From Flavobacteriia bacterium (GTDB lineage Bacteria > Bacteroidota > Bacteroidia > Flavobacteriales > Schleiferiaceae), in the NCBI GenBank assembly GCA_013373425.1, contig JABXHW010000032.1, positions 1 through 64,000 on the forward strand: a DNA stretch of 64,000 nucleotides. The letters are read 5' to 3'. Numbering within the stretch: position 1 is the stretch's first letter; every line of letters begins with the position of its first letter. This document shows positions 1-64,000 of the stretch, piece after piece. The position numbers and the translations under genes are program-made. The notes below the pieces were generated by a model. The model did not search any database and was not told the DNA's origin. It saw nothing but the letters and a program-made list of their open reading frames with translations.

Positions 1-800
1 ATGGCCTGCATCGCCTTCCTCCACTGGATAATCACCACAGGAGAAATGAGTGCGAAAAGCCAAGCCCAACCGCTTTGAGCTTCCAGGAAAACGTATGCTG
101 CCATCAACAGCTGTGAGCCGAAGAGTAACACAGAGTGGTATACTTTAGCCGACTTGAGACCGATGCGAACAGGCACCGTTTGTTTGCCATGCTTTTTATC
201 ATTCTCAATGTCTCGCATATTATTCAAATTCAGCACGCCTGTGGCCAGCATCCCCACCGCAAAGCCAGGGAGAAGAACTGAATACTTGATACTTCCTGTT
301 TGAAGATAGTAGGAGCCTAAAACTCCAATTAATCCAAAGAATAGAATCACATACACATCCCCTAAACCACGATATCCATAGGCCGAGCCACCAACCGTAT
401 AGCGAATCGCAGATACTACAGCTGCGGTATTTAGTCCGAGAAAGATGTAGAATACAAGATCAGATGTTGTCCCGAGATAGCTGAGCCAGGCACCACTTAA
501 CCAGGATAAGATCGCGAAAAGAATGACGGCCTTTTTCATTCCTGATGCAGTAATGTCTCCAGATGCAACCGCCCGCTTCTCTCCTTCTCGTCCATCGTCT
601 GTACCCTTTACTCCATCACCATAATCGTTGGCGAAGTTGCTAAGCACTTGATAGAGAAGTGTGGTGAGTAACGACCAAATCAGAATTGACCAACGAAACT
701 GACCTGTGGAATTCGCCAAGAAGTTTCCAAGAATGATACAGGAAAAAGCAAGGGGCAAGGTGCGCAGTCGAGCTGCTGCAATCCATGATTTAATATCCAT
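1..800 (-). CDS. menA: MenA, 1,4-dihydroxy-2-naphthoate polyprenyltransferase (3' end outside window)
   Basis: Prenylates DHNA to demethylmenaquinone at the inner membrane. About 266 codons are visible; the C-terminus lies left of base 1. Reading the minus strand from the ATG at 800 gives a start like MDIKSWIAAARLRTLP, typical of MenA. Two UbiA-family diphosphate/Mg-binding motifs are visible: NDYGDGVKGTDD near residues 58-69 and NNMRDIENDKKHGKQT near residue 195. The rest is hydrophobic with several membrane helices. It shares its strand with menD, menF and the MenI-like gene further right, but the plus-strand gene at 908 separates it from them. The family call is firm; the prenyl chain length cannot be read from the sequence. 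Confidence 0.93.
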   Translation of the reverse strand, partial: MDIKSWIAAARLRTLPLAFSCIILGNFLANSTGQFRWSILIWSLLTTLLYQVLSNFANDYGDGVKGTDDGREGEKRAVASGDITASGMKKAVILFAILSWLSGAWLSYLGTTSDLVFYIFLGLNTAAVVSAIRYTVGGSAYGYRGLGDVYVILFFGLIGVLGSYYLQTGSIKYSVLLPGFAVGMLATGVLNLNNMRDIENDKKHGKQTVPVRIGLKSAKVYHSVLLFGSQLLMAAYVFLEAQSGWAWLFALISPVVIIQWRKAMQA

Positions 801-907
801 CAAGGAAGTTTTATATCGGTCGAAATTACGAAACCAAAATATTATGCCGAACTTGACACTGTATCATTTCCCGTCTCGTAGTAAGGAATGAATAATACTC
901 TCTCATC

Positions 908-1813
908 ATGAAAAATCTCTCTCTACTCCTATTGTTTTTTTGTTCTCAGATGAACTTTGCACAAGGCGTGCAGATTGTGGGGCCAGACACGCTATGTACT
1001 GCAGGACCTTGCACTGGAACATCTTACTTCCTGCGACTACCTCCCAATTGCACGGTGACATGGAGAACTAATTCTGTAATTCCAACTGGAGTGAGCATCG
1101 CACCAACGTCACAAGGTGTTGTGGTTTCCTCTGATCGAACTATCAGAAGTGCCGTAAATATCTCCTTATGCGCTACTATCCAGTGCGACTCGATATCACG
1201 ACAAACGTGCAAGAGTATTTATGTACCTGCCATTGATTCTGCTCTTCTTCCGCCATGGAGAGCATTCACATGGAAGTTGAGAGGATATCCAGCCCAACGT
1301 GAAATTGATATTATCTGCTATTCCAATGTTCGCGTACCGCATGCTCATGTGAACACTTGGAAACTCTATAAAGTGTCACAAGTCAATGGACAATGGATCA
1401 GGTCGAATCGTGTTCTACAAACTTCAAATGGTCCCGACAGTGCTTGCTTTTACAGGATTCCGAGTGACTTCTATATGGTTGAACAACATGTTCAAATGGT
1501 CGGTTCAATTTCCTTCATGTACCATAAAATTTTTCAGGATGGCGCGGGACTGAAAACACATCTTGCCACAAATCAGAATGTAGAATCTCAAAACACGATT
1601 CTACCCAATCCAGCAACTTCCTGGATTACTATCCCTTCCCTGACTGAGCCAGCACTCATCGAAATCTATTCCTTGGATGGACGATTATTAAAGTCGGGAA
1701 ATGTTACAATAGCTGAGCAAAGAATCGACATTTCAACAATTCCTCCTCAAATGTGCATCGTCAGAGTATCTACTACCACCTCATCAACATCGATGCGATT
1801 ATTAATAGAATAA
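908..1813 (+). CDS. Secreted protein with T9SS type A C-terminal sorting domain
   Basis: A 301-residue protein with an N-terminal signal peptide (hydrophobic residues 4-18, ending in NFAQG). The last ~70 residues carry a T9SS type A sorting domain: ILPNPATSWITI, then IEIYSLDGRLLKSG, then a C-terminal strand ending in MRLLIE. This predicts Sec export followed by type IX secretion to the surface or medium. The central part has several cysteines (CTAGPC, CATIQC) and no domain I recognise. The usual G-x-Y before the last strands is replaced by PPQMCIVRV, a small deviation. It is a single gene inserted among the minus-strand menaquinone genes. Confidence 0.85.
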   Translation: MKNLSLLLLFFCSQMNFAQGVQIVGPDTLCTAGPCTGTSYFLRLPPNCTVTWRTNSVIPTGVSIAPTSQGVVVSSDRTIRSAVNISLCATIQCDSISRQTCKSIYVPAIDSALLPPWRAFTWKLRGYPAQREIDIICYSNVRVPHAHVNTWKLYKVSQVNGQWIRSNRVLQTSNGPDSACFYRIPSDFYMVEQHVQMVGSISFMYHKIFQDGAGLKTHLATNQNVESQNTILPNPATSWITIPSLTEPALIEIYSLDGRLLKSGNVTIAEQRIDISTIPPQMCIVRVSTTTSSTSMRLLIE

Positions 1814-1815
1814 GC

Positions 1816-3507
1816 CTACGAGACTGATTGCGTCCTTAAAAATCGGAAGTATTCCTGCAGAACGTCGGCATTAATATCACCAGGCGTGTATACCTCCAAA
1901 ACCCTTGGTCCATCGCCTTCTTCTAACAACCACGGTAGAGCTTCTTTCCACTCCAACTCGCCATGAGCAGCCTTATGGTCTAAACCGTAAGACTTAGCAA
2001 TTCCCTCGGCGGATGTTGCGTGTTTGGTTTCAAAATACTCCTCAAAGGCCTCCGTGCCATTTGGCCCTTTGATTATTCTGAAGATGCCTCCTCCTCCATT
2101 GTGAATGAGAAGGATCCGCATACTCGAAGGCACGACTTTGTTGAAGAAGGCATTTGAATCATAGAAGAAACTCACGTCGCCAGTGACCAGCAATACGGGT
2201 TCTTCCGAGGCCCATGCCATACCTACTGCTGTACTCGACGAACCATCAATTCCCGCAGTTCCTCTATTGCTGAAGTGCAAGTTCTCGCGACCTCCATCGA
2301 AAAGCTGAACATAGCGTATTACGGATGAATTGGCGAATTGTAATTTCCAATTCGCGGGTATCACTTTTAGCGTATCCTTGAATACTGAGAAATCGCTGAA
2401 GGCAACTTGCTCTTCGAATTGAGCGTGCAAATCTCGTCGAGTCTGTGCCACCTTCATCCAATGAGACCTATACTCGCCTGAGGCCGATTCAATTCGAGGC
2501 AAAAAGTGCTTAAAAAACTCCTCTGGTCGAGCGATTACGCTATGTGTTAGGGCTCTAAACGTATCAGGCTGAGGCCATTTAGCATCGATATGGATATGTG
2601 CCTTCGGTGGATGATTGCGAAGCAAGGCCTTTACCATCTTGGAGATAATGGCCCCACCAAAAGTGAGGAGTACGTCTGGCACAATAGCCGCCTTCTCCTC
2701 ATCAGAAATCGTATTAATTACGCGGTCGATGTGACCGATGGTTGCTTCCTCTGGAAGGTTAGTCGTCGACTCTGTCCAAATTAATGTGTTGTCGTCTTTA
2801 GCGAACTCGTGAATTGCCTCTCCCCATTGAGGACCAGGAAGTACTTGTCCGACAAGAACCCACTTCTTCACGGGTTGATTCCAAAGGTCAATGACCTCTT
2901 GAATTTCTTTTAAGCTGAGCTGAGGTCGACCGCCGATCACAGAAATCTTCTTCGGCTCAAACTTCACATCCGTTGTGCCGTACAAAGGCTCTTCAAAAGG
3001 AAGGTTGATATGGACAGGTCCTTCTTTGAGGGCCGCCATCGAAAGCGACTCGTTCAAAATTCTGTCGTTGTAGGCGCGGTCGGCATCACTGTCGCTATCT
3101 ACCAGCAAATTCGCTTCCGCTACCACATGTCCGCGGAACATTCCCTCCTGGCGAATGGTTTGCCCCTCACCTTGATCTACCCACTCTTTTGGACGATCTG
3201 CAGTGAACAAAACCAAAGGCAAGCGCTGATAAAAGGCTTCAACAACGGCAGGAAGGTAATTCGCAGCTGCTGATCCTGAAGTACAGCAAACCGCTACAGG
3301 TTCGCGACGTTCTTGAATGACGCCCATCGCGAAGAACGCAGCACTACGCTCATCAGGGATAATAACCTTTTCAAAGCGATCGTCGGCCTGAAAAGCAATC
3401 ACCAAGGGCGCATTGCGAGAACCTGGAGAGAACACTACAGTTCTAATTCCATGGAAATAGGCGATTTCAAGAAGGGCTTGGACGTTCCGCTTATCGGAGT
3501 AAATCAT
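1816..3507 (-). CDS. menD: MenD, 2-succinyl-5-enolpyruvyl-6-hydroxy-3-cyclohexene-1-carboxylate synthase
   Basis: ThDP-dependent enzyme joining isochorismate and 2-oxoglutarate in menaquinone synthesis. 563 residues from the ATG at 3507, close to the ~556 of E. coli MenD. An in-frame ATG at 3549 exists, but it lies within the end of menF; the chosen start is four bases past the menF stop (TGATATCATG), which suggests coupling. Visible motifs are FSPGSRNAPL, the N-terminal DERSAAFFAMG with the catalytic Glu, CCTSGSAAANYLPAVVEA, and the C-terminal ThDP/Mg motif GDVSFFYDSNAF followed by NGGGGIF. It follows menF and the MenI-like gene in one apparent operon. Confidence 0.95.
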   Translation of the reverse strand: MIYSDKRNVQALLEIAYFHGIRTVVFSPGSRNAPLVIAFQADDRFEKVIIPDERSAAFFAMGVIQERREPVAVCCTSGSAAANYLPAVVEAFYQRLPLVLFTADRPKEWVDQGEGQTIRQEGMFRGHVVAEANLLVDSDSDADRAYNDRILNESLSMAALKEGPVHINLPFEEPLYGTTDVKFEPKKISVIGGRPQLSLKEIQEVIDLWNQPVKKWVLVGQVLPGPQWGEAIHEFAKDDNTLIWTESTTNLPEEATIGHIDRVINTISDEEKAAIVPDVLLTFGGAIISKMVKALLRNHPPKAHIHIDAKWPQPDTFRALTHSVIARPEEFFKHFLPRIESASGEYRSHWMKVAQTRRDLHAQFEEQVAFSDFSVFKDTLKVIPANWKLQFANSSVIRYVQLFDGGRENLHFSNRGTAGIDGSSSTAVGMAWASEEPVLLVTGDVSFFYDSNAFFNKVVPSSMRILLIHNGGGGIFRIIKGPNGTEAFEEYFETKHATSAEGIAKSYGLDHKAAHGELEWKEALPWLLEEGDGPRVLEVYTPGDINADVLQEYFRFLRTQSVS

Positions 3508-3511
3508 GATA

Positions 3512-4522
3512 TCAATGTTCCGTTTGAATAACGGATTTAAGCGTTTCAAGTTTATTCACCGTTTCGGCGAATTCTGCTTTGGCATCCGATTGTGCCGTAA
3601 TGCCTCCACCTGCATATAAAGCTACATGCTTTTTGCCAACCTGCATACAGCGCAAATTGACATAGTATCGAGCGTTTTCATCCGAAATCCATCCGATGAA
3701 ACCTGCATAAAGACTGCGGTCGAAATCTTCAATCTCGCCTATAATCTCAAGCGCCTCTTTCTTGGGCATGCCACAAACCGCAGGGGTAGGATGAAGCGCT
3801 TTTGCCCAGTCTATAGAAGATCCCGAGCTAGGCAATGAAGCTTCAATCACTGTTTGAAGATGCTCAATGGGCCCGGCTGAAACAGGAACAGGCCCTCGCG
3901 CATCAATCTTCGAACATCCTAAACCGAGTAGTATATCCTCTATGGACTCTGTTACGGCCAACTGTTCATCATATTCCTTCTCTGTAAACTCTGGTCCATC
4001 AGGTCGGCGCGTTCCCGCAAGCGACATGGTTCTTAGTCCTTCCTCACCTGCTGTAAGCAGAGTTTCCGGAGTAGCTCCAACCCATACTTCTCCTTCAAGA
4101 TGGAGCACATAAACAATGGCCTTGGGATAAGCTGCACAAAGAAGGTAGAACACCTTCGCAATATCGATTTCTAGATCCAGGAGCTCCTTTCGGGCAATGA
4201 CCACCTTTCGCAATCCATCTCTCCGGATCCGCTCAATAACTGCTTCGACCTTCTCAATATGATTGTCGGCTGACGAACCCTGCGGTTCCATGATCTCAGC
4301 CTCTTTCAGGCCATCGAGTCTCTCTTCGCATTCAGCTTCCGACAATGGACCTTGAACTGCAAAGAGTCGAGGCTCTCCAAGGAAAGGGCCTATAGCAACG
4401 GTTGTAATTCCTGGTTGATAGGATGTGATTTCCCGGTCGAAATCCCAGCCTTGAACAGGCATTCCAGGCACCTGCCAAATCAAACATCCCAATATGTTAC
4501 TGCTTGCTGGCACGCGACACAA
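3512..4522 (-). CDS. menF: MenF-type isochorismate synthase
   Basis: Converts chorismate to isochorismate, the entry step to menaquinone. The chorismate-binding fold is clear: KVVIARKELL, GATPETLL, SLAGTRRPDG, HPTPAVCGMPKKEAL, SLYAGFIGW and the Mg-binding end YAGGGITAQSDAKAEFAE. At 336 residues it is shorter than E. coli MenF (431), as is common in Bacteroidota. There is no ATG at the 5' end: reading opens at a TTG at 4522 or a GTG at 4513, both inside the 3' end of the thioesterase gene, so the start is uncertain and translation is probably coupled. The stop is just before menD. Confidence 0.92.
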   Translation of the reverse strand: MCRVPASSNILGCLIWQVPGMPVQGWDFDREITSYQPGITTVAIGPFLGEPRLFAVQGPLSEAECEERLDGLKEAEIMEPQGSSADNHIEKVEAVIERIRRDGLRKVVIARKELLDLEIDIAKVFYLLCAAYPKAIVYVLHLEGEVWVGATPETLLTAGEEGLRTMSLAGTRRPDGPEFTEKEYDEQLAVTESIEDILLGLGCSKIDARGPVPVSAGPIEHLQTVIEASLPSSGSSIDWAKALHPTPAVCGMPKKEALEIIGEIEDFDRSLYAGFIGWISDENARYYVNLRCMQVGKKHVALYAGGGITAQSDAKAEFAETVNKLETLKSVIQTEH

Positions 4523-4925
4523 TCATGTTTGTCATTTTACAAAAAGAGATAAGCTTGCCTCGCTCGTCTTCAACACGCATCTCCCATACGTGGGTCGATT
4601 TACCCTTGTGAATGAGCTTTCCAGTGCAGTACACCTTCCCCTTAGTGATGCTGCGAACATGGTTAGCTGAAATCTCGATTCCAACAGCAACATAATTCTC
4701 AGGGTCGTGTACAAAAAGCATAGACCCGCCGCTGCCCAACGACTCGCACAACGCTACCGTGGCACCGCCATGCAATAGCCCGACCGGTTGATGTACTCGA
4801 GGATTCACAGGCATAGAAGCCTTTACCCAATCCTCACCTAAGTCGATGTATTTGATATCAAGGGTCGTCATTAAAGTGCCTTCCGACATTTTATTGAGGA
4901 TCCCTAGCTTCTCTTCTTTTGTCAT
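4497..4925 (-). CDS. menI: Hotdog thioesterase, probable DHNA-CoA hydrolase (MenI/YdiI-like)
   Basis: A 142-residue PaaI-type hotdog thioesterase. The segment SMPVNPRVHQPVGLLHGGA, followed by a catalytic-Glu CESLGSGG and EISANHVRS, matches the pattern of E. coli YdiI, which hydrolyses 1,4-dihydroxy-2-naphthoyl-CoA. It is the first gene of the minus-strand men operon, overlapping menF by about 26 bp, which supports the menaquinone role; the substrate itself is inferred from similarity and neighbourhood. A TATCTTTG -7 box ends only 4 nt before the ATG, so either the transcript is leaderless or a downstream start is used. Confidence 0.82.
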   Translation of the reverse strand: MTKEEKLGILNKMSEGTLMTTLDIKYIDLGEDWVKASMPVNPRVHQPVGLLHGGATVALCESLGSGGSMLFVHDPENYVAVGIEISANHVRSITKGKVYCTGKLIHKGKSTHVWEMRVEDERGKLISFCKMTNMIVSRASKQ

Positions 4926-4929
4926 ACCA

Positions 4930-4937
4930 CAAAGATA
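4930..4937 (-). promoter_or_regulatory. Bacteroidota -7 box (TATCTTTG) of the men operon
   Basis: Read on the minus strand this is TATCTTTG, a perfect match to TAnnTTTG. It ends four bases before the ATG of the MenI-like gene. No clear TTG -33 element is seen. Confidence 0.6.
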
Positions 4938-4986
4938 GTAGGTCTAGGCGATGTAACTTAGGAACAGTCTTTGAACTATTTGAGTC

Positions 4987-5751
4987 ATGAAAACCACCTT
5001 CTACAGACTACTCCTATTTTCCTTATTGATGATTGGAAGTGCGACTCATGCTCAACCAGGAAGCTATCATTATGCCTTCGGATTCAATCTGTACGCGAAT
5101 GGGAGATTAGTCGATTCAACAGATGGTTTTATAATTGAAGACTACTACGGACATGGCTTAGGTGCGTCCAACCCTCATGGAGGAAATGCTGAACGTCACT
5201 TTCAATGGACAGGTGTGCTAAACAAAAAGAGCATTGTTTTAAGTCAAATGTACCTATCGCCCATCCGTTTGAGAATAATCTCACCTCGAAAGGACACCAT
5301 GCTCCTCACCTACTACAATCGCAATGGGATGGACCATTATCACTTTATTGATAAAATGGAATTTCGGGAAGGCGAGTACGAAGTAATCAGTTTTCAATTC
5401 GCTCAATCCCGAGTTCTCTTGGGTAATGAGTTTTTTCTTTCCGCCTATTCTGACTCAGCTGGTTATCGAACGTGGTATTGCTACTACGACAATGACAGTT
5501 CGCGATTAAGTTCGAGCTACACCATGGATACAACAGGCAGAATTGTAGAGCACATCAGCATTCAGCCCGACAGTTCTTGGCACGTATCCATCTACCGACC
5601 AGAGTATCTCTACCGACAATACTCACCCGACGGACGACTTACCCATTGGTCGATTGGCACAGAACAAAAGCAATGGAACGATGAAGGCGAGCTCATCTTT
5701 CACATGAAAAATGAAAACGGTCAAGAGGTGGTTTATGTGGATGAAAGGTGA
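4987..5751 (+). CDS. Secreted protein with MORN/YwqK-like C-terminal repeats, unknown function
   Basis: 254 residues. Residues 1-22 form a signal peptide (hydrophobic stretch, then HAQPG). The C-terminal half has short strand-turn repeats such as YTMDTTGRIVEHISI, YRQYSPDGRLTHW and KQWNDEGELIFHM, resembling the MORN-like YwqK antitoxin-type repeats common in Bacteroidota periplasmic proteins. No catalytic motif is visible. It is divergent from the men operon and followed by another secreted gene. Function unknown. Confidence 0.7.
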   Translation: MKTTFYRLLLFSLLMIGSATHAQPGSYHYAFGFNLYANGRLVDSTDGFIIEDYYGHGLGASNPHGGNAERHFQWTGVLNKKSIVLSQMYLSPIRLRIISPRKDTMLLTYYNRNGMDHYHFIDKMEFREGEYEVISFQFAQSRVLLGNEFFLSAYSDSAGYRTWYCYYDNDSSRLSSSYTMDTTGRIVEHISIQPDSSWHVSIYRPEYLYRQYSPDGRLTHWSIGTEQKQWNDEGELIFHMKNENGQEVVYVDER

Positions 5752-5824
5752 GGAGGATGGTGGACGGGGGACCGAGGTAGCGGAAAGAACAGTTCATATT
5801 TAAACTAAAACTTGAACTCTTGCC

Positions 5825-5862
5825 GTTCATAATGAGCAACCGTTAACACCCTCATTATGAAC
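5825..5862 (+). promoter_or_regulatory. Perfect 12-bp inverted repeat enclosing a start codon
   Basis: GTTCATAATGAG at 5825-5836 and its exact complement CTCATTATGAAC at 5851-5862, with a 14-base loop. The ATG of the following lipoprotein gene (5857-5859) lies inside the right arm, so an mRNA hairpin would hide the start codon. As DNA it could equally be an operator. Confidence 0.65.
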
Positions 5863-7671
5863 ACTCTCATCAAGTTGGGATTCCTCTCGACCTTTGCCAT
5901 CTCATGTACAAGTGAATCGGACAGCCCCCAAGAAACGCATGGCGATTTCACTAGAATTATGAACGAGCCCGCTCTCGAAATCACGCAAAACTTATCTGAT
6001 GTTCTTTCCCCACCTGCTAATTCCTATATCACCGTTCAAAATGACAAAGGAAGAACCTTAGAGATGGAAAGTGGCCTTGTGCTTACCGTCCCAAAAAACG
6101 CCTTTCTCAATCCAGATGGGTCCCTATATGAAGGAGAAGTAACCCTGAAGGTCAAAGACATGACCCAATTAAGGGAGATTGTCGAGTCTGGAATACGAAT
6201 GGATGCAAAAAATGAAAACGGAGAATATGAACCGTTCGCTTCTGCAGGGATGTTCAGTGTTCTTCCCTTGGAAAATGTATCCATAAACCCCGAGGCTCCG
6301 ATTGCTGTGGAAATACCTGTAACCGACGACCAAGAATATCCATTATGGCAACTCGATACGCTCGAGAATGAATGGAATCAAGTTCAACCTCGAACAGAGG
6401 TCGTTACTACAACAGAGACGGAAGATTCCGAAGTTGCCTCCATTAGTTTAAATGTTGACTGTTACCTCGGTGAAGAAGAAAACACGATCTATTTTAATGG
6501 AAATAACACAACCAATCAGCTCAGGTCCAATTCCTTTAGAAGGCAAAATATTGGTGTCAAACTAGAGGGATTGACATACCGAGATGGGGAAAGTGTTTAT
6601 GCCCTTTCACTTAATGAGCATGATTTGCCTTCTGAGAATGGATTCAACGTTCAATACTTTACCATGGCTGGGGATCTTCTCCTATACAGGCCTCACTCTT
6701 TTGCGGCAACCTGCGCCGGATGGGAAGCACCGATGATCGTCCCAGCTTCTTCCATTCCGGGCAAGTCGTATCCCGTCAGCCTACACGAGCAAACCGCATA
6801 CGTGCCGGAGTTCAAGGGCATGGCCAATCTGCATTTCAAGCCATACAGTGAACGAGATGGCTTTATACTTGAAGGAGCCAATCTCAGTAACGTAAGCTTG
6901 AGGAAAGGTGAAGGACCGTTTTACGACCTCTACATTTTTGACGGTCGGTACGACAAATCACACCGAAAAGCTCGTGTGGTGCCCGTGTATCACAACGAAA
7001 TAAACAGTCTGATAACCAGAGCGAATGAACGGACCGTTGCGATAGTAAAGGCTGATAGTGCGGCCAATGTGTTGGTCAACCACATTGCATGCGAGTATTT
7101 GAACAACGCTCAGAATACGGTGAGATTCGATGAGCTCGAGTCGAACTATATCAACTTGATTGATGGACTGGATTACGGAACTGCCTTTCTTGTATTCAAG
7201 CAATGGCGTCTACGCATTTTAGAGGAACAAACAGGAAGATCAACCACCCAAGCCTTAATGGTGCCTTCAAGCCCTCTGAGCAAAGAAGTAACTATGAGAT
7301 TCCTAGAAATCACCGAATTTGGCTATTACAATTGCGATCGGTTTTACAGAGTCCCCTCCATTCAATCCTTCATCACCTTCAGTACCCAGCAAGATTCTGT
7401 GGCTCCAACAATCTCTTTTCTAAGACTAATCGATGAGGGTGAAAATGCAGTTATCGATTTCAATGTAACCATGGAGAAAGAATATTATAATTTGGGCATC
7501 AACAGGGATTATAAATTCTTGGCAATGAGCCAGGATAATGAGCTTTTCTACGGAAAATTCACGTCCCCAGAAGCACGTGGAGAAAGGCGAGTGGAGTTGA
7601 TCCTTGAATCCGAGAATTTCGAAGGTTTCATGGAAGGACTTGGGGGAACTGGTGCAATAAATGGTTCTTGA
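5857..7671 (+). CDS. Large predicted lipoprotein with ZU5-like N-terminal domain, unknown function
   Basis: 604 residues. The start MNTLIKLGFLSTFAISC has a lipobox-like end with Cys17, so the protein is probably lipid-anchored. Residues ~55-150 (ITVQNDKGRTLEM, LTVPKNAFLNPDGS, GEVTLKVKDMTQ, SAGMFSVLP) resemble the ZU5-like all-beta domain found in many Bacteroidota secreted proteins. The rest is beta-rich without recognised catalytic residues. It stands alone, with its start codon inside a perfect inverted repeat (5825-5862). Possibly a surface or periplasmic structural protein, by inference only. Confidence 0.75.
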   Translation: MNTLIKLGFLSTFAISCTSESDSPQETHGDFTRIMNEPALEITQNLSDVLSPPANSYITVQNDKGRTLEMESGLVLTVPKNAFLNPDGSLYEGEVTLKVKDMTQLREIVESGIRMDAKNENGEYEPFASAGMFSVLPLENVSINPEAPIAVEIPVTDDQEYPLWQLDTLENEWNQVQPRTEVVTTTETEDSEVASISLNVDCYLGEEENTIYFNGNNTTNQLRSNSFRRQNIGVKLEGLTYRDGESVYALSLNEHDLPSENGFNVQYFTMAGDLLLYRPHSFAATCAGWEAPMIVPASSIPGKSYPVSLHEQTAYVPEFKGMANLHFKPYSERDGFILEGANLSNVSLRKGEGPFYDLYIFDGRYDKSHRKARVVPVYHNEINSLITRANERTVAIVKADSAANVLVNHIACEYLNNAQNTVRFDELESNYINLIDGLDYGTAFLVFKQWRLRILEEQTGRSTTQALMVPSSPLSKEVTMRFLEITEFGYYNCDRFYRVPSIQSFITFSTQQDSVAPTISFLRLIDEGENAVIDFNVTMEKEYYNLGINRDYKFLAMSQDNELFYGKFTSPEARGERRVELILESENFEGFMEGLGGTGAINGS

Positions 7672-7702
7672 TGAGACCGAGGCGCCAGAGACCAGAGACT
7701 AT

Positions 7703-7894
7703 CTAAGCCCCGAGCATCTTCAACCCCTCATACACTAAAAATGCAGGCCATACGACCGCCTTCATCAAACCGAGTGCTCCCATCCAAAATCCTGTCGCTG
7801 TAGATATGTAGTATATCGCAGCACCAATAAATCCCATACCGTAAACCGCTCCGCCACCGCCAGCTTTGTTTACTTTAACATTCACGTCTTTCAT
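7703..7894 (-). CDS. Small membrane protein, unknown function
   Basis: 63 residues: a charged start (MKDVNVKVNKAGGGG) followed by two hydrophobic segments, residues ~17-35 and ~39-58. The Gly-rich linker and compact two-helix form look like a genuine conserved small membrane protein rather than a chance reading frame. It is convergent with the 5857 gene and isolated from other minus-strand genes. No function can be assigned. Confidence 0.6.
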   Translation of the reverse strand: MKDVNVKVNKAGGGGAVYGMGFIGAAIYYISTATGFWMGALGLMKAVVWPAFLVYEGLKMLGA

Positions 7895-8030
7895 GATGAC
7901 TATTTTTAATAAAATTAGTAAGCCAATTCATCATTAAACATGATATCCATCACCACTCCGTACAGTACTCAGCACAGCGCTTCCAGTATCCAGTATTTAG
8001 CATCAGTATCTACTCACCAGCAATAGTCAC

Positions 8031-8828
8031 ATGAACTCCCCATCCAAATACAACTCCATCGGTCATACGTATAACACTACCCGTATGGCCGACCCTTTTC
8101 TCCTATCCCGAATGAAATTCCATTTGGGGGAAGCGAAGAATTGCCTGGATGTTGGATCTGGAACGGGGAATTACACTATCGCGCTTTCTGAGAGTGGGAT
8201 TCAAATGACTGGAGTGGAACCTTCGGATGTTATGATCGAAAAAGCTAGATCAAAATCGGATGAGGTCGATTGGATTCAAGGAACAGCTGAGGAGTTCAAG
8301 CTTGACAGGCAGTTTGAATCTGGACTCGCATCGCTTACGTTGCATCATTGGAGGGATATTGAGCGCGGAATAGCAAACCTTCAAAACCACCTCTTACCGG
8401 GAGCTCCATTGGTCATTTTCACCTCTTCTCCAGAACAAATGGAAACCTATTGGCTAAGAGAGTACTTCCCAAAAATGCTGAAGGATTCATCCGATGCCAT
8501 GCCTTCTATTTCTGAAGTGGTTACTGCGCTCGAAAAGGCTGGATTCTCAGACTTTATTCATGAGAAATACTTCGTAAAACCCGACTTGAAAGATCAATTC
8601 TTGCAGTGCGGCAAGGATCAACCAGAACTCTACTTCAGAGAAGACATCCGAAAAGGCATTTCCTCCTTTCAATCCTTCTCCTACGCCGACGAAATTGAAT
8701 CCGGCCTCGCTCAACTGCGCTCAGACATAGATTCCGGTAAGTGGAAGGATATCCGCAACCAATACAACTCCGACCTCGGCGATTATTCCTTTATCATAGC
8801 TACTAACAAAAGTCGAGCTATTCAATAA
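8031..8828 (+). CDS. Class I SAM-dependent methyltransferase
   Basis: 265 residues. The SAM-binding motif I is CLDVGSGTGNYTIAL (residues ~38-52), followed by the acidic strand end TGVEPSDVMIEKA, then DWIQGTAEEFKL and the motif-IV-like SGLASLTLHHW. The pattern is that of UbiE/Methyltransf_11-type small-molecule methyltransferases. The substrate is unknown and the neighbours give no hint. The stop codon is followed directly by a period-8 repeat array. Confidence 0.85.
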   Translation: MNSPSKYNSIGHTYNTTRMADPFLLSRMKFHLGEAKNCLDVGSGTGNYTIALSESGIQMTGVEPSDVMIEKARSKSDEVDWIQGTAEEFKLDRQFESGLASLTLHHWRDIERGIANLQNHLLPGAPLVIFTSSPEQMETYWLREYFPKMLKDSSDAMPSISEVVTALEKAGFSDFIHEKYFVKPDLKDQFLQCGKDQPELYFREDIRKGISSFQSFSYADEIESGLAQLRSDIDSGKWKDIRNQYNSDLGDYSFIIATNKSRAIQ

Positions 8829-8980
8829 TCCAGCAATCCGGTCCTTCAGTTTCCCGTCTTCCAGTTTCCCAATCCTCCAGTTTTCCAATCCTCCAGAAGT
8901 CCAGTCCTCCAATCCTCCAAAAGTCCAGAAGTCCGAAAGTCTATCCGTCTAATAGTCTTCTAGTCCATCCGTCTTCCCTA
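8829..8980. repeat. Octad array (19 phase-locked 8-nt words) from stop codon to thrS promoter
   Basis: Cutting the sequence into eights from the first base after the TAA at 8826-8828 gives 19 words in constant phase, many of the form CCAnnnnT, for example CCAATCCT (three times), CCAGAAGT (twice), CCAGTCCT and CCATCCGT. The array reaches the thrS -7 box at 8979. It does not look coding. Confidence 0.85.
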
Positions 8981-8986
8981 CCTTTG
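8979..8986 (+). promoter_or_regulatory. -7 box (TACCTTTG) for thrS-infC-rpmI-rplT
   Basis: A TAnnTTTG match 31 bases before the thrS ATG. Its upstream -33 region falls inside the octad array and has no clear TTG. Confidence 0.65.
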
Positions 8987-9017
8987 TCTTTTACTTCACT
9001 CGTAACGAAGAACAAGA

Positions 9018-10958
9018 ATGATTAATGTTACTCTTCCCGACGGTTCTGTTCGGGAAATGCCAGACGGCAGCAGCGCCATGGATGTGGCGAAATCCATTAG
9101 CAATGGATTGGCTAGAAACGTACTCAGCGGATCTTACAACGGAGAAACCATCGAACTTCTAGAGCCTTTGAATGGCGATGGAAGCTTGGAGCTCTACACT
9201 TGGGATTCTGAAAAGGGAAAGGCGGCCTTTTGGCACTCTTCCGCTCACGTTCTTGCACAAACCCTGCTCCACTTCTATCCCGACGTAAAGTTGACGATCG
9301 GACCTCCTATCGACAGTGGGTTCTATTATGATGTCGACTTGAATGGCGCCACGATTGGAGAGGCCGACTTTGAAAAGATTGAAAAGCAGATGCTCGAATT
9401 CGCTCGTCAGAAAGCTGAATTCAAATTGCGTGCTGTTACCAAAGCTGAGGCTTTGGAATACTATAAAGACAATGAGTACAAGACGGAGCTCATTGAGAAT
9501 TTAGAAGACGGTACCATCACTTTTTGTGACCACAGCAACTTTACGGATTTGTGTAGAGGTGGACACATCCCGAACACAGGCTACATCAAGGCCGTGAAGG
9601 TGATGAACATCGCTGGTGCATACTGGAGAGGTAACGAAAAGAATCCTCAGCTTACCCGTGTTTACGGTGTTTCATTCCCGAAGGCAAGCATGCTCACAGA
9701 GCACCTTGAACTTCTTGAGGAAGCGAAAAAACGCGACCATAGAAAGTTGGGCAAAGAACTCGAGCTCTTCACTTTCTCACAGCGCGTAGGTCAAGGTTTG
9801 CCGCTTTGGTTGCCAAAAGGAGCTGCTTTGAGAGAGCGATTGGAGCAATTCCTCAAACGCGCACAAAAGAAAGCTGGATATGAGCAAGTGATCAGTCCGC
9901 ATATTGGCAACAAAGACCTCTATGTGACATCGGGTCACTATGCGAAGTACGGCAAAGACAGCTTCCAGCCTATCAACACTCCAGATGAAGGTGAGGAATA
10001 CCTGCTCAAGCCAATGAATTGTCCACACCACTGCGAGATTTATAAAGCCAACCCACACTCTTACCGCGATCTTCCCATTCGCTATGCTGAATTCGGAACG
10101 GTTTATCGCTATGAGCAAAGTGGCGAATTACACGGACTTACACGAGTTCGTGGCTTTACTCAGGATGATGCTCACATTTTCTGTACTCCAGATCAAGTGA
10201 AAGATGAGTTCATGAAGGTCATAGACCTCGTACTCTATATCTTTAAAACCCTCGACTTCGAGAACTTTACCGCTCAGGTATCGTTGAGAGATCCAGAAAA
10301 CAAAGAAAAGTACATCGGTTCTGATGAAAACTGGAAGATTGCTGAAGAAGCGATTATTGAGGCCGCCGATGAGAAGGGCTTAAAGACTGTGGTAGAACTT
10401 GGAGAAGCTGCGTTCTACGGTCCGAAGCTCGACTTCATGGTAAAAGATGCACTGGGAAGAAGCTGGCAGTTGGGTACCATTCAGGTAGACTACACCCTTC
10501 CCGAGCGCTTCGAATTGGAATACAAAGGAAGCGATAACGAGATGCACAGACCGGTGATGATTCACCGCGCACCGTTCGGATCGATGGAACGCTTTGTAGC
10601 TGTGTTACTTGAGCATTGTGGAGGAAACTTCCCACTTTGGCTCATGCCAGAGCAAGTTGCCATCCTTCCAATTTCAGATAAGTATCAGGACTACAGCGTG
10701 AAAGTTTCGAAATTGCTTGAAAATTACGATATTCGCGCCCTCATTGACGACCGAAGTGAGAAGATTGGAAGGAAGATTCGAGACGCTGAAGTGAAGAAGA
10801 TTCCATACATGTTGATCGTCGGTGAAAAAGAGACGGAAAGCGAAACTCTTTCTGTACGACGCCACGGCGAAGGTGACATTGGCACCATGACCGTTGCTGA
10901 ATTTGCAGAATTAGTATCGAACGAAGTAGAAGAAAAGTTAGCTGCATTTGAAAGCTAA
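9018..10958 (+). CDS. thrS: Threonyl-tRNA synthetase
   Basis: 646 residues, normal for bacterial ThrRS. Order: N-terminal TGS domain (1-61); editing domain with the HSSAH zinc/editing motif (His73, His77) and [17 protein letters not shown]; class II catalytic core with [13 protein letters not shown] (zinc Cys), [35 protein letters not shown], and [11 protein letters not shown]; then the anticodon-binding domain ending near residue 640. It charges tRNA-Thr and edits mis-charged serine. It heads a translation operon with infC, rpmI and rplT, a classic bacterial order, and is probably transcribed from the box at 8979. Confidence 0.98.
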
Positions 10959-10997
10959 CCTATTGAAAATAATAAGTTTAACTAAAACTATAGTACT

Positions 10998-11549
10998 CTG
11001 AGGAGACCAAGAAGAGCCCCGCAGCGCCGAGTGCCACAGGAGGACAAGCATTTAATAAATGATAAGATTCGCGTACCACGCGTACGTGTAGTCCAGGAAG
11101 GTGTTGAACCTGAAGTTATGGCCACCCGTGACGCATTGGCGCGAGCACGAGAAGAGAATTTGGATTTGGTAATGATCACTGATAAGGCGGATCCGCCGGT
11201 AGTGAGAATTATCGATTACAAGAAATTCCTATACGACCAGAAGAAGAAGCAGAAGGAAATTCAGCAGAAAGCTCAGAAGGTTACCGTAAAGGAAATTCGC
11301 TTTGGTCCAAACACCGACGACCACGATTACGAGTTCAAGCTAAAGCACGCTCGTAAGTTCTTGGAAGACGGTGCGAAGCTGAAGGCATTCGTGTTCTTCA
11401 AGGGTAGAACCATTGTGTACAAGGACAAAGGTGAAATTCTCCTTCTCCGTTTGGCACAAGACCTCGAGGACGTAGGTAAGGTTGAACAACTTCCAAAGCT
11501 TGAGGGCAAGCGTATGATTATGTTCATTGGCCCTAAGAAGAAGAAGTAA
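10998..11549 (+). CDS. infC: Translation initiation factor IF-3 (probable non-AUG start)
   Basis: IF-3 binds the 30S subunit and controls start-codon choice. The N-domain ([45 protein letters not shown]) and C-domain ([40 protein letters not shown]) are complete. There is no ATG start. A GTG at 11031 would give 172 residues, but in-frame codons upstream read [10 protein letters not shown], matching the basic N-terminus usual in Bacteroidota IF-3, back to a CTG at 10998. I give the CTG start because infC is known for rare start codons that allow autoregulation; the exact codon is not proven. It sits 39 bases after the thrS stop. Confidence 0.93.
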
Positions 11550-11584
11550 ACGATAACTGTAAGTCACGCGTAAACTGTAGAGTT

Positions 11585-11779
11585 ATGCCAAAGATGAAAA
11601 CCAAATCCAGCGCAAAGAAGCGTTTCAAGCTTACTGGCACTGGTAAAATCAAGCGCAAGCACGCTTTCAAAAGTCACATCTTGACCAAGAAGGCTACCGA
11701 CCGCAAACGTCGTTTGACTGATGCCACTTTGGTGGACAAGGCAGACGTAAAGTCAATTAAGCAACAGCTCACTATATAA
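11585..11779 (+). CDS. rpmI: 50S ribosomal protein L35
   Basis: 64 residues, the usual length. The sequence has the L35 signature [33 protein letters not shown] and a very basic composition. Part of the large-subunit assembly. It lies between infC and rplT in the conserved order. Confidence 0.97.
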
Positions 11780-11882
11780 TAGCGAGCCTAGCTGGTTCAA
11801 TTCATTAAACCCCGTGTTGTCGCCCCATTAAAAGTTTCCCGAAATCAAGTAGGGAGCGCGCTGCACGAAAAATGATCAAATT

Positions 11883-12227
11883 ATGCCAAGAAGTGTAAAC
11901 CACGTTGCATCTAGAGCTCGCAGAAAGCGTCTCATGCAACTTTCAAAAGGTTACTACGGACGTCGCAAGAACGTTTGGACAGTAGCAAAAAACGCGGTTG
12001 AGAAGGGTCTTACTTACTCTTATCGCGACCGTCGTAACAAAAAACGCACATTCCGTGCATTGTGGATCGCGCGTATCAACGCCGGTGCACGCCTAAACGG
12101 CATGTCTTACAGCGTTTTCATGGGTAAAGTAAATGCATCAGGCATCGAGCTAAACCGTAAGGTTCTCGCTGACCTCGCAATGAACAACCCAGAGGCTTTC
12201 AAAGCAATCGTTGAGAAAGTAAAGTAA
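11883..12227 (+). CDS. rplT: 50S ribosomal protein L20
   Basis: 114 residues, complete, with the L20 signature ([62 protein letters not shown]). L20 is needed for early 50S assembly and in other bacteria represses its own operon. The 103-base gap after rpmI could hold a leader or processing site, but I see no L20-binding structure I could defend. The operon ends in the terminator at 12254. Confidence 0.98.
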
Positions 12228-12253
12228 AACACAGCACGACTTACAGTATGAGA

Positions 12254-12281
12254 ACCTCGGCCATTGGTCGGGGTTTTTTTT
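12254..12281 (+). terminator. Intrinsic terminator of the thrS-rplT operon
   Basis: Hairpin arms ACCTCGGCC and GGTCGGGGT (two G-U pairs) with an ATT loop, followed by eight T. It starts 26 bases after the rplT stop. Confidence 0.85.
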
Positions 12282-12282
12282 G

Positions 12283-12440
12283 TGGTAGGTACGCAGGTGG
12301 GCAGGTTGGTGAGCTAGTGACCTGGTTAGCTAGTACTTTCAGCCCAATACTCATGCCCCAAGACCCGAAGCTCAAGACTCTGACTTTCTAGTTTTGAAAG
12401 GTTAGAAGGTACGCGGGTGGGCAGGTACGTAGGTTGGTGC
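12283..12440. repeat. Octad array after the rplT terminator
   Basis: Starts right after the terminator T-run. Two clear period-8 blocks, 12283-12334 and 12400-12440, share words such as TACGCAGG, TGGGCAGG and TACGTAGG; the part between keeps only traces of the period. The same words return at 21004-21030 and 21141-21160. Confidence 0.75.
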
Positions 12441-12477
12441 AGTTCTTCTTATCTTGGTAGCAAGCAACTTCTCCTTG

Positions 12478-13209
12478 ATGAAATTCTACGCTCTCTTATC
12501 GCTAATGATGGCTTCTTGCTTCGGGTTTTCTCAGGAAGAAAATCTCGGGACTCCAAGCCTGATTGGCAAGTACGTGGCATCGCATTACTACGGAGATTTC
12601 AGATCAATGGAACTGAAATCAGACTCGACTTTCGAGTACTTCGACAGTAATGGAATGTTAAAAGATCAGACGTCTTACGGGATATGGTGGGTAGAGGGTA
12701 ATGAACTTTATTTGGACGGCTATGATCGACCCAAACCGACCGTAGAACCGTCTTATGAATGCCAATGTGGAGAGACCGAATCTAATGATTCATTGAATTT
12801 TCTCATCATCGACGAATACCACGAACCACTCTTTCAAGTGGCATGCGTCGTAAATCATGAGGATAGCAATCTCTATTATGCTTCCTCTGATTTTGATGGG
12901 CTGCTTCAAATTCCTATGATAGATAGCGCAACACACATCGATATCAAGGGTGGCCCATGGCTAAGAATTGCCATTCCAATGACGGATACCTGCTGTTCCT
13001 ATACGGTTACGTTAACAGAAATCGACCAATTTCATTATTTCAATCGTGAGGTATGGTCCTTTATCCCAGGCAAGCTATACGACCCAGATGACCATCCCAC
13101 CGCATTTTGGTACGATGCCGATAAACCGTATTACCTGAAGGAAGAACTTGTACCATTCGTGAGATTCTTTCACAACATGAATTACTGGATTCGACATAGC
13201 CGATTCTAA
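12478..13209 (+). CDS. Secreted protein, unknown function
   Basis: 243 residues from the ATG at 12478; a TTG at 12454 is in frame but would add residues before the signal peptide. The signal peptide is [19 protein letters not shown]. The mature part has four paired cysteines (CQC near residue 100 and DTCCSY near residue 177) and a stretch typical of small beta-rich domains ([29 protein letters not shown]). It resembles lipocalin-like or copper-binding-type secreted unknowns, but no family is certain. A TATCTTGG -7-like box lies at 12451, about 20 bases upstream. Confidence 0.65.
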
Positions 13210-13265
13210 CAAAACCTAAGCACCTTAGTACCTTAGCACCTCAAAACCTGAACACCTACCACCTG
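13210..13265. repeat. Octad array with ACCT word ends
   Basis: From the first base after the TAA of the 12478 gene the words read CAAAACCT, AAGCACCT, TAGTACCT, TAGCACCT, and so on: six successive octads end in ACCT. It stops just before the ATG at 13269. Confidence 0.85.
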
Positions 13266-13268
13266 CTC

Positions 13269-14210
13269 ATGCATGCCTTCATTCTAAATCATACAAAGGC
13301 AAACACTATTCTCCGAACCCACCTCATCCAAAACCTCTGGAGCGGCTACGGCGAAATCCTTCGTGTTTGGCTTGAAGGGTATGAGATGGAGAGCATCGTG
13401 GTAAAGCACGTGAAGCTGCCTTCAGAATCGAATCATCCACGAGGTTGGAATACGGATATCGGTCATCAGCGGAAATTAAAATCCTATGAAGTGGAAACGG
13501 CGTGGTATCGCAACTTTGCCAAGGATAGCAAGGCACGCGTTCCCAACTGTATAGCCGTAGACCGTGTAGGTGAGGAAACGGTAATCCTAATGGAGGACCT
13601 GGATGCGTCTGGTTTTAACCTTCGGAAAACAGAGGTCACTTGGACTGAAGTTGAAGCCTGCATTGCATGGCTAGCTCGATTTCATGCGAGCTTCCTGGGA
13701 CAAAATCCCGCAGGACTTTGGCCCGTTGGTACGTATTGGCATTTGGATACACGACCGAACGAGTTGGAAGCCCTTGATGATGCCGAGTTAAAACACGCCG
13801 CTGCGGCCATCGATGCTAAGCTGAATGATTGCAAGTACAAAACTCTCGTTCACGGCGACGCGAAACTGGCGAACTTCTGCTTCTCTTCTACTGGTGAAGT
13901 GGCCGCTGTCGATTTCCAATACGTGGGTGGCGGATGTGGAATGAAAGACCTTGCCTACTTCATCGGGAGTTGCTTCTATGAAGAGGATTGTGAACGGCTA
14001 GAATCCAAAATCCTCGAAACGTACTTCTCCTATTTCCAAGCCGAGCTTGAATCTCCCAACCCAGCATTAGAACAGGAATGGCGCGACCTATACCACGTTG
14101 CCTGGGCCGATTTCCACCGTTTCATCAAGGGATGGAGTCCGGGACACTGGAAGATCAACTCCTACAGCGAACGCATTGCAAAAGAGGTGATTCAGCAGCT
14201 TAAAGCGTAG
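13269..14210 (+). CDS. CHK/aminoglycoside phosphotransferase-like small-molecule kinase
   Basis: 313 residues. The kinase-like fold is shown by VVKHVKLP (ATP-binding Lys), [11 protein letters not shown] (hinge), [13 protein letters not shown] (catalytic loop, HGDxxxxN) and [21 protein letters not shown] (DFG-like metal motif). The overall pattern is that of ecdysteroid-kinase-like (EcKL/CHK) or choline-kinase-type enzymes, known in bacteria but with unknown substrates. It ends 11 bp inside the convergent PLP-enzyme gene. Confidence 0.8.
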
Positions 14211-16041
14211 CAACGAAGTCTTTAAATACGCGCTTGTGTCCTTCTAAATCAAGGTTTCCAGAAACAGATACACGAGCGATGTAATCCTTGTCCTCTTCTT
14301 TTGTCGTTCCCTGAGTGGATGTAGCAGGTATCGTCCAATAACAGCCCTTTAACTGACCATAGCTCACACAGTATTTACTGTCGTTAGGCAGCTCTGTAAT
14401 CATCATATCGATAAGACGCTGGTTCAACATGCGCTTGTACTCTTCTCGCTCCTCAGGAGTGTCGCCCTTCGTCGGTAAATCCAAGGAGAATACAGACGGA
14501 GTAAAGCCTTGCTCCGCCAAATCACCGAATACAAAGTTGATTTTGGCAGATGGAAGAACCTCTTCTATAAAATCAACAAATTCTCGTGTATTCACGTATG
14601 CATCGGCGATACGCTGTAGCATGGAAGGCATTTGTTCGGCAAGAATTTCCACTTGATGCGGCGTCGCTTCATTATCGCACAACATCAAATGCTTTTCGAT
14701 TTTCTCCATCAAGAAGGCCGCTTCATCATTGGCCACGCAGTAGCCAGCCGTGCACTTTCCACCACTCGGGAATTTCGATCCACTCACATAAGAGATGGTT
14801 TGAATGGAAGATAGAATCCCGTCTGGTTTCACGAATTGTACATTCGGACAAAAAGTTTGATCGAGAATAAAGACTGGCGAAATGGCCTGCTTGCCGGCTG
14901 GCGTTTGGCGCGCCTGATTCAGAACCGTTCGCAGGTGATCCAAGTTCGGCACCTCAACACGAGGATTGGTAGGAATCTCAGCAATGATCAACGGAACGGC
15001 ATCCAGCTCAGCACAAGCCTTGAGCACAGTATCTGTGCTTCGAACCATATCGCTATCTCCGTCTACAGGAAGGTCCATCACTTCTACTCCTTCCAGAGCT
15101 GCAGCCACCCTTCGGGCTTGATCATTGGTTCCACCGTAACAGTTAGGCGGAACAATAATCTTGATGTCCTTCCCAGGATGCTTCTCTCGGGCTTCATCAA
15201 CCAATCCCATCATGATGGCATACTGCATGGAGAGACCGCTCGAAGCCAATAGTGCAGGAGTATTCGAATCTGTCACTTCCTTGATGGTCTTACGCAACTG
15301 TGCCTTGGTCTGCTCGTCCTTTTGAGGTGCTGATACCGACTTGCCCAACATCCACTTTATAGCCTCAAAGCAGTTCGCAGGAGTCATCGCAATCGACTCA
15401 CGTCTGCGTACATGTTGAATAGTGCCAACAAACTCCACTTTGTCATCCGTATCAATTGTGATGATGCTGCCCCGATTTGAAATCAAGTTCAGATGGAAAT
15501 CTACATTGGAATTCAGTTTGATATCCGCTGGAAGCTGGTCAACATCAACGTAAATGGTCGACCCATCGAATGAATCGATTTCTTCACTTCTACTTATCTC
15601 TACCCATTCAAAATCGTAGTCGTATACCTCACGAAGACTTTTTGAATCAAATCGATTCCCTAATTCTCCGTGATGAAGAATGCGTGTTTTGACTCCTCTA
15701 AAATGATTGGTTCTAAGCACGGCCAACAAGGGCATGGTTTGCGATGAGAAGCTAATCACCTGGTCCGAGTTCAAGCCAAGCTCCTTACCCAAAGCCCATT
15801 CTAACACAGAAGACAATGGGTGTCCTAATCGGATGTAATCATACGCTGTAGGAAGCGCACTCAATGCTTCTTTACTTGCAACTCCTTCGTTGAACAACTT
15901 CTCTACCTCATCCAGAAACTCGGTTTTAGCCTTCTCTTCATTGTAAATGTCCAATCGGTGAGTGGTCAGATTGATCCAATCGCTTGGGACATTGATGATG
16001 AGATTTTCGAGATAAGAGTGTAGTGAAACGTTCTTCAGCAT
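14200..16041 (-). CDS. Long PLP-dependent enzyme of the Cys/Met (trans-sulfuration) fold
   Basis: 613 residues, about 200 longer than normal cystathionine lyases or synthases (~400). The C-terminal ~380 residues carry fold-type I PLP features: [31 protein letters not shown], a PLP-contact Asp in [11 protein letters not shown], and the Schiff-base Lys in [16 protein letters not shown] near residue 420. The N-terminal ~210 residues look like a half-complete aminotransferase-like domain without catalytic Lys. The reaction is not known; a sulfur amino acid lyase or synthase is the nearest guess. The gene overlaps the kinase at 13269 tail to tail. The 266 bases before its start hold nothing I can name. 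Confidence 0.75.
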
Positions 16042-16307
16042 ATGATAATCTATAAGATGTCTTTTGTTGAGTAAACAGTCGAAATAATGTGCTGTTCACG
16101 TCATTTTTCCAAGAAAGCTCGAAGATAGAGTACGCACATCACATCCTAAAAGAATTGCGCACTCTTAAGCATGCTGCACCCAACACGCGACGGCGATTAA
16201 TGGTGGTAATTCTACGTACAAAATGAAGTATATCTACGCATATAACAGCTACTTACATGGATTACATTGAACACGTATTAACCTACTAACCATTAACTAA
16301 CCTCATT

Positions 16308-16655
16308 ATGGAATCAAATTCAAACGTGGATTACAGACAGATGTACGTTGCCGCCAAAGAATCGGCACACAAGGTTCTAACGGCAAAACAAGGAGAACAT
16401 CCAGTACTGGCAGCATCGGCAGGATGTTGGGCTTGTGAAATTGGTCTCAATGCATCCATTGGCGGCTTGCTCGCTGGACTTACTGTTGCCTCTGGAGGAA
16501 CTTTCGAAGCTGCAGTCGCCGCAGTTGTAGCCGCCACAGCATTATCGGAAGGTGTTGTTGCCGGAATCTTGACCGCACTTGCCACTGGCGGACTTGGTGG
16601 AGTTGAAGCCGCTATCCACGCACTTTGTGTAGCAATGAAAGCGTGTAAGGACTAA
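16308..16655 (+). CDS. Small four-cysteine Ala/Gly-rich peptide, bacteriocin-precursor-like
   Basis: 115 residues. Residues 1-30 are polar and helical; residues 36-113 are almost entirely Ala, Gly, Val, Leu, Ile and Thr, bracketed by Cys40-x2-Cys43 and Cys107-x5-Cys113. This layout, a soluble leader followed by a hydrophobic core closed by two cysteine pairs, recalls halocin C8-like or other secreted bacteriocin precursors. There is no double-glycine leader or normal signal peptide, and no immunity or transport gene is recognised beside it. The bacteriocin reading is inference; a small membrane or immunity protein is the alternative. It has its own terminator and shares the start context CCTCATTATG with the gene at 5857. 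Confidence 0.7.
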   Translation: MESNSNVDYRQMYVAAKESAHKVLTAKQGEHPVLAASAGCWACEIGLNASIGGLLAGLTVASGGTFEAAVAAVVAATALSEGVVAGILTALATGGLGGVEAAIHALCVAMKACKD

Positions 16656-16673
16656 TAGTCCCTTCCTTAATGT

Positions 16674-16708
16674 AAAATCCCTCAGCTCAAAAGTTGGGGG
16701 ATTTTTTT
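16674..16708 (+). terminator. Intrinsic terminator after the four-cysteine peptide gene
   Basis: Arms AAATCCCTCAGCT and AGTTGGGGGATTT with a CAAA loop, followed by seven T. Starts about 20 bases after the stop. Confidence 0.85.
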
Positions 16709-16709
16709 C

Positions 16710-16752
16710 ATCCGTACGTCCGCACATCCCTACGTCCGAACGTCCACACGTT
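16710..16752. repeat. Short octad array after a terminator
   Basis: Five period-8 words of the form CCnnACnT, such as CCGTACGT, CCGCACAT, CCGAACGT and CCACACGT, beginning right after the T-run. Confidence 0.8.
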
Positions 16753-16802
16753 TCCCTATCTTGCCGCGTACTTTGCAAAACTCTCTAACGCCTCATCTCA
16801 AA

Positions 16803-17402
16803 ATGGCTATTGATCTAGACCGCATCCGCAGTAGATACGAATCCTTTGACGATTATAAGATTGAGCATTTAGCCTTGAACGAGGCAAAAAATCTTAGGCC
16901 TGAAGTGGTTGAAATCCTAAAGTCTGAAATCTCAAAGCGAGGAATGAGCTCCGTGCTTTTGGAAGGAATAAACATCCAACTGCGAAAGATTACTCAGGCA
17001 GAAGTAGACCGGTGGATCAGCGCTATCCGTAGGCTGAAATGTCCAAGATGCGGACTTCAACATCAGCCATTAACCGGAGGTATGATTCGAAGAGTTACAA
17101 GCTATATCTTGTTTACCTCTACACTAAATCGTCCAGTGATTCTTTGTGAGAACTGCTTGAACAAGAAGCGAACAGATGCTGCTTTCAGCACACTTCTCTT
17201 TGGATGGTGGGGCTTTCCTATGGGCTTAATCAATACCCCAATTAGTCTGATTAGATCGCTCCGAGATAGAAATAGAACAACTCAATTGGACCAAGAAATT
17301 CTGACCGCTCTTGTGGTACAAAATCGAGGAGTCATCATCGCTGCGAACGACAACCCGAATAAACTGCAACATCTCATTGATTCGTTTAATCGATCCATTT
17401 AG
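16803..17402 (+). CDS. Zinc-ribbon membrane-associated protein, unknown function
   Basis: 199 residues from the ATG at 16803. The N-terminal ~60 residues are helical (YESFDDYKIEHLALNEAKNLRPEVVEILKSEI), and a split zinc ribbon follows: CPRCGLQH near residue 80 and CENCLNKK near residue 115. A hydrophobic segment (FSTLLFGWWGFPMGLINTPISLI) could be one or two membrane helices. No known enzyme motif. It begins a run of small membrane proteins up to 20402. Confidence 0.65.
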   Translation: MAIDLDRIRSRYESFDDYKIEHLALNEAKNLRPEVVEILKSEISKRGMSSVLLEGINIQLRKITQAEVDRWISAIRRLKCPRCGLQHQPLTGGMIRRVTSYILFTSTLNRPVILCENCLNKKRTDAAFSTLLFGWWGFPMGLINTPISLIRSLRDRNRTTQLDQEILTALVVQNRGVIIAANDNPNKLQHLIDSFNRSI

Positions 17403-17446
17403 CGAATTGTAAATCCATAGTTTAAGCCTCGAAGCCCCCCCCTATA

Positions 17447-17908
17447 TTGGAGCATAAATCTCGATTATACATCAGGTACTTTCTAGCCACCATCCTCATT
17501 GGACTTGCACTTCTATCCTTAGTGAAGGCCATGACCGTACATTGGTCTTTCAGTGTATTGAGCCTTAGTCTACTCTTTGGTCTTGTTTTCATTCGCTTCA
17601 AATCAATCAGTGTAAATAGCACAGAGTTTACATACACCGACAAATCCATGCTGCCGATTTGGAATGAGAAGCGAATTATTCCATTGATGTCGATCAAATC
17701 TGTTGAAATCTTCGAGGCACAAGTAGATAAACCTTTCATTCTGATTGACATCTTGTCCTTCACTAGTTTTTATCGCGGAAATACACACCCATTCACAGTT
17801 GTGCTCAAACTATCCAACGGTGATTCTTTTTCATTCGTGAGATTTGATAAGAAGAAGTCGTTTCGCCGATTTGTTGAAACTCTATCTCAAACTTTAACCC
17901 AGCGCTAA
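17447..17908 (+). CDS. Two-helix membrane protein with PH-like domain
   Basis: 153 residues. Two hydrophobic helices (residues ~9-27 and ~30-47) are followed by a beta-rich soluble part (STEFTYTDKSMLPIWNEKRIIPLMSIKSVEIFE, HPFTVVLKLSNGDSFSFVRFDKKKSFRRFVETL), the layout of bacterial PH-domain membrane proteins. There is no ATG near the 5' end; the start is a TTG at 17447, five bases after a run of eight C (17435-17442), so the true start may be elsewhere or the run may be error-prone. Function unknown. Confidence 0.6.
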   Translation: MEHKSRLYIRYFLATILIGLALLSLVKAMTVHWSFSVLSLSLLFGLVFIRFKSISVNSTEFTYTDKSMLPIWNEKRIIPLMSIKSVEIFEAQVDKPFILIDILSFTSFYRGNTHPFTVVLKLSNGDSFSFVRFDKKKSFRRFVETLSQTLTQR

Positions 17909-17975
17909 TCCTCCACACAAGGCTCTCGATACGCAACGCACTCAACTGATACTGCATCCCTTTACTCTCAACTCA

Positions 17976-18773
17976 ATGACAGATCCCATTCTCGATGGAC
18001 AAAAGACGCTTAAACCGCTCTTCGACAAGCGCGCCTTGATGGTGGGTGCGGTTCTAGGAGGCTGCGTCGCCCCTGCTATCCTTTTGATTATCAATTATCA
18101 AAACAGCCCTAGAAAGGAGAACATTAAGAAAGCTCTTTTACTAATTGGTCTACTGAATGTACTTGTTTTCGGGTCGATTCTTGCGCCGGTTGACTCTTTT
18201 CCTAATAGAATTCCAGACGCGGTTTTTGGACTAGTAATCCTAAGCGCGGTATATGCCATCATCGTATTTTTTGTATCGCAAGATCTTCAGGCACATGCCC
18301 AGCAAGGTGGCACCTTTTACTCGGCATGGGGTGCAGCTGGAATTGCAATTGCAGCTTCAGGTGTTGTTGTAGGAGCTAGCTACTTGTACATGTCTCAATT
18401 GAGCTTCGACACAAAAACGTATGATTCGGCTATGAATCAATTCTCTATCAATGAGCAGAAATCCTTTGAAGTGTATGATTTAATGGAAAGAGGTCAATTT
18501 ATTGAAGCCTCAATCTTCGTAGAGGATGAAGCCATTCCAGCTTGGGAAGCAAATATCAACCTAACCGATACCGTTGCTTCAATTAAGGACCTACCAAAGA
18601 ACTACATTGAATACAACAACGTATTGAAGGAGTACTGTTCTTTGCGCCTCGAATCATTAGATGTTATTGATGAGTATTTAACGAATCCAACAGAACAGAC
18701 TAGATGGCATGTGGACCTTATTCACTCCGAAATTGATCAAATCCTTAAACGGCTAGACGAGTTAAGTAGATAG
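17976..18773 (+). CDS. Multi-spanning membrane protein, unknown function
   Basis: 265 residues. About four membrane helices in the first 150 residues (ALMVGAVLGGCVAPAILLII, ALLLIGLLNVLVFGSIL, AVFGLVILSAVYAIIVFFV, WGAAGIAIAASGVVVGASYLY), then a ~115-residue helical soluble domain rich in Glu and Asp. No family recognised. Nine bases separate it from the next membrane gene, so the two are probably co-transcribed. Confidence 0.65.
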   Translation: MTDPILDGQKTLKPLFDKRALMVGAVLGGCVAPAILLIINYQNSPRKENIKKALLLIGLLNVLVFGSILAPVDSFPNRIPDAVFGLVILSAVYAIIVFFVSQDLQAHAQQGGTFYSAWGAAGIAIAASGVVVGASYLYMSQLSFDTKTYDSAMNQFSINEQKSFEVYDLMERGQFIEASIFVEDEAIPAWEANINLTDTVASIKDLPKNYIEYNNVLKEYCSLRLESLDVIDEYLTNPTEQTRWHVDLIHSEIDQILKRLDELSR

Positions 18774-18782
18774 CACGGTACG

Positions 18783-19151
18783 ATGGAAGAGCATATTATT
18801 GATGGACCGGATCAATCTAAGTCGAACGGTCTCACAGAGGCCCTTGCTTGGTGGGAGAAAAAGCGACTGCTGTACAATGTAATTGTTGGAATTTCAGGCC
18901 TTTTCACGCTATTCAGCCTCAGTGGAGATTTCGGCGTATCCGAGTTACTGATTGGCGCACTCTTTTTTGGAATTGGAGCTAATGCATTTTATTCTTTGGG
19001 GTTTCTTCTTGAGTCCTGGAATCATCATTACCTCAAAAACAGCATTAAGTTTGAATCCGTGAGACTGCCGCTATTTCTACTTGGATTGATCTTTTCGGTG
19101 GGACTCACCTTGCTATTGGCATTCGCTGGCTTCAGTGTGGCTGGAATGTAA
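18783..19151 (+). CDS. Three- or four-helix small membrane protein
   Basis: 122 residues with hydrophobic segments at residues ~31-48, ~52-75 and ~95-120 and a polar N-terminal tail of about 28 residues. It follows the 17976 gene by 9 bases. Function unknown. Confidence 0.6.
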   Translation: MEEHIIDGPDQSKSNGLTEALAWWEKKRLLYNVIVGISGLFTLFSLSGDFGVSELLIGALFFGIGANAFYSLGFLLESWNHHYLKNSIKFESVRLPLFLLGLIFSVGLTLLLAFAGFSVAGM

Positions 19152-19180
19152 AGTGGAGTTGTAGGTCACTGAGGAGAGTC

Positions 19181-19203
19181 GCCAGTTGCCAGTTGCCAGT
19201 TGC
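19181..19203. repeat. Short heptad array (GCCAGTT)
   Basis: Three copies of GCCAGTT in a row between the 18783 and 19245 genes. Confidence 0.75.
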
Positions 19204-19244
19204 TAAATTTCCGTACCTTCTCATTATCACCAACCCCCTCTCTC

Positions 19245-19760
19245 GTGAAACGAATATTCACAACCTGCCTCTTCCTCTGCTGCAGTCTTGTCGGTCACGG
19301 ACAAATATCCATACCTGTAAGTCGTGATGTACTGAAGAATAGTCTACAACTCAATTTAGCGGGAGACGCCTCCCTCCTTTCTTTTCACTACGATAGGCTA
19401 TTTGAGGTGAGTAAAGGATTCATGCTCAGTACGAAGTTCGGAGTCGGAATTAATCAGGAATTCAGAATCTGTTTTGGAGGGTGCTACGATGCTGCTGAAC
19501 TGTACACGACCTTTCCACATCACCTAACCGCAATCTTAGGTGGCGGCCGACATACCGTCGAACTCGGATTTGGCGGCACCTACCTCAGCGGCAACACTAC
19601 CGAACCTTATTTCTTCTATCCCACTTTAGGTTATCGATTACTTCCCCTTGGCAACATGCAATCTACCTTCAGAGCTTTCGTTCAATTCCCTGTAAGTGGA
19701 TTTGAGACGGAAGACATTCTGTTCATTCCCGTTGGGATTAGCTTTGGGTTTGGGTTTTAA
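19245..19760 (+). CDS. Secreted beta-barrel-like protein, unknown function
   Basis: 171 residues from a GTG at 19245, which puts the signal peptide (VKRIFTTCLFLCCSLVGHGQ) right at the start; a TTG at 19200 is in frame but lies in the repeat. The mature part has alternating strands (LQLNLAGDASLLSFHYDRLF, FMLSTKFGVGINQEF, HTVELGFGGTYLSG, TFRAFVQFPV) and ends in a Phe (GISFGFGF), as many outer-membrane barrels do. Probably a small outer-membrane protein. Confidence 0.6.
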   Translation: MKRIFTTCLFLCCSLVGHGQISIPVSRDVLKNSLQLNLAGDASLLSFHYDRLFEVSKGFMLSTKFGVGINQEFRICFGGCYDAAELYTTFPHHLTAILGGGRHTVELGFGGTYLSGNTTEPYFFYPTLGYRLLPLGNMQSTFRAFVQFPVSGFETEDILFIPVGISFGFGF

Positions 19761-19775
19761 ACTTCACCTCGTCTA

Positions 19776-20402
19776 ATGGAATTAACAGATAGGGATAGAC
19801 TCCACTTTTACACCTTGATGGCATTAGCATGTTCAGGAATTGTCATTTGGTATGAAGCGGATAATTATATCAAGGACAGTTGGTTTGCATTCGATTTTAT
19901 TGTCACTATAGGTGTTTTCGTATCAATTCTAGTTCTTGGAGTGCCGGCGTTCATTTACTCGCGTAGATCACTAAAAACTACAGGCAATAAGTGGTTTAAT
20001 CTGCCCATAAATATTCTCATTGTAGGCGTAATAACGGCTACGGCATTAGAAATTGCGATTAAGGTGAAATCCTCTCGTCCAGTAATTCTATGGGCACATT
20101 ATGATGGGGGTGTTAACGGAGTTACATTGAAGCTGTACGACAACGGGACCTATGAAATCGAAAACTACAGCTTCCTTGGCGGTGATTACCACCGAGGAGA
20201 ATACAGCATTGTAGAAGACACAATTTATCTGGTCAAGGAACACCATTCCGAAATTGACTTCATTGAGAGAAAACTGGTAATCACCCCTGAGAAGGTCCTT
20301 TTTGAACTCAATGAAGAAGGCGAGTATGATGATGATTATATTTCAATGCGGATTATTCGCATGGATAGTGTTTACTCCAATCAATTAAGAGCACCTCAAT
20401 AG
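19776..20402 (+). CDS. Membrane protein with C-terminal soluble domain, unknown function
   Basis: 208 residues. Three hydrophobic helices (residues ~9-25, ~35-57, ~71-90), then a ~115-residue soluble beta-rich part with many acidic residues (WAHYDGGVNGVTLKLYDNGTYEIENYSFLGGDYHRGEYSIVEDTIYL). The latter resembles small lipocalin-like domains of Bacteroidota unknowns. It starts 15 bases after the 19245 stop. Confidence 0.6.
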   Translation: MELTDRDRLHFYTLMALACSGIVIWYEADNYIKDSWFAFDFIVTIGVFVSILVLGVPAFIYSRRSLKTTGNKWFNLPINILIVGVITATALEIAIKVKSSRPVILWAHYDGGVNGVTLKLYDNGTYEIENYSFLGGDYHRGEYSIVEDTIYLVKEHHSEIDFIERKLVITPEKVLFELNEEGEYDDDYISMRIIRMDSVYSNQLRAPQ

Positions 20403-20407
20403 AAAGT

Positions 20408-20935
20408 ATGGATACAAGGAGGCCCCTCAATCTACTTCTGATCATTGTCACCGTTGCCGCAGTGTCATCTGCCCTTTACTACTAGAATCGATGGCATTCC
20501 GATAATAATGAACTCATGGAGGTGGATATCATGACTCAATTGGCCTACCGTGATTTGATAGATCTAGAAATTGAGCTTGTTGATTCAACAATACAAGAGC
20601 TAGATATGCTGCTGGATAACTTTTATGAGGAAATGATTCTATATACTGGCGGCTACACTTGGGATTCGAATGGTGCTACAAGCTTTGACAAGACAAGTTA
20701 CACAGATGACGTTCTCATCGATTCAGGATACCGACAAGCCATAATGACCAGACTTGTTCGCATTCAAAATCTTCATACTGAAAACAAGTATCACCGCTAC
20801 TGTGATTTCTTACTGGAAAACTACTGGAGGAGCCGAGAAACTGACATATCAGTAACGAGACTAACATATCGAATTCTTCACACCAGAATGCTGCTCCGGC
20901 TCATGAACAAGGAAATGGTACAGTCAATAAAGTAA
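20408..20935 (+). pseudogene. Membrane-anchored unknown protein interrupted by an in-frame TAG
   Basis: An ATG at 20408 opens a frame MDTRRPLNLLLIIVTVAAVSSALYY, a typical N-terminal anchor or signal, broken by a TAG at 20483-20485 (codon 26). The same frame then continues without further stops through NRWHSDNNELMEVDIM to 20935, about 150 more codons. Translation from the internal ATG at 20516 alone would give a 139-residue protein without anchor. The simplest reading is a recent nonsense mutation of a 175-residue protein; amber readthrough or a sequencing error are alternatives. The downstream part is helical (LIDLEIELVDSTIQELDMLLDNFYEEMIL). No family recognised. Confidence 0.65.
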
Positions 20936-21457
20936 GCAAGGATGCCCTTGAGCACTTAGGAACCTAGTGCGTAGTAGACCGTATGACTCCAAGTATCCTG
21001 AAAGGTGGGCAGGTGCGCAGGAACGCAGGTCGGCAGGTGACGAAATATCACCTTCACGGTTTCATCAGATGGATTTGCAGCATACATATGTCCTATTGAA
21101 CAGCATGCCAAGTACTCACTCCAACTATGTCGTGCACAGGTATGCAGGTACGCGGGTCGGCAGGTGACGAAATATCACCTTCACGGTTTCATCAGATGCA
21201 TTTGCAGCATACATATGCCCTATTGAACAGCATGCTCAGCACTCACTCCAACCAGTATTCTGTAAGGTGGGCAGGTGCGCAGGAACGCAGGTGCTGAGGA
21301 AGTGTAATCTCGCCTTCAGGGTTTCAAAGGATACATCCATCCTGGTTAATCGTCAGCTTAGTACTCTCTCCAACCGGTATTCAGTATCCAGTATTCAGTA
21401 TCCGCCTCACCTTCACCAATCTGTTCCAGTACCCAGTACCTAGAACCCAGCACCACT
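20936..21457. repeat. 522-bp gene-free gap: three 127-135-bp tandem copies plus octads and heptads
   Basis: Copies begin at 21029, 21156 and 21291. Copies 1 and 2 share a ~95-base core almost identically (GGTGACGAAATATCACC, which can form a small hairpin, then CTTCACGGTTTCATCAGATG, then GCAGCATACATATG). Copy 3 is clearly diverged (keeps CTTCA-GGTTTCA and CTCTCTCCAACC). Octads such as GTGGGCAG, GTGCGCAG and GTCGGCAG link the copies. After copy 3 come heptads of the CAGTATC / CCAGTAC type (21376-21454), which reach the stop of the next gene. No coding sequence is supported here. Confidence 0.8.
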
Positions 21458-21838
21458 TCACTCCCTAACATATTTATGATCACACCGCTCAATACACGTA
21501 TACTCAAGTATAATCTCATCCCCAAACGATTGAAAACGAAGTGTAGAAGAGCAATCGTCTGACATGATTAGAAGATCGTCTGATGAATAGACGCCACTCG
21601 TTGGGTTATCGGTACTCAACGTAGGCACACACATATTCCCGTTGCACATCACGCGGCCATCCGCGTAAAAAGTCAGCGTTTTGTCGCTGTCCACTTCTGT
21701 GAAATAGCCATTGCCATCGCCAGGATCGGCATAGACTTGCACAAGGTGATACTGACCAATAATGCGGTTCTCCCCTCCTCGCTTACACCCTGTGAAGAGC
21801 AACGTACTGATAGAGAGAATGACTAATAACCGTTTCAT
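21458..21838 (-). CDS. Small lipoprotein, lipocalin-like
   Basis: 126 residues. Lipoprotein signal MKRLLVILSISTLLFTGC with Cys18. The mature part reads GQYHLVQVYADPGDG, KTLTFYADGRVMCNGNMC, SGVYSSDDLLIM and CSSTLRFQSFGDEIILEYTC, the strand pattern of lipocalin-like Bacteroidota lipoproteins, with probable disulphides. Ligand unknown. Convergent with the repeat-filled gap. Confidence 0.7.
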   Translation of the reverse strand: MKRLLVILSISTLLFTGCKRGGENRIIGQYHLVQVYADPGDGNGYFTEVDSDKTLTFYADGRVMCNGNMCVPTLSTDNPTSGVYSSDDLLIMSDDCSSTLRFQSFGDEIILEYTCIERCDHKYVRE

Positions 21839-21963
21839 GTTGATGTGATGTGGGTTCTTATTAAGATACGAAAAAAGCGGGGAAAAGTTGTCTCGACGTG
21901 GGGAGGTGGGGAAGTGTTGAGGTAGGTATAAAAGTGTATCTTAGGGTGAGTAAGGTTTTGATC

Positions 21964-22152
21964 ATGAAAGTAGTTCTCTCATTTGGCTTTTGTTTGCTCT
22001 CGATATTTACGTTCGAAAAAGATAGCCCATGGGGCTTCATAATTGGCGGAACAAGCGCTTATGGAGCAACCTACATAACCAGCCTACTTCCAAGATCAAC
22101 TCGCCATATTTTTCTACCCAGTGCCTACATTGGTGCGACCTATAAACTATGA
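21964..22152 (+). CDS. Small membrane-associated protein, possibly coupled to next gene
   Basis: 62 residues from the ATG at 21964: a hydrophobic start (MKVVLSFGFCLLSIFTF) and a Gly/Ser-rich remainder. Its TGA overlaps the next ATG in the arrangement ATGA, which suggests translational coupling, the best evidence that it is real. No family recognised. Confidence 0.4.
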   Translation: MKVVLSFGFCLLSIFTFEKDSPWGFIIGGTSAYGATYITSLLPRSTRHIFLPSAYIGATYKL

Positions 22153-22868
22153 GATTACCCTTCCCCATCTTCTTACTTGTTTTCTGCTCGTACTCCATAC
22201 AAGCCCAAGAATTCAATTCAAAGTATGATCTGGATTCAGTGTATCAGTCGCTATCCGTTCCAAACCAAGAGCAGTACGACTCGTTATTTAATAGCAGTGA
22301 TAGGGAGTTCAAAGAGTTCTTGGTCTTCATGCTAACGATGCCTAGAAGCAGTCAAGCCCAACTCATAGAGAATTATCAACGCAAGAATGATGAGATAGCA
22401 GCTCTCACCACATACTTCAAGTCTATTGTTCCAGATAGCGTTTCGGTTAGGATTGAATTTTCACCTGAAGATGAAATATGGTCTATGCCCGCATCTCTTG
22501 ATTTCTTCATCCAAACTCCAAACTCCAACCAACGTCGTGGAAATTGGAACTTGGAATACGGCAATGCAGAACTAGACTCCTTGCTTGCAGAGTTAGACTG
22601 GAATTATCAGACGCTTGAGGACCTTAAGGGGTATCTAGATAGAGCGAACTGCATTTCTATAGAATACGACGAATACTATTCTGTGGGGTATTCGCGAAGT
22701 GGTATGGGCAAATACTACTACCGTATCTATGAGCAAGAGTTATCGGAGGCCGAAATTGACCGGCTTGTAGACGACTGTATTCTCAGATACTACAGTAATT
22801 CAGTCTTATTAGAATATGGAAGCGGTGCAACAGGTTCGCTATGCTTTCCTGATCCAATTGCTGAGTAA
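22149..22868 (+). CDS. Secreted protein, unknown function
   Basis: 239 residues with a signal peptide (MRLPFPIFLLVFCSYSIQAQ). The mature protein is acidic and Tyr/Ser/Gln-rich with helical segments (SSQAQLIENYQRKNDEIAALTTYFKSI). No motif recognised. Coupled to the small gene before it. It ends five bases before the convergent methyltransferase. Confidence 0.6.
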   Translation: MRLPFPIFLLVFCSYSIQAQEFNSKYDLDSVYQSLSVPNQEQYDSLFNSSDREFKEFLVFMLTMPRSSQAQLIENYQRKNDEIAALTTYFKSIVPDSVSVRIEFSPEDEIWSMPASLDFFIQTPNSNQRRGNWNLEYGNAELDSLLAELDWNYQTLEDLKGYLDRANCISIEYDEYYSVGYSRSGMGKYYYRIYEQELSEAEIDRLVDDCILRYYSNSVLLEYGSGATGSLCFPDPIAE

Positions 22869-22872
22869 CCCC

Positions 22873-23475
22873 CTACTTATCTACCTTTTCGATAGCGAAC
22901 TGAGTGCCTTTGAAGAAAGTTCTTCCAATGGATCCTTTCTTTTCCTCAATGAATTCATCCACTGCTTTCATCACACCGTCTTTCCACCATCCATGGTCGT
23001 GATAGTCGTCTCCAGTGATGTATCCACCCACCTTTACTTTACCCCAAGAAGCCTTGAGGTCCTCTACCACAAATTCATAGGTATGATCGCCGTCGATATA
23101 TACCCAGTCTAAGCTCTCGTCCTCAAAGGATAGCAAGCCTTCTTTAGAGGGGCTTCTTTTAATCTCAACTTGTCCGGCTTGAATCTGGCTTTTAAATCTA
23201 TTCGCAACGCTGTCGTGGATTTCGTCCATCATCGCCTGACTCCCTTTCGAACCTCCATACCATGCGTTCTCGTAATCAGCTACGTACATGTATGGATCTA
23301 CAAGGGTTATTTTCTTTGGTGATGTCTTTTGCAGAATCTTTTGAGTGAAATCGCCTTTCCAAGAACCTATTTCGGCGCAAACTCCATTCTTAGGCATCTG
23401 ACTTAACAGATAATTGCGGGGATCAGAATTGGGGTTGATGGTGCGCTTTACTTTGCGGATAATCTTGCTAATCAT
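22873..23475 (-). CDS. Class I SAM-dependent methyltransferase (Methyltransf_24 type)
   Basis: 200 residues. SAM motif CAEIGSWKGDFTQKIL near residues 33-48, ITLVDPY as the acidic strand, and the family hallmark SLDWVYIDGDHTYEFVVEDLKASWGKVKVGGYITGDDYHDHGWWKDGV with its metal-binding-type D-G-D-H. Such enzymes often methylate sugars or nucleotide-linked glycans, but the substrate here is unknown. The 209 bases upstream hold a short hairpin (CTGGGA-N5-TCCCAG, 23507-23523) and nothing else I can name. Confidence 0.85.
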   Translation of the reverse strand: MISKIIRKVKRTINPNSDPRNYLLSQMPKNGVCAEIGSWKGDFTQKILQKTSPKKITLVDPYMYVADYENAWYGGSKGSQAMMDEIHDSVANRFKSQIQAGQVEIKRSPSKEGLLSFEDESLDWVYIDGDHTYEFVVEDLKASWGKVKVGGYITGDDYHDHGWWKDGVMKAVDEFIEEKKGSIGRTFFKGTQFAIEKVDK

Positions 23476-23684
23476 GCTCTTGAGCTCTTTCTTTCTTCAG
23501 TTCATTCTGGGAAGAACTCCCAGTCGATGCGGAAAGGTACAACTCGAGACTTAAACATTCCCGGTGTGATTTTAGATTTCGATAGCCTCCGTTGAAACAA
23601 CGTAACTTGTCCCATCAAAATCTTTACAAATCGCAAGCAACCATTTTGGGGACTGCGGCGTAAAGGGTAGCAAAGCGAAAAAAA

Positions 23685-24233
23685 GTGTCGTTGAATTCAC
23701 CATCTGACTTAATCCGCGTCATCGAAGCCTGCAGGGCCAATGATCGACTTGCCCAGAAGGAGCTGTATCAGCACTTCTACGGCTATGGAATGAGTGTGGC
23801 CTTCCGCTATGTGAACGACCGCGAAGATGCTGTGGAAATTCTGAACACCTCTTTCGTTAAGATATTCAAGAATATCGGTACATACGATCTCGACAAACCG
23901 TTGAAACCCTGGATTCGAAGAATTATGGTCAATACTGCCATCGATTTCCTTCGCGTACGCAAACGCATCGCGGACCAAGGAGATATTGAGATGGCACCGG
24001 AGCCAGGCGCAGAGGAAACCATTACTGGTGCCCTGGCCTATGAAGAGATCCTCAAGCTGATTCAGCAATTGAGCCCATCGTACCGAACCGTATTTAACCT
24101 CTTCGTGATTGAGGGATACAAGCACGAAGAAATTGCCGACATGCTCAATATTTCAGTGGGCACGTCGAAGTCGAATTTGTTTAAGGCCAAAGCTCACCTG
24201 CGTGAAGCCTTGGCGAAACTGGAGGCCGAATGA
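23685..24233 (+). CDS. ECF-type RNA polymerase sigma factor
   Basis: 182 residues from a GTG at 23685. Sigma region 2 (LYQHFYGYGMSVAFRYVNDREDAVEILNTSFVKIFKNI, KPWIRRIMVNTAIDFLRVRKR) and region 4 (LIQQLSPSYRTVFNLFVIEGYKHEEIADMLNISVGTSKSNLFKAKAHLREAL) are clear; no other domains. Directs transcription of an unknown regulon. Its stop overlaps the next ATG (ATGA), so it is translationally coupled to the membrane-anchored barrel protein, the likely partner or anti-sigma factor. Confidence 0.93.
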   Translation: MSLNSPSDLIRVIEACRANDRLAQKELYQHFYGYGMSVAFRYVNDREDAVEILNTSFVKIFKNIGTYDLDKPLKPWIRRIMVNTAIDFLRVRKRIADQGDIEMAPEPGAEETITGALAYEEILKLIQQLSPSYRTVFNLFVIEGYKHEEIADMLNISVGTSKSNLFKAKAHLREALAKLEAE

Positions 24234-25462
24234 GTGAGCACGATCAAATGGAAGAATTCTTCCGCGATCGAGCGGAGAATTATGATTACCCTTTTAATGA
24301 AAGGGACTGGGAGGCTTTGGAAGCAAGACTGGATCGAGAGATGCCAACGAGAGGCGGTAATTTCTGGGGACAAGTTCTTGCCGGTATACTAATCATTAGC
24401 TTGCCTTGGTGGCCTTGGACACAAGACCAACCCACTCCGCTCGTAAAGAGTACAAACAGTATTACTACTGTGACTACACCGACGATCTTGGAAGAAAATC
24501 CGTCGAGTACACCATTGGAAGCAACAACAGAAACCCATGCATCGCCGGATGCCATGAGCAGCCCCATAGCAACTTCTGAGGTTAGCACTCCATTGAATCA
24601 AAATGAAATCAACACTCCTAGGGCATCCGAGAATGCCTCCGGGAATACAAGTAATGCACTTTCAATTGGTAATGCCGTTCAACGCAGTTCCTTTGTTCCA
24701 TTAGAACAAGAGCGATTGGGTTTTGCACAACACACTGTATTGTCTTCACCTTTCCGCGTTCCGAACTACTACACACCTTCAGTTAAAGGTGATTACACTT
24801 CATCAAGCACCCCAAGCAAGTCGAAACTACCATCTACTTCAGACGAGGCTGTGGTAGAAATTCCTAAAGAACGCGATTGGCAGGTATTCCGCCCGTATGT
24901 AGCACTTGGCATGGAGTACGCCGGTACCCAAATGAATAACTCGCCACAGCTCGGATACAGAGCGGGAGCTGGAATTCAAATTCAACCGCTCCGTCAGTTT
25001 AGCTTGAGTCTTGGAGTGAATTATGCGAACATCGGCTATACAGCATACGAACGTGAATTCTATCCAGACCAAGAAGTGTATACCAGCATTGTAAACGCTC
25101 AATACGAGCACATCAGCTGGGCCGACGGAACATGCACCATGTGGGAAGTTCCTGTAGTTGTACGCTGGCATCCAACGCGTTGGTTGAATGTGGGAACCGG
25201 ACTTAGAAGCTACATCATTGCGCGTGAGGAGTATGACCTATATGTAAGCTCACAATATGCACCAGTGCAAAAATCGACGGTTGTATACGAAGAAAACCAC
25301 TCTGCCCTTTGGGCGCACTGGACGATTAATGCCGGGTTCCAGATTCCTTTGGGAAGTGATTATCTAGAAATACAGCCCTTCTATCAAATTCCACTTCGTG
25401 GCTTGGGAACTGGGAATGTAGAATGGCACAGTGCAGGGGTGTCTTTGCGATACCTATTCTGA
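24230..25462 (+). CDS. Anti-sigma-like protein with membrane anchor and C-terminal beta-barrel
   Basis: 410 residues in three parts. Residues 1-45: a short acidic cytoplasmic segment (FFRDRAENYDYPFNERDWEALEARLDREM) of the sort seen in Bacteroidota anti-sigma partners. Residues ~46-62: one membrane helix (GQVLAGILIISLPWWPW). Residues ~65-215: a low-complexity Ser/Thr/Pro/Asn linker. Residues ~218-410: an outer-membrane beta-barrel-type domain (YVALGMEYAGT, YRAGAGIQIQPL, FSLSLGVNYANIGYT, VPVVVRWHPTRWLNVGTGLRSYI) ending in Phe. It could span the envelope and pass an outer-membrane signal to the coupled sigma factor; that role is inferred. Confidence 0.75.
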   Translation: MSEHDQMEEFFRDRAENYDYPFNERDWEALEARLDREMPTRGGNFWGQVLAGILIISLPWWPWTQDQPTPLVKSTNSITTVTTPTILEENPSSTPLEATTETHASPDAMSSPIATSEVSTPLNQNEINTPRASENASGNTSNALSIGNAVQRSSFVPLEQERLGFAQHTVLSSPFRVPNYYTPSVKGDYTSSSTPSKSKLPSTSDEAVVEIPKERDWQVFRPYVALGMEYAGTQMNNSPQLGYRAGAGIQIQPLRQFSLSLGVNYANIGYTAYEREFYPDQEVYTSIVNAQYEHISWADGTCTMWEVPVVVRWHPTRWLNVGTGLRSYIIAREEYDLYVSSQYAPVQKSTVVYEENHSALWAHWTINAGFQIPLGSDYLEIQPFYQIPLRGLGTGNVEWHSAGVSLRYLF

Positions 25463-26377
25463 CACAATCAGCAGGCGCTGGTCAACACGGATCTCTATCC
25501 ACTTGCCACTGGCAACGGGTAGAGATCTTTCTTTTTCATAGGGCACTTTAAGATCCGACAGCTTCACCTCATCCGGACGAAACCACAGCTTCCCTTCTAC
25601 TAAAGGCTTCTCTAGCTTACCGTCGAGCAGTGCCCTATTCTCCTCTTCCGAGAGGATGTTTACCACACCGAAAAGTCGAGCAGTCTCTAGAGTGTTAGGT
25701 TGATGAAATAACTCCTCAGCAGGTCCTGATTCGATGATTGATCCATCCTTGAAAACGACAATCTCATCGGCAAAGCGTAAGGCATCCACAGGATCATGTA
25801 AGACGGAGATGGTCGTCGTTTTTTCCTTTTCAAAAAGTACTCGCAAAGAAGGAATGAACTCGTGCTTGTGAATGGGATCTAAGTTTGAAAATGGCTCGTC
25901 CATCAACAACACTTCAGGTTCAGCCAATAAGGTTTGAGCTAGCGCTACACGTTGCAACTGACCACCGCTTAGCTGTAGCGCCTTCCTCTGCCCTAATTCT
26001 TCTAATGACAGTTCCTCCAGCCATTTCTCAATGCGCTTGGCGCGCTCCTCATCTTCATGAGAGAGGATGTACTTTCTCAAGTTTTCTACCACGCTGAGGT
26101 GTGGATCCTGTCCAAAATCTTGTCGGACTAGCTTAATGGTGTCATTTCCGGGAACCAAGCGTTCCTTGGCGCCTTTTACCTTCTCATCTTTCCATGTGAT
26201 CTCACCGCCATCTGGCTGAAGTAGTCCAGCGAGGAGCTTTAGAAAGGTGGTTTTTCCACTACCCGACCTACCCACGATAGCGAGTCGAGAACCCGCAGCA
26301 CAACTCCACTCTGGGACGTTCAGCTGAAAATCGCTGTTGTTGGAATAGGAATACTTTAAATCTCGAACCTCAAGCAT
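25454..26377 (-). CDS. ABC transporter ATP-binding protein
   Basis: 307 residues. Walker A GRSGSGKTT, Q-loop VRQDFGQ, signature LSGGQLQR, Walker B VLLMDEP, D-loop SNLD and H-loop ISVLHD. The ~75 residues after the core (FGVVNILSEEENRALLDG, LWFRPDEVKL) resemble a TOBE-like extension, as in importer ATPases for anions or sugars. No permease or binding-protein gene is adjacent, so the substrate is unknown. It overlaps the barrel gene by 9 bp tail to tail. Confidence 0.85.
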   Translation of the reverse strand: MLEVRDLKYSYSNNSDFQLNVPEWSCAAGSRLAIVGRSGSGKTTFLKLLAGLLQPDGGEITWKDEKVKGAKERLVPGNDTIKLVRQDFGQDPHLSVVENLRKYILSHEDEERAKRIEKWLEELSLEELGQRKALQLSGGQLQRVALAQTLLAEPEVLLMDEPFSNLDPIHKHEFIPSLRVLFEKEKTTTISVLHDPVDALRFADEIVVFKDGSIIESGPAEELFHQPNTLETARLFGVVNILSEEENRALLDGKLEKPLVEGKLWFRPDEVKLSDLKVPYEKERSLPVASGKWIEIRVDQRLLIVSE

Positions 26378-26405
26378 GGGGCGAATTTACACCTTGTTTA
26401 GAGGA

Positions 26406-28634
26406 TTATCGATGTAGAAGCGATTTCACTTCACCGACGCGGATATCTATACGCTGACTTTCAGAGTTCTCATAAATCTGAGCCTTCTCTCTTTCAGTAA
26501 GGTGCCAAGAAAGAGCGATTTCCTCGTCGGTAACGCTCATTAATTGAAACGGCACGATATCCACCGGAAACTCCAACCACTCATCGGATAGATGCAAGAG
26601 TTCGCTCGCTGAATAGCCTTGAAGATTGGCGAATGAATTCACCACTCCCCCGATGGGCTTCACCAAATCATCCAATCGAGTTCTGTAGGGAGAGCCTGCA
26701 ATCTCTTCACTTGGCGGTTCGTTGGCCAAGAGCTGAACGAACACAATACCACTGGTATTCTCAGCTATCCATTCACGGAACTCATACACCATTCTAAATG
26801 ACAATTCGAATCCATTGTTATCGCGGGCTCCGGCATCAATCACTTCCATCTCTGGTTCTGAGGGCATGGAGGTAAGTGGCGTAATGTATGGGAAAGTAGC
26901 ACTGAGACGAAGAGCACTCATGGTTCTCAGACTATCACCTCTTTGATTCTTGAAAAAAGGATAAAACTCAACTCCATCGATTTCCCAAGCATGATTCATC
27001 CTGAAATCATTGCGATTTCGCGTCAGATAGCTCACTCCTATATTCGAAATCAGTAATCGACGGCCTTCGTTGATTACCGTGGGAGAGAGCACCATCCAAG
27101 GAATATCAGCATTGAACTCGGCCTCAGCATAGTCGCGCCAGCGATCTGGAAAAACTCTATCCGTATTCTCGTGTAGTTTTTGCTCAAGGGCCCAACCACG
27201 GTCGTAGCTGTACTGGCTCCCCGCGTCTTCAAATCGTTTCATCGACCAAAACAAGTCATTCGAGACAAGTGAGAAACCAACCGGATTCAGAAGGTCTCTT
27301 CCCATACGCTGGAAGGATTCTCGCTTAGACACGTCACCTTGAATCTCTCTAAAATAGGCCGTGCCGACCATCCCACCGGAGGACCCTGTAACCATGAAAC
27401 AGTGTTTCCAAAATTCTGCGCCTATGGTAGAATCTAGTTCTTGAAGAACGGCCAAACTCCAAAGGGATGAACGCAGTCCGCCACCAGATGAATTAACAAT
27501 CACTAGTTTGGGCTTGTCCTCCCCTGTTCTGCGTTTCCAATTCTCCAGAACATTTAAAGTAGCTTCAAAATCAGCATCATATTGCTCCTGAGAACTGAGT
27601 TCTTCCAGAGCGGCGATGGTATACCTTGCCGGTTCCGTATCATAATCCAAACCGAAGGCGGCGTGTCTCTTTTCAAATTGAGGTAGACCAGAAATATAAT
27701 TGAGTCCTAGAGTGGCAACGACCAACACAAAGGCTGTCCAGCTCTTGAATCGAGAGTATAGTGCGCCGACAATCAACAGGTAGAAGGTCATCATGATGAC
27801 AATGCTAGCAGCAGCTGGAATCATCAACACCTTACTATCTGCGAAATAGCCCATCCCCACCATAATTGCAGCTACGATAATCATGAAGATGCTCGCGTTG
27901 CTATTGTGTGCTTGAAGGGTATGCAGTAGATCCGATTTCGGATAGTGACTTGTATCCCTCGCCCAACGAACCGCCATGAAGTTCTTCAAGTAAGTGACCA
28001 CTCTATGATGCACTTCAAAGTCGAGTTTGCGTTCCGACTTCTCCTCTACAATCACCAATCGGAGGGTTTTGTCCAACCGATCTCCAATTTTCTCAAGCAC
28101 TTTGGGTTTGAGGGTACTGAAGAACCAACTAAAGGTGATGGACACACTGGTAATCACACCCGCGAGTAATCCTCCAACATTTGACAAAATCCACATCCAT
28201 TCCCAAGATTCAAGGGAAAGCTCTTTTACAATTTGATAGACATAGAATGCAAAGAAGCTCAGCGGAATGATGCTGTTATTGAAGCTGAATCGATACAGCG
28301 GTCGCGATAAAGTGGCTAAAAAGGGAAACTTGTGCGAGTAAAAGATGTAGGAGGTGATGTGAAAGGCCATGGTAAATAAACCCAGCACCAATCCCACAAT
28401 GAAATAGGAAAGTGGGTTCACCTCCTCCAAATATTCAGGAGTGATAAAGAGATAGGGAATCCCCAGTCTTTGAAAGAAAAATCCACCCGTCATCCCGAAA
28501 AGCAAAATCCAGAAACCTAGAAAGAGCCAGCTTCGACGAAGGTGTAAAAAGAAGAGTTGGATGGGAAAGAAACGGATGAGCGCCAAGCTGTAGAGCTTGA
28601 AATGGAGCCATAATTTCCGTTGTGCTGGTGTCAT
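26406..28634 (-). CDS. Multi-pass membrane protein with patatin-like lipase domain
   Basis: 742 residues. The first ~320 residues hold about seven hydrophobic helices; residues ~370-700 are a patatin-like domain with oxyanion motif NSSGGGLRSS, nucleophile motif VTGSSGGMVG (G-x-S-x-G) and catalytic Asp in DAGARDNNG. Predicted inner-membrane phospholipase A or acyl hydrolase; substrate unknown. Its ATG overlaps the stop of the DinB-like gene (ATGA), so the two are coupled. Confidence 0.82.
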   Translation of the reverse strand: MTPAQRKLWLHFKLYSLALIRFFPIQLFFLHLRRSWLFLGFWILLFGMTGGFFFQRLGIPYLFITPEYLEEVNPLSYFIVGLVLGLFTMAFHITSYIFYSHKFPFLATLSRPLYRFSFNNSIIPLSFFAFYVYQIVKELSLESWEWMWILSNVGGLLAGVITSVSITFSWFFSTLKPKVLEKIGDRLDKTLRLVIVEEKSERKLDFEVHHRVVTYLKNFMAVRWARDTSHYPKSDLLHTLQAHNSNASIFMIIVAAIMVGMGYFADSKVLMIPAAASIVIMMTFYLLIVGALYSRFKSWTAFVLVVATLGLNYISGLPQFEKRHAAFGLDYDTEPARYTIAALEELSSQEQYDADFEATLNVLENWKRRTGEDKPKLVIVNSSGGGLRSSLWSLAVLQELDSTIGAEFWKHCFMVTGSSGGMVGTAYFREIQGDVSKRESFQRMGRDLLNPVGFSLVSNDLFWSMKRFEDAGSQYSYDRGWALEQKLHENTDRVFPDRWRDYAEAEFNADIPWMVLSPTVINEGRRLLISNIGVSYLTRNRNDFRMNHAWEIDGVEFYPFFKNQRGDSLRTMSALRLSATFPYITPLTSMPSEPEMEVIDAGARDNNGFELSFRMVYEFREWIAENTSGIVFVQLLANEPPSEEIAGSPYRTRLDDLVKPIGGVVNSFANLQGYSASELLHLSDEWLEFPVDIVPFQLMSVTDEEIALSWHLTEREKAQIYENSESQRIDIRVGEVKSLLHR

Positions 28635-29086
28635 CTTTCCATAAGTCCAAATTGCGCCAGATGGTGGCGTGTATGTTTTCGAGCAAGAACCAAAGCCTCC
28701 TCTGCATTGAGAATCCCAAAATCAGGATGAACCATGCGGTAGTCTTCGCGATCTAGGGCCTTTAGAAAATGTGGAATCTCGTTTAAAAAACGGTCTCGGG
28801 CCGATTCAAAATCTTCTGAAGAAGTAGGTTTAAGTTCAATAAAACCCACTGGTCTCTCAGCATTTCTTGGAAGAGGCTTTGGTCCCATTAAAAACGCTTT
28901 AACCGCGGGTAGATTGTCATCAGGCGTTCGAATTGGCCAATCTCTTGGATCCTGACCTAGAATTAGTCCTGTATATAAGTGATCCAACATATCCGTTGAA
29001 TTCATCTGTCCCCACTCTGGTTGGGAGGTCGGTTCGAGGCGCTGAATCGCACGAGGAACCTCTTCGAGAAGGAAGGTGTCAATCAT
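28631..29086 (-). CDS. DinB-like/DUF1569 family protein
   Basis: 151 residues from the ATG at 29086 (MIDTFLLEEVP); a longer frame to 29146 enters the octad array and is unlikely. The helical bundle and the closing motif HTRHHLAQFGL (H-x3-H) fit DUF1569/DinB-like metal-binding folds, which include thiol-dependent transferases. A TATATTCG -7-like box lies just upstream. Coupled to the patatin gene. Confidence 0.72.
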   Translation of the reverse strand: MIDTFLLEEVPRAIQRLEPTSQPEWGQMNSTDMLDHLYTGLILGQDPRDWPIRTPDDNLPAVKAFLMGPKPLPRNAERPVGFIELKPTSSEDFESARDRFLNEIPHFLKALDREDYRMVHPDFGILNAEEALVLARKHTRHHLAQFGLMER

Positions 29087-29098
29087 AGAACGAATATA

Positions 29099-29212
29099 GG
29101 GTTTTGGGGAATAGGTAGGTTGGTGATTTGGTAAGGCACAGACCAAACTACTAGGTCACTAGGTCACCAGATCACTAGTCTACTAAGTCACTAGCGCTCG
29201 CACGTCCCTACA
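29099..29212. repeat. Octad array from stop codon to next promoter (minus-strand reading)
   Basis: Read on the minus strand from the first base after the stop of the 29213 gene: 14 octads such as TGTAGGGA, CGCTAGTG, GACTAGTG, ACCTAGTG and ACCTAGTA. It contains the core CAGACCAAACTACTAGGT (29139-29156, plus strand) shared with the array at 31124, and its two halves are partly complementary. Confidence 0.85.
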
Positions 29213-29911
29213 TCAGAACATACCTGTATCCTCAAGCTCAAGTCGCTCTGAATCTTTAGCCGGTGGATCGCAGAAAAGCATCCCAACGCTCAGACGGAAG
29301 GAGCTCATTGGACCTTGATACGGATAGAAACTACGGAACACCTCAACGGTTGTCCCTCCAACTGTAGGTACGGCATAGAAATATCCAAGCCCGATTGGCA
29401 CATCGAAATCACCAATACGAACGGTGTAAGTCAAGCCAGCATAAGCATCCATGGAAGCGTCTGATTTCTTCATCTCCCAGCCGTATTCTGCTCCTGTAGG
29501 TTTCTCGAATCCTTGATAATAGCCCGAACCTATTCGTCCGCCAATATTGACATCCATGCCCAGTTGCCCAATCAATCTTCTCTTATATCCCAAGGAAACT
29601 CCGACAGTCATCCAGTACATGTCAGCATCTTCAATAGTAAGTGAAGACAAATCTCCTCTAAACATCAATGCGGAGTCCAACCCGTTCACTCGAGACGCAT
29701 CAAGACCTAAATCGATGTAGAAGACGTTGTTCAAATCGTACCATAGATAACGCTGTACGTGCAATCCGAAGCCTAAACCGCCATTGCCATCCAAGGGGTC
29801 GGAATAGTTCGTCTGAACGTTGATGTTGTGAAAATAAAAGTCTGGAATCGAGACTTGCGCGAAAGAAAAGCTAGTCAATGCTAGCGCGATGAAGAGAAGG
29901 CGAATTTTCAT
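29213..29911 (-). CDS. Secreted outer-membrane beta-barrel-like protein
   Basis: 232 residues with a signal peptide (MKIRLLFIALALTSFSFAQ). Alternating strands (GGLGFGLHVQRYLWY, VFYIDLGLDASRVNG, WMTVGVSLGYKRRL, QLGMDVNIGGRIGSGY, DAYAGLTYTVRIG, IGLGYFYAVP, FRLSVGMLF) fit a small outer-membrane barrel. The last strand is followed by a polar tail (PPAKDSERLELEDTGMF). No function known. A TATCTTGA -7-like box sits three bases before the ATG. Confidence 0.7.
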   Translation of the reverse strand: MKIRLLFIALALTSFSFAQVSIPDFYFHNINVQTNYSDPLDGNGGLGFGLHVQRYLWYDLNNVFYIDLGLDASRVNGLDSALMFRGDLSSLTIEDADMYWMTVGVSLGYKRRLIGQLGMDVNIGGRIGSGYYQGFEKPTGAEYGWEMKKSDASMDAYAGLTYTVRIGDFDVPIGLGYFYAVPTVGGTTVEVFRSFYPYQGPMSSFRLSVGMLFCDPPAKDSERLELEDTGMF

Positions 29912-29953
29912 ACTTCAAGATAGGGAAAAAGGGGCTTAGGGAAACTAATGAGC

Positions 29954-31108
29954 TTAGGAGGCTGAGGCGCGTTGGAGGATATCGTCTATCTCAATGCTTG
30001 GGTCGATTTCTTTGGCCTTGTTCAAGTGACCAATCGCTTTTTCCATTTCGCCAATGGCAACATAGTACTCTCCTATTCCCAGATGGCTCAAGTGATGATT
30101 TGGATACCTATCCATGAGCTTTTGAAAACGAAGCAGAGCTTCATCGGTTTGCTTCAAGTTCAGTGTTGCCAGGCCTATGCCATATTGAGAGTATACATCA
30201 TTCGGAGATATGAGTTCGGCCCTCTCGAAGCTCTCGAGTGCCTCTTCATGTCGATGCAAACGTGTTAAGGATAGTCCTCTGTTATACCACCCGAAGAAAT
30301 TCTCCGCATCTTCTTGAATAATGCGCTGGTACGTCTTTTCAGCCTTGTCGAATTCTTCAAAGCTGAAATACAATGCTCCTTCAATCTGCAAATCTTGAGT
30401 CGAAAGGTTGAAGTGTTTTTCAAACTCTTTAAAATACTTCATGGCTTCTTCAGACCGCTTCAATTGGAACAATGCGTAGGTAATCTGACGGTAGTAATCT
30501 CTGTTCTTCTTGTCAGTATTCAATAATGACTTGAGAATTCCGACGGTCTTTTCGTACTCCCCTGCCTCCATGTATGTCATTGCCTGATAGAACTCTGGAG
30601 GTGACTTTCGGTGTCTCCACAAGAAGAGCAATGCCATCCCGTCGTTATAGGTATATGCGCCGCTTGAAAGTTTAATCAGCTTAGAACTCGGACGAAGATT
30701 AAAGAAGGCGTCTGCCATCGAAACGACGAAATAAATGAAGGAGAACACACGCCACTCTCCAGGGACATTCATCGACCAGAACGATACGAGTACGCCAACA
30801 CCAAGGATAAGTGAAGTCAAGGGGCCCATTGCTGAGATAAGTGCCTGTTTCGAGGTGGAAATTGCTCTTTCTTCGAAATCTACAAGTCCTGTGTTCCAAA
30901 GCAGGAATGGCTTCTTTAAGTAGATCTTCAATCGCCCAAACTTCCATTTTGAAGCTTTCTCTTCTTCCCCATAAGAACCAACATACATTGTCACCTCTTT
31001 AGAAGTGACTATCAACGCTGTAATGGCATGTCCCAACTCATGCAGAAAGACCGTCACAGGAGCGGCCATCACGATTGAGAAAATGATGACTATTATGCTT
31101 GTATTCAT
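29954..31108 (-). CDS. M50-type site-2 protease-like membrane peptidase fused to TPR repeats
   Basis: 384 residues. The zinc motif HELGH is at residues 23-27 within the first membrane helix; further helices follow at ~88-110 and ~118-135. Residues ~190-380 contain about six tetratricopeptide repeats (YYRQITYALFQLKRSEEAMKYFKEF, FGWYNRGLSLTRLHRHEEALESFERA, and others). Peptidases of this kind cut membrane proteins in or near the bilayer; the TPR part probably binds partners. No substrate is adjacent. The second zinc-ligand motif, usually N-x2-P-x2-x-x-D, may be the FFNLRPSSKLIKLSSG stretch. Confidence 0.78.
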   Translation of the reverse strand: MNTSIIVIIFSIVMAAPVTVFLHELGHAITALIVTSKEVTMYVGSYGEEEKASKWKFGRLKIYLKKPFLLWNTGLVDFEERAISTSKQALISAMGPLTSLILGVGVLVSFWSMNVPGEWRVFSFIYFVVSMADAFFNLRPSSKLIKLSSGAYTYNDGMALLFLWRHRKSPPEFYQAMTYMEAGEYEKTVGILKSLLNTDKKNRDYYRQITYALFQLKRSEEAMKYFKEFEKHFNLSTQDLQIEGALYFSFEEFDKAEKTYQRIIQEDAENFFGWYNRGLSLTRLHRHEEALESFERAELISPNDVYSQYGIGLATLNLKQTDEALLRFQKLMDRYPNHHLSHLGIGEYYVAIGEMEKAIGHLNKAKEIDPSIEIDDILQRASAS

Positions 31109-31123
31109 GGAAGAGAGGATAAG

Positions 31124-31246
31124 ACTGGTGATTTGGTTAGCTAGTGATCTTGTAACCTGGTAAGGTTCAGACCAAAACTACTAGGTTACCCGCTCACTAG
31201 CTCACTAGCTCACCAGGTCACCAGGTCACCAGGTCACCAGGTCACC
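31124..31246. repeat. Octad array with fold-back structure
   Basis: Read on the minus strand it starts right after the lpd terminator U-run: GGTGACCT three times, then GGTGAGCT, AGTGAGCT, and related words, about 15 octads up to the M50 gene. The left half (31124-31163) is largely complementary to the right half (31182-31218), with the core CAGACCAAAACTACTAGGT (31168-31186) at the pivot. Confidence 0.88.
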
Positions 31247-31285
31247 AAAAATAAAAAACCCCGACAAGCATCAGCTTCGTCGGGG
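31247..31285 (-). terminator. Intrinsic terminator of lpd
   Basis: On the minus strand: arms CCCCGAC and GTCGGGG (31279-31285 and 31259-31265) around a ~13-base loop, followed by a U-run (A-rich on plus strand, 31247-31258). About 24 bases after the lpd stop. Confidence 0.9.
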
Positions 31286-31308
31286 CAATTCAATTTATCT
31301 GAGACTTC

Positions 31309-32697
31309 TTACAAGTGAATCACTTCACCGTAAGCAGCAGCAGTTGCTTCCATAATAGCCTCCGACATGGTCGGGTGAGGGTGAACTGCTTTTAGGATTT
31401 CATGTCCTGTTGTTTCGAGCTTGCGGGCTGTAACGATTTCAGCAATCATTTCAGTTACGTTAGCACCAATCATGTGTGCTCCGAGAAGCTCACCATACTT
31501 GGCATCGTATACCATTTTCACGAATCCGCCTGGAGCACCAGCAGCCTTAGCCTTGCCCGAAGCGCTGAATGGGAACTTGCCCACTTTCAATTCGTAGCCA
31601 GCTTCTTTTGCTTGCTCTTCTGTCATGCCCACAGAGCTGATCTCTGGAGAACAATACGTACAACCCGGGATGTTTCCGTAGTCCAATGGCTCTGGATTCT
31701 CACCTGCAATTTTTTCAACACAGATGATACCCTCAGCTGAAGCTACGTGCGCTAGCGCCTGACCAGGAACTACATCGCCAATTGCATAGTAACCGTCAAC
31801 GTTGGTGCGGTAGAAATCGTCAACAACGATTTTGCCTTTTTCAGTTTTGATGCCAGTTTGCTCCAATCCGATATTCTCGATGTTCGCCTGAACACCTACT
31901 GCGCTCAATACCACATCGCATTCGATGGTCTGCTCGCCTTTCTTATCCTTGTAAGTAACAACACAGCCGTTTCCTGAAGTATCTACTTTAGTTACTTCAG
32001 CGCCAGTTTTGATATCCATGCCTGCCTTCTTGAAGGTACGCTCGAGTTCTTTAGAAACTTCTGGGTCTTCAACAGGAACAATACGTGGCATGTACTCAAC
32101 GATGGTCACCTTCGTGCCCATTGCGTTGTACACGTATGCGAACTCAACACCAATTGCACCAGAACCAACAATGACCATGCTCTTAGGTTGATCTTTCAAA
32201 GTCATCGCCTCACGGTATCCGATGATCTTCTTACCGTCCTGTGGAAGGTTTGGAAGTTGACGTGAACGTCCGCCTGTAGCAATGATGATGTTCTTTCCAG
32301 AAACTGTCTTCTTACCACCTTTTGCATCTGTTACCTCGATCTTCTTGCCTGGCTTAACAACACCAGTGCCTTCGATAACTTCAATCTTATTCTTCTTCAT
32401 GAGGAACTGAATCCCCTTGCTCATTCCGTCCGCAACGTCGCGGCTACGAGCAACCACTTTACTGAAATCGTGCTTGGCGTCTTTTACAGACAAACCATAG
32501 TCCTCAGCGTGGTTCATATATTCGAATACCTGGGCGCTTTTGATCAATGCTTTTGTAGGGATACATCCCCAGTTCAAACAAACACCACCTAGGTTCTCCT
32601 TTTCGACGATAGCAGTTTTTTGTCCGAGTTGTGCTGCGCGAATAGCTGCAACATATCCACCGGGACCACTACCTAAAACGATTACATCAAAATCCAT
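31309..32697 (-). CDS. lpd: Dihydrolipoyl dehydrogenase (E3)
   Basis: 462 residues from the ATG at 32697; an in-frame TTG three codons earlier is less likely. FAD-binding GSGPGGYVAAIRAAQLG, the redox pair GGVCLNWGCIP (Cys40, Cys45), NAD motif VGSGAIGVEFAYVYNAMG, GDVVPGQALAHVASAEG and the active-site HPHPTMSEAIMEA are all present. It reoxidises lipoamide of the 2-oxoacid dehydrogenase complexes or glycine cleavage system. A TACCTTCG box lies ~25 bases before the start. Confidence 0.97.
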   Translation of the reverse strand: MDFDVIVLGSGPGGYVAAIRAAQLGQKTAIVEKENLGGVCLNWGCIPTKALIKSAQVFEYMNHAEDYGLSVKDAKHDFSKVVARSRDVADGMSKGIQFLMKKNKIEVIEGTGVVKPGKKIEVTDAKGGKKTVSGKNIIIATGGRSRQLPNLPQDGKKIIGYREAMTLKDQPKSMVIVGSGAIGVEFAYVYNAMGTKVTIVEYMPRIVPVEDPEVSKELERTFKKAGMDIKTGAEVTKVDTSGNGCVVTYKDKKGEQTIECDVVLSAVGVQANIENIGLEQTGIKTEKGKIVVDDFYRTNVDGYYAIGDVVPGQALAHVASAEGIICVEKIAGENPEPLDYGNIPGCTYCSPEISSVGMTEEQAKEAGYELKVGKFPFSASGKAKAAGAPGGFVKMVYDAKYGELLGAHMIGANVTEMIAEIVTARKLETTGHEILKAVHPHPTMSEAIMEATAAAYGEVIHL

Positions 32698-32721
32698 GGG
32701 AGTCAAGTTTATTTCGGTATG

Positions 32722-32729
32722 CGAAGGTA
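32722..32729 (-). promoter_or_regulatory. -7-like box (TACCTTCG) of lpd
   Basis: One mismatch to TAnnTTTG, 24 bases before the ATG on the minus strand. Confidence 0.4.
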
Positions 32730-32783
32730 AGTTATAGAGTTCTAAATTCCTTCCTAGTTAGATGATTTGAGCTGCTAGAAGAA

Positions 32784-33164
32784 CTACTTGACTGCGATGC
32801 AGCTAATCTCCACATTCACATTCTTGGGAAGCACTGAAACTTGAACGGTCTCACGAGCAGGAGCCGCATCTCCAGTGAAGTAGGAAGCGTACACTTCATT
32901 GATCTCAGCGAATTGATTCATATCCGAGATGAAAATCGAACACTTCACAACGTCTTCTTTGGAATATCCTGCCTCAGAAAGGACGGCGTTTAGATTTTTC
33001 AAGACCAAGCGTGTTTCATCTTGAATGTTGGATAGATTGAGTGCTCCAGTAGCAGGATCAATGGCAATCTGACCTGAAACGTAGAGTGTTCCATTGGTTT
33101 CTATCGCTTGATTATAAGGCCCAATGGGTGCGGGCGCGGCATCCGTGCGAATGACTTTTTTCAT
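32784..33164 (-). CDS. ridA: RidA family reactive intermediate/imine deaminase
   Basis: 126 residues, normal for the YjgF/YER057c/UK114 (Rid) family. Signatures: APAPIGPYNQAIETNGTLYVSGQIAIDPATG and the C-terminal ARETVQVSVLPKNVNVEISCIA with its substrate-binding Arg. Hydrolyses enamines/imines formed by PLP enzymes. Divergent from the amidotransferase gene; a TAAGTTTG -7 box is at 33181-33188. Confidence 0.95.
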   Translation of the reverse strand: MKKVIRTDAAPAPIGPYNQAIETNGTLYVSGQIAIDPATGALNLSNIQDETRLVLKNLNAVLSEAGYSKEDVVKCSIFISDMNQFAEINEVYASYFTGDAAPARETVQVSVLPKNVNVEISCIAVK

Positions 33165-33180
33165 GAGGTGTGCTTTTGAC

Positions 33181-33188
33181 CAAACTTA
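33181..33188 (-). promoter_or_regulatory. -7 box (TAAGTTTG) of ridA
   Basis: A perfect TAnnTTTG match on the minus strand, 16 bases before the ridA ATG. Confidence 0.6.
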
Positions 33189-33204
33189 GGTATTTTCGCC
33201 ATCG

Positions 33205-33774
33205 ATGCGCATACTGATCATAGACAATTACGATAGCTTCACCTTCAACCTCAAACACGACTTAGAGCGTATTGATGAAGTTGAAGTGGATGTGGTGCGC
33301 AATGATGTGCTCGATTTCAATTCGTTCTCAGACTATGATCGCATCGTGCTCTCCCCTGGTCCAGGATTACCGGAGGAGTCTGGGCAGCTGATGGAAGCCA
33401 TTCACCGACTAAAAGACATGCAGATTCCTGTGCTCGGGGTTTGTTTGGGGCTTCAGGCCTTAGTGCAGTACACGGGAGGGAAGCTCTATAATTTGGGAAC
33501 CGTCCGACATGGCATTTCTTTTCCTTCAAAAGTGGATGTGAACGATAGCTTGTATCGCGATCTATCTGAAAATCAGAAATTCGGGATGTACCACAGCTGG
33601 GCAGCACAGAAACCTTTGAACGATGAATGGAGGATATCCGCAGAGTCTGAGGAAGGAATCATCATGTCCATCCGGCACATAGATTTACCTTGGGTTGCGG
33701 TTCAATATCACCCTGAGAGCGTACTGAGCCCCAACGGCCGATTGATTCTTAAAAACTGGATTGAACGCGCTTAA
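33205..33774 (+). CDS. pabA: Glutamine amidotransferase, anthranilate/aminodeoxychorismate synthase component II
   Basis: 189 residues. Class I amidotransferase with nucleophile Cys80 in VLGVCLGLQA and the His-Glu pair in VQYHPES near residue 168; DNYDSFTFNL and LSPGPGLP are typical of TrpG/PabA. It supplies ammonia to anthranilate or aminodeoxychorismate synthase. With no trp genes around, PabA is chosen over TrpG, but the two cannot be told apart reliably. Overlaps the LptD-like gene by 4 bp tail to tail. Confidence 0.88.
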   Translation: MRILIIDNYDSFTFNLKHDLERIDEVEVDVVRNDVLDFNSFSDYDRIVLSPGPGLPEESGQLMEAIHRLKDMQIPVLGVCLGLQALVQYTGGKLYNLGTVRHGISFPSKVDVNDSLYRDLSENQKFGMYHSWAAQKPLNDEWRISAESEEGIIMSIRHIDLPWVAVQYHPESVLSPNGRLILKNWIERA

Positions 33775-36389
33775 AGCTGACCTTGACGTCTCGCTTGCTC
33801 GTACTTAAGATCACGGAACATGTTGGCCTTGGCCTGTATGGCGAAAGTGTAACTTCTCAATGCCCCAAATGGCACCCAGCGAATGCTGAATTCCCAACAG
33901 TGCAAATCGCGTCGTAAGTCTACAGTGGTATAGGAAAGTCCTCCATTGACCAAGTCGTATCCTGAACTCATTCCCACTCGCCAATTCGGGGTAGGCTCTA
34001 GTGAACCTGAGAAGTTCAAGGTTTGCGTTTCATTGGTTTCCAATCCTAAAACGCGTGTTTGATAGGAGTACGACATATTGAATGTCCAAAGTGCTTTGAC
34101 ATTCATATAGTCGTATATCTGGTAGTAATTCGGATTGCCTTGTTGAAGACCTAGCGGACCGGACGCTACGTTGCTTTGGCCGCGCTCGCCGCCGTTTAAT
34201 CGGAAGTCGAATGAAAGGGTGTTTTGAGTGTTTCTCAACAGCTTTCCGTTCTGCTCGAATGCGCTCACGTTAACGCGGTCCCCGTTCGCATCTATGCCGT
34301 AGAAATCGAATCTACCTTGGTAGCTGATGCCCAGCTTTCCACCGAAGAAACTATTGTTCGCATTGATATCGAGCGGTTGCCAATTGAACTCGTCTGCTTG
34401 AAGGTTGTATGAGGTTCGGAGGTTGAGACGCTCGAGGATTTTGAACTTCTGCTCACCCACAGAATCCGTGCGCGATCTCCACTTTCCGTCTAAGTTATTC
34501 TGAATATCAAAATTCACTTGTCCGCCGCCCATCCCAGGTGCTGACGCATAGAGCAAGCCGTTGTACACGAAACGATCTTCGAAATCCCCATCTTCATTGA
34601 CTTGAACATTCTGGTAATAGTTCCAGTAGTCGGTTGTGAAATCTGGTGTATATGAGAATCCTACAGATGGAGTGATGATATGGCGAATCGCTGAAAGTCG
34701 ACCTCTGAAGTTGAAAAGACCGTAAATCTTAGTGGTCACGTTTGCATTCACGGAACCTCTTTGAAGCAAGTTGAATCCACGTAGGGTATCGGCTACGACT
34801 GAGTTGGTAGCTGTATCCCATCGATACTCGTAACGCTGCGGAAGGACTGCCGCATTATAGTTTAAGGAAGGTGTAAGTGTGAAGTGATTCCAAATCCGCG
34901 CATTCCAGGTTAGGCCTACTCTATTGTTTGCGCCGTATCGGAGACGGTTGGCTTCTGATAATCTCGACAGGTCTTCATAGGCTTGAAGACTATCACGAAT
35001 CTCCATCTTGGAATCGAGGTTATACACTAAGCTAATGCGTTCATACCACTTCTCCTCACCCACTCCATCCCCTTGGAAAGGCTGAATTCGGTTCATTGCA
35101 AATGCAATTTCTGGCAAGTCCATGGAGAAGGTCTCCTGACCGTTATTCTGTTGGTGACGAATTGCAGTGTTCAGTGTAAAAGGTGTCCCCTGCCAGGTTT
35201 TCACCAAGTTGACTGAGCTTCGGAAACTGTTTTGGAGGACGTCTTGAGGATTGGTGGAGTTGTTTCTGTAGTAAGAACTCGTTGCAAAGTTCACATCGGC
35301 ATTTAGACGAAGATCTGGACGAGCCTTTGCATCTTGTCGGTGGGTCCAACGGAATCGGAAATCTCGAGTTTCACTGAATTGTCCAGCTTCGGCATAACGC
35401 GGATCACCTGTTCTCAATCGGGAGAAGCCCAATGTCAAATTACCGTTGTATCGATAACGCAATCTATAGTTCGATCCCAGATTCAACGCGTATGTCCCTT
35501 TGGTGTAGATATCTCCTGTAAAGGTGAGGTCCATATAATCGTTTACCGCCCAATAGTATCCGCCACCAAGTAGACCAAAGCCTCTGTCGAGCTGATCGGT
35601 GTAACTAGGAATGATGATACCACTAGCTCGTCGCTCTTGCATGGGGAAGAATCCGAAGGGCACGAACAGCGGGGTCGTCACATCAGCAATTCTCAAGAAC
35701 GCCGGTCCTGTTACTACTTTCTCTCCTGCAACCACCTTGGCTTTCCCAGCGTAAATCTCAAAATGTGGATGTTCAAGGTTGCACGTGGTGAAGCTTGCGC
35801 CTTCGATGTAGAAGGTATTCTGATTTACCATTTTCACTCTGCTACCATGAATGTAGCCTTCCCCTTCTTGGGTGGTGATGGTTTGAATTCGCGCCCTGCG
35901 TGAGTTGAAGTTATATTGAATTGTATCACTCGCGTATTCCTTCCCTTTCTCTGTGAAAATGGGCTTCTGGGTGATTACTCCATTGCTATCGGCAATGCCT
36001 GTGGCTGTAACTATTCCGGCTTCAAAATCAATGGCGATGTAGCCGGCCTCCAGGGTGATTTCGCCGTAATCGACATGAGCTTGATTAAAGAGATAAGCCG
36101 TTCCGCCTTGAACGTCGTACGAGATGCTATCTTGAGCAGTGTAGTTAACTTTATCTTTGAGTGCGTCGGGATTGTTAGCGACTGGCACAGTATCTGCCAC
36201 TACCTCTAGCGTGTCCATGCCGGCGGTTAGCGTGTCGGTTGACGAAGCCAAAGAATCACTCGGCGTGACTTGCGCAGATAATTGAACGCTAACAACTAGC
36301 GTTAATAACTTAAATATGAGGGCTAATTCGCTCCGCAAAGGAAGTTTTACTTTTGTAAGACCGTCGAAAATCGGGTCAAAACTACTCAA
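33771..36389 (-). CDS. lptD: Putative LPS-assembly protein LptD (OstA-like)
   Basis: Up to 872 residues. An N-terminal hydrophobic stretch (ALIFKLLTLVVSVQLSAQ) serves as signal, so the true start may be a TTG at ~36341 rather than the ATG at 36389. Residues ~90-200 are an OstA-like beta-jellyroll (ITLEAGYIAIDFEAGIVTATG), then a large barrel (FGFFPMQERRASGIIIPSYTDQLDRGFGLLGGGYYW), the hallmark of Bacteroidota LptD proteins. Places lipopolysaccharide into the outer membrane. Its 5' end overlaps the divergent amidase region. Confidence 0.85.
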   Translation of the reverse strand: MSSFDPIFDGLTKVKLPLRSELALIFKLLTLVVSVQLSAQVTPSDSLASSTDTLTAGMDTLEVVADTVPVANNPDALKDKVNYTAQDSISYDVQGGTAYLFNQAHVDYGEITLEAGYIAIDFEAGIVTATGIADSNGVITQKPIFTEKGKEYASDTIQYNFNSRRARIQTITTQEGEGYIHGSRVKMVNQNTFYIEGASFTTCNLEHPHFEIYAGKAKVVAGEKVVTGPAFLRIADVTTPLFVPFGFFPMQERRASGIIIPSYTDQLDRGFGLLGGGYYWAVNDYMDLTFTGDIYTKGTYALNLGSNYRLRYRYNGNLTLGFSRLRTGDPRYAEAGQFSETRDFRFRWTHRQDAKARPDLRLNADVNFATSSYYRNNSTNPQDVLQNSFRSSVNLVKTWQGTPFTLNTAIRHQQNNGQETFSMDLPEIAFAMNRIQPFQGDGVGEEKWYERISLVYNLDSKMEIRDSLQAYEDLSRLSEANRLRYGANNRVGLTWNARIWNHFTLTPSLNYNAAVLPQRYEYRWDTATNSVVADTLRGFNLLQRGSVNANVTTKIYGLFNFRGRLSAIRHIITPSVGFSYTPDFTTDYWNYYQNVQVNEDGDFEDRFVYNGLLYASAPGMGGGQVNFDIQNNLDGKWRSRTDSVGEQKFKILERLNLRTSYNLQADEFNWQPLDINANNSFFGGKLGISYQGRFDFYGIDANGDRVNVSAFEQNGKLLRNTQNTLSFDFRLNGGERGQSNVASGPLGLQQGNPNYYQIYDYMNVKALWTFNMSYSYQTRVLGLETNETQTLNFSGSLEPTPNWRVGMSSGYDLVNGGLSYTTVDLRRDLHCWEFSIRWVPFGALRSYTFAIQAKANMFRDLKYEQARRQGQL
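36348..36355 (+). promoter_or_regulatory. -7 box (TACTTTTG) for the amidase operon
   Basis: Perfect TAnnTTTG match inside the divergent overlap with the LptD-like gene. It lies downstream of the first in-frame ATG (36316), which favours the GTG at 36403 as the amidase start. Confidence 0.6.
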
Positions 36390-36402
36390 ATTTCAATCCA
36401 AA

Positions 36403-37569
36403 GTGTCCAAAGAAAGACGCATACATTCAAGACCTCAAACGAAACACTGGCTGTTTCTTGTATTGATGGGACTAATTATTCCCAACTTGAGTTTCTCTCC
36501 AGACCCTCTTGAGGCAGACGACGAAGTCAATGTAGTAGTCATCGACCCTGGTCACGGTGGTCACGACCCTGGCAACTTAGGAACGGGTAGATATGCACAG
36601 AAGGAGAAAGACATTTCTCTGAAGGTTTCACTTTTGGTAGGAAATTATATCGAAGAGAACTTCCCCGATGTTCAAGTGATTTACACCCGTAAAGACGACC
36701 GTAAGTTAGAGCTACACGAGCGATGCGAAATGGCCAACCGTGCCGGTGCAGACCTCTTCATCTCTATCCACTGTAATTCAGCTACCGCTACTTCAGCCTA
36801 CGGAACCGAGACTTTTGTGATGGGACTTTCTCGTGAAGAGGCCAACTTAGAGGTTTCCCGTCGAGAGAACTCTGTAATTTTCTTGGAAGATGATTACGAA
36901 GAGAACTACGAAGGGTACGACCCCAACTCACCACTGAGCAATATTTTCAGTCACCTTTCTCAAAGCGCTTATCTCGACAATTCGGTTGAGTTCGCTTCTT
37001 TGGTGCAATCTCAATTTAGAGAGCGTGTTCAACGTCGTGATCGTGGTGTGAAACAAAGCATATTATATGTGTTGGATTTCACGGCCATGCCCTCCGTGTT
37101 GGTTGAACTTGGATTCCTCTCGAACCGCTCGGAAGAAGATTTCCTCAACACACAGAGAGGACAGGAGCTCATGGCTTCGGGAATCTTCCGCGCCTTCCGT
37201 GAATACAAGCGTAGAAAGGATGCCATCAACGAGGGATTGCACAGTATCGATCAAAATACCCGCGACGACCAAGAATTACCTGAAATAGTGGACGTTGAAA
37301 CACCTTCGGCTCCAGAGTTTGCCGTGCAGATAATGGTTTCTGGAAATGAAATCGAACTTGTTCCAGAGAACTTTAACGGTTTGGATAATGTTGAATTCTA
37401 CGTTGAAAGGAACCTGTATAAGTATATTCTTCGAGGGTATTCAACCAAAGCAGAAGCTGAAAGTGCCAGAGCGTTGGCACGTGAAGCCGGCTTCTCAGAT
37501 GCCTATTTAATTGCATTTTTTGGAGAGGAGAAGATCAGCGTCTCGGAAGCTGAATCGCTCTTGGAGTAA
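36403..37569 (+). CDS. N-acetylmuramoyl-L-alanine amidase (Amidase_3) with C-terminal SPOR-like region
   Basis: 388 residues from a GTG at 36403; an ATG at 36316 is in frame but precedes the promoter box. Signal/anchor: HWLFLVLMGLIIPNLSFS. Amidase_3 domain with zinc ligands in VIDPGHGGHDPGN, the Glu after YAQKEKD, SIHCNS, and the catalytic Glu in LVELGFLSN. The last ~70 residues (FAVQIMVSGNEIELVPENF... KYILRGYSTKAEAESARALAREAGFSDAYLI) form a SPOR-like peptidoglycan-binding domain. Cleaves septal peptidoglycan. Followed by the MlaD-like gene, a common Bacteroidota order. Confidence 0.92.
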   Translation: MSKERRIHSRPQTKHWLFLVLMGLIIPNLSFSPDPLEADDEVNVVVIDPGHGGHDPGNLGTGRYAQKEKDISLKVSLLVGNYIEENFPDVQVIYTRKDDRKLELHERCEMANRAGADLFISIHCNSATATSAYGTETFVMGLSREEANLEVSRRENSVIFLEDDYEENYEGYDPNSPLSNIFSHLSQSAYLDNSVEFASLVQSQFRERVQRRDRGVKQSILYVLDFTAMPSVLVELGFLSNRSEEDFLNTQRGQELMASGIFRAFREYKRRKDAINEGLHSIDQNTRDDQELPEIVDVETPSAPEFAVQIMVSGNEIELVPENFNGLDNVEFYVERNLYKYILRGYSTKAEAESARALAREAGFSDAYLIAFFGEEKISVSEAESLLE

Positions 37570-37665
37570 TGCACTATTGAAGTTCTTCAAGAATTCTAGA
37601 AACAGGCTTTAGGTCTGCTACATTAGTCGTATTATTGTGCTTGTAATCCCAGTATTTACAACGCT

Positions 37666-38694
37666 TTGAAGGTATCAAGAGAATTTAAAGTAGGAACGCT
37701 GTTCGTGGTATGCGGACTCCTCCTCTATTGGGGCGTGAACTTCCTCACTGGAAGCGACATTTTCGCACCGAAGAATGTTATTTACGGTGTGTATGATAAC
37801 ACATCTGGACTCGATGCAGGACGTCCTGTCAATATCAACGGTGCTCGTATTGGCGCTGTAGAATCCATTGATTTTGCTCCAGATCTTTCTGGAAATCTCA
37901 TCGTTACATTTACGATTACGACCGACTACCCCATTCCACAAAATTCAATGGCAGTGATTGCTGCCGACGTTTTGGGGAATTCTCGTGTGGATATCGTTCT
38001 TGGAGATAGCTCAGAAAAGTTGAGCATGGGAGACACCATTCTTACGGGTGTTCAACCTGGTCTGACTGAAGCAGTGAACGAACAGCTAGCTCCACTGAAG
38101 GCCAAGACAGAGAAACTACTCGGCTCATTGGATACTGCTCTTGCGGTTTTCCAAGGTTTTTTGAATGAAGACACACGCAGAAACTTCACCACCTCCTTTG
38201 AGAACCTAAGCAAGAGCTTTGAGAACTTGGAGAGCATCACGCGAAACGTCGATGGGTTTGTTGGGCAAAATAGAACCCGTTTCGATTCAATTGTGCTTCA
38301 CCTGAACAAGCTAACTAGAACTCTTGCCGCGAATGGCAGTAAGCTCGATACTATTTTCGCAAATGTGGCTACCATTACTGATAGTCTTGCTCAATCCAAT
38401 TTGAAGGCCACCATTGATCAATTGGCATTGGCAACAGCTAGCGCGAACGAAATTCTTGAGAAAGTAAACAATGGCGAAGGCTCGCTGGGTCTGTTGATCA
38501 ACAACGAAGAGTTGTATGAAAACTTGATTCACGCTTCTAAGAGTCTAGACCGGTTGTTGCTCGACCTGAGATACAATCCGAATCGCTATATTGAGTTCAG
38601 TATTTTCGGTTCTAGCCCAAGATACTCTCAAGAAGAAATTGACGAATTAGAGCGCCAAAGGGAGCTCGAGAATTCAGGTTCATCGGACAATTAA
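37666..38694 (+). CDS. MlaD/MCE-domain lipid-transport protein
   Basis: 342 residues from a TTG at 37666 (no ATG nearby). One N-terminal membrane helix (VGTLFVVCGLLLYWGVNFL), then an MCE domain (YDNTSGLDAGRPVNINGARIGAVESIDF ... ADVLGNSRVDIVLGDSS), then a long helical tail (residues ~130-320) that probably forms a trans-envelope bundle. Such proteins carry phospholipids between membranes with an MlaEF-type ABC unit, whose genes are not in this window. Confidence 0.88.
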   Translation: MKVSREFKVGTLFVVCGLLLYWGVNFLTGSDIFAPKNVIYGVYDNTSGLDAGRPVNINGARIGAVESIDFAPDLSGNLIVTFTITTDYPIPQNSMAVIAADVLGNSRVDIVLGDSSEKLSMGDTILTGVQPGLTEAVNEQLAPLKAKTEKLLGSLDTALAVFQGFLNEDTRRNFTTSFENLSKSFENLESITRNVDGFVGQNRTRFDSIVLHLNKLTRTLAANGSKLDTIFANVATITDSLAQSNLKATIDQLALATASANEILEKVNNGEGSLGLLINNEELYENLIHASKSLDRLLLDLRYNPNRYIEFSIFGSSPRYSQEEIDELERQRELENSGSSDN

Positions 38695-38702
38695 TTTGAC
38701 TT

Positions 38703-40019
38703 ATGCAGTACGTTGACAATGTGGTATTTGTAGCCGTATTGGCCCTTGCCATTTTCTGGTTTTCAAAGCAAGTCGGTAGAATTCGCAAGAACATTAATCT
38801 AGGTCGAGATATCGACCGAACCGACAGAAAGAGCGAACGATGGAGCACCATGCTCAGAGTTGCTTTTGGCCAAAGTAAAATGCAAGCTCGCCCAATTCCA
38901 GGAATACTCCACTTCATCGTATATGCTGGCTTTATCCTAATCAATATTGAAGTTCTTGAGATTCTAATCGACGGAATCTTCGGAACCCATAGAGTGTTCG
39001 CACCTGTTCTAGGCGAATCTTTCTATGGTGTAGTTATCGGTTTCTTTGAGGTATTAGCAGTTCTCGTTCTACTGGCCTGCGTCATTTTCCTCTGGAGAAG
39101 AAACGTTTCAAAAGTGAAGCGCTTCCAAAGTGCTGAAATGAAGGGATGGGCGTTCCGCGATGGCAACAATATCCTCGTAATTGAAATTGTATTAATGACG
39201 GCGCTTCTGACCATGAATGCTGCAGAGGCGAACTTTGAAGGACACGGACAAGCACCATTCCTAGTAAGTGCCTATCTGGCTCCGTTGTTTAGTGGTCTCG
39301 ATCAATCCACCCTTCATTTTGTGGAGCGTTTCGCTTGGTGGTTCCACATTCTGGGCATCCTCGCATTCTTGAATTACCTTCCTGTATCCAAGCACTTCCA
39401 CATCATCCTTGCTTTCCCAAATACGTGGTTCAGCAATCTCGATGCGAAAGGTCGATTCAGTAATATGGCATCCGTAACGAAAGAGGTTAAGATGATGATG
39501 GATCCAAATGCAGATCCATTTGCCGCCCCTGCTGAAGGGGATGAAGCCGCTGAACCTGGTCGATTTGGTGCGAAAGATGTTACCGATTTGAATTGGGTGA
39601 ATTTGATGAACGCCTACAGCTGTACCGAGTGTGGTCGCTGTACCTCTGAATGCCCGGCCAATATCACCGGAAAGAAATTATCGCCTCGTAAAGTGATGAT
39701 GGACACACGTGACCGACTTGAAGAAGTGGGTGCGAATGTGGCCAAGAATGGAGAGTTTAAAGAAGATGGCAAGTCGCTACTTGACGACTATATCACACGG
39801 GAAGAGCTTTGGGCATGCACCAGCTGTAATGCGTGTACGCAAGCCTGCCCGGTAAATATCGACCCATTGTCGATTATCGTTCAAATGAGAAACTACTTGG
39901 TCATGGAAGAATCTGCAGCTCCTCAGGAGTTGAACTTGATGATGACCAATGTTGAGAATAATGGTGCTCCTTGGCAGTTCGCCCAAGCGGATCGCCTCAA
40001 TTGGAAAGACGAAGCCTAA
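38703..40019 (+). CDS. Membrane-bound 4Fe-4S dicluster protein (HdrC/E-like)
   Basis: 438 residues. About four membrane helices in the first 250 residues with a conserved His-containing GILHFIVYAGF segment, as in heme-b-type quinone-interacting units. Then two 4Fe-4S motifs, CTECGRCTSECP near residues 306-316 and CTSCNACTQACP near 372-382. Fits the Bacteroidota Fe-S oxidoreductase pair related to HdrC/GlpC. It probably feeds electrons to quinone; the partner dehydrogenase is unknown. Its TAA overlaps the next ATG (TAATG). Confidence 0.88.
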   Translation: MQYVDNVVFVAVLALAIFWFSKQVGRIRKNINLGRDIDRTDRKSERWSTMLRVAFGQSKMQARPIPGILHFIVYAGFILINIEVLEILIDGIFGTHRVFAPVLGESFYGVVIGFFEVLAVLVLLACVIFLWRRNVSKVKRFQSAEMKGWAFRDGNNILVIEIVLMTALLTMNAAEANFEGHGQAPFLVSAYLAPLFSGLDQSTLHFVERFAWWFHILGILAFLNYLPVSKHFHIILAFPNTWFSNLDAKGRFSNMASVTKEVKMMMDPNADPFAAPAEGDEAAEPGRFGAKDVTDLNWVNLMNAYSCTECGRCTSECPANITGKKLSPRKVMMDTRDRLEEVGANVAKNGEFKEDGKSLLDDYITREELWACTSCNACTQACPVNIDPLSIIVQMRNYLVMEESAAPQELNLMMTNVENNGAPWQFAQADRLNWKDEA

Positions 40020-40456
40020 TGAGTAACGAAGGAAAGCACAAGTTAGAGGACAAAATGGTAGACGGACAGTACGTGAGTCCCCTACTTCCCGAAGATGTTA
40101 AGAACTACCTCATCGATATCGACGGAACTATTTGTGATGACATCCCCAACGAGCAACCAGAGCGCATGGCAACTGCCAAAGTCTACCCCGACGCGTTGGA
40201 AACGCTAAATCGTTGGTACGATGAAGGTCATATCATCACCTTTTTCACTTCTCGTGTGGAGGAGAACAGAGCGGTTACCGAAAAGTGGCTCGCTGAACAT
40301 GGTTTCAAGTATCACGGTTTATTGATGGGAAAGCCCAGAGGAGGAAATTACCACTGGGTGGACAATCACTTGGTTCGCGCAACGCGCTACAAAGGAACTT
40401 TTAGTGATTTAGTAGAAAAAGAAGTGACGATTCAAGTTTTTAAAGACGAAGAATAA
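40019..40456 (+). CDS. HAD-like phosphatase-family protein
   Basis: 145 residues. HAD motif I YLIDIDGTICDD (D-x-D-G-T), motif II-like IITFFTSRVEENRAVTEKWL, and GKPRGGNYHWVDNHLV toward the C-terminus. Cap-less small HAD fold, perhaps a phosphatase or nucleotidase-like enzyme; a role in the neighbouring Fe-S system is not evident. It overlaps both neighbours by one base (TAATG), so the three genes are one translational unit. Confidence 0.75.
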   Translation: MSNEGKHKLEDKMVDGQYVSPLLPEDVKNYLIDIDGTICDDIPNEQPERMATAKVYPDALETLNRWYDEGHIITFFTSRVEENRAVTEKWLAEHGFKYHGLLMGKPRGGNYHWVDNHLVRATRYKGTFSDLVEKEVTIQVFKDEE

Positions 40457-41244
40457 TGAGTGAAGCATTGAAGGTTCCAACCATGGCCGAAATGATGGCC
40501 TCTGGGCAAAAGCCCGAAGTACTTTTCTGGGTTGGCTGCGCAGGTAGCTTCGACGATAGAGCGAAGAAGATTACACGAGCATTCGTTAAGCTTCTCAATA
40601 AAGCCAATGTACCCTTCGCTGTGTTGGGAACAGAAGAATCTTGTACAGGTGACCCTGCAAAGCGTGCCGGTAATGAGTTCCTCTTCCAGATGCAGGCTTT
40701 GATGAATATTGAAGTTTTGAATGCCTACGAGGTACAGAAGATTGTAACTACTTGTCCACACTGCTTCAACACTCTTAAAAACGAATACCCCGAGCTCGGT
40801 GGTAAATATGAAGTAATGCACCACACCCAATTCTTGAAGAAGCTCCTCGATGAAGGGAAGCTCAAGGTTGAAGGCGGTGTGTACAAGGGAAAGAGAATCA
40901 CTTTCCACGACCCATGCTACTTGGGCAGAGCAAATGATGAATATGAAGCGCCTCGTGAAGTGCTGGCTCAACTCGAAGCTGATATCAGTGAGATGAAGAG
41001 TTGTAAGCAACGTGGTCTATGCTGTGGAGCTGGTGGAGCTCAAATGTTTAAGGAAGCAGAGAAAGGCAATAAGGAAGTGAACATCGAGAGAACTGAACAA
41101 GCTCTTGAAGTTCAACCTGATATTGTCGCCACTGGCTGTCCTTTCTGTAATACCATGATGACAGATGGTGTTAAAGTGAAAGAGCAATCCACTAAAGTGA
41201 AGGTATACGACGTTGCAGAACTACTCGCCAAAGCACAGGCGTAA
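40456..41244 (+). CDS. CCG-domain Fe-S protein (HdrB/GlpC/LldE-like)
   Basis: 262 residues. Cysteine-rich CCG-type motifs: VGCAGSFDDRAKK, TTCPHCFNTLKNEYPE, HDPCYLGRANDEYEAPREVL, GLCCGAGGAQMF and TGCPFCNTMMTDG. Such subunits hold non-cubane Fe-S clusters and act with HdrC-like membrane partners; the one at 38703 is the obvious partner. Similar pairs oxidise lactate, glycolate or disulphides; the substrate here cannot be read. Confidence 0.9.
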   Translation: MSEALKVPTMAEMMASGQKPEVLFWVGCAGSFDDRAKKITRAFVKLLNKANVPFAVLGTEESCTGDPAKRAGNEFLFQMQALMNIEVLNAYEVQKIVTTCPHCFNTLKNEYPELGGKYEVMHHTQFLKKLLDEGKLKVEGGVYKGKRITFHDPCYLGRANDEYEAPREVLAQLEADISEMKSCKQRGLCCGAGGAQMFKEAEKGNKEVNIERTEQALEVQPDIVATGCPFCNTMMTDGVKVKEQSTKVKVYDVAELLAKAQA

Positions 41245-41262
41245 TTGACAAAAACAACACGT

Positions 41263-41763
41263 ATGAACGTAGCATTAAAAGACCTTCCTGATCATAGCAG
41301 GATTTGGATCTATCAAGCGCCGCGACCATTAACTACAGAGGAACGCGAAGTTATCGCGGCAGAACTCGAAAATTTCACAAGCGACTGGCAGGCCCATGGC
41401 AAAGATCTCTTTGCAGGATATGGCGTATTCCACCGCAGATTTATTGTCCTCGCCGTGGATGAGACCATGCAAGAGGCAACAGGTTGTAGCGTAGATGATA
41501 GCGTGAAGCTAATTCGTCGACTTCAAGATGAAATACAGCTCGACTTAATGGACAGAATGCACATCACATTTAGATCTGAAAACGACTTGGTTGTGAGCGT
41601 GCCTATGGCCGAATTCAAGAACATGATTGAGGAAGGAGAGATCGATGAATCGACACATGTCTTCAACAATCTCGTAACGAATCTCGGAGAATTCAGAAAC
41701 AATTGGGAGATACCGGCAGGCCAATCGTGGCATGCGCGCTTCTTTCAGAAGGTCAGTAGTTAA
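41263..41763 (+). CDS. Conserved Bacteroidota protein, often mislabelled ABC transporter ATPase
   Basis: 166 residues from the ATG at 41263 (an in-frame TTG at 41245 also exists). The start LPDHSRIWIYQAPRPLTTEEREVIAAELENFTSDWQAHGKDLFAGY is typical of a conserved Bacteroidota family often labelled ABC transporter ATPase in databases, yet no Walker motif is present. Follows the Fe-S genes in the operon. Function unknown. Confidence 0.75.
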   Translation: MNVALKDLPDHSRIWIYQAPRPLTTEEREVIAAELENFTSDWQAHGKDLFAGYGVFHRRFIVLAVDETMQEATGCSVDDSVKLIRRLQDEIQLDLMDRMHITFRSENDLVVSVPMAEFKNMIEEGEIDESTHVFNNLVTNLGEFRNNWEIPAGQSWHARFFQKVSS

Positions 41764-42193
41764 GCTCTTTGAGCAGAGTTTGAAAAGCAGCCTTCTCAGT
41801 ATCGAAGGTGAAATCAGCAACAGAGAGTTGTTCTAGTGGATACCATTGGAACGACTCTTTTTTATTTTCCGGAATGGTGCCTTGAGGATCCAATGGAAGT
41901 TTCGCGACATACTCAGCCGGCAACGAAACTCGATAATAGATACTCATCACTTGAATGTTTGTATCGAAGGTGCTGACGGTGTGAAAATCTGTGGTGTACA
42001 AATGACCTTCAGGCTTCACCTCAACATTAAGTTCTTCCTTCCACTCTCTGATTAAAGTTTCCTTCGTTCCTTCGCCCTCTTCCATTCCGCCACCTGGGAA
42101 CTTGAACATGTCAACTCCCTTGTAGTTCTCTCGGCTAATCAACACATCCCCTTCGTTTAGAAGAACACCGTATACTCGAATCGTGATATTCAT
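41753..42193 (-). CDS. NUDIX hydrolase
   Basis: 146 residues. Complete Nudix box GGGMEEGEGTKETLIREWKEELNV (G-x5-E-x7-R-E-x2-E-E-x-G/N). Hydrolyses nucleoside diphosphate-linked compounds; the substrate is unknown. Overlaps mnmD by 4 bp (ATGA) and the 41263 gene tail to tail by 11 bp. Confidence 0.9.
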   Translation of the reverse strand: MNITIRVYGVLLNEGDVLISRENYKGVDMFKFPGGGMEEGEGTKETLIREWKEELNVEVKPEGHLYTTDFHTVSTFDTNIQVMSIYYRVSLPAEYVAKLPLDPQGTIPENKKESFQWYPLEQLSVADFTFDTEKAAFQTLLKELNY

Positions 42194-42870
42194 GAGGTAG
42201 CTTGCTCCTTAGATTGAATGGGCTTTGTTGCTCGTGTCATTTGACGCTTCATGGGCGGACCTGGCAATGCTTTCACTTCTAACCCCGCTGCCTTCATATT
42301 CCGCTTCACTTGTCCTTGCGCGCAATAGGTAACTAAAAAGCCACCTGGCTTTAATACTCTAAAGCACATCTCAAAAACTTCTACAGTCCAAAGTTCCGCT
42401 TGGGTAGAAGGTGCGAAAGCATCAAAGTAAATTACATCGTAGTGATTCGCTTCACCCTGCCAAGAGAGTATGTCCGCATTCATTTTTCTCAAAGTGAAGC
42501 TCGATGCCAGAAGGTTCTCTCGCTCCCAGTCTAACTCGTGAATCTTCTCGAAGAGCAACTGGTCATCGCCCTCTCCTATTTCAATTTCTCTCCATAGATC
42601 TTCGCCCAGAGGGAACGCTTCTAAGGTATCGTAGTACACCACTCGCTGAGAGTGAGCCGCCTCTTTGCAGGTAAGCCAAACATTGATACCCGTCCCCATG
42701 CCGAATTCTAGAATACGAATGGGTTGAGCGGGGCTAGCCTTCAACCCATGGGAAATAAAAACGTGCATGGATTCATTAAATGCTCCATGCACGCTGTGAT
42801 AATGTTGGTTCCAACGTTCCGAAAAGACTGTTGGAGATCCATCAGATGTGATTCTCAACTCACGCTTCAT
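42190..42870 (-). CDS. mnmD: tRNA 5-methylaminomethyl-2-thiouridine methyltransferase MnmD
   Basis: 226 residues. SAM motif ILEFGMGTGINVWL, the family hallmark YDVIYFDAFAPSTQAELWT, GFLVTYCAQGQVKRNMKAAG and the end GPPMKRQMTRATKP. This is the methyltransferase half of E. coli MnmC, here without the oxidase half, as is usual in Bacteroidota. Modifies U34 of certain tRNAs. Coupled to the NUDIX gene and overlapping the cytochrome-like lipoprotein gene by 11 bp. Confidence 0.92.
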   Translation of the reverse strand: MKRELRITSDGSPTVFSERWNQHYHSVHGAFNESMHVFISHGLKASPAQPIRILEFGMGTGINVWLTCKEAAHSQRVVYYDTLEAFPLGEDLWREIEIGEGDDQLLFEKIHELDWERENLLASSFTLRKMNADILSWQGEANHYDVIYFDAFAPSTQAELWTVEVFEMCFRVLKPGGFLVTYCAQGQVKRNMKAAGLEVKALPGPPMKRQMTRATKPIQSKEQATS

Positions 42871-43345
42871 CCGTTGGACGAATCCTCAAGCGATTGATCT
42901 TTGGAATCGGACCTTGGCAAGAAACGCCGCGATGGCAGTTCACGCAGGTCGTTACCATGTTGTTGAACGCCTCTACACGATTCTCCTCACTCGCATTCAT
43001 CAATGCTTCCATAGAAGTCAAGTAGGCATCTGCGAGGGCGTGATAAGTATCAGTGATTTTTTCTGGTTCCGTAGCATTTGCCGAGTGAATGCGATTGTAT
43101 TCTTCCGACAAATCCACGAGCTCTTCTCCGCTAATCACACGGTCGCGTAGCTCCATATTCTCATCCCACATTTGACGCATCAACAGCGCCAATTCAGAGG
43201 ATTCCTTGATGATTACGGTCGTGGGCTCTTCCGATTCCTCAGTGGTTTCTTGAGTGGTCTCCTCAGAAGAAGAATCTCCATTGCAAGCTACCAACCCACC
43301 GATGAGAAACAGGAGAAGTCCGAATGTATGTAGACGCAACTTCAT
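42860..43345 (-). CDS. Lipoprotein with single heme-c motif
   Basis: 161 residues. Lipoprotein signal MKLRLHTFGLLLFLIGGLVAC (Cys21), a Glu/Thr/Ser-rich linker to residue ~47, then a helical part (ALLMRQMWDENMELRDRVISGEEL) and CVNCH (C-x2-C-H heme site) near residues 136-140. Looks like a small cytochrome c'-like, membrane-tethered electron carrier. The partner is unknown. Confidence 0.75.
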   Translation of the reverse strand: MKLRLHTFGLLLFLIGGLVACNGDSSSEETTQETTEESEEPTTVIIKESSELALLMRQMWDENMELRDRVISGEELVDLSEEYNRIHSANATEPEKITDTYHALADAYLTSMEALMNASEENRVEAFNNMVTTCVNCHRGVSCQGPIPKINRLRIRPTDEA

Positions 43346-43348
43346 CTC

Positions 43349-43900
43349 TTATCCTCTGATGGTTACACCTGTAGCCAAGAAGCTCAACTTAGTTTCTGGC
43401 TCGGTGATAGCGTCGATTTCTTCTTGCGATTTACCCGCATCTTCAGCAAGGTGACGAAGGTAGTCTACGTCGTAAGTCTCTCTCTTAACGCGACCTTCAA
43501 TTACAACATCTTCACCTTCGATTCCACCCGTAGGCAAAAGGAACGCATAGTCGTAAGAAACAAAAAGGTCATCCATATTCTCGTCTGCGAAAGGCATAGA
43601 CATCCAACATCCCTTCTTCTGACAAACTGCAGAAACAGTTCCTTGAACCTTCACATCCATTGAATCGAGTCCTTGTTCTTCGAGCATGGCAAGCATCTCA
43701 CCAGTAGTGACAGCATTTTCGAAAGATACTGTATCGCCGTAGTACAGCATTTGTCCCTCTTCCAATACTACAGCAGTCTCATTTTCTTGAGTCTCAACCG
43801 CAGTTGAATCATTTGTATCTACTTCGCCCTCAGTGTTTCCACCTTCGTTAGAGCAGGCAATCATCCCAACCAATGCGGGAATGAACATCCATTTTTTCAT
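43349..43900 (-). CDS. DUF4920 lipoprotein
   Basis: 183 residues from the ATG at 43900 (MKKWMFIPALVGMIAC, Cys16 lipobox); an upstream ATG at 43918 is in frame but before the hydrophobic part. Residues ~55-183 match the DUF4920 pattern (YYGDTVSFENAVTTGEML, VKVQGTVSAVCQKKGCWMSMPFADENMDDLFVSYDYAFLLPTGGIEGEDVVIEGRVKRE). The Cys-Gly-Cys-Trp-like segment could bind metal. Three bases separate it from the cytochrome-like gene. A TATCTTTG box lies ~25 bases upstream. Confidence 0.82.
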   Translation of the reverse strand: MKKWMFIPALVGMIACSNEGGNTEGEVDTNDSTAVETQENETAVVLEEGQMLYYGDTVSFENAVTTGEMLAMLEEQGLDSMDVKVQGTVSAVCQKKGCWMSMPFADENMDDLFVSYDYAFLLPTGGIEGEDVVIEGRVKRETYDVDYLRHLAEDAGKSQEEIDAITEPETKLSFLATGVTIRG

Positions 43901-43925
43901 CACTTCATTTTTAAACATAGAACGT

Positions 43926-43933
43926 CAAAGATA
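43926..43933 (-). promoter_or_regulatory. -7 box (TATCTTTG) of the DUF4920 operon
   Basis: Perfect TAnnTTTG match, about 25 bases before the ATG at 43900. An 8-bp palindrome GAACGTTC lies just upstream at 43941-43948. Confidence 0.6.
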
Positions 43934-43982
43934 GGATTTTGAACGTTCTATAACATAGGTAGCTTCTCTCAATTCAAATAAC

Positions 43983-43990
43983 TACTTTTG
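43983..43990 (+). promoter_or_regulatory. -7 box (TACTTTTG) of ilvE
   Basis: Perfect TAnnTTTG match, 18 bases before the ilvE ATG at 44009. Confidence 0.6.
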
Positions 43991-44008
43991 CACCAAATTT
44001 CACGGCTC

Positions 44009-45055
44009 ATGAAGATCACTCTAGCAGAAAAGTCACGCATTAACGAAGTTGATTTCGACAACCTAGCTTTTGGTACCAGCTTTACGGATCACATGCTTGT
44101 TTGCCACTATGAAAACGGTAAATGGCAGGAGCCTGAAATTCGTCCATACGGTGAGTTGAATGCCTCGTATGCGTTGCATGCATTGCACTACGGACAGTCT
44201 GCTTTTGAGGGAATGAAAGCGTACCGCAATCAGCAAGGTGAAGTTGCACTTTTCCGTCCGGAGCAAAACTGGGCACGTTTGAATCGTTCTGCTGAGCGTT
44301 TGCTCATGCCAGCCGTTCCCGAAGAAGTTTTTCTCGGTGGTCTTAAAAAGCTAATCGATATTGATGCTGCCTGGGTTCCGCAAGACGAAGTGAAGTCGCT
44401 TTACATTCGTCCATTCCTTTTTGCGAGTAGTGAATTCATCGCAGCACGCCCAAGTGAGCGTTACACGTTTGCCGTGATTTGTTCGCCTGTTGGACCTTAC
44501 TACGCAGGCGCCGTAAAGGTGAAGATTGAAGATAAGTTCACTCGCGCAACTGGTGGTGGCATTGGCTTTACCAAAGCTGCAGGAAATTACGGTGGTGCAT
44601 TCTACCCTACCGCCAAAGCGATTGAAGAAGGATATAACCAAGTTATTTGGACCGATCACGCGAACCACGAGCGCATCGAGGAGAGCGGCACAATGAACAT
44701 CATGTTCAGAATTGGCGATACCATGGTTACTCCTCCACTCACCGACCGCATCCTAGCGGGCATCACAAGAGAATCTATTCTCACCCTACTTCGTGAATGG
44801 GGACACAACGTAGAAGAACGTCCGATTACTGTTACCGAAGTCGTTGAGGCTGCCAAGACAGGCAACTTACACGAAGCATTCGGCATGGGAACAGCAGCTG
44901 TAGTAAGCCCAATTCAACAAATCGGATATCAAGGCACACGCTACGAAATCCCTAATCCAAATGATGGCATGGCCGCAAAAATCCGTGAAGGCTTGAACGA
45001 CATCCGTTTGGGCCGTGTGGAGGATAAGCACGGTTGGATGGTTTCAGTCAAGTAG
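44009..45055 (+). CDS. ilvE: Branched-chain amino acid aminotransferase
   Basis: 348 residues from the ATG at 44009; an in-frame TTG at 43988 overlaps the promoter box. Class IV PLP aminotransferase: LHYGQSAFEGMKAYR, IRPFLFASSEFI, GFTKAAGNYGGAFYPTAKA with the PLP Lys, and IEESGTMNIMF. Transfers amino groups to and from Leu, Ile and Val keto acids. Its TAG is followed directly by a heptad array. Confidence 0.95.
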   Translation: MKITLAEKSRINEVDFDNLAFGTSFTDHMLVCHYENGKWQEPEIRPYGELNASYALHALHYGQSAFEGMKAYRNQQGEVALFRPEQNWARLNRSAERLLMPAVPEEVFLGGLKKLIDIDAAWVPQDEVKSLYIRPFLFASSEFIAARPSERYTFAVICSPVGPYYAGAVKVKIEDKFTRATGGGIGFTKAAGNYGGAFYPTAKAIEEGYNQVIWTDHANHERIEESGTMNIMFRIGDTMVTPPLTDRILAGITRESILTLLREWGHNVEERPITVTEVVEAAKTGNLHEAFGMGTAAVVSPIQQIGYQGTRYEIPNPNDGMAAKIREGLNDIRLGRVEDKHGWMVSVK

Positions 45056-45294
45056 TACTGGGTACTGGGTACTAGGTACTGGGTACAAACTACTAGAGAG
45101 GACAATTCTTTTGATAGGATTAGGGTCGGACTGGAGGACTGGAGGACTGGAGGACTGGAAAAATAGACTCTTGGACTAATGACCACAAGGTTACTAGGTT
45201 ACTAAGTTACCAGACACCAAGTAACCTGCTCACTAGCTCACCAACCTACACTCCTGCGCTCTTGCGTTCCTGCGATCCTCAATCCCTAAACCCT
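45056..45294. repeat. Heptad then octad arrays filling the gap between convergent stop codons
   Basis: Heptads TACTGGG, TACTAGG, TACAAAC, TACTAGA run from the first base after the ilvE TAG (45056-45097). Octads GGACTGGA type follow at 45126-45160, then octads from 45181 in constant phase whose words change from GGTTACTA to CTCACTAG to CCTGCGCT to CTTGCGTT types, ending at the stop of the minus-strand gene at 45295. Confidence 0.85.
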
Positions 45295-45864
45295 TTAGGA
45301 CCCTATCCTCTTCACCACCTGCTTCTCAATTTCCTGATACAGCTTGATGGGTGTCTTCGTACGCCAAGCTATGTCGTTGAGTTTGCCGCCGAGGATGAAG
45401 TATTGATCGAGGTAATAATCTGATATTTCGCGAACTACGTGTTCTCTAGCATTGAGAAATGCAATCCATCCGTCTGGGATTTCTTCTAGCCATTCCTCAT
45501 AATAATCGGCAATGTCCGCATGAAAGTTTAGGACGTTTTCGGCTATGAGTATGAACTTATCGATGCCTTGATCGAGCATGAGATCCACAACTTCCCGCTT
45601 GAAGATCATTATATCATTTCCCAACACATCGTTCCATTCCCCCATCAATTCAACAATGGCGTACCCCTTGTCGTAGTCTGCGTAAAGTATTTTGATGAAA
45701 AGGGTTTCACTGCCAATATTATCCCACTGTGGATGAATAACATGGTTGTAAATAGAGTCGGTATAATAGACTTCACTGTTGAAATATCCGTACATCGGCG
45801 ACTTATCATCTTCGCTTGCGATATATAAATGACGCCAATTGTAGTGAGGTTCTAAATCTTGCAT
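45295..45864 (-). CDS. Conserved hypothetical protein
   Basis: 189 residues, soluble, no signal or membrane helix. Contains VYYTDSIYNHVIHPQWDNIGSETLFIKILYADYDKGYAIVELMGEWNDVL and IMIFKREVVDLMLDQGIDKFILIAENVLNFHADIADYYEEW, which reads like a conserved Bacteroidota protein of mixed alpha/beta fold. No enzyme motif. Divergent from the epimerase gene. Function unknown. Confidence 0.65.
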   Translation of the reverse strand: MQDLEPHYNWRHLYIASEDDKSPMYGYFNSEVYYTDSIYNHVIHPQWDNIGSETLFIKILYADYDKGYAIVELMGEWNDVLGNDIMIFKREVVDLMLDQGIDKFILIAENVLNFHADIADYYEEWLEEIPDGWIAFLNAREHVVREISDYYLDQYFILGGKLNDIAWRTKTPIKLYQEIEKQVVKRIGS

Positions 45865-45924
45865 GGGCCTAAAACAATGCTCTTATATCTTTTGTTTGAA
45901 GGACTACAATGTAACACGCAACGC

Positions 45925-46830
45925 ATGAAAAAAGTATTGATAACAGGTGGATCTGGATTAGTGGGTAAAACACTCACCCGCCTCTTACTTGAGCAAGGCG
46001 TTGAAGTTCATTGGCTGAGCACACGAAAGTCGGCATCTTATCCCAATGTGACTATACATTATTGGAATCCGTCTAAACTAGAAATGGAAGAAGCCGCGCT
46101 TGGTGGTGTTGATACTGTTTTCAATCTCGCTGGTGCCAATGTGGCCATGCGGTGGACAGAGGAAAACAAGCGCAAGATTATGGATAGTCGCGTGCAAGGC
46201 GCGCAAACACTCTACAATTATCTAGCGAACTCAGGTGCTAAACCAAACATCGTTTCTGCTAGCGCGGTGGGGTATTACCCTTCCGATTACAATAAATTGT
46301 ATATCGAAAGTGACGCTCCGAACAACGACTTTCTAGGAACGGTAGTCCAAAAATGGGAAGAAGCTGTAGATCAAATGACCAAGCTCAATCTTCGAGTGGT
46401 CAAGCTGCGTATTGGCATCGTACTCGACAAAGGTGGCGGCGCACTTGGGCAAATGCTACTTCCTTTCAAGTTGGGTGTGGGATCTCCATTGGGCTCTGGT
46501 AAGCAATGGATGCCGTGGATTCACGTAGAAGACTTAGCCCGCATGTTTATCCACCTCGCAGAAGACTCTTCTGCATCTGGAGCCTATAATGCCGCCGCAG
46601 AAAATCAGGTACGCAACAAGGAGTTTGGAGCAAAACTCGCCAAAGCCCTTAATCGTCCATATTTCTTTCCTCCCGTTCCTGCATTTGCACTCAAGCTAGT
46701 CCTCGGAGAGATGGCCTTCATTGCTCTGATGTCAACTCAAATCTCAGTGGAAAAGGTAAAGGCTACGGGGTTCGAGTGGAAGCATACCGACTTGCTCGAA
46801 GCGTTGGAAGATGTAATAGATAGGTACTGA
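45925..46830 (+). CDS. TIGR01777 family NAD(P)-dependent epimerase/SDR
   Basis: 301 residues from the ATG at 45925 (MKKVLITGGSGLVGKTL); an earlier in-frame ATG at 45859 is unlikely. Rossmann motif ITGGSGLVG, VFNLAGANVAMRWTEENKRKIMDSRVQGAQTL, SASAVGYYPSDYNKL and a DUF1731-like C-terminus (EWKHTDLLEALEDVI). Extended SDR, substrate unknown. The final codons TAC TGA already belong to the heptad array. Confidence 0.9.
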   Translation: MKKVLITGGSGLVGKTLTRLLLEQGVEVHWLSTRKSASYPNVTIHYWNPSKLEMEEAALGGVDTVFNLAGANVAMRWTEENKRKIMDSRVQGAQTLYNYLANSGAKPNIVSASAVGYYPSDYNKLYIESDAPNNDFLGTVVQKWEEAVDQMTKLNLRVVKLRIGIVLDKGGGALGQMLLPFKLGVGSPLGSGKQWMPWIHVEDLARMFIHLAEDSSASGAYNAAAENQVRNKEFGAKLAKALNRPYFFPPVPAFALKLVLGEMAFIALMSTQISVEKVKATGFEWKHTDLLEALEDVIDRY

Positions 46831-46976
46831 GTACTGAGTACTGAGTACTGGGTACTGGGTACTGGGTACTGGGACTTGATACTGAAAACTGGATACTCAA
46901 TACTAGGAGCTAGCGTGCTAACATAATTTTCTGCATTCCTGCGCTCCTGCATTCCTGCCCTCCTGCGTTCCTCCAC
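46824..46976. repeat. Heptad array (GTACTGA/GTACTGG) then octad array (CTCCTGCG type)
   Basis: GTACTGA repeats from 46824, supplying the TGA stop of the epimerase gene, change to GTACTGG and then to more degenerate words until about 46910. Octads such as CCTGCGCT, CCTGCATT, CCTGCCCT and CCTGCGTT follow at 46929-46976 and stop at the yceI terminator U-run. Confidence 0.88.
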
Positions 46977-46978
46977 AC

Positions 46979-47012
46979 ACAAAAAAACCCCGGCAACTTT
47001 CGTCACCGGGGT
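46979..47012 (-). terminator. Intrinsic terminator of the yceI-like gene
   Basis: Arms AACCCCGG and CCGGGGTT around CAACTTTCGTCA; on the minus strand a U-run follows (A-run 46980-46986 on plus). About 29 bases after the stop at 47041. Confidence 0.88.
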
Positions 47013-47040
47013 TCAACCAACTAACCTAACTCGCTATTGA

Positions 47041-47703
47041 TTACTTCGTTGCAGTAAGGTCTACTGACAATAGGATGAAGTCATCAATAAGCTGATCTTT
47101 AGTCACTCCTTCAATACCTGTTGAAGCGAACATTACGTTCCACTTCTTGCGGTCGATTGAGAATTGTGGAGTGCTGAACTCTACATTGTTCTCTGTAACA
47201 TTGATGTTAGCAGGAATCTCGATGTTGTTTGTGGCGTCCTTCATAGTGAGGTTACCTTTCACGATGTGTGAAGTCTCACCATTTGTGTTTTCCATTACTT
47301 CTGTGATTTCGAAGGTAGCCGTTGGATACGTAGAAACTGAGAAGAAATCGTCGCTCATCAAGTGACCCATCAACTTACCGTAGTCTTCTTCGGTCTTCTC
47401 GTAATCCTGAGTGTCCATGCTCTCCATATCGATTACGAAAGAACCACCTACTAGTTCATTTCCTTCTACTTGGAAGCTTCCTTCCTTCACTTTGATGGTG
47501 CCGTCGTGGCCCCAATCAACGTTTGTTTTGAAACCTCTCCAGCTGATCATACCAGCGTCAGCAGATACATTGTACTTCTCTGCAGTTTCAACATTTGCTA
47601 CTTCTTGTGCTTCAGTAGTGTTAGCTTCTTGCTCAGATGCATTGTTACAAGCAACCGCAGTTACAGTTAATGCAGCTAGGGCGAAAATTTTTGCTGTTTT
47701 CAT
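47041..47703 (-). CDS. YceI family lipoprotein
   Basis: 220 residues from the ATG at 47703. Lipoprotein signal MKTAKIFALAALTVTAVAC (Cys19), an acidic linker, then the YceI lipocalin-like domain (SWRGFKTNVDWGHDGTIKVKEGSFQVEGNELVGGSFVIDMESM ... LMSDDFFSVSTYPTATFEITEV ... VKGNLTMKDATNNIEIPANI). YceI proteins bind long-chain isoprenoids or fatty acids in the periplasm. It has its own promoter, palindrome and terminator. Confidence 0.93.
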   Translation of the reverse strand: MKTAKIFALAALTVTAVACNNASEQEANTTEAQEVANVETAEKYNVSADAGMISWRGFKTNVDWGHDGTIKVKEGSFQVEGNELVGGSFVIDMESMDTQDYEKTEEDYGKLMGHLMSDDFFSVSTYPTATFEITEVMENTNGETSHIVKGNLTMKDATNNIEIPANINVTENNVEFSTPQFSIDRKKWNVMFASTGIEGVTKDQLIDDFILLSVDLTATK

Positions 47704-47732
47704 TGTTCTTGGTTCTAAGTGATTAGACATGG

Positions 47733-47759
47733 CAAAGATAACAACAAAAGTTCATTCAA
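47733..47759 (-). promoter_or_regulatory. Promoter of the YceI lipoprotein gene
   Basis: On the minus strand TTG (47759-47757), a 16-base spacer and TATCTTTG (47740-47733), a good -33/-7 pair for Bacteroidota. The -7 box ends 29 bases before the ATG. Confidence 0.7.
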
Positions 47760-47772
47760 TGTTTAAACATTG
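47757..47772. promoter_or_regulatory. Perfect 16-bp palindrome over the -33 element
   Basis: CAATGTTTAAACATTG is identical on both strands and overlaps the TTG -33 element of the yceI promoter, so it looks like a repressor or activator site. The binding protein is unknown. Confidence 0.6.
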
Positions 47773-47840
47773 TTAAAAATTGTTAGAACACCGATGTTTA
47801 GACACTTACACACTTGACTGGAATTTTTAATTTATTTATA

Positions 47841-47861
47841 TTGATATCGTTTTAATATCAA
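47841..47861. promoter_or_regulatory. Inverted repeat TTGATAT-N7-ATATCAA before the SPFH operon
   Basis: Perfect 7-bp arms with a 7-base spacer, ending 11 bases before the SPFH ATG. It could be an operator for the Arc-like protein encoded at the end of the same operon. Confidence 0.5.
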
Positions 47862-47872
47862 ACTAAATACAA

Positions 47873-48727
47873 ATGGAAAAATCAATCAAAGCGCCTTCTG
47901 GCTGGTTAGGGGTCTTAATGCAAATCGCCCTAATCGTATTATCCGTCGTTTCCTTTAAAATAGGAGGCGCAGCTGCATTCAGCACTATACCTTTGGGTCT
48001 GCTCTTCTTCGTTGCCCTATTCGGTTATGCGGTAATCAACCCAAATGAATCACTCGTACTCACCTTCTTCGGTGACTATAGAGGTACCATCAAAGCCAAT
48101 GGCTTCTTCTGGGTAAACCCATTAATGGTGAAAAAGAAGGTTTCCTTGCGTGCGAGAAACCTAGACAGTGATCCTATTAAAGTGAATGACAAGCTGGGTA
48201 ACCCTATTATGATTGGAGTTGTACTCGTATGGAAAGTAAAAGACACCTTTAGTGCAAGCTTTGAGGTGAACGACTTCGTGGAGTTCGTATACGTTCAAAC
48301 CGATGCGGCCATCCGTAAACTGGCTACCTCCTACCCTTACGACAACTTCGATGACGACGAATCGGATATCTGTTTGAGAAGCGATATTGAAGAGGTAAAC
48401 GACTTGCTTGAAAATGAAATCACAGAGCGCCTGGCCATTGCCGGTATCGAAGTGATGGAAGCGCGAATCTCGCACCTCGCATATGCTTCTGAAATCGCTG
48501 GAGCCATGCTTCAACGTCAACAAGCCACTGCCGTAGTTGCCGCGAGAAGAAGAATTGTTGAAGGTGCGGTGGGCATGGTAGAACTCGCCCTAGATGACCT
48601 CAGCAAGAAAGAGATTTTAACCTTGGATGATGAAAAGAAAGCAGCAATGGTAAGTAATTTAATGGTCGTCCTTTGCTCTGAAAGATCTGCATCACCCGTT
48701 GTGAATACCGGAACACTATATCAATAA
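47873..48727 (+). CDS. SPFH/band 7 domain membrane protein
   Basis: 284 residues. Two hydrophobic segments (LMQIALIVLSVVSFKIG, IPLGLLFFVALFGYAVI), then an SPFH domain (NPNESLVLTFFGDYRGTIKANGFFWVNPL ... VKVNDKLGNPIMIGVVLVWKVKDT) and a helical tail (YASEIAGAMLQRQQATAVVAARRRIVEGAVGMVE). Organises membrane microdomains or binds proteases in other bacteria. First gene of an operon with 48727 and 49260, an arrangement common in Bacteroidota. Confidence 0.9.
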   Translation: MEKSIKAPSGWLGVLMQIALIVLSVVSFKIGGAAAFSTIPLGLLFFVALFGYAVINPNESLVLTFFGDYRGTIKANGFFWVNPLMVKKKVSLRARNLDSDPIKVNDKLGNPIMIGVVLVWKVKDTFSASFEVNDFVEFVYVQTDAAIRKLATSYPYDNFDDDESDICLRSDIEEVNDLLENEITERLAIAGIEVMEARISHLAYASEIAGAMLQRQQATAVVAARRRIVEGAVGMVELALDDLSKKEILTLDDEKKAAMVSNLMVVLCSERSASPVVNTGTLYQ

Positions 48728-49257
48728 TGAGAACATTTATCAGCGTTCAACGCATGCCTTCCTGGATGCTACTCCTCCTTTTCGTGAGTGCAGTCGTACC
48801 TATCCTCATCATCTTCGGTGTGGGATACAACGAATACACACTTTATCGAGAAACGGGCGAAATCAGTCCGGAGCTAGAAGAGATGCTACAGGCGCTTGTG
48901 ATAATACTCATCACCTACATATCCATCTACTTCGTTTTATTCCTTCCTCCTCTGAAGGTTCGTATCAACCACGAAGGGATCCATTACTTCTGTTTTCCCT
49001 ATTTGAGGAAAGGCAAGAGTATATCCTGGCAAGAAATCAAGAACGTAGAAATAGTGCACGTAAATCCACTCGGTGATTTTGGAGGTTGGGGTTATCGCGC
49101 AACGTGGAAAGGAAACAAGGGATACATTCTCAAAAGTGGACCGGCTATTAAGATTGAAAGAAAAGCAAGCGACAAAACGATGACGCTTACCATCAATCAG
49201 GCGGAACAAGCGCAACGCGTTCTCAATCATTATCTGCAAAAACAGGAAGCACAATAG
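48727..49257 (+). CDS. Two-helix membrane protein with PH-like domain
   Basis: 176 residues. Helices at residues ~10-35 and ~57-80, then a PH-like part (LKVRINHEGIHYFCFPYLRKGKSISWQEIKNVEIVHVNPLGDFGGWGYRATWKGNKGYILKSGPAIKIER). Starts on the last base of the SPFH stop codon. Function unknown; likely works with the SPFH protein. Its layout is the same as the 17447 protein. Confidence 0.72.
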   Translation: MRTFISVQRMPSWMLLLLFVSAVVPILIIFGVGYNEYTLYRETGEISPELEEMLQALVIILITYISIYFVLFLPPLKVRINHEGIHYFCFPYLRKGKSISWQEIKNVEIVHVNPLGDFGGWGYRATWKGNKGYILKSGPAIKIERKASDKTMTLTINQAEQAQRVLNHYLQKQEAQ

Positions 49258-49259
49258 AG

Positions 49260-49412
49260 ATGGCAAAGAAAAAGGCATTTGCGCTTCGACTTGATCCCGC
49301 TGTTCATGCAGCTCTTGAAAAATGGGCTGCTGATGAGTTTCGGAGCGCGAATGGTCAAATAGAATACCTACTTCACAAAGCACTAAAAGAAGCAGGGAGA
49401 TTACCTAAGTGA
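49260..49412 (+). CDS. Small Arc-like ribbon-helix-helix DNA-binding protein
   Basis: 50 residues: MAKKKAFALRLDPAVHAALEKWAADEFRSANGQIEYLLHKAL and a short basic end. The strand KAFALRLD, helix AVHAALEKWAADEF and helix SANGQIEYLLHKAL fit the Arc/MetJ ribbon-helix-helix fold; the motif R-S-x-N-G-Q-I is typical of Arc-type proteins. It starts two bases after the previous stop and closes the SPFH operon, so autoregulation through the inverted repeat at 47841 is plausible. It is below the usual ORF length cut-off and easily missed. Confidence 0.85.
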   Translation: MAKKKAFALRLDPAVHAALEKWAADEFRSANGQIEYLLHKALKEAGRLPK

Positions 49413-49429
49413 TGAACAATGAGGGGTTA

Positions 49430-49450
49430 CCAAGGTGTTTTGTACCTTGG
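49430..49450. promoter_or_regulatory. Inverted repeat CCAAGGT-N7-ACCTTGG containing a -7-like box
   Basis: Perfect 7-bp arms with a 7-base spacer. The right arm forms most of TACCTTGG (49443-49450), a -7-like box about 30 bases before the BNR gene. Could be an operator or a weak hairpin after the Arc-like gene. Confidence 0.5.
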
Positions 49451-49480
49451 AATTCCTCATCACGTTAACACAATCTACCC

Positions 49481-52400
49481 ATGCGCAAACTGCTACTCGG
49501 GATTGCATTCCTATGCTTCCCTTTCTTCTCAAAAGCACAAAGCACCACTGATTTACAAGTCGAGCGACTCGGCGAAATGGAATGGCGAAATATCGGTCCA
49601 CACAGAGGAGGCCGATCGTGTGCCGTGACAGGAGTTCCCGGTGAGCCCCAACATTTCTATTTTGGATCCACGGGTGGCGGAGTTTGGAAATCCAATGACG
49701 GAGGCAACTCCTGGGAAAACATTTCAGACGGATTCTTTGGAGGCTCAGTAGGTGCGATTGCTGTTGCACCATCCGACCACAACATCATCTATGTTGGCAT
49801 GGGCGAAGAAACCGTTCGTGGAAACGTCAGCAGTGGCGATGGTGTATGGAAAAGTACCGATGCGGGGCAGACATGGACTCACATTGGTCTCGAGGCTACC
49901 AAGCACATTGGACGAATTCGCGTACATCCGCATGACCCGAACACCGTGTATGTAGCTGCTATGGGTGACTTATATAAGGATACCCCAGAGCGTGGAGTCT
50001 ACAAGAGTACGGATGGCGGAATGACGTGGACAAGAGCACTATTCGCCAATTCAAGTGCTGGAGCGGTGGACTTGGCATTCGACCCGTTCAATCCTCGTCA
50101 TGTTTATGCATCCACCTGGAAGATTAGACGAACTCCGTGGTCACTTTCCAGCGGTGGAGAAGGCTCTGCCCTTTGGAAGAGTACGGATGAAGGTCAGACT
50201 TGGGAAGAAATCTCAACGAACAACGGATTCGCTTCACAAACTTTGGGCATTATTGGGATCGCACCGAGCCCAGCTCAAAGAGGTCGACTTTACGCCATGG
50301 CGGAGGCCGCAGATGGTGGACTCTTCGTCAGTGATGATTACGGTGAAAATTGGAGAAAGGTCAATGAAGATCGCAGTCTCCGTCAAAGAGCATGGTACTA
50401 CACGCGCATCTACGCTGATCCGCAGATCGCAGATAGAGTGTATGTGATGAACGTGCAGTTCCATGTTTCCAATGACGCCGGAGCTTCGTTCACCCGCAAG
50501 TCTACTCCTCACGGCGACCATCACGATTTATGGATTGCTCCAGAAGACAACAGCCGATTAATTGTTGGCGACGACGGTGGTGCTCAAGTAAGCTACGATG
50601 CAGCAGAAAACTGGACCACATACATGAATCAGCCCACGGCGCAGTTCTACAGAGTAACCACAGACAATAGCTTCCCGTTCCGAATCTATGGAGCACAGCA
50701 GGACAATTCAACTGTACGCATCGACCATAGAAGTGGAGGAGCGCTAATTGGAGAAGACAGCTGGGAATCGACCGCCGGAGGTGAAAGTGCCCACTTGGCC
50801 GTGAAGCCAGATGATAAGGATGTGGTGATTGGAGGGTCTTATGGAGGATTTCTCACACGTGTGAACCATCGCACTGAAACCTCGCAGACCATTCATGTTT
50901 GGCCAGTCAATCCATTGGGCCATGGTGTGGAAGACATGAAATATCGCTTTCAGTGGAACTTCCCCGTGTTCTACAGTCCGCATAATCCCGATGTATTGTA
51001 CACGGCTTCTCAACACCTTCACCGAAGCACAGATGGCGGACGCTCTTGGGAAGTTATCTCTCCAGATTTGACGACAAACGACCCTGACAAACAAAAGTCG
51101 AGTGGTGGTCCGATTACACAGGACAACACAGGAGTTGAGTACTATTGCACCATTTTCGCTGCTCTTGAATCCCGCCGTGAGCAAGGAGTTCTGTGGACAG
51201 GATCCGATGATGGCAAGGTTCACATCTCAAGAGATAACGGTGAAAGTTGGACCGACGTAACACCGCGTAATTTACCAGCTTGGATGCGTATCAACAGCAT
51301 CGAGGAAGACCCTCACAACAATGGAGGTTTGTACTTAGCTGGTACTCGTTATCAATTGGGAGATTATCAACCCTACCTCTATTACACCAGCGACTATGGT
51401 GCCTCGTGGCAGCGCATTGATAGAGGAATTGATAGAAATCACTTTACCAGAGTAGTTCGGGCAGATCCGAACCGAGAAGGCGTTCTCTATGCCGGAACAG
51501 AGAACGGACTCTACCTCAGCATTGACAATGGCGATAGCTGGATTAGCTGGCAGCAGAATTTACCTGTTGTCCCCATTACCGACTTGACCATCAAAGACCT
51601 TCATTTAATTGCTGCTACCCAAGGCAGAAGTTTTTGGGTGCTCGATGATTTGAGCCCCATTCACCAGTGGAGCGATGAACTAGCAGAACAAAACCTCATA
51701 GCTTATCAACCCAATCGCAGTTGGCTAATGGAAGGCAACCGCGTCTCAGAGCGCAGAACGGCGGGACAGAACCCACACCCTGGTATCAGCATTCCCTATT
51801 ACATCGACAAAATGGATACTGGAGCCGAGTACTTGGTGAAAATCATTGATGAGAATGGCAATCACGTTAGAACATTTTCTAGCACAAGTACCGATCGTCA
51901 GAATAAATGGAATCCTGAAGAAGGTGCTGGACTGTTCAATTGGGACCTCCGTTATGAAGGCGCTGTTCGAATCCCGGGAATGATATTGTGGTGGAGTTTC
52001 CTCGACGGTCCTACAGCCGTTCCAGGAACCTACACTTTCCGATTCATCACAGGAAATGATTCTACAGAAATTGAAGCTGAATTAGAAGCCGACCCACGCT
52101 GGGAAGCGAGTCAAGAAGACCTAGAAATGCAGTTCGAGTTTTTGAAGACCATTCGCGACCGAATGACTGAAATGCACGAAACTATCTTGGCCATTCGTAC
52201 GCTTCGCGATCAAATCAATTTGGTCGTATCCAATGTAAATGATGATGAACTCATTGCTCAGGCAGATGCTATCAACGAGAAGATCACTGGGGTTGAAGAG
52301 GCCTTCTATCAAACTAAGAACAGAAGTGCACAAGATCCTTTGAACTTCCCGATTCGCCTCAATAACCAATGGGGACACTTAGGAAGCTTGGCGTCTATCG

Positions 52401-52564
52401 GCCTCCAACGTCCAACTCAATCCATGTACGACGCGATGGCTGAACTCGAAGCGCAGATTGATGCACAAATGGCCATATACAACGAAGTGCTGGAAAGCGA
52501 TATTCCAGCACTGAACGTTGCCTTGCGCGATGCACAAGTAGAATATATCGGAACGCAGGACTAG
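49481..52564 (+). CDS. Secreted BNR/VPS10-type beta-propeller protein
   Basis: 1027 residues with a signal peptide (MRKLLLGIAFLCFPFFSKAQ). Many BNR/Asp-box-like repeats with the pattern S-x-D-x-G-x-x-W: KSNDGGNSWENI, KSTDAGQTWTHI, KSTDGGMTWTRA, KSTDEGQTWEEI, VSDDYGENWRKV, RSTDGGRSWEVI, ISRDNGESWTDV, TSDYGASWQRI. They form two seven-bladed propellers like those of sortilin-type and GH74-like proteins; the ~250 C-terminal residues (YLVKIIDENGNHVRTF ...) are a separate beta domain with a helical end. No T9SS domain is seen. The target is unknown; polysaccharide or peptide binding is a guess. Confidence 0.85.
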   Translation: MRKLLLGIAFLCFPFFSKAQSTTDLQVERLGEMEWRNIGPHRGGRSCAVTGVPGEPQHFYFGSTGGGVWKSNDGGNSWENISDGFFGGSVGAIAVAPSDHNIIYVGMGEETVRGNVSSGDGVWKSTDAGQTWTHIGLEATKHIGRIRVHPHDPNTVYVAAMGDLYKDTPERGVYKSTDGGMTWTRALFANSSAGAVDLAFDPFNPRHVYASTWKIRRTPWSLSSGGEGSALWKSTDEGQTWEEISTNNGFASQTLGIIGIAPSPAQRGRLYAMAEAADGGLFVSDDYGENWRKVNEDRSLRQRAWYYTRIYADPQIADRVYVMNVQFHVSNDAGASFTRKSTPHGDHHDLWIAPEDNSRLIVGDDGGAQVSYDAAENWTTYMNQPTAQFYRVTTDNSFPFRIYGAQQDNSTVRIDHRSGGALIGEDSWESTAGGESAHLAVKPDDKDVVIGGSYGGFLTRVNHRTETSQTIHVWPVNPLGHGVEDMKYRFQWNFPVFYSPHNPDVLYTASQHLHRSTDGGRSWEVISPDLTTNDPDKQKSSGGPITQDNTGVEYYCTIFAALESRREQGVLWTGSDDGKVHISRDNGESWTDVTPRNLPAWMRINSIEEDPHNNGGLYLAGTRYQLGDYQPYLYYTSDYGASWQRIDRGIDRNHFTRVVRADPNREGVLYAGTENGLYLSIDNGDSWISWQQNLPVVPITDLTIKDLHLIAATQGRSFWVLDDLSPIHQWSDELAEQNLIAYQPNRSWLMEGNRVSERRTAGQNPHPGISIPYYIDKMDTGAEYLVKIIDENGNHVRTFSSTSTDRQNKWNPEEGAGLFNWDLRYEGAVRIPGMILWWSFLDGPTAVPGTYTFRFITGNDSTEIEAELEADPRWEASQEDLEMQFEFLKTIRDRMTEMHETILAIRTLRDQINLVVSNVNDDELIAQADAINEKITGVEEAFYQTKNRSAQDPLNFPIRLNNQWGHLGSLASIGLQRPTQSMYDAMAELEAQIDAQMAIYNEVLESDIPALNVALRDAQVEYIGTQD

Positions 52565-53088
52565 AAGTTCACGCGCAAACCGACCGTGGATGAGAATCCA
52601 CCTGTAATAGAAACCTCAAAGGGAGTCACATCTTGGAAACCGCTGTGGCTCCCTAATTCAATGAAATAAGACACGGGCGACTGTCCAGAAGCAGCCGTGT
52701 TGAATTCGAATCCAAATCCACCAGTGGCTCCAAACTGCCCTGTGCTCCACGAATCGGGGCCAGATATGAGGTAGCAAGCTCGGGCAAAACCGTACATTTC
52801 AAACCAATTCGCTATTTGACCTGCTTTTGAACGCAAACCGAGCTCTAGCATTTGGTAGCTGTCCCAAGCATTTTCATACAGAAAGTAGTTAGATCTCCAT
52901 TGAGATTGAAAAGCAGCATCGATAGTGATAACCCCGAAGAACTCTGGTCCAGAGACATTGACTCCAACGCCGAAGTCGCCGCCCCAATCACTGAGCTGAA
53001 AACCGATTCCGAAATTGTCTCTTTTCTCCTGTGCGTAAGCTGTGGAGAACAGAGAGAGCAAAAGTGTAAGTGTGAGTAGTTTTTTCAT
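52561..53088 (-). CDS. Secreted outer-membrane barrel-like protein
   Basis: 175 residues with a signal peptide (MKKLLTLTLLLSLFSTAYAQ). Strand pattern FGIGFQLSDWGGDFGVGVNVSGPEFFGVITIDAAFQ ... FGATGGFGFEFNTA ... GFSSTVGLRVNF with a terminal Phe, typical of Bacteroidota small barrels. Overlaps the wHTH gene by 4 bp (ATGA). Confidence 0.7.
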   Translation of the reverse strand: MKKLLTLTLLLSLFSTAYAQEKRDNFGIGFQLSDWGGDFGVGVNVSGPEFFGVITIDAAFQSQWRSNYFLYENAWDSYQMLELGLRSKAGQIANWFEMYGFARACYLISGPDSWSTGQFGATGGFGFEFNTAASGQSPVSYFIELGSHSGFQDVTPFEVSITGGFSSTVGLRVNF

Positions 53089-53378
53089 TTTTGTTGATGA
53101 TTGATGTATTTCGTGATGGCCGCTACGTATTCTTCAAAGGCCTTTCTTCCTTTTGAGGTAATCTGACAAGTTGTAAGTGGATAGTTGTTCTTGAATCCCT
53201 TTTCCACTTTCACATAGCCAGCGTCTTTTAGTTTGTTGATTTGAACACTAAGATTGCCCCGAGTAGCTCCCGTATTCTCCAAAAGCCAGTTGAACTCGGC
53301 ATCGTCTACGCCAGCTAGAAGCGTTACAATCTGCAAGCGCAACTGAGTTTGTAATAATGGGTCGAGATTAGGCAGCAT
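53085..53378 (-). CDS. wHTH transcriptional regulator (HTH_34/PF13601 type)
   Basis: 97 residues. Winged helix LQIVTLLAGVDDAEFNWLLENTGATRGNLSVQINKLKDAGYVKVEKGFKNNYPLTTCQITSKGRKAFEEYVAAI, of the MarR-like type common in Bacteroidota. It overlaps the membrane-protein gene by 11 bp and the barrel gene by 4 bp, so all three are one operon. It may control its own operon through the inverted repeat at 54011. Confidence 0.88.
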   Translation of the reverse strand: MLPNLDPLLQTQLRLQIVTLLAGVDDAEFNWLLENTGATRGNLSVQINKLKDAGYVKVEKGFKNNYPLTTCQITSKGRKAFEEYVAAITKYINHQQK

Positions 53379-53973
53379 TCTTAGTTGATTCGGAATTCTT
53401 AAGCGCGTATCCAGGTATCAGGTAGCTCACAACCAAACTGACCATCAATAGGATGAGCATTGTTGGGAAGTTGAGCAATGTATCCGAGAAAATGAAAGCG
53501 GCAGCCGTGATGACCCAGCACAATGCTCCACCGATCATGAGCGGCTTGAACTTGAGGATTCCTCCAGAAATAAAAGTTCCCATGCCGTATAATGCGATAA
53601 TGAAAGCATATACTACTCCCCAGTTACTGGCAGTGAATCCATACATCAAAGTGACGAGCATCATGGCTCCGAAAGCCAACCAAATCATCTTCATCGCTCT
53701 GTCGATAAAAGAGGTGTGTCCCCTAGTCGACTTATCCTTCATGCCATAAACGGCACTTGCGATTCCACCGGCAATGCCCATGATACCCCATACAATCGGG
53801 TGCCAATCCACCTGAATGTACTCCATGAGGATATACTCTGCAGCGGCTGCCATCAAGGCTAACCAACCCCACAATAAATAGTAATAAGAGCCTTCATTTA
53901 GATTTTGACGAGTTCGATTGACCATCTCTGTGATGACCTTCAAACTGTCTTCTGGGTTAAGTGATTTTTCCAT
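53368..53973 (-). CDS. Six-helix membrane protein, probable partner of the wHTH regulator
   Basis: 201 residues with about six hydrophobic segments (YLLWGWLALMAAAAEYILM, IVWGIMGIAGGIASAVY, IWLAFGAMMLVTLMYGF, VYAFIIALYGMGTFISGGIL, ALCWVITAAAFIFSDTLL, LILLMVSLVVSYLIPGYAL) and a charged N-terminus. Membrane proteins of this type commonly precede PF13601 regulators in Bacteroidota. Function unknown. Confidence 0.72.
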   Translation of the reverse strand: MEKSLNPEDSLKVITEMVNRTRQNLNEGSYYYLLWGWLALMAAAAEYILMEYIQVDWHPIVWGIMGIAGGIASAVYGMKDKSTRGHTSFIDRAMKMIWLAFGAMMLVTLMYGFTASNWGVVYAFIIALYGMGTFISGGILKFKPLMIGGALCWVITAAAFIFSDTLLNFPTMLILLMVSLVVSYLIPGYALKNSESTKNAA

Positions 53974-53995
53974 CGTTGTTAGTTTAAGTTCTCTG

Positions 53996-54027
53996 CAAAT
54001 ATATAGACTAGTTTATGTTATAAACAA
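53996..54027 (-). promoter_or_regulatory. Promoter of the membrane-protein/wHTH/barrel operon
   Basis: On the minus strand TTG (54027-54025), a 21-base spacer and TATATTTG (54003-53996), a near-ideal -33/-7 pair. The -7 box ends 22 bases before the ATG at 53973. Confidence 0.72.
54011..54025. promoter_or_regulatory. Inverted repeat in the -33/-7 spacer
   Basis: GTTTAT-GTT-ATAAAC, 6-bp arms, lying wholly between the -33 and -7 elements. A natural operator position, possibly for the operon's own wHTH protein. Confidence 0.5.
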
Positions 54028-54083
54028 GTTTACGATAGAAAATTTCAACTGCTAATCAGGATGTTAGACCAAAAGTTCAGGAT

Positions 54084-55916
54084 TTACGAGGCTTCGCGCT
54101 CTTTGAATTGCATCTCGTAAAGGCGAGTGTAATAGCCATTTTGAGCTAAAAGTTCCTCATGGCTTCCCTCCTCTACTACCAAGCCTTTGTCCATTACTAG
54201 GATCTTATCGGCATTCTGAATAGTAGCCAAACGGTGAGCAATCACAATACTGGTTCTCCCCTCCGTAATGAGGTCGGTTGCATTTTGAATCAACTGTTCT
54301 GTATGACTGTCGATGCTTGAGGTAGCCTCATCTAGGATTAAAATAGGCGGATTGGTAACATATGCTCTGAGGAACGACAAGAGTTGTCTTTGGCCAGCGC
54401 TGATCATCTGTCCTCTTTCCTTCACGTTGTAATCGTATTCACCCGGAAGTTGAGCAACGAAGTCATCTACTCCAATCTTCTCGGCTGCAGCTTTAATCTG
54501 GTCGAGTGGAATATCAGAACGGAGCGTGATGTTGTTGTAAATGCTATCACTAAAGAGGAAGACATCTTGAAGTACCAGTGCAAAATGCGAGCGTAAGTTG
54601 GCCAAAGTGAGATCGGTTATCTCCTCTCCATCAAGTGTAATACTGCCTTTCTGGAATGGATAAAATCCCATCAACAGGCTAATAATGGTCGACTTTCCAG
54701 CTCCAGTAGCACCAACAATGGCAAGCGTTTCTCCCGGATTTACTGAGAAGCTTACTCCTCTAAGAACGGGCTCGTCCTCCACATAAGCGAAGTGAACATC
54801 TTTGAATTCGATCTTCCCTGATACATCGTGAATCTCTTTATCGCCTTCAGGCTCTACGGCATCCGTTCTATCGAGAAGCTTCAATACGCGCTCACTAGCT
54901 ACCATACCCATCTGAAGTGTATTGAATCGGTCTGCCAACTGGCGCAGCGGACGGTACAATGCATTGATGAACATGATGAATGCGAGGAGGGTACCGATTG
55001 TGATGGTGCTGCTCAAATCGCTTACATCCCACCCCATCCATAAGTAGAATTGGCGTTGTAATGTCCAGCTTTCTACCTTATTGATCGCTCCGTAGCCGCC
55101 ATATCCCATGGCCAAACCAATACTAATGGCCGAAAGAATTTCGATAACGGGTAGAAAAATCGAGAAGAACCAAATTGAGCGGATATTGGCTTTACGGTGA
55201 CGATTGTTAATCACCTTGAACTTATCCATTTCCACTTTTTCACGGTTGAACATTTGAACGATGTTCATCCCTGAGATATGCTCCTGAACAAAGGAATTCA
55301 ACGCAGAAACCTCATTTCTGACATCTGCGAAGGTTTTCTTGATCGCTTTCTGGAACCAGCGAGTGGCGATATAAAGAATCGGAACTACCGATAGTGAAAT
55401 CAGAACCAACTTCACATCGAAGAACCAGAACATCGCTGTAACAATGACGATAATCTTGAATAGGTCGGAGAAGATTACAAGCACACCTTCAGCGAAGATG
55501 CTGGCTATAGTTTCGATATCACTTACGGCACGAGTGACCAGCTGTCCGATTGGGGTTTTGTCGAAAAAGCCCAGCTTAAAACGGGTAATCTTATCATAGA
55601 GCTGCATTCTGATATCTCGGATAATACTTTGTCCGAGATAGTTGGCCGCATATGTAAATAAGAACTGGAAAAGGGTTTCTACGATCAGTACACCCATGAT
55701 TATAGATGTGATCGTCAACAATCCAGCCTTGTCTCCATTGAGGATGTAGTTATCAATGGCTCTTTGAATGAGAATCGGACGAGCTGTAGATAGTCCACCT
55801 AAAAGGAGTGTAATTGCAAACGCGCCCCAGAAGATGCGTTTGTAAGGTCCCACATACGTGAGAATTCGTCGGAATAGCTTCAGGTCGAATGCTTTGCCGC
55901 TGACTTTTTCTGCCAT
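54084..55916 (-). CDS. MsbA-like ABC exporter (permease-ATPase fusion)
   Basis: 610 residues from the ATG at 55916, one base after the truA stop; a longer frame to 56060 lies within truA and is unlikely. About six membrane helices in residues 1-340, with an insert around KVESWTLQRQFYLWMGWDVSD between helices 5 and 6. The ATPase part has Walker A GATGAGKST, Q-loop LVLQDVFLF, signature ISAGQRQ (a change from LSGGQ), Walker B ILILDEATSS and H-loop IAHRLAT. Exports a lipid, drug or peptide; substrate unknown. Confidence 0.92.
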   Translation of the reverse strand: MAEKVSGKAFDLKLFRRILTYVGPYKRIFWGAFAITLLLGGLSTARPILIQRAIDNYILNGDKAGLLTITSIIMGVLIVETLFQFLFTYAANYLGQSIIRDIRMQLYDKITRFKLGFFDKTPIGQLVTRAVSDIETIASIFAEGVLVIFSDLFKIIVIVTAMFWFFDVKLVLISLSVVPILYIATRWFQKAIKKTFADVRNEVSALNSFVQEHISGMNIVQMFNREKVEMDKFKVINNRHRKANIRSIWFFSIFLPVIEILSAISIGLAMGYGGYGAINKVESWTLQRQFYLWMGWDVSDLSSTITIGTLLAFIMFINALYRPLRQLADRFNTLQMGMVASERVLKLLDRTDAVEPEGDKEIHDVSGKIEFKDVHFAYVEDEPVLRGVSFSVNPGETLAIVGATGAGKSTIISLLMGFYPFQKGSITLDGEEITDLTLANLRSHFALVLQDVFLFSDSIYNNITLRSDIPLDQIKAAAEKIGVDDFVAQLPGEYDYNVKERGQMISAGQRQLLSFLRAYVTNPPILILDEATSSIDSHTEQLIQNATDLITEGRTSIVIAHRLATIQNADKILVMDKGLVVEEGSHEELLAQNGYYTRLYEMQFKEREAS

Positions 55917-55917
55917 A

Positions 55918-56700
55918 TTATTTTTTCCATTCGATATCTGAGGGATAGGCCACTTCCGAGAGGTACAGACCTTCTCCAGGTGCGGATGATCCCGCCTTTT
56001 TGCGATCCTCAGATTCGATGATTTCTTTAAACTCTTCCACTGTAATCTTGCCTTCACCAACAGCTATCAAGGTACCAACAATTGCGCGTACCATGTTTCT
56101 CAAAAAACGGTCGGCTTTGATATGGAAAACCCATTCATCTCCAACTTGTTCCCATCTCGCTTCACGAACGTCACACAGGGTAGTCTTCACATCGGCATCT
56201 GCCTTACAAAATGCCGCAAAATCCCTGTATTCCAATAACGTTGATGCAGCTTCGTTCATGGCGTTTAAATCGAGTGGTCGCTCGAATGACCAGGCATACC
56301 CCACTGCAAATGGGTTCTTCACTCGTGAAAGTCGGTACACATATCCACGTTCAACGGCATCAAATCTAGAGTGGGCTTCAGCACCCACTCGATAAATCCG
56401 CTTGATGGCTATATCAGTGTCTAGGAATCTGTTCAGCTTGTACGCGACGTCGCTTGGTGATTCAATCTCCGTTGACAAATCAAAATGAGCTGTCATGTGT
56501 GAAGCGTGCACTCCAGCATCTGTTCTGCCCGCTCCTATCACATAAACTTCCTCTCTGAAGAACGTCGAAAGCCGCTCTATGAGCTCACCTTGCACGGTTC
56601 TCCCCTTTGGCTGTACCTGCCATCCGAGGAACCTTGTCCCGTCGTAAGAAAGGTCAATGAAGTAACGAAAAGGCTGATCTTTGTTTGTAGCTTCGGACAT
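55918..56700 (-). CDS. truA: tRNA pseudouridine(38-40) synthase
   Basis: 260 residues from the ATG at 56700. TruA signatures DLSYDGTRFLGWQVQP, the catalytic Asp in VIGAGRTDAGVHASHMTAHFD, and RFLRNMVRAIVGTLIAVG. Modifies U38-U40 in tRNA anticodon arms. Coupled to the ABC exporter downstream (TAATATG). A TACTTTTG -7 box lies 7 bases before the ATG. Confidence 0.95.
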   Translation of the reverse strand: MSEATNKDQPFRYFIDLSYDGTRFLGWQVQPKGRTVQGELIERLSTFFREEVYVIGAGRTDAGVHASHMTAHFDLSTEIESPSDVAYKLNRFLDTDIAIKRIYRVGAEAHSRFDAVERGYVYRLSRVKNPFAVGYAWSFERPLDLNAMNEAASTLLEYRDFAAFCKADADVKTTLCDVREARWEQVGDEWVFHIKADRFLRNMVRAIVGTLIAVGEGKITVEEFKEIIESEDRKKAGSSAPGEGLYLSEVAYPSDIEWKK

Positions 56701-56707
56701 TGTCGCA

Positions 56708-56715
56708 CAAAAGTA
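56708..56715 (-). promoter_or_regulatory. -7 box (TACTTTTG) of truA-ABC exporter
   Basis: Perfect TAnnTTTG match on the minus strand, ending 7 bases before the truA ATG, in the short divergent gap with the phosphodiesterase gene. Confidence 0.55.
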
Positions 56716-56728
56716 ATCAAAGCTCCAC

Positions 56729-57235
56729 TTGAAACGCATACTATTACTTTCAGATACACACGGCCACATGGACGACCGGATTCTCCACCACGCCAAATCG
56801 GTGGATGAGATTTGGCATGCAGGCGATATCGGCGATTTGAATGTAACAGATGATCTTGCGCGAATCACCACATTACGTGCGGTGTATGGCAATATTGATG
56901 GTCAGGAAGCCAGACGAGAATTTCCTCTACACAACGAGTTTGAAATCGAAGGACTAAAAGTGTGGATTACACATATCGGCGGATACCCGGGACGCTATTC
57001 CTTCGGCATCCCTGAACTGATGGAAAAGAAAAAGCCCGGCTTATTTATAACCGGGCATAGTCATATTCTAAAAGTGCAATTCGACAAGAAGTTCGGTCTG
57101 CTGCACATGAATCCAGGCGCTGCTGGTGTTCACGGATTCCACAAGATGAGAACCATGCTTAAGTTTGAAGTTGCCAATGGCAAGGTTGAAAACTTGAACG
57201 TGATTGAACTCGGACCGAGGGGATCAATTCGCTAG
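56729..57235 (+). CDS. YfcE-like metallophosphoesterase
   Basis: 168 residues from a TTG at 56729 (no ATG fits). Metal motifs LLLSDTHGH, WHAGDIGD, YGNIDG, and the C-terminal THIGGYPGRY and TGHSHI. Calcineurin-fold phosphodiesterase of the YfcE/MJ0936 family. The substrate is unknown. Overlaps the DUF4293 gene by 4 bp tail to tail. Confidence 0.9.
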   Translation: MKRILLLSDTHGHMDDRILHHAKSVDEIWHAGDIGDLNVTDDLARITTLRAVYGNIDGQEARREFPLHNEFEIEGLKVWITHIGGYPGRYSFGIPELMEKKKPGLFITGHSHILKVQFDKKFGLLHMNPGAAGVHGFHKMRTMLKFEVANGKVENLNVIELGPRGSIR

Positions 57236-57636
57236 CGGAAGCGCTCTGAGGCGCGAACAAGCATTTCATCCTTCAAGATTCCCCTATTCGCAAGAACTAG
57301 GAAGACCACATTCACCAGTGGCATGAAAGAACCGTACAACAATCCAGCAAGTGCACTGTCGTTCAACTCGTAGTTCTTCCAAAGGAACAATCCGAAAAGA
57401 ACAAAGCTGATAATGATGTTTAAGCGGTTCAATACTACTTGGGTCTGACGCTTCTTAAAGTTGAAGATGTTCGAAAGTGAGAGACCGGCAGAAACACCCG
57501 AAATCATCATAAACAAACCGAAATCCGAAATGGATATTGGGCCTTCAGTTCCTTCGAAGAGCGGAATGAGGAAAATCCCAAGTGTCATTGACAAACCTGC
57601 GAAGAGCAAGTAAAGGGATTGAATTCTCTGAATCAT
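57232..57636 (-). CDS. DUF4293 membrane protein
   Basis: 134 residues with four hydrophobic helices and the usual start MIQRIQSLYLLFAGLSMTLGIFLIPLF. Matches the Bacteroidota DUF4293 pattern, which is often found divergent from rho, as here. Function unknown. Confidence 0.85.
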   Translation of the reverse strand: MIQRIQSLYLLFAGLSMTLGIFLIPLFEGTEGPISISDFGLFMMISGVSAGLSLSNIFNFKKRQTQVVLNRLNIIISFVLFGLFLWKNYELNDSALAGLLYGSFMPLVNVVFLVLANRGILKDEMLVRASERFR

Positions 57637-57854
57637 TTTTGTCTTTGTTTAAGGTCAACAAAGGTGTCAAAAAAACTCTCAGAATGCCCATTTCACTTTG
57701 AAATTGTTGTATAATTGCAAGGTATCCGTTCATCGGGAACACTATTCCACACGAATATTTATTGGCCCAAGCTCTACTGAGTAATTCTATTCAACATCAG
57801 AGATTGGGAATCCACATACCCTATTTACATTTTATCGCTTTACGATTAGTGCTC

Positions 57855-59492
57855 ATGTACACAAAAGCTGATTTAGCACAGAAGAAACTTCCAGAACTCA
57901 AGGAAATTGGCATCGCTTTAAACATCCCTAAAGCCCGCTACATGCGGAAGCCAGAACTCATCGAAGCCATCGTCGGCGGAGGTTCACCCACTGCAGCTCC
58001 TTCTGAAAAGTCCGAAAAAGGAACGACCGACAACGCTCCATCTTCTACACCTTCATCGAATGATCAAGGTAAAGAGCGTCAAGAGAATCAACGCCGAGAG
58101 CGACGACCAAGAAGACCGCAAGGTGAAGAAGGCTCGTCAGATCAGAATTCAGATTCTAAAGGAAATGATTCTTCTGCTCAGAATAACGATCGACGTAATG
58201 ATCGCAACGATCGCGGAGAGCACAGAAACCAGAACAACCGCCAGAATCAGAATGATCGTCAGAATCAGAACGATCGCCGCAATCGCAATCAGAATCGCAA
58301 CCAGAATAATCAGAACAACAACAACAACAATAACAACCGTCAGCAAGACCGCAAGCCAAAGCGCCCAGAGTTCGAGTTTGATGGCCTCATTGTTACAGAA
58401 GGTGTTCTAGAAATCATGCCAGATGGATATGGTTTCCTTCGTTCAAGTGATTACAACTACTTGAATTCACCGGACGACGTTTATGTATCGCAAAGCCAAA
58501 TCAAGCTCTTTGGTTTGAAGACTGGCGACACGGTTCGCGGGCAAGTTCGCCCACCAAAAGAGGGTGAAAAGTACTTCCCTCTTACTCAAATTGAAAAAAT
58601 CAACGGTCGAGAGCCAGACTACGTGAGAGATCGCGTGGCATTTGAACACCTCACTCCCCTTTTTCCAAATGAGAAGTTCAATATCACTGACCGAAAAGGC
58701 ACATTGAGCACGCGTGTAATCGACCTGTTCTCTCCTATCGGGAAAGGTCAGCGTGGACTCATCGTTTCTCAACCAAAGACGGGTAAAACTACTTTGTTGA
58801 AAGAAGTAGCAAATGCCATTGCTGCAAACCACCCTGAGGCTTACATGATTATCCTTCTCATCGACGAACGTCCGGAGGAAGTTACAGACATGGCCCGCAG
58901 TGTAAATGCAGAAGTGGTTGCATCTACATTCGACGAACCAGCGGATCGTCACGTTCGAGTGGCAAACATCGTACTCGAGAAGGCAAAGAGAATGGTAGAA
59001 TGTGGTCACGATGTGATTATTCTCCTCGATTCCATTACTCGTCTAGCACGTGCCTACAACACCGTTTCACCGGCATCGGGTAAAGTACTATCAGGTGGTG
59101 TTGATGCGAACGCTTTACACAAGCCTAAGCGCTTCTTCGGTGCAGCACGTAATATCGAAGACGGGGGATCTCTAACGATTCTTGCAACCGCATTGATCGA
59201 CACAGGTTCTAAGATGGATGAGGTGATCTTTGAAGAATTTAAGGGTACTGGTAACATGGAAATGCAACTCGATCGTCGTATTTCGAACCGCCGTATCTAC
59301 CCTGCTATCGACCTCATGGCTTCGGGTACGCGTAAAGAAGATATGCTACTCAACCCAGATGTATTGGGACGTATGTATATCCTCCGTCGCCACTTGGCAG
59401 ACATGACACCGGTGGAAGCTATGGAGTTCATGCACGACCGTATGTCTAAGACGCAGAACAACGAAGAATTCTTGATCAGTATGAACGGTTAA
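57855..59492 (+). CDS. rho: Transcription termination factor Rho with N/Q/R-rich insert
   Basis: 545 residues from the ATG at 57855. Rho_N domain (1-43), then a disordered insert (44-170) rich in Asn, Gln, Arg, Asp and Ser with a run of eight Asn at 154-161, then the cold-shock-type RNA-binding domain (~175-250: [31 protein letters not shown]) and the RecA-like ATPase with Walker [23 protein letters not shown] and [17 protein letters not shown]. Ends transcription at C-rich, unstructured RNA. Such inserts are known in Bacteroidota Rho and can drive condensate formation. The gene has a leader of about 200 bases. Confidence 0.97.
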
Positions 59493-59558
59493 TCACCGTT
59501 TTCTTTGAACTCAAGCGTCTTTCTATTGTTGACAAGACAAACAAAAATTCAAACGAAG

Positions 59559-60092
59559 ATGAAATCAAAATATCTCAAGTTAACTGCAGCAGTCATCGCT
59601 ACTTCAATGTTGGTAGCATGTGGAGGTGGTGACAATGGAGATGCCAGCACGGGTGAATCTGACAACGCTGCTACTGAATCTACTACACCGGAAGAAACAG
59701 TAGCTCCAGAGGATTTGCCTGTAGCAGAATTCACCATTGAGGCGAATGATGCCATGCAATACAATCTCGACAAAATGGAGGTGAAAGCCGGACAAACTGT
59801 ACGTGTTACTCTAAAGAATGTTGGGAGTATGCCTGTAGAGCAAATGGGCCATAATTGGACTTTGCTCAACTCAGGCGTAGATCCAAATACATACGGTGGA
59901 GCGGCCATTCAACACAAGGATGAAGGATTTCAGGTGCCAGGAACTGATGATGTTATCGTAAACACATCGATGCTCGGTCCTGGTCAAGAAGAAACCGTTG
60001 AATTCACAGCGCCAAGCACAGGAATCTATAAGTACATCTGTACATTCCCTGGACACTACAGCGCAATGAAAGGAACGTTCTTGGTTCGCTAA
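59559..60092 (+). CDS. Azurin-like blue-copper lipoprotein
   Basis: 177 residues from the ATG at 59559; an upstream in-frame start at 59505 would bury the signal. Lipoprotein signal with Cys21 (MLVACGGG), an acidic linker, then an azurin fold with type 1 copper ligands His (MGHNW), Cys and His (CTFPGHYSAMKG) and Met (the M of SAMKG). Periplasmic or outer-membrane electron carrier. Only 66 bases follow rho, so read-through from rho is possible. Confidence 0.92.
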   Translation: MKSKYLKLTAAVIATSMLVACGGGDNGDASTGESDNAATESTTPEETVAPEDLPVAEFTIEANDAMQYNLDKMEVKAGQTVRVTLKNVGSMPVEQMGHNWTLLNSGVDPNTYGGAAIQHKDEGFQVPGTDDVIVNTSMLGPGQEETVEFTAPSTGIYKYICTFPGHYSAMKGTFLVR

Positions 60093-60118
60093 GAAACACC
60101 TCAAGAAAATTACAAGGG

Positions 60119-60146
60119 AGCCCGGCGAATTCGTCGGGCTTTTTTT
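60119..60146 (+). terminator. Intrinsic terminator after the azurin-like gene
   Basis: Arms GCCCGGCGAA and TTCGTCGGGC followed by seven T, ending at the stop of the convergent MFS gene. Confidence 0.88.
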
Positions 60147-61323
60147 ATCTCCGCTTGGATAGGAAGATGAGTACAGAAGCTCCGACTACGGCCATCGTCA
60201 ATCCCCCAGAGATAAAAGGCACATGATAATTGATGCCATACAGAACTCCGCCCAATGGTGGACCAACCACTCTTCCAAGACTTGAAACACCCTGGTTGAC
60301 ACCGAGCATAGAACCTTGTTCATCTGCACTGACCATTTTCGATAAGAGGTTGCTCATGGTTGGCGAGAAGAACGCCATCCCTAGAGACATGCAGATAATG
60401 AAGAAGAATTCTACTGGAATGAAGAGCTCTTCCGGGACTAAACTCAATCCAGTGAGCCCCGTACCTACGAGAATAGATCCATAAAAGAGGAGCATCTTAT
60501 CTGAAATCCTCTGTTGAAACCAACCGATGAGTCCGCCTTGAATAATGAACGCTACTAGCCCGATAAATGCGAACATATAGCCCACTTCAGCTTCGGAAAG
60601 AGAATAAACGTTTTTCCAAAGCAGAGCGGCCATGGCCTGCATCATGGCAAAAGCGACCATAAATACGAATGTGATAATCATAAGTCCACCTATCGCACTC
60701 TGACGAAAGGCTTTTATCAGATCACCAAAAGGATTGACAAAGATGGTTCTTGCACCTTCAAAGAGTTTCTCCCTCGACTCTTTCAGATAGCGCATTGCTA
60801 GAAGCACGTTTGCAAAGGAGATCATCGCAGCGAAATAGCCCACCCATGGGAACCCCAGTGAATCGAAGATAATACCGCCGAGGAACGGTCCGATTACAAA
60901 CCCAAGTCCGAATGCCGCACCGATATAAGCAAAGGCACGAGCCCTGTTCTCTGGCGCCACCACATCACTGATGTACGCTTGAGCCACTCCAATATTAGAA
61001 CCTCCAATTCCACCCAATGCGCGAGCAATCAACAAAAGTGCGATACTATCCGCTTGGCTAAAGACGAGGTAGCTAATACCAGTAACTATTGAAGTCGTTA
61101 TAATCACTGGCTTTCGCCCTACTCGGTCACTGATTCTGCCCATCGTAGGGGCAAAGATGAATTGCATGAAAGAGAAGATTCCGACAACTACACCAATGAG
61201 CAATTCTGACAGTTCGAGCTCTGCTTCAGCGTAATACGGAAGAATAGGAATAATCAACCCAACACCAATCAGGTCGATGAAAACCGTGAGAATGATGATA
61301 AGTATGCCTCTATTCTTGAACAA
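60145..61323 (-). CDS. MFS transporter (TetA/drug-efflux type)
   Basis: 392 residues, about 12 membrane helices. Motif A GRISDRVGRKPVI between helices 2 and 3, motif C-like GAAFGLGFVIGPFLGG on helix 5. Fits DHA1-type proton-driven efflux pumps. The substrate is unknown. Overlaps the RNase Z gene by 14 bp, so translation is probably coupled. Confidence 0.88.
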   Translation of the reverse strand: MFKNRGILIIILTVFIDLIGVGLIIPILPYYAEAELELSELLIGVVVGIFSFMQFIFAPTMGRISDRVGRKPVIITTSIVTGISYLVFSQADSIALLLIARALGGIGGSNIGVAQAYISDVVAPENRARAFAYIGAAFGLGFVIGPFLGGIIFDSLGFPWVGYFAAMISFANVLLAMRYLKESREKLFEGARTIFVNPFGDLIKAFRQSAIGGLMIITFVFMVAFAMMQAMAALLWKNVYSLSEAEVGYMFAFIGLVAFIIQGGLIGWFQQRISDKMLLFYGSILVGTGLTGLSLVPEELFIPVEFFFIICMSLGMAFFSPTMSNLLSKMVSADEQGSMLGVNQGVSSLGRVVGPPLGGVLYGINYHVPFISGGLTMAVVGASVLIFLSKRR

Positions 61324-62251
61324 ATTCTATGGTATTGAGATCAACGGAAACTCGCATATTGTCTCTTCCAGCTATCACGTTCTGAAAGTGATTCTGCGAT
61401 TCCGCCAAATGTACATCAGGATTGGCGTAACGCGATGAATAATGTCCCAAAAGCAGAGTTCTAACTTCTGCCGCTCTTGCGATCTTGCCTGCATCCTCAG
61501 CCGTACTGTGTTTTGTCTGTTCGGCAAGGTCGCGTTCCGCTCTTGTAAAGGTGGCCTCGTGATAGAGTAAATCAACGTTCTTAATATCCTCAACTTTGGA
61601 AGGGTTGAACGCTGTGTCCGACCAGAATGCATAGGATAACGGCCGATCAGGTGGAAGTGTAAGAAGGTCATTGGCCACTCGTTCCCCATCCTCATTTTCC
61701 CAATCCATACCACGTTGAATTGCTTTGCGCTCAAGTGGAGGAACACCATGTGTGGTAATAGCAGTCATATTCAGTCTGCGGTCTGAAACCTTCTCTACGA
61801 ACTTAAATCCTGTAGTGGCAATTCCGTGAATCAATGGGATTGAATACACCAAGACCTTCTTAGTCTCTGCAATAAGTTCTGTTCTATTCGGATTGGTCGC
61901 GTGGAAAATCAGCTCATACTCCAATCGAGTCTTCGAGGCTTTCAATTGCGTTTCAATCACTTTTTGCAATGACTCTGGGCCGTAGATATTCAAAGGCTTG
62001 GAGCGGCGTTGAAGGTGATAGGATGAAATCAACCCGATCAAACCAAAATAATGGTCGCCATGCATGTGACTGATGAAGATGTGATTGATTCTAGACGTCT
62101 TCACTTTATGCCGACGAAGCTGTTGTTGAGCGCCCTCACAACAGTCTATCAAAAAAAGCTGCTCACGCATGGTGAGCAGCTGGGAGGTTGTGTATTGTTG
62201 GGATGTTGGAGTTGCTGAAGCCGCTCCTAGTATGAGTAAATCAAAGGCCAT
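61310..62251 (-). CDS. rnz: Ribonuclease Z
   Basis: 313 residues. Metallo-beta-lactamase fold with HMHGDH (His62, His64, Asp66, His67), the later His in LIHGIATTG, the Asp in FWSDTA, the HEATF segment and LGHYSSRY. Removes 3' trailers of tRNA precursors. It overlaps the T9SS gene by 11 bp at its start and the MFS gene by 14 bp at its end. Confidence 0.95.
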   Translation of the reverse strand: MAFDLLILGAASATPTSQQYTTSQLLTMREQLFLIDCCEGAQQQLRRHKVKTSRINHIFISHMHGDHYFGLIGLISSYHLQRRSKPLNIYGPESLQKVIETQLKASKTRLEYELIFHATNPNRTELIAETKKVLVYSIPLIHGIATTGFKFVEKVSDRRLNMTAITTHGVPPLERKAIQRGMDWENEDGERVANDLLTLPPDRPLSYAFWSDTAFNPSKVEDIKNVDLLYHEATFTRAERDLAEQTKHSTAEDAGKIARAAEVRTLLLGHYSSRYANPDVHLAESQNHFQNVIAGRDNMRVSVDLNTIEFVQE

Positions 62252-63011
62252 CTGTTACCACGATTCTACCTGTGTGCATTGCCCCGTCGATGCTAAATCG
62301 GTATAGATATACACCTGCAGGCCACTGCTCTCTTTCCACTTTAATATGATTGGCACCTGAAGTGCTACGGCCCGTCTTTCGACCCACGATTCGGCCTGTC
62401 AAGTCCATAAGTTCAAACTTCCAGTTCGCCGCTGACGCACTGTTAAATCGAACATTAATCTCGCGGTTCGCTGGGTTTGGACCAACTACCGGCTCATTAA
62501 CAGCAAGCTCGCGTAGCGATACCGTACCACCTACTGTCAGTTCGATGTAGACATTGAAGGTATCCACTGCCTGACCGAATTGGCCGAGGTTGGCGAATGC
62601 CTCAATTTCTCCTACCATCAAGGTGGTCGCATCTGTTGAAGGTGAAGTTCCAGTAAATGAGAAACAACCTGCTGTGCCACCCGCCCAAGAGCAATTGCCA
62701 TTATCGCATGAATAGCTCAACCAACTTGGCATATTAGAAACGCCCAATACTCGCATTGAGTCGATATCCGCAGTGACGGAGCCTCCACCCGGAATCGGAA
62801 TGGTGGTATCCTGAGGAACAACGATTTGAACGGTTTGGTTGTATGCACGATTGTAGTTCACAGAAGGAAGAACATAAATCGAATCTTGCTTGATAGTTCC
62901 ACCTGGAGGCGGGTAAATACCCGGACTTGTAGTTGGTGGATTCGGCGTGCACTGGCCGTAAGCTGCCGCTGTAATGAAGAGGGCTAAGAGAGAAGTGTAA
63001 AGTTTTTTCAT
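62241..63011 (-). CDS. Secreted protein with T9SS type A sorting domain
   Basis: 256 residues from the ATG at 63011. Signal peptide MKKLYTSLLALFITAAAYGQ. A Cys-rich, Pro-rich start (CTPNPPTTSPGIYPPPGG) and a part with an immunoglobulin-like pattern, then the T9SS sorting domain (VGPNPANREINVRF ... KFELMDLTGRIVGRKTGR ... WPAGVYLYRFSIDGAMHTGRIVVTDG). Exported and probably cell-surface. Unusually it lies inside a housekeeping operon between a STAS-like gene and rnz. Confidence 0.87.
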   Translation of the reverse strand: MKKLYTSLLALFITAAAYGQCTPNPPTTSPGIYPPPGGTIKQDSIYVLPSVNYNRAYNQTVQIVVPQDTTIPIPGGGSVTADIDSMRVLGVSNMPSWLSYSCDNGNCSWAGGTAGCFSFTGTSPSTDATTLMVGEIEAFANLGQFGQAVDTFNVYIELTVGGTVSLRELAVNEPVVGPNPANREINVRFNSASAANWKFELMDLTGRIVGRKTGRSTSGANHIKVEREQWPAGVYLYRFSIDGAMHTGRIVVTDGL

Positions 63012-63103
63012 GCGCGTAATTTGGTCTAGCTCAAAGGTAATCAAAAGTACCTCCAAGTAAAGACCTTAACACGTCTTTAGCACAAAATGGTTGGGAACCG
63101 GCG

Positions 63104-63421
63104 TTACTCCGGGTTTTCTTCAAGCCAATCCAAGGCTTCTTGATGGCTCTCTACCATCACGCATTCTTCGCTGAATAGAAACTGATGTGCTTCTCTAAGG
63201 ATGAAAACCATTGGATGTCCTTCCTCAAACCACTCGTCCATTACCTCCTCCAATTCTTCTGGAGCTTCAATTACTTCTGGAGTACGTAGGTTGATGAAGC
63301 AGGGCTGCGGTTTTTGCTTTTGAAGCAGATTCCTGAGCTGTTGGACATCACCTGCCCCGAACTCATCGCCGCCAAAGCGAAAAACGAGAATGGAATCTTT
63401 GATTTCGAACTTAAAAGACAT
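63104..63421 (-). CDS. STAS-like small protein linked to RNase Z
   Basis: 105 residues: KFEIKDSILVFRFGGDEFGAGDVQQLRNLLQKQKPQPCFINLRTPEVIEAPEELEEVMDEWF, a fold like anti-anti-sigma (STAS) proteins. Small STAS-like proteins beside rnz are frequent in Bacteroidota. Role unknown. Five bases after the pyrB stop. Confidence 0.7.
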   Translation of the reverse strand: MSFKFEIKDSILVFRFGGDEFGAGDVQQLRNLLQKQKPQPCFINLRTPEVIEAPEELEEVMDEWFEEGHPMVFILREAHQFLFSEECVMVESHQEALDWLEENPE

Positions 63422-63426
63422 GGAGG

Positions 63427-64000
63427 TTAACTTAATTTATCATCCTTCTGAACCAATCCTTGGTTCGCCAATAAATATAGAACAGCCATTCGAATTGCCA
63501 CACCATTCTCTACTTGTTGTAAGATCAGGGCCTGTTCAGAATCGGCTACTTCAGATGTAATCTCCACTCCTCGGTTGATTGGACCGGGGTGCATGATGGT
63601 GATCGGGCGTTCGAGTTTTCTCAATCGCTCCATGTTCACACCGTACTGCATGGTGTACTCACGAATGCTCGGGAAGTACTTGATATCCATTCGTTCGTGC
63701 TGAACGCGAAGCATATTCGCCACGTCGCACCACTCTAGTGCACGGTCAAGATTGTGCTCCACCTTTACTCCAAGCGTATGAATATACTTCGGAATCAATG
63801 TAGAAGGTCCGCAAACCATGACTTCTGCCCCAAGCTTCTGGAGGCAGAAGATATTAGATAGAGCCACACGTGAATGGAGGATGTCACCAACAATAACCAC
63901 CTTCTTACCAGCTACATCTCCTAGTCGCTCTCTGATTGAGTAGGCATCGAGTAAGGCTTGTGTAGGGTGCTCATGCGTTCCATCACCAGCGTTTACAATA
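63427..64000 (-). CDS. pyrB: Aspartate carbamoyltransferase catalytic subunit (5' end outside window)
   Basis: About 191 C-terminal codons are present; the start lies right of 64000. Continuous reading of the minus strand from the edge gives NAGDGTHEHPTQALLDAYSI, GKKVVIVGDILHSRVALSN, VMVCGPSTLIPK and MHPGPINRGVEITSEVAD, all hallmark PyrB motifs (carbamoyl-phosphate and aspartate sites). Second step of pyrimidine synthesis. No PyrI gene is visible. Confidence 0.95.
   Translation of the reverse strand, partial: IVNAGDGTHEHPTQALLDAYSIRERLGDVAGKKVVIVGDILHSRVALSNIFCLQKLGAEVMVCGPSTLIPKYIHTLGVKVEHNLDRALEWCDVANMLRVQHERMDIKYFPSIREYTMQYGVNMERLRKLERPITIMHPGPINRGVEITSEVADSEQALILQQVENGVAIRMAVLYLLANQGLVQKDDKLS

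Follow-up and report, generated by a model that had tools for sequence, protein, structure and literature searches.

The window, the whole stretch of 64,000 nucleotides analysed here, carries on its plus strand a gene for a SAM-dependent methyltransferase (8031–8828; Pfam Methyltransf_11, 5.4e-14) followed by thrS, which encodes threonyl-tRNA synthetase (9018–10958; Pfam tRNA-synt_2b, HGTP_anticodon, tRNA_SAD, and TGS). All gene calls were made with a simple codon-score caller, not a standard annotator. The methyltransferase stop codon ends at 8828, and an array of 8-nt words occupies 8829–8980, reaching into the sequence TACCTTTG at 8979–8986, which, by its consensus, we take to be the Bacteroidota-type -7 box of the thrS promoter. 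In a phase-variable promoter, a repeat sits between the promoter elements and its length sets their distance. By its position the array, which adjoins this box, covers the place of a -33 element, and no -33 box was recognised by eye. Below, G000 denotes the genome of the window, and G001 and G002 denote two congeners, each species being represented by a single genome.

The original prediction described 19 octads in a single phase from the stop codon to the -7 box. The run itself stands, but words 1–3 (8829–8852) are one base off the register of the remaining words, so that strict phase holds for 16 of the 19, which follow the pattern C[CT]A.{4}T (8853–8980). The claim that most words begin with C and end with T agrees with the word list, where C opens 16 of 19 words and T closes 15 of 19 (16/16 and 14/16, respectively, among the strict-phase words). 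Read in another register, the strict-phase words are GTCYANNA on the thrS side and TCCARTCC-like on the methyltransferase side.

The octad array before thrS is real. The self-match of 8829–8981 is 0.586, 0.599, 0.589, 0.545, and 0.522 at lags 8, 16, 24, 32, and 40, compared with about 0.278 at lag 8 in dinucleotide shuffles (z 7.4); none of 1000 shuffles reaches 0.586, and over lags 1–40 no shuffle exceeds 0.467. Tandem Repeats Finder also reports periods of 16 and 24 nt. The similarity of adjacent units is about 61%. In 7 of 24 arrays, the thrS array included, some positions of the word vary more than others (p<0.01), which does not prove constraint because the units are not independent.

Neither coding sequence nor a terminator explains the array, as had been claimed: no ORF of at least 100 aa spans the gap, and 8700–9100 contains no intrinsic terminator. 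A search of 8400–9400 against Rfam 15 gave a single match up to an E value of 1, which scored under the gathering threshold and lies outside the array. The array RNA folds into no stable structure (z -0.55), and reading and folding of 8829–8981 revealed no palindromic REP/REPIN module.

Downstream of the box, the thrS leader contains a hairpin (8994–9010; CTTC-ACTCGTAAC-GAAG) 7 nt ahead of the start codon, with a loop, CUCGUAA, that resembles the threonine tRNA anticodon loop (NGU). A CTTC/GAAG hairpin with an NGU loop, a pattern chosen after its sighting in the window, occurs in 6 of 110 thrS leaders (G000, G001, G002, G012, G013, and L042); a seventh match is unlike these, the rate in shuffled leaders is 15/2200, and the stem shows no covariation. 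Judged from its sequence, this hairpin may be a mimic used in ThrRS autoregulation.

Period 7–8 arrays recur in the sequence scanned, which comprised about 460 kb of G000 including the window plus about 130 kb of array loci, some overlapping; 400 kb of G001; and 400 kb of G002, to which array loci add a further 100 kb or so. The autocorrelation check proposed in the original prediction, run on the roughly 460 kb of G000, gives an intergenic excess over shuffles at lag 8 (z 8.7) that persists without the thrS gap (z 8.5). At the same lag, G002 reaches z 11.7 and G001 shows no excess (z -0.2), while lag 7 lies above shuffles in G000, G001, and G002 (z 4.0, 7.5, and 7.9). Other raised lags include 4–6 in G000 (z 3.3–4.3), 9, 11, 12, and 14 in G001 (z 6.8–7.9), and multiples such as 16 and 24. 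Sampled stretches of coding DNA show a three-base rhythm alone.

Arrays were listed at a score of at least 18 over lags 5–15, with a longer list at a score of at least 14. At the higher threshold there are 15 intergenic arrays in 52 kb of G000 (five of period 7, ten of period 8), 11 in G001 (periods 7, 9, 11, and 14), and 21 in G002 (16 of period 8, two of period 7, three others); shuffled intergenic DNA yields none in 10 rounds. Arrays are nearly absent from coding DNA, with two in each genome's 351–414 kb (periods 6, 9, 12, or 15); the two in the 414 kb from G000 have periods 6 and 15, and none has period 7 or 8. Across 80 thrS loci, mostly of Flavobacteriales and totalling 1.09 Mb, we found 16 arrays of periods 7–11, 13, and 14. 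Nine have period 7, and a single array falls within a long ORF. The class of short-period arrays is therefore wide, but sparser outside the three congeners, as judged from this set with a coarser coding mask.

The array scan of the window places further octad arrays at 13214–13257 (ACCTNAGY-like, beginning 4 nt past a stop codon), 16711–16751 (TCCGNACG-like, past what by eye is a terminator-like hairpin), 29150–29185 (ACTAGGTC), and 31179–31247 (AGGTCACC, adjoining a terminator-like hairpin, again by eye). Two plus-strand heptad arrays, GTACTGG at 45055–45086 and GTACTGR at 46824–46904, each lie at the stop codon of the gene to the left. Octad arrays of GGACTGGA, then AGGTTACT, then CCTGCGNT occupy a single convergent gap at 45128–45279, and a plus-strand CCTGCGYT-like octad array at 46928–46972 ends ahead of a hairpin that looks terminator-like by eye. 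In addition, at 21010–21283 a 127-bp unit containing CCTGCG-type octads is directly duplicated, the copies being 92% alike.

The families of units are bound to a species or genus. Four tandem GTCYANNA units match 31 times in G000, dispersed over 11 loci, and 91 times in G002; the other 38 of the 40 genomes searched have no match, and the reversed control has none. Three GTACTGR units match 162 times in G000 (reversed control 0), twice in G001, and not at all in G002; the pattern occurs in 12 of 40 genomes, including G025 (77 matches, mostly TTACTGG heptads), G005 (14), and others with one or two, against a reversed control of up to 13 in one genome (G008). Three CCTGCGNN units match 84 times in G000 (control 1), never in either congener, and one to five times in five other genomes. 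As for the expectation of matching arrays in relatives, both congeners do carry arrays, but these are largely built of other units. G025, which belongs to another family, has long perfect TTACTGG arrays on many contigs, some at contig starts. At least 14 of 76 G000 contigs start within a GTACTG heptad array and several others end in one; hence these arrays seem to break the G000 assembly.

The array is absent from the thrS gaps of both congeners. In G001 the region upstream of thrS is an 865-bp gap holding heptads of the CATCCGT and CACCCAT types and other repeats, and in G002 it is a 96-bp gap with no array. By eye, the -7 box letters and the leader are alike in all three genomes. Because G000 has a different upstream gene, only the thrS side of the gap is comparable. 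Among gaps with conserved neighbours, arrays scoring at least 14 are present in both species in 0 of 59 (G000/G001), 0 of 59 (G000/G002), and 1 of 169 (G001/G002), and in this single case, with 7–8-nt arrays on both sides, the units differ and the lengths are about equal (350 and 358), which speaks against net insertion there. An array is found in one species alone in two, five, and five such gaps, respectively. Where that array has period 7–8, the gap is longer: 239 versus 4 and 0, 210 versus 56 and 56, and 126 versus 44; further such gaps measure 615 versus 75 and 60, 865 versus 96, and 1164 versus 125. These differences fit net insertions. For two gaps whose 11-nt arrays are AT-rich or weak, the excess over the array-free orthologues is at most 14 nt.

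Several single loci add to this comparison. The gap between RF2-like and threonine-aldolase-like genes (names by eye), which lies outside the conserved-neighbour sets, contains octads in G000 as well as in G002, and the gene toward which the GTCY words point differs between the two. In G001, the thrS gap and the gap between genes 280 and 281 of G001_C1 contain a hairpin, CACGCGAAAGGATTCGCGCGG, amid CATCCGT-type heptads, a third species-bound mosaic. In G002, a methyltransferase similar by eye to that of the window is flanked on the 5' side by a GTCYANNA array (L290); for the window's gene (8031–8828), the array is on the 3' side. As candidates for synteny breakpoints, arrays were rejected, with no significant enrichment in four comparisons (Fisher p 0.06 to 1.0).

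Similarity between units of the thrS array declines with the distance between them (r=-0.592 over 19 units, p=0.0002, the smallest value possible at 5000 shuffles of unit order). Among nine other arrays tested, six show such decay at p<0.05 and three show none. Exact 9-mer pairs within the thrS array are spaced by multiples of 8 (16, 24, 32, or 40) in 14 of 16 cases; the other two spacings are 15 and 115. Decay and spacing in multiples of 8 are expected of slippage or unequal exchange, and they favour the growth by slippage that had been suggested, although slippage itself is what we infer from them. Together they form a pattern of local duplication in whole steps, not of a single binding consensus held by selection.

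The thrS array is also collinear with other loci of its family: all ten compared exceed shuffles of unit order (p 0.002–0.018, 500 shuffles), in part because of a common gradient from TCCAG/CCAATCC words to GTCTA words. Under three nulls that keep this gradient, p is 0.004–0.008 for C34, 0.003–0.029 for C54m, and 0.001–0.058 for C54p, so that p stays below 0.05 in every null for C34 and C54m and in two of them for C54p. Another four loci (C17, C39, C57, and C73) fall below 0.05 in one or two of these nulls and not in the column null, and three of the ten (C21a, C21b, and C28) never do; in the C21b alignment, the reverse complement scores 22 against 24 for the array. Since C34 and C54 retain shared order when the gradient is kept, at least two unlinked arrays share ancestry or exchange sequence with the thrS array.

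Members of the GTCYANNA family usually lie just before a gene and read toward it. The loci were found by pattern; all 11 in G000 were read, giving 12 rows because one locus counts on both strands, and those in G002 were read in part. The next downstream gene is co-oriented with the array in 10 of 12 rows in G000 and 18 of 25 in G002, and it begins within 120 nt in nine (24–109 nt) and 13 of these rows, respectively; some loci contribute several rows that are not independent, such as three from L293. At one G000 locus and two G002 loci (L282, minus strand; L285 9241; and L286 3254), the 15-mer CAACCAAAATCAGGA stands just upstream of the array, and these are its only occurrences in the sequence of the three genomes scanned for it.

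The original prediction also proposed that the array may act as a spacer, insulator, or RNA-level boundary. An RNA-level boundary is not supported, because family arrays also sit between divergent genes (5 of 12 G000 rows, or 4 of 11 loci), where no upstream transcript ends. For the same placement, a Rho-type boundary, suggested by a C-rich, G-poor stretch after a stop codon, is not favoured: no transcript enters these divergent gaps from upstream. We found no evidence of an insulator or spacer function at thrS, where both congeners lack the array.

Base composition was compared between strands for arrays of periods 7, 8, 9, 13, and 14 from the unbiased list that lie no more than 200 nt from the edge of a gene. 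On the coding strand, C outnumbers G in 19 of the 22 arrays closest to a 5' end, and G outnumbers C in 19 of the 30 closest to a 3' end (the reverse in eight, equal in three). The two groups differ (p=1.2e-4), and comparison with array-free gaps gives p=1.9e-5 and 0.006. The first tendency comes mainly from G002 (14/14; G000 2/4, G001 3/4) and the second mainly from G000 (12/18); the rule holds over the three genomes combined. Skew also falls with the relative place of an array within its gap (rho -0.54, n=52; G000 alone -0.44, p=0.052), but this relation fails in the seven arrays of divergent gaps, and gaps without arrays show a similar, weak tendency. The thrS array contradicts the nearest-edge rule, its nearest edge being the methyltransferase stop and its skew -0.48. 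A general pyrimidine orientation of arrays was not seen in G000, with a value for upstream halves of 0.536 in arrays and 0.531 outside.

Larger composite elements accompany the simple arrays. In G000, GTACTG heptads lead into a core of about 85 nt, then ATACTGG heptads, then CCTGCG octads; this element has 38 matches in G000, some partial, and none in 25 other genomes, and it occurs in the window at 45055–45279, 46824–46972, and 21003–21446. Among 28 GTACTG rows, six lie near a contig start with no callable left gene; in 13 of the other 22 the heptads start at most 9 nt from a co-oriented stop codon, and in nine they do not. A hairpin among octads has 30 copies in 500 kb of G002, sequence chosen in part for its arrays, and none in the G000 and G001 sequence examined. 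Ordered mosaics in G002, for example at G002_C1 58540–59700 and 239224–239702 (a joined stretch), run from the hairpin CCCGAATCGGCT.CGCCTCTCGGGA to AGTCGGAAC words and TCTAACCC octads. At L293 (G002:C11), hairpin-bearing units with GTCYANNA octads are repeated no more than a few kb from a transposase gene, with a Y1 transposase domain at G002:C11:6444–6785. The sole Y1 transposase gene found in G000 (L308, G000:C61) is preceded by CATCGGGT..ACCCGATG hairpins, which we liken to those of REP-associated transposases.

On balance, we favour the reading that the thrS array belongs to the known short-period repeats of intergenic DNA, as a degenerate member that grew by slippage. Because its word order is shared with some unlinked arrays and its unit family is confined to 2 of 40 genomes, the array would have been seeded by sister arrays elsewhere in G000, or would be exchanging sequence with them. 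It would then have expanded and contracted in steps of 8, 16, and 24 bp through replication slippage or unequal exchange, with point mutations spread through it as it grew and shrank, and would persist because the stretch from the methyltransferase stop to the -7 box probably does little work, leaving it now immediately upstream of that box. Growth confined to thrS, from a seed found nowhere else, would agree with the same decay and 8n spacing; this alternative is very doubtful given GTCYANNA units at 11 G000 loci and at many in G002, and the order shared with C54 and C34 already weakens it. Neutral slippage alone leaves the upstream placement toward genes, the strand bias, and the uneven word variation unexplained. 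A promoter role is possible. The octads could be a functional promoter-side element with repeated sites bound by a protein that recognises T-C-Y-A every 8 nt and either stands in for the -33 contact or screens the promoter. The counts of co-oriented downstream genes and the invariant C at the start of strict-phase words are in keeping with such an element, as is the housekeeping-like look of the downstream genes by eye: presumably RF2-, deformylase-, RuvX-, TatA-, and COX15-like in G000, where thrS alone was run against Pfam, and glycyl-tRNA synthetase-, isocitrate dehydrogenase-, and HemB-like in G002. We nonetheless consider it unlikely: at thrS, G001 has different heptads and G002 no array; similarity decays along the array without a single consensus being held; and unit counts reflect non-independent events. 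In 16 of 28 rows a -7-like box separates the array from the start, a share near the background of 0.53 from the 70 nt before all genes with gaps of at least 60 nt, a rough comparison since the scanned lengths differ.

The remaining alternatives turn on the composite elements and the strand bias. That the array is a passenger or remnant of a dispersed REP- or BOX-like composite repeat copied by mobile machinery would suit the G000 composite element, the G002 hairpin beside octads, and the word order common to some unlinked arrays. We judge this rather unlikely, as neither the composite core nor the hairpins of the G000 and G002 elements were seen in the thrS array, and Y1 transposase domains (PF01797) number one in G000, none in G001, and three in G002, though all three carry arrays; a Y1 transposase as general driver is accordingly not supported. 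Reverse transcriptase domains (RVT_1) number one, none, and none in the same genomes. A telomere-like process, in which a reverse transcriptase extends broken DNA ends with repeats before they are joined, would account for the tendency of the G-rich strand to read away from the abutting gene, but the missing matches in two of three array-bearing congeners, array-rich G002 included, lead us to reject such an origin as a general cause. Moreover, apart from that contig's GTACTG arrays, only scattered single units lie near the sole G000 RVT_1, and the strand rule has the exceptions in divergent gaps and the weak parallel in array-free gaps given above; this origin is extremely improbable. Finally, short-period arrays of unrelated bacteria could share one strand rule, with the G-rich strand directed away from the abutting gene, and the octads would then be old, diverged products of one process behind that rule; we regard this as improbable. 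Slippage-driven growth of a seeded array remains our preferred reading for thrS, with the array's lack of function a presumed part of it.

Filamentous cyanobacteria have STRR, tandem arrays of short units that lie between genes and share a consensus within a family, and near-perfect unit identity is usual for the LSSR and STRR class; the long simple sequence repeats (LSSRs) of Mrazek et al. reportedly form long, more regular runs. Heptanucleotide intergenic repeats are indeed the nearest described class, as was proposed: the thrS array has tandem units in the 5–11 nt range beyond chance, and since its neighbouring units are about 0.61 alike, it would be a degenerate variant. Cyanobacterial STRR are heptads, whereas the thrS array is made of octads in a member of the Bacteroidota. 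The composite elements of G000 and G002 are dispersed, intergenic, and modular, like BOX elements and REP/REPIN, but the thrS array itself has no palindrome or defined ends that we saw, and transposase domains are not consistently present. In the available part of PMC3116915, REP/REPIN are likewise dispersed intergenic repeats.

Mrazek et al. (2007), as described in the accessible parts of PMC4679880 and PMC4692102, reported LSSRs of 5–11 nt in prokaryotes, which our arrays resemble in having tandem units of this size, with heptads commonest, a scattered phylogenetic distribution, and slippage as the proposed cause; unlike them, adjacent units here have a similarity of about 61%, the main period is 8 in G000 and G002, and dispersed families show some shared order. 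The Xanthomonas and Nostoc heptads GGGAATC and GGGGA(C/T)T are similar in several respects. The accessible text of PMC4692102, which also mentions tandem heptanucleotides in Calothrix, counts heterogeneous Xanthomonas units within the repeat class and describes repeats that are dispersed, mostly intergenic, and composed of heterogeneous units with some fixed positions, with length and sequence varying between related species, all as seen here. The strand rule in that text is also the same, with the G-rich strand being the non-coding strand upstream of genes and the coding strand downstream. Those units form G-quadruplexes, whereas the thrS words have no G-tracts, and most of those repeats are flanked by the same genes in a pair of related species, compared with 1/169, 0/59, and 0/59 conserved pairs here (PMC4692102, in the same part). 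TAACTGA heptads are described in the available part of PMC4679880 from Beggiatoaceae, Cyanobacteria, and five Bacteroidetes including Flavobacteriia; as in our genomes, there are long arrays in gaps that are shorter and without obvious repeats in relatives, and contigs that end in repeats. TAACTGA is a single fixed heptad, however, present in the main organism mostly as a few copies before start codons, while the arrays analysed here comprise several species-bound 7- and 8-nt families. In the open literature, with most subscription papers outside its scope, we found no earlier description of octad arrays in Schleiferiaceae.

These observations indicate that species of a single Bacteroidota genus contain sets of degenerate intergenic arrays with 7- and 8-nt units, and that these sets differ from one congener to the next. 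The arrays accompany longer gaps, extend up to promoters, and in G000 stand at assembly breaks. If the strand rule, a C-rich coding strand upstream of genes and a G-rich one downstream, proves general, a single shared process, such as the repair of ends, the stalling of forks where genes begin or end, or counter-selection of the other polarity, would make or filter all such arrays. The strand bias at gene edges, already published for the Xanthomonas and Nostoc heptads, makes the old question of the nature of these repeats testable by a survey of many genomes.
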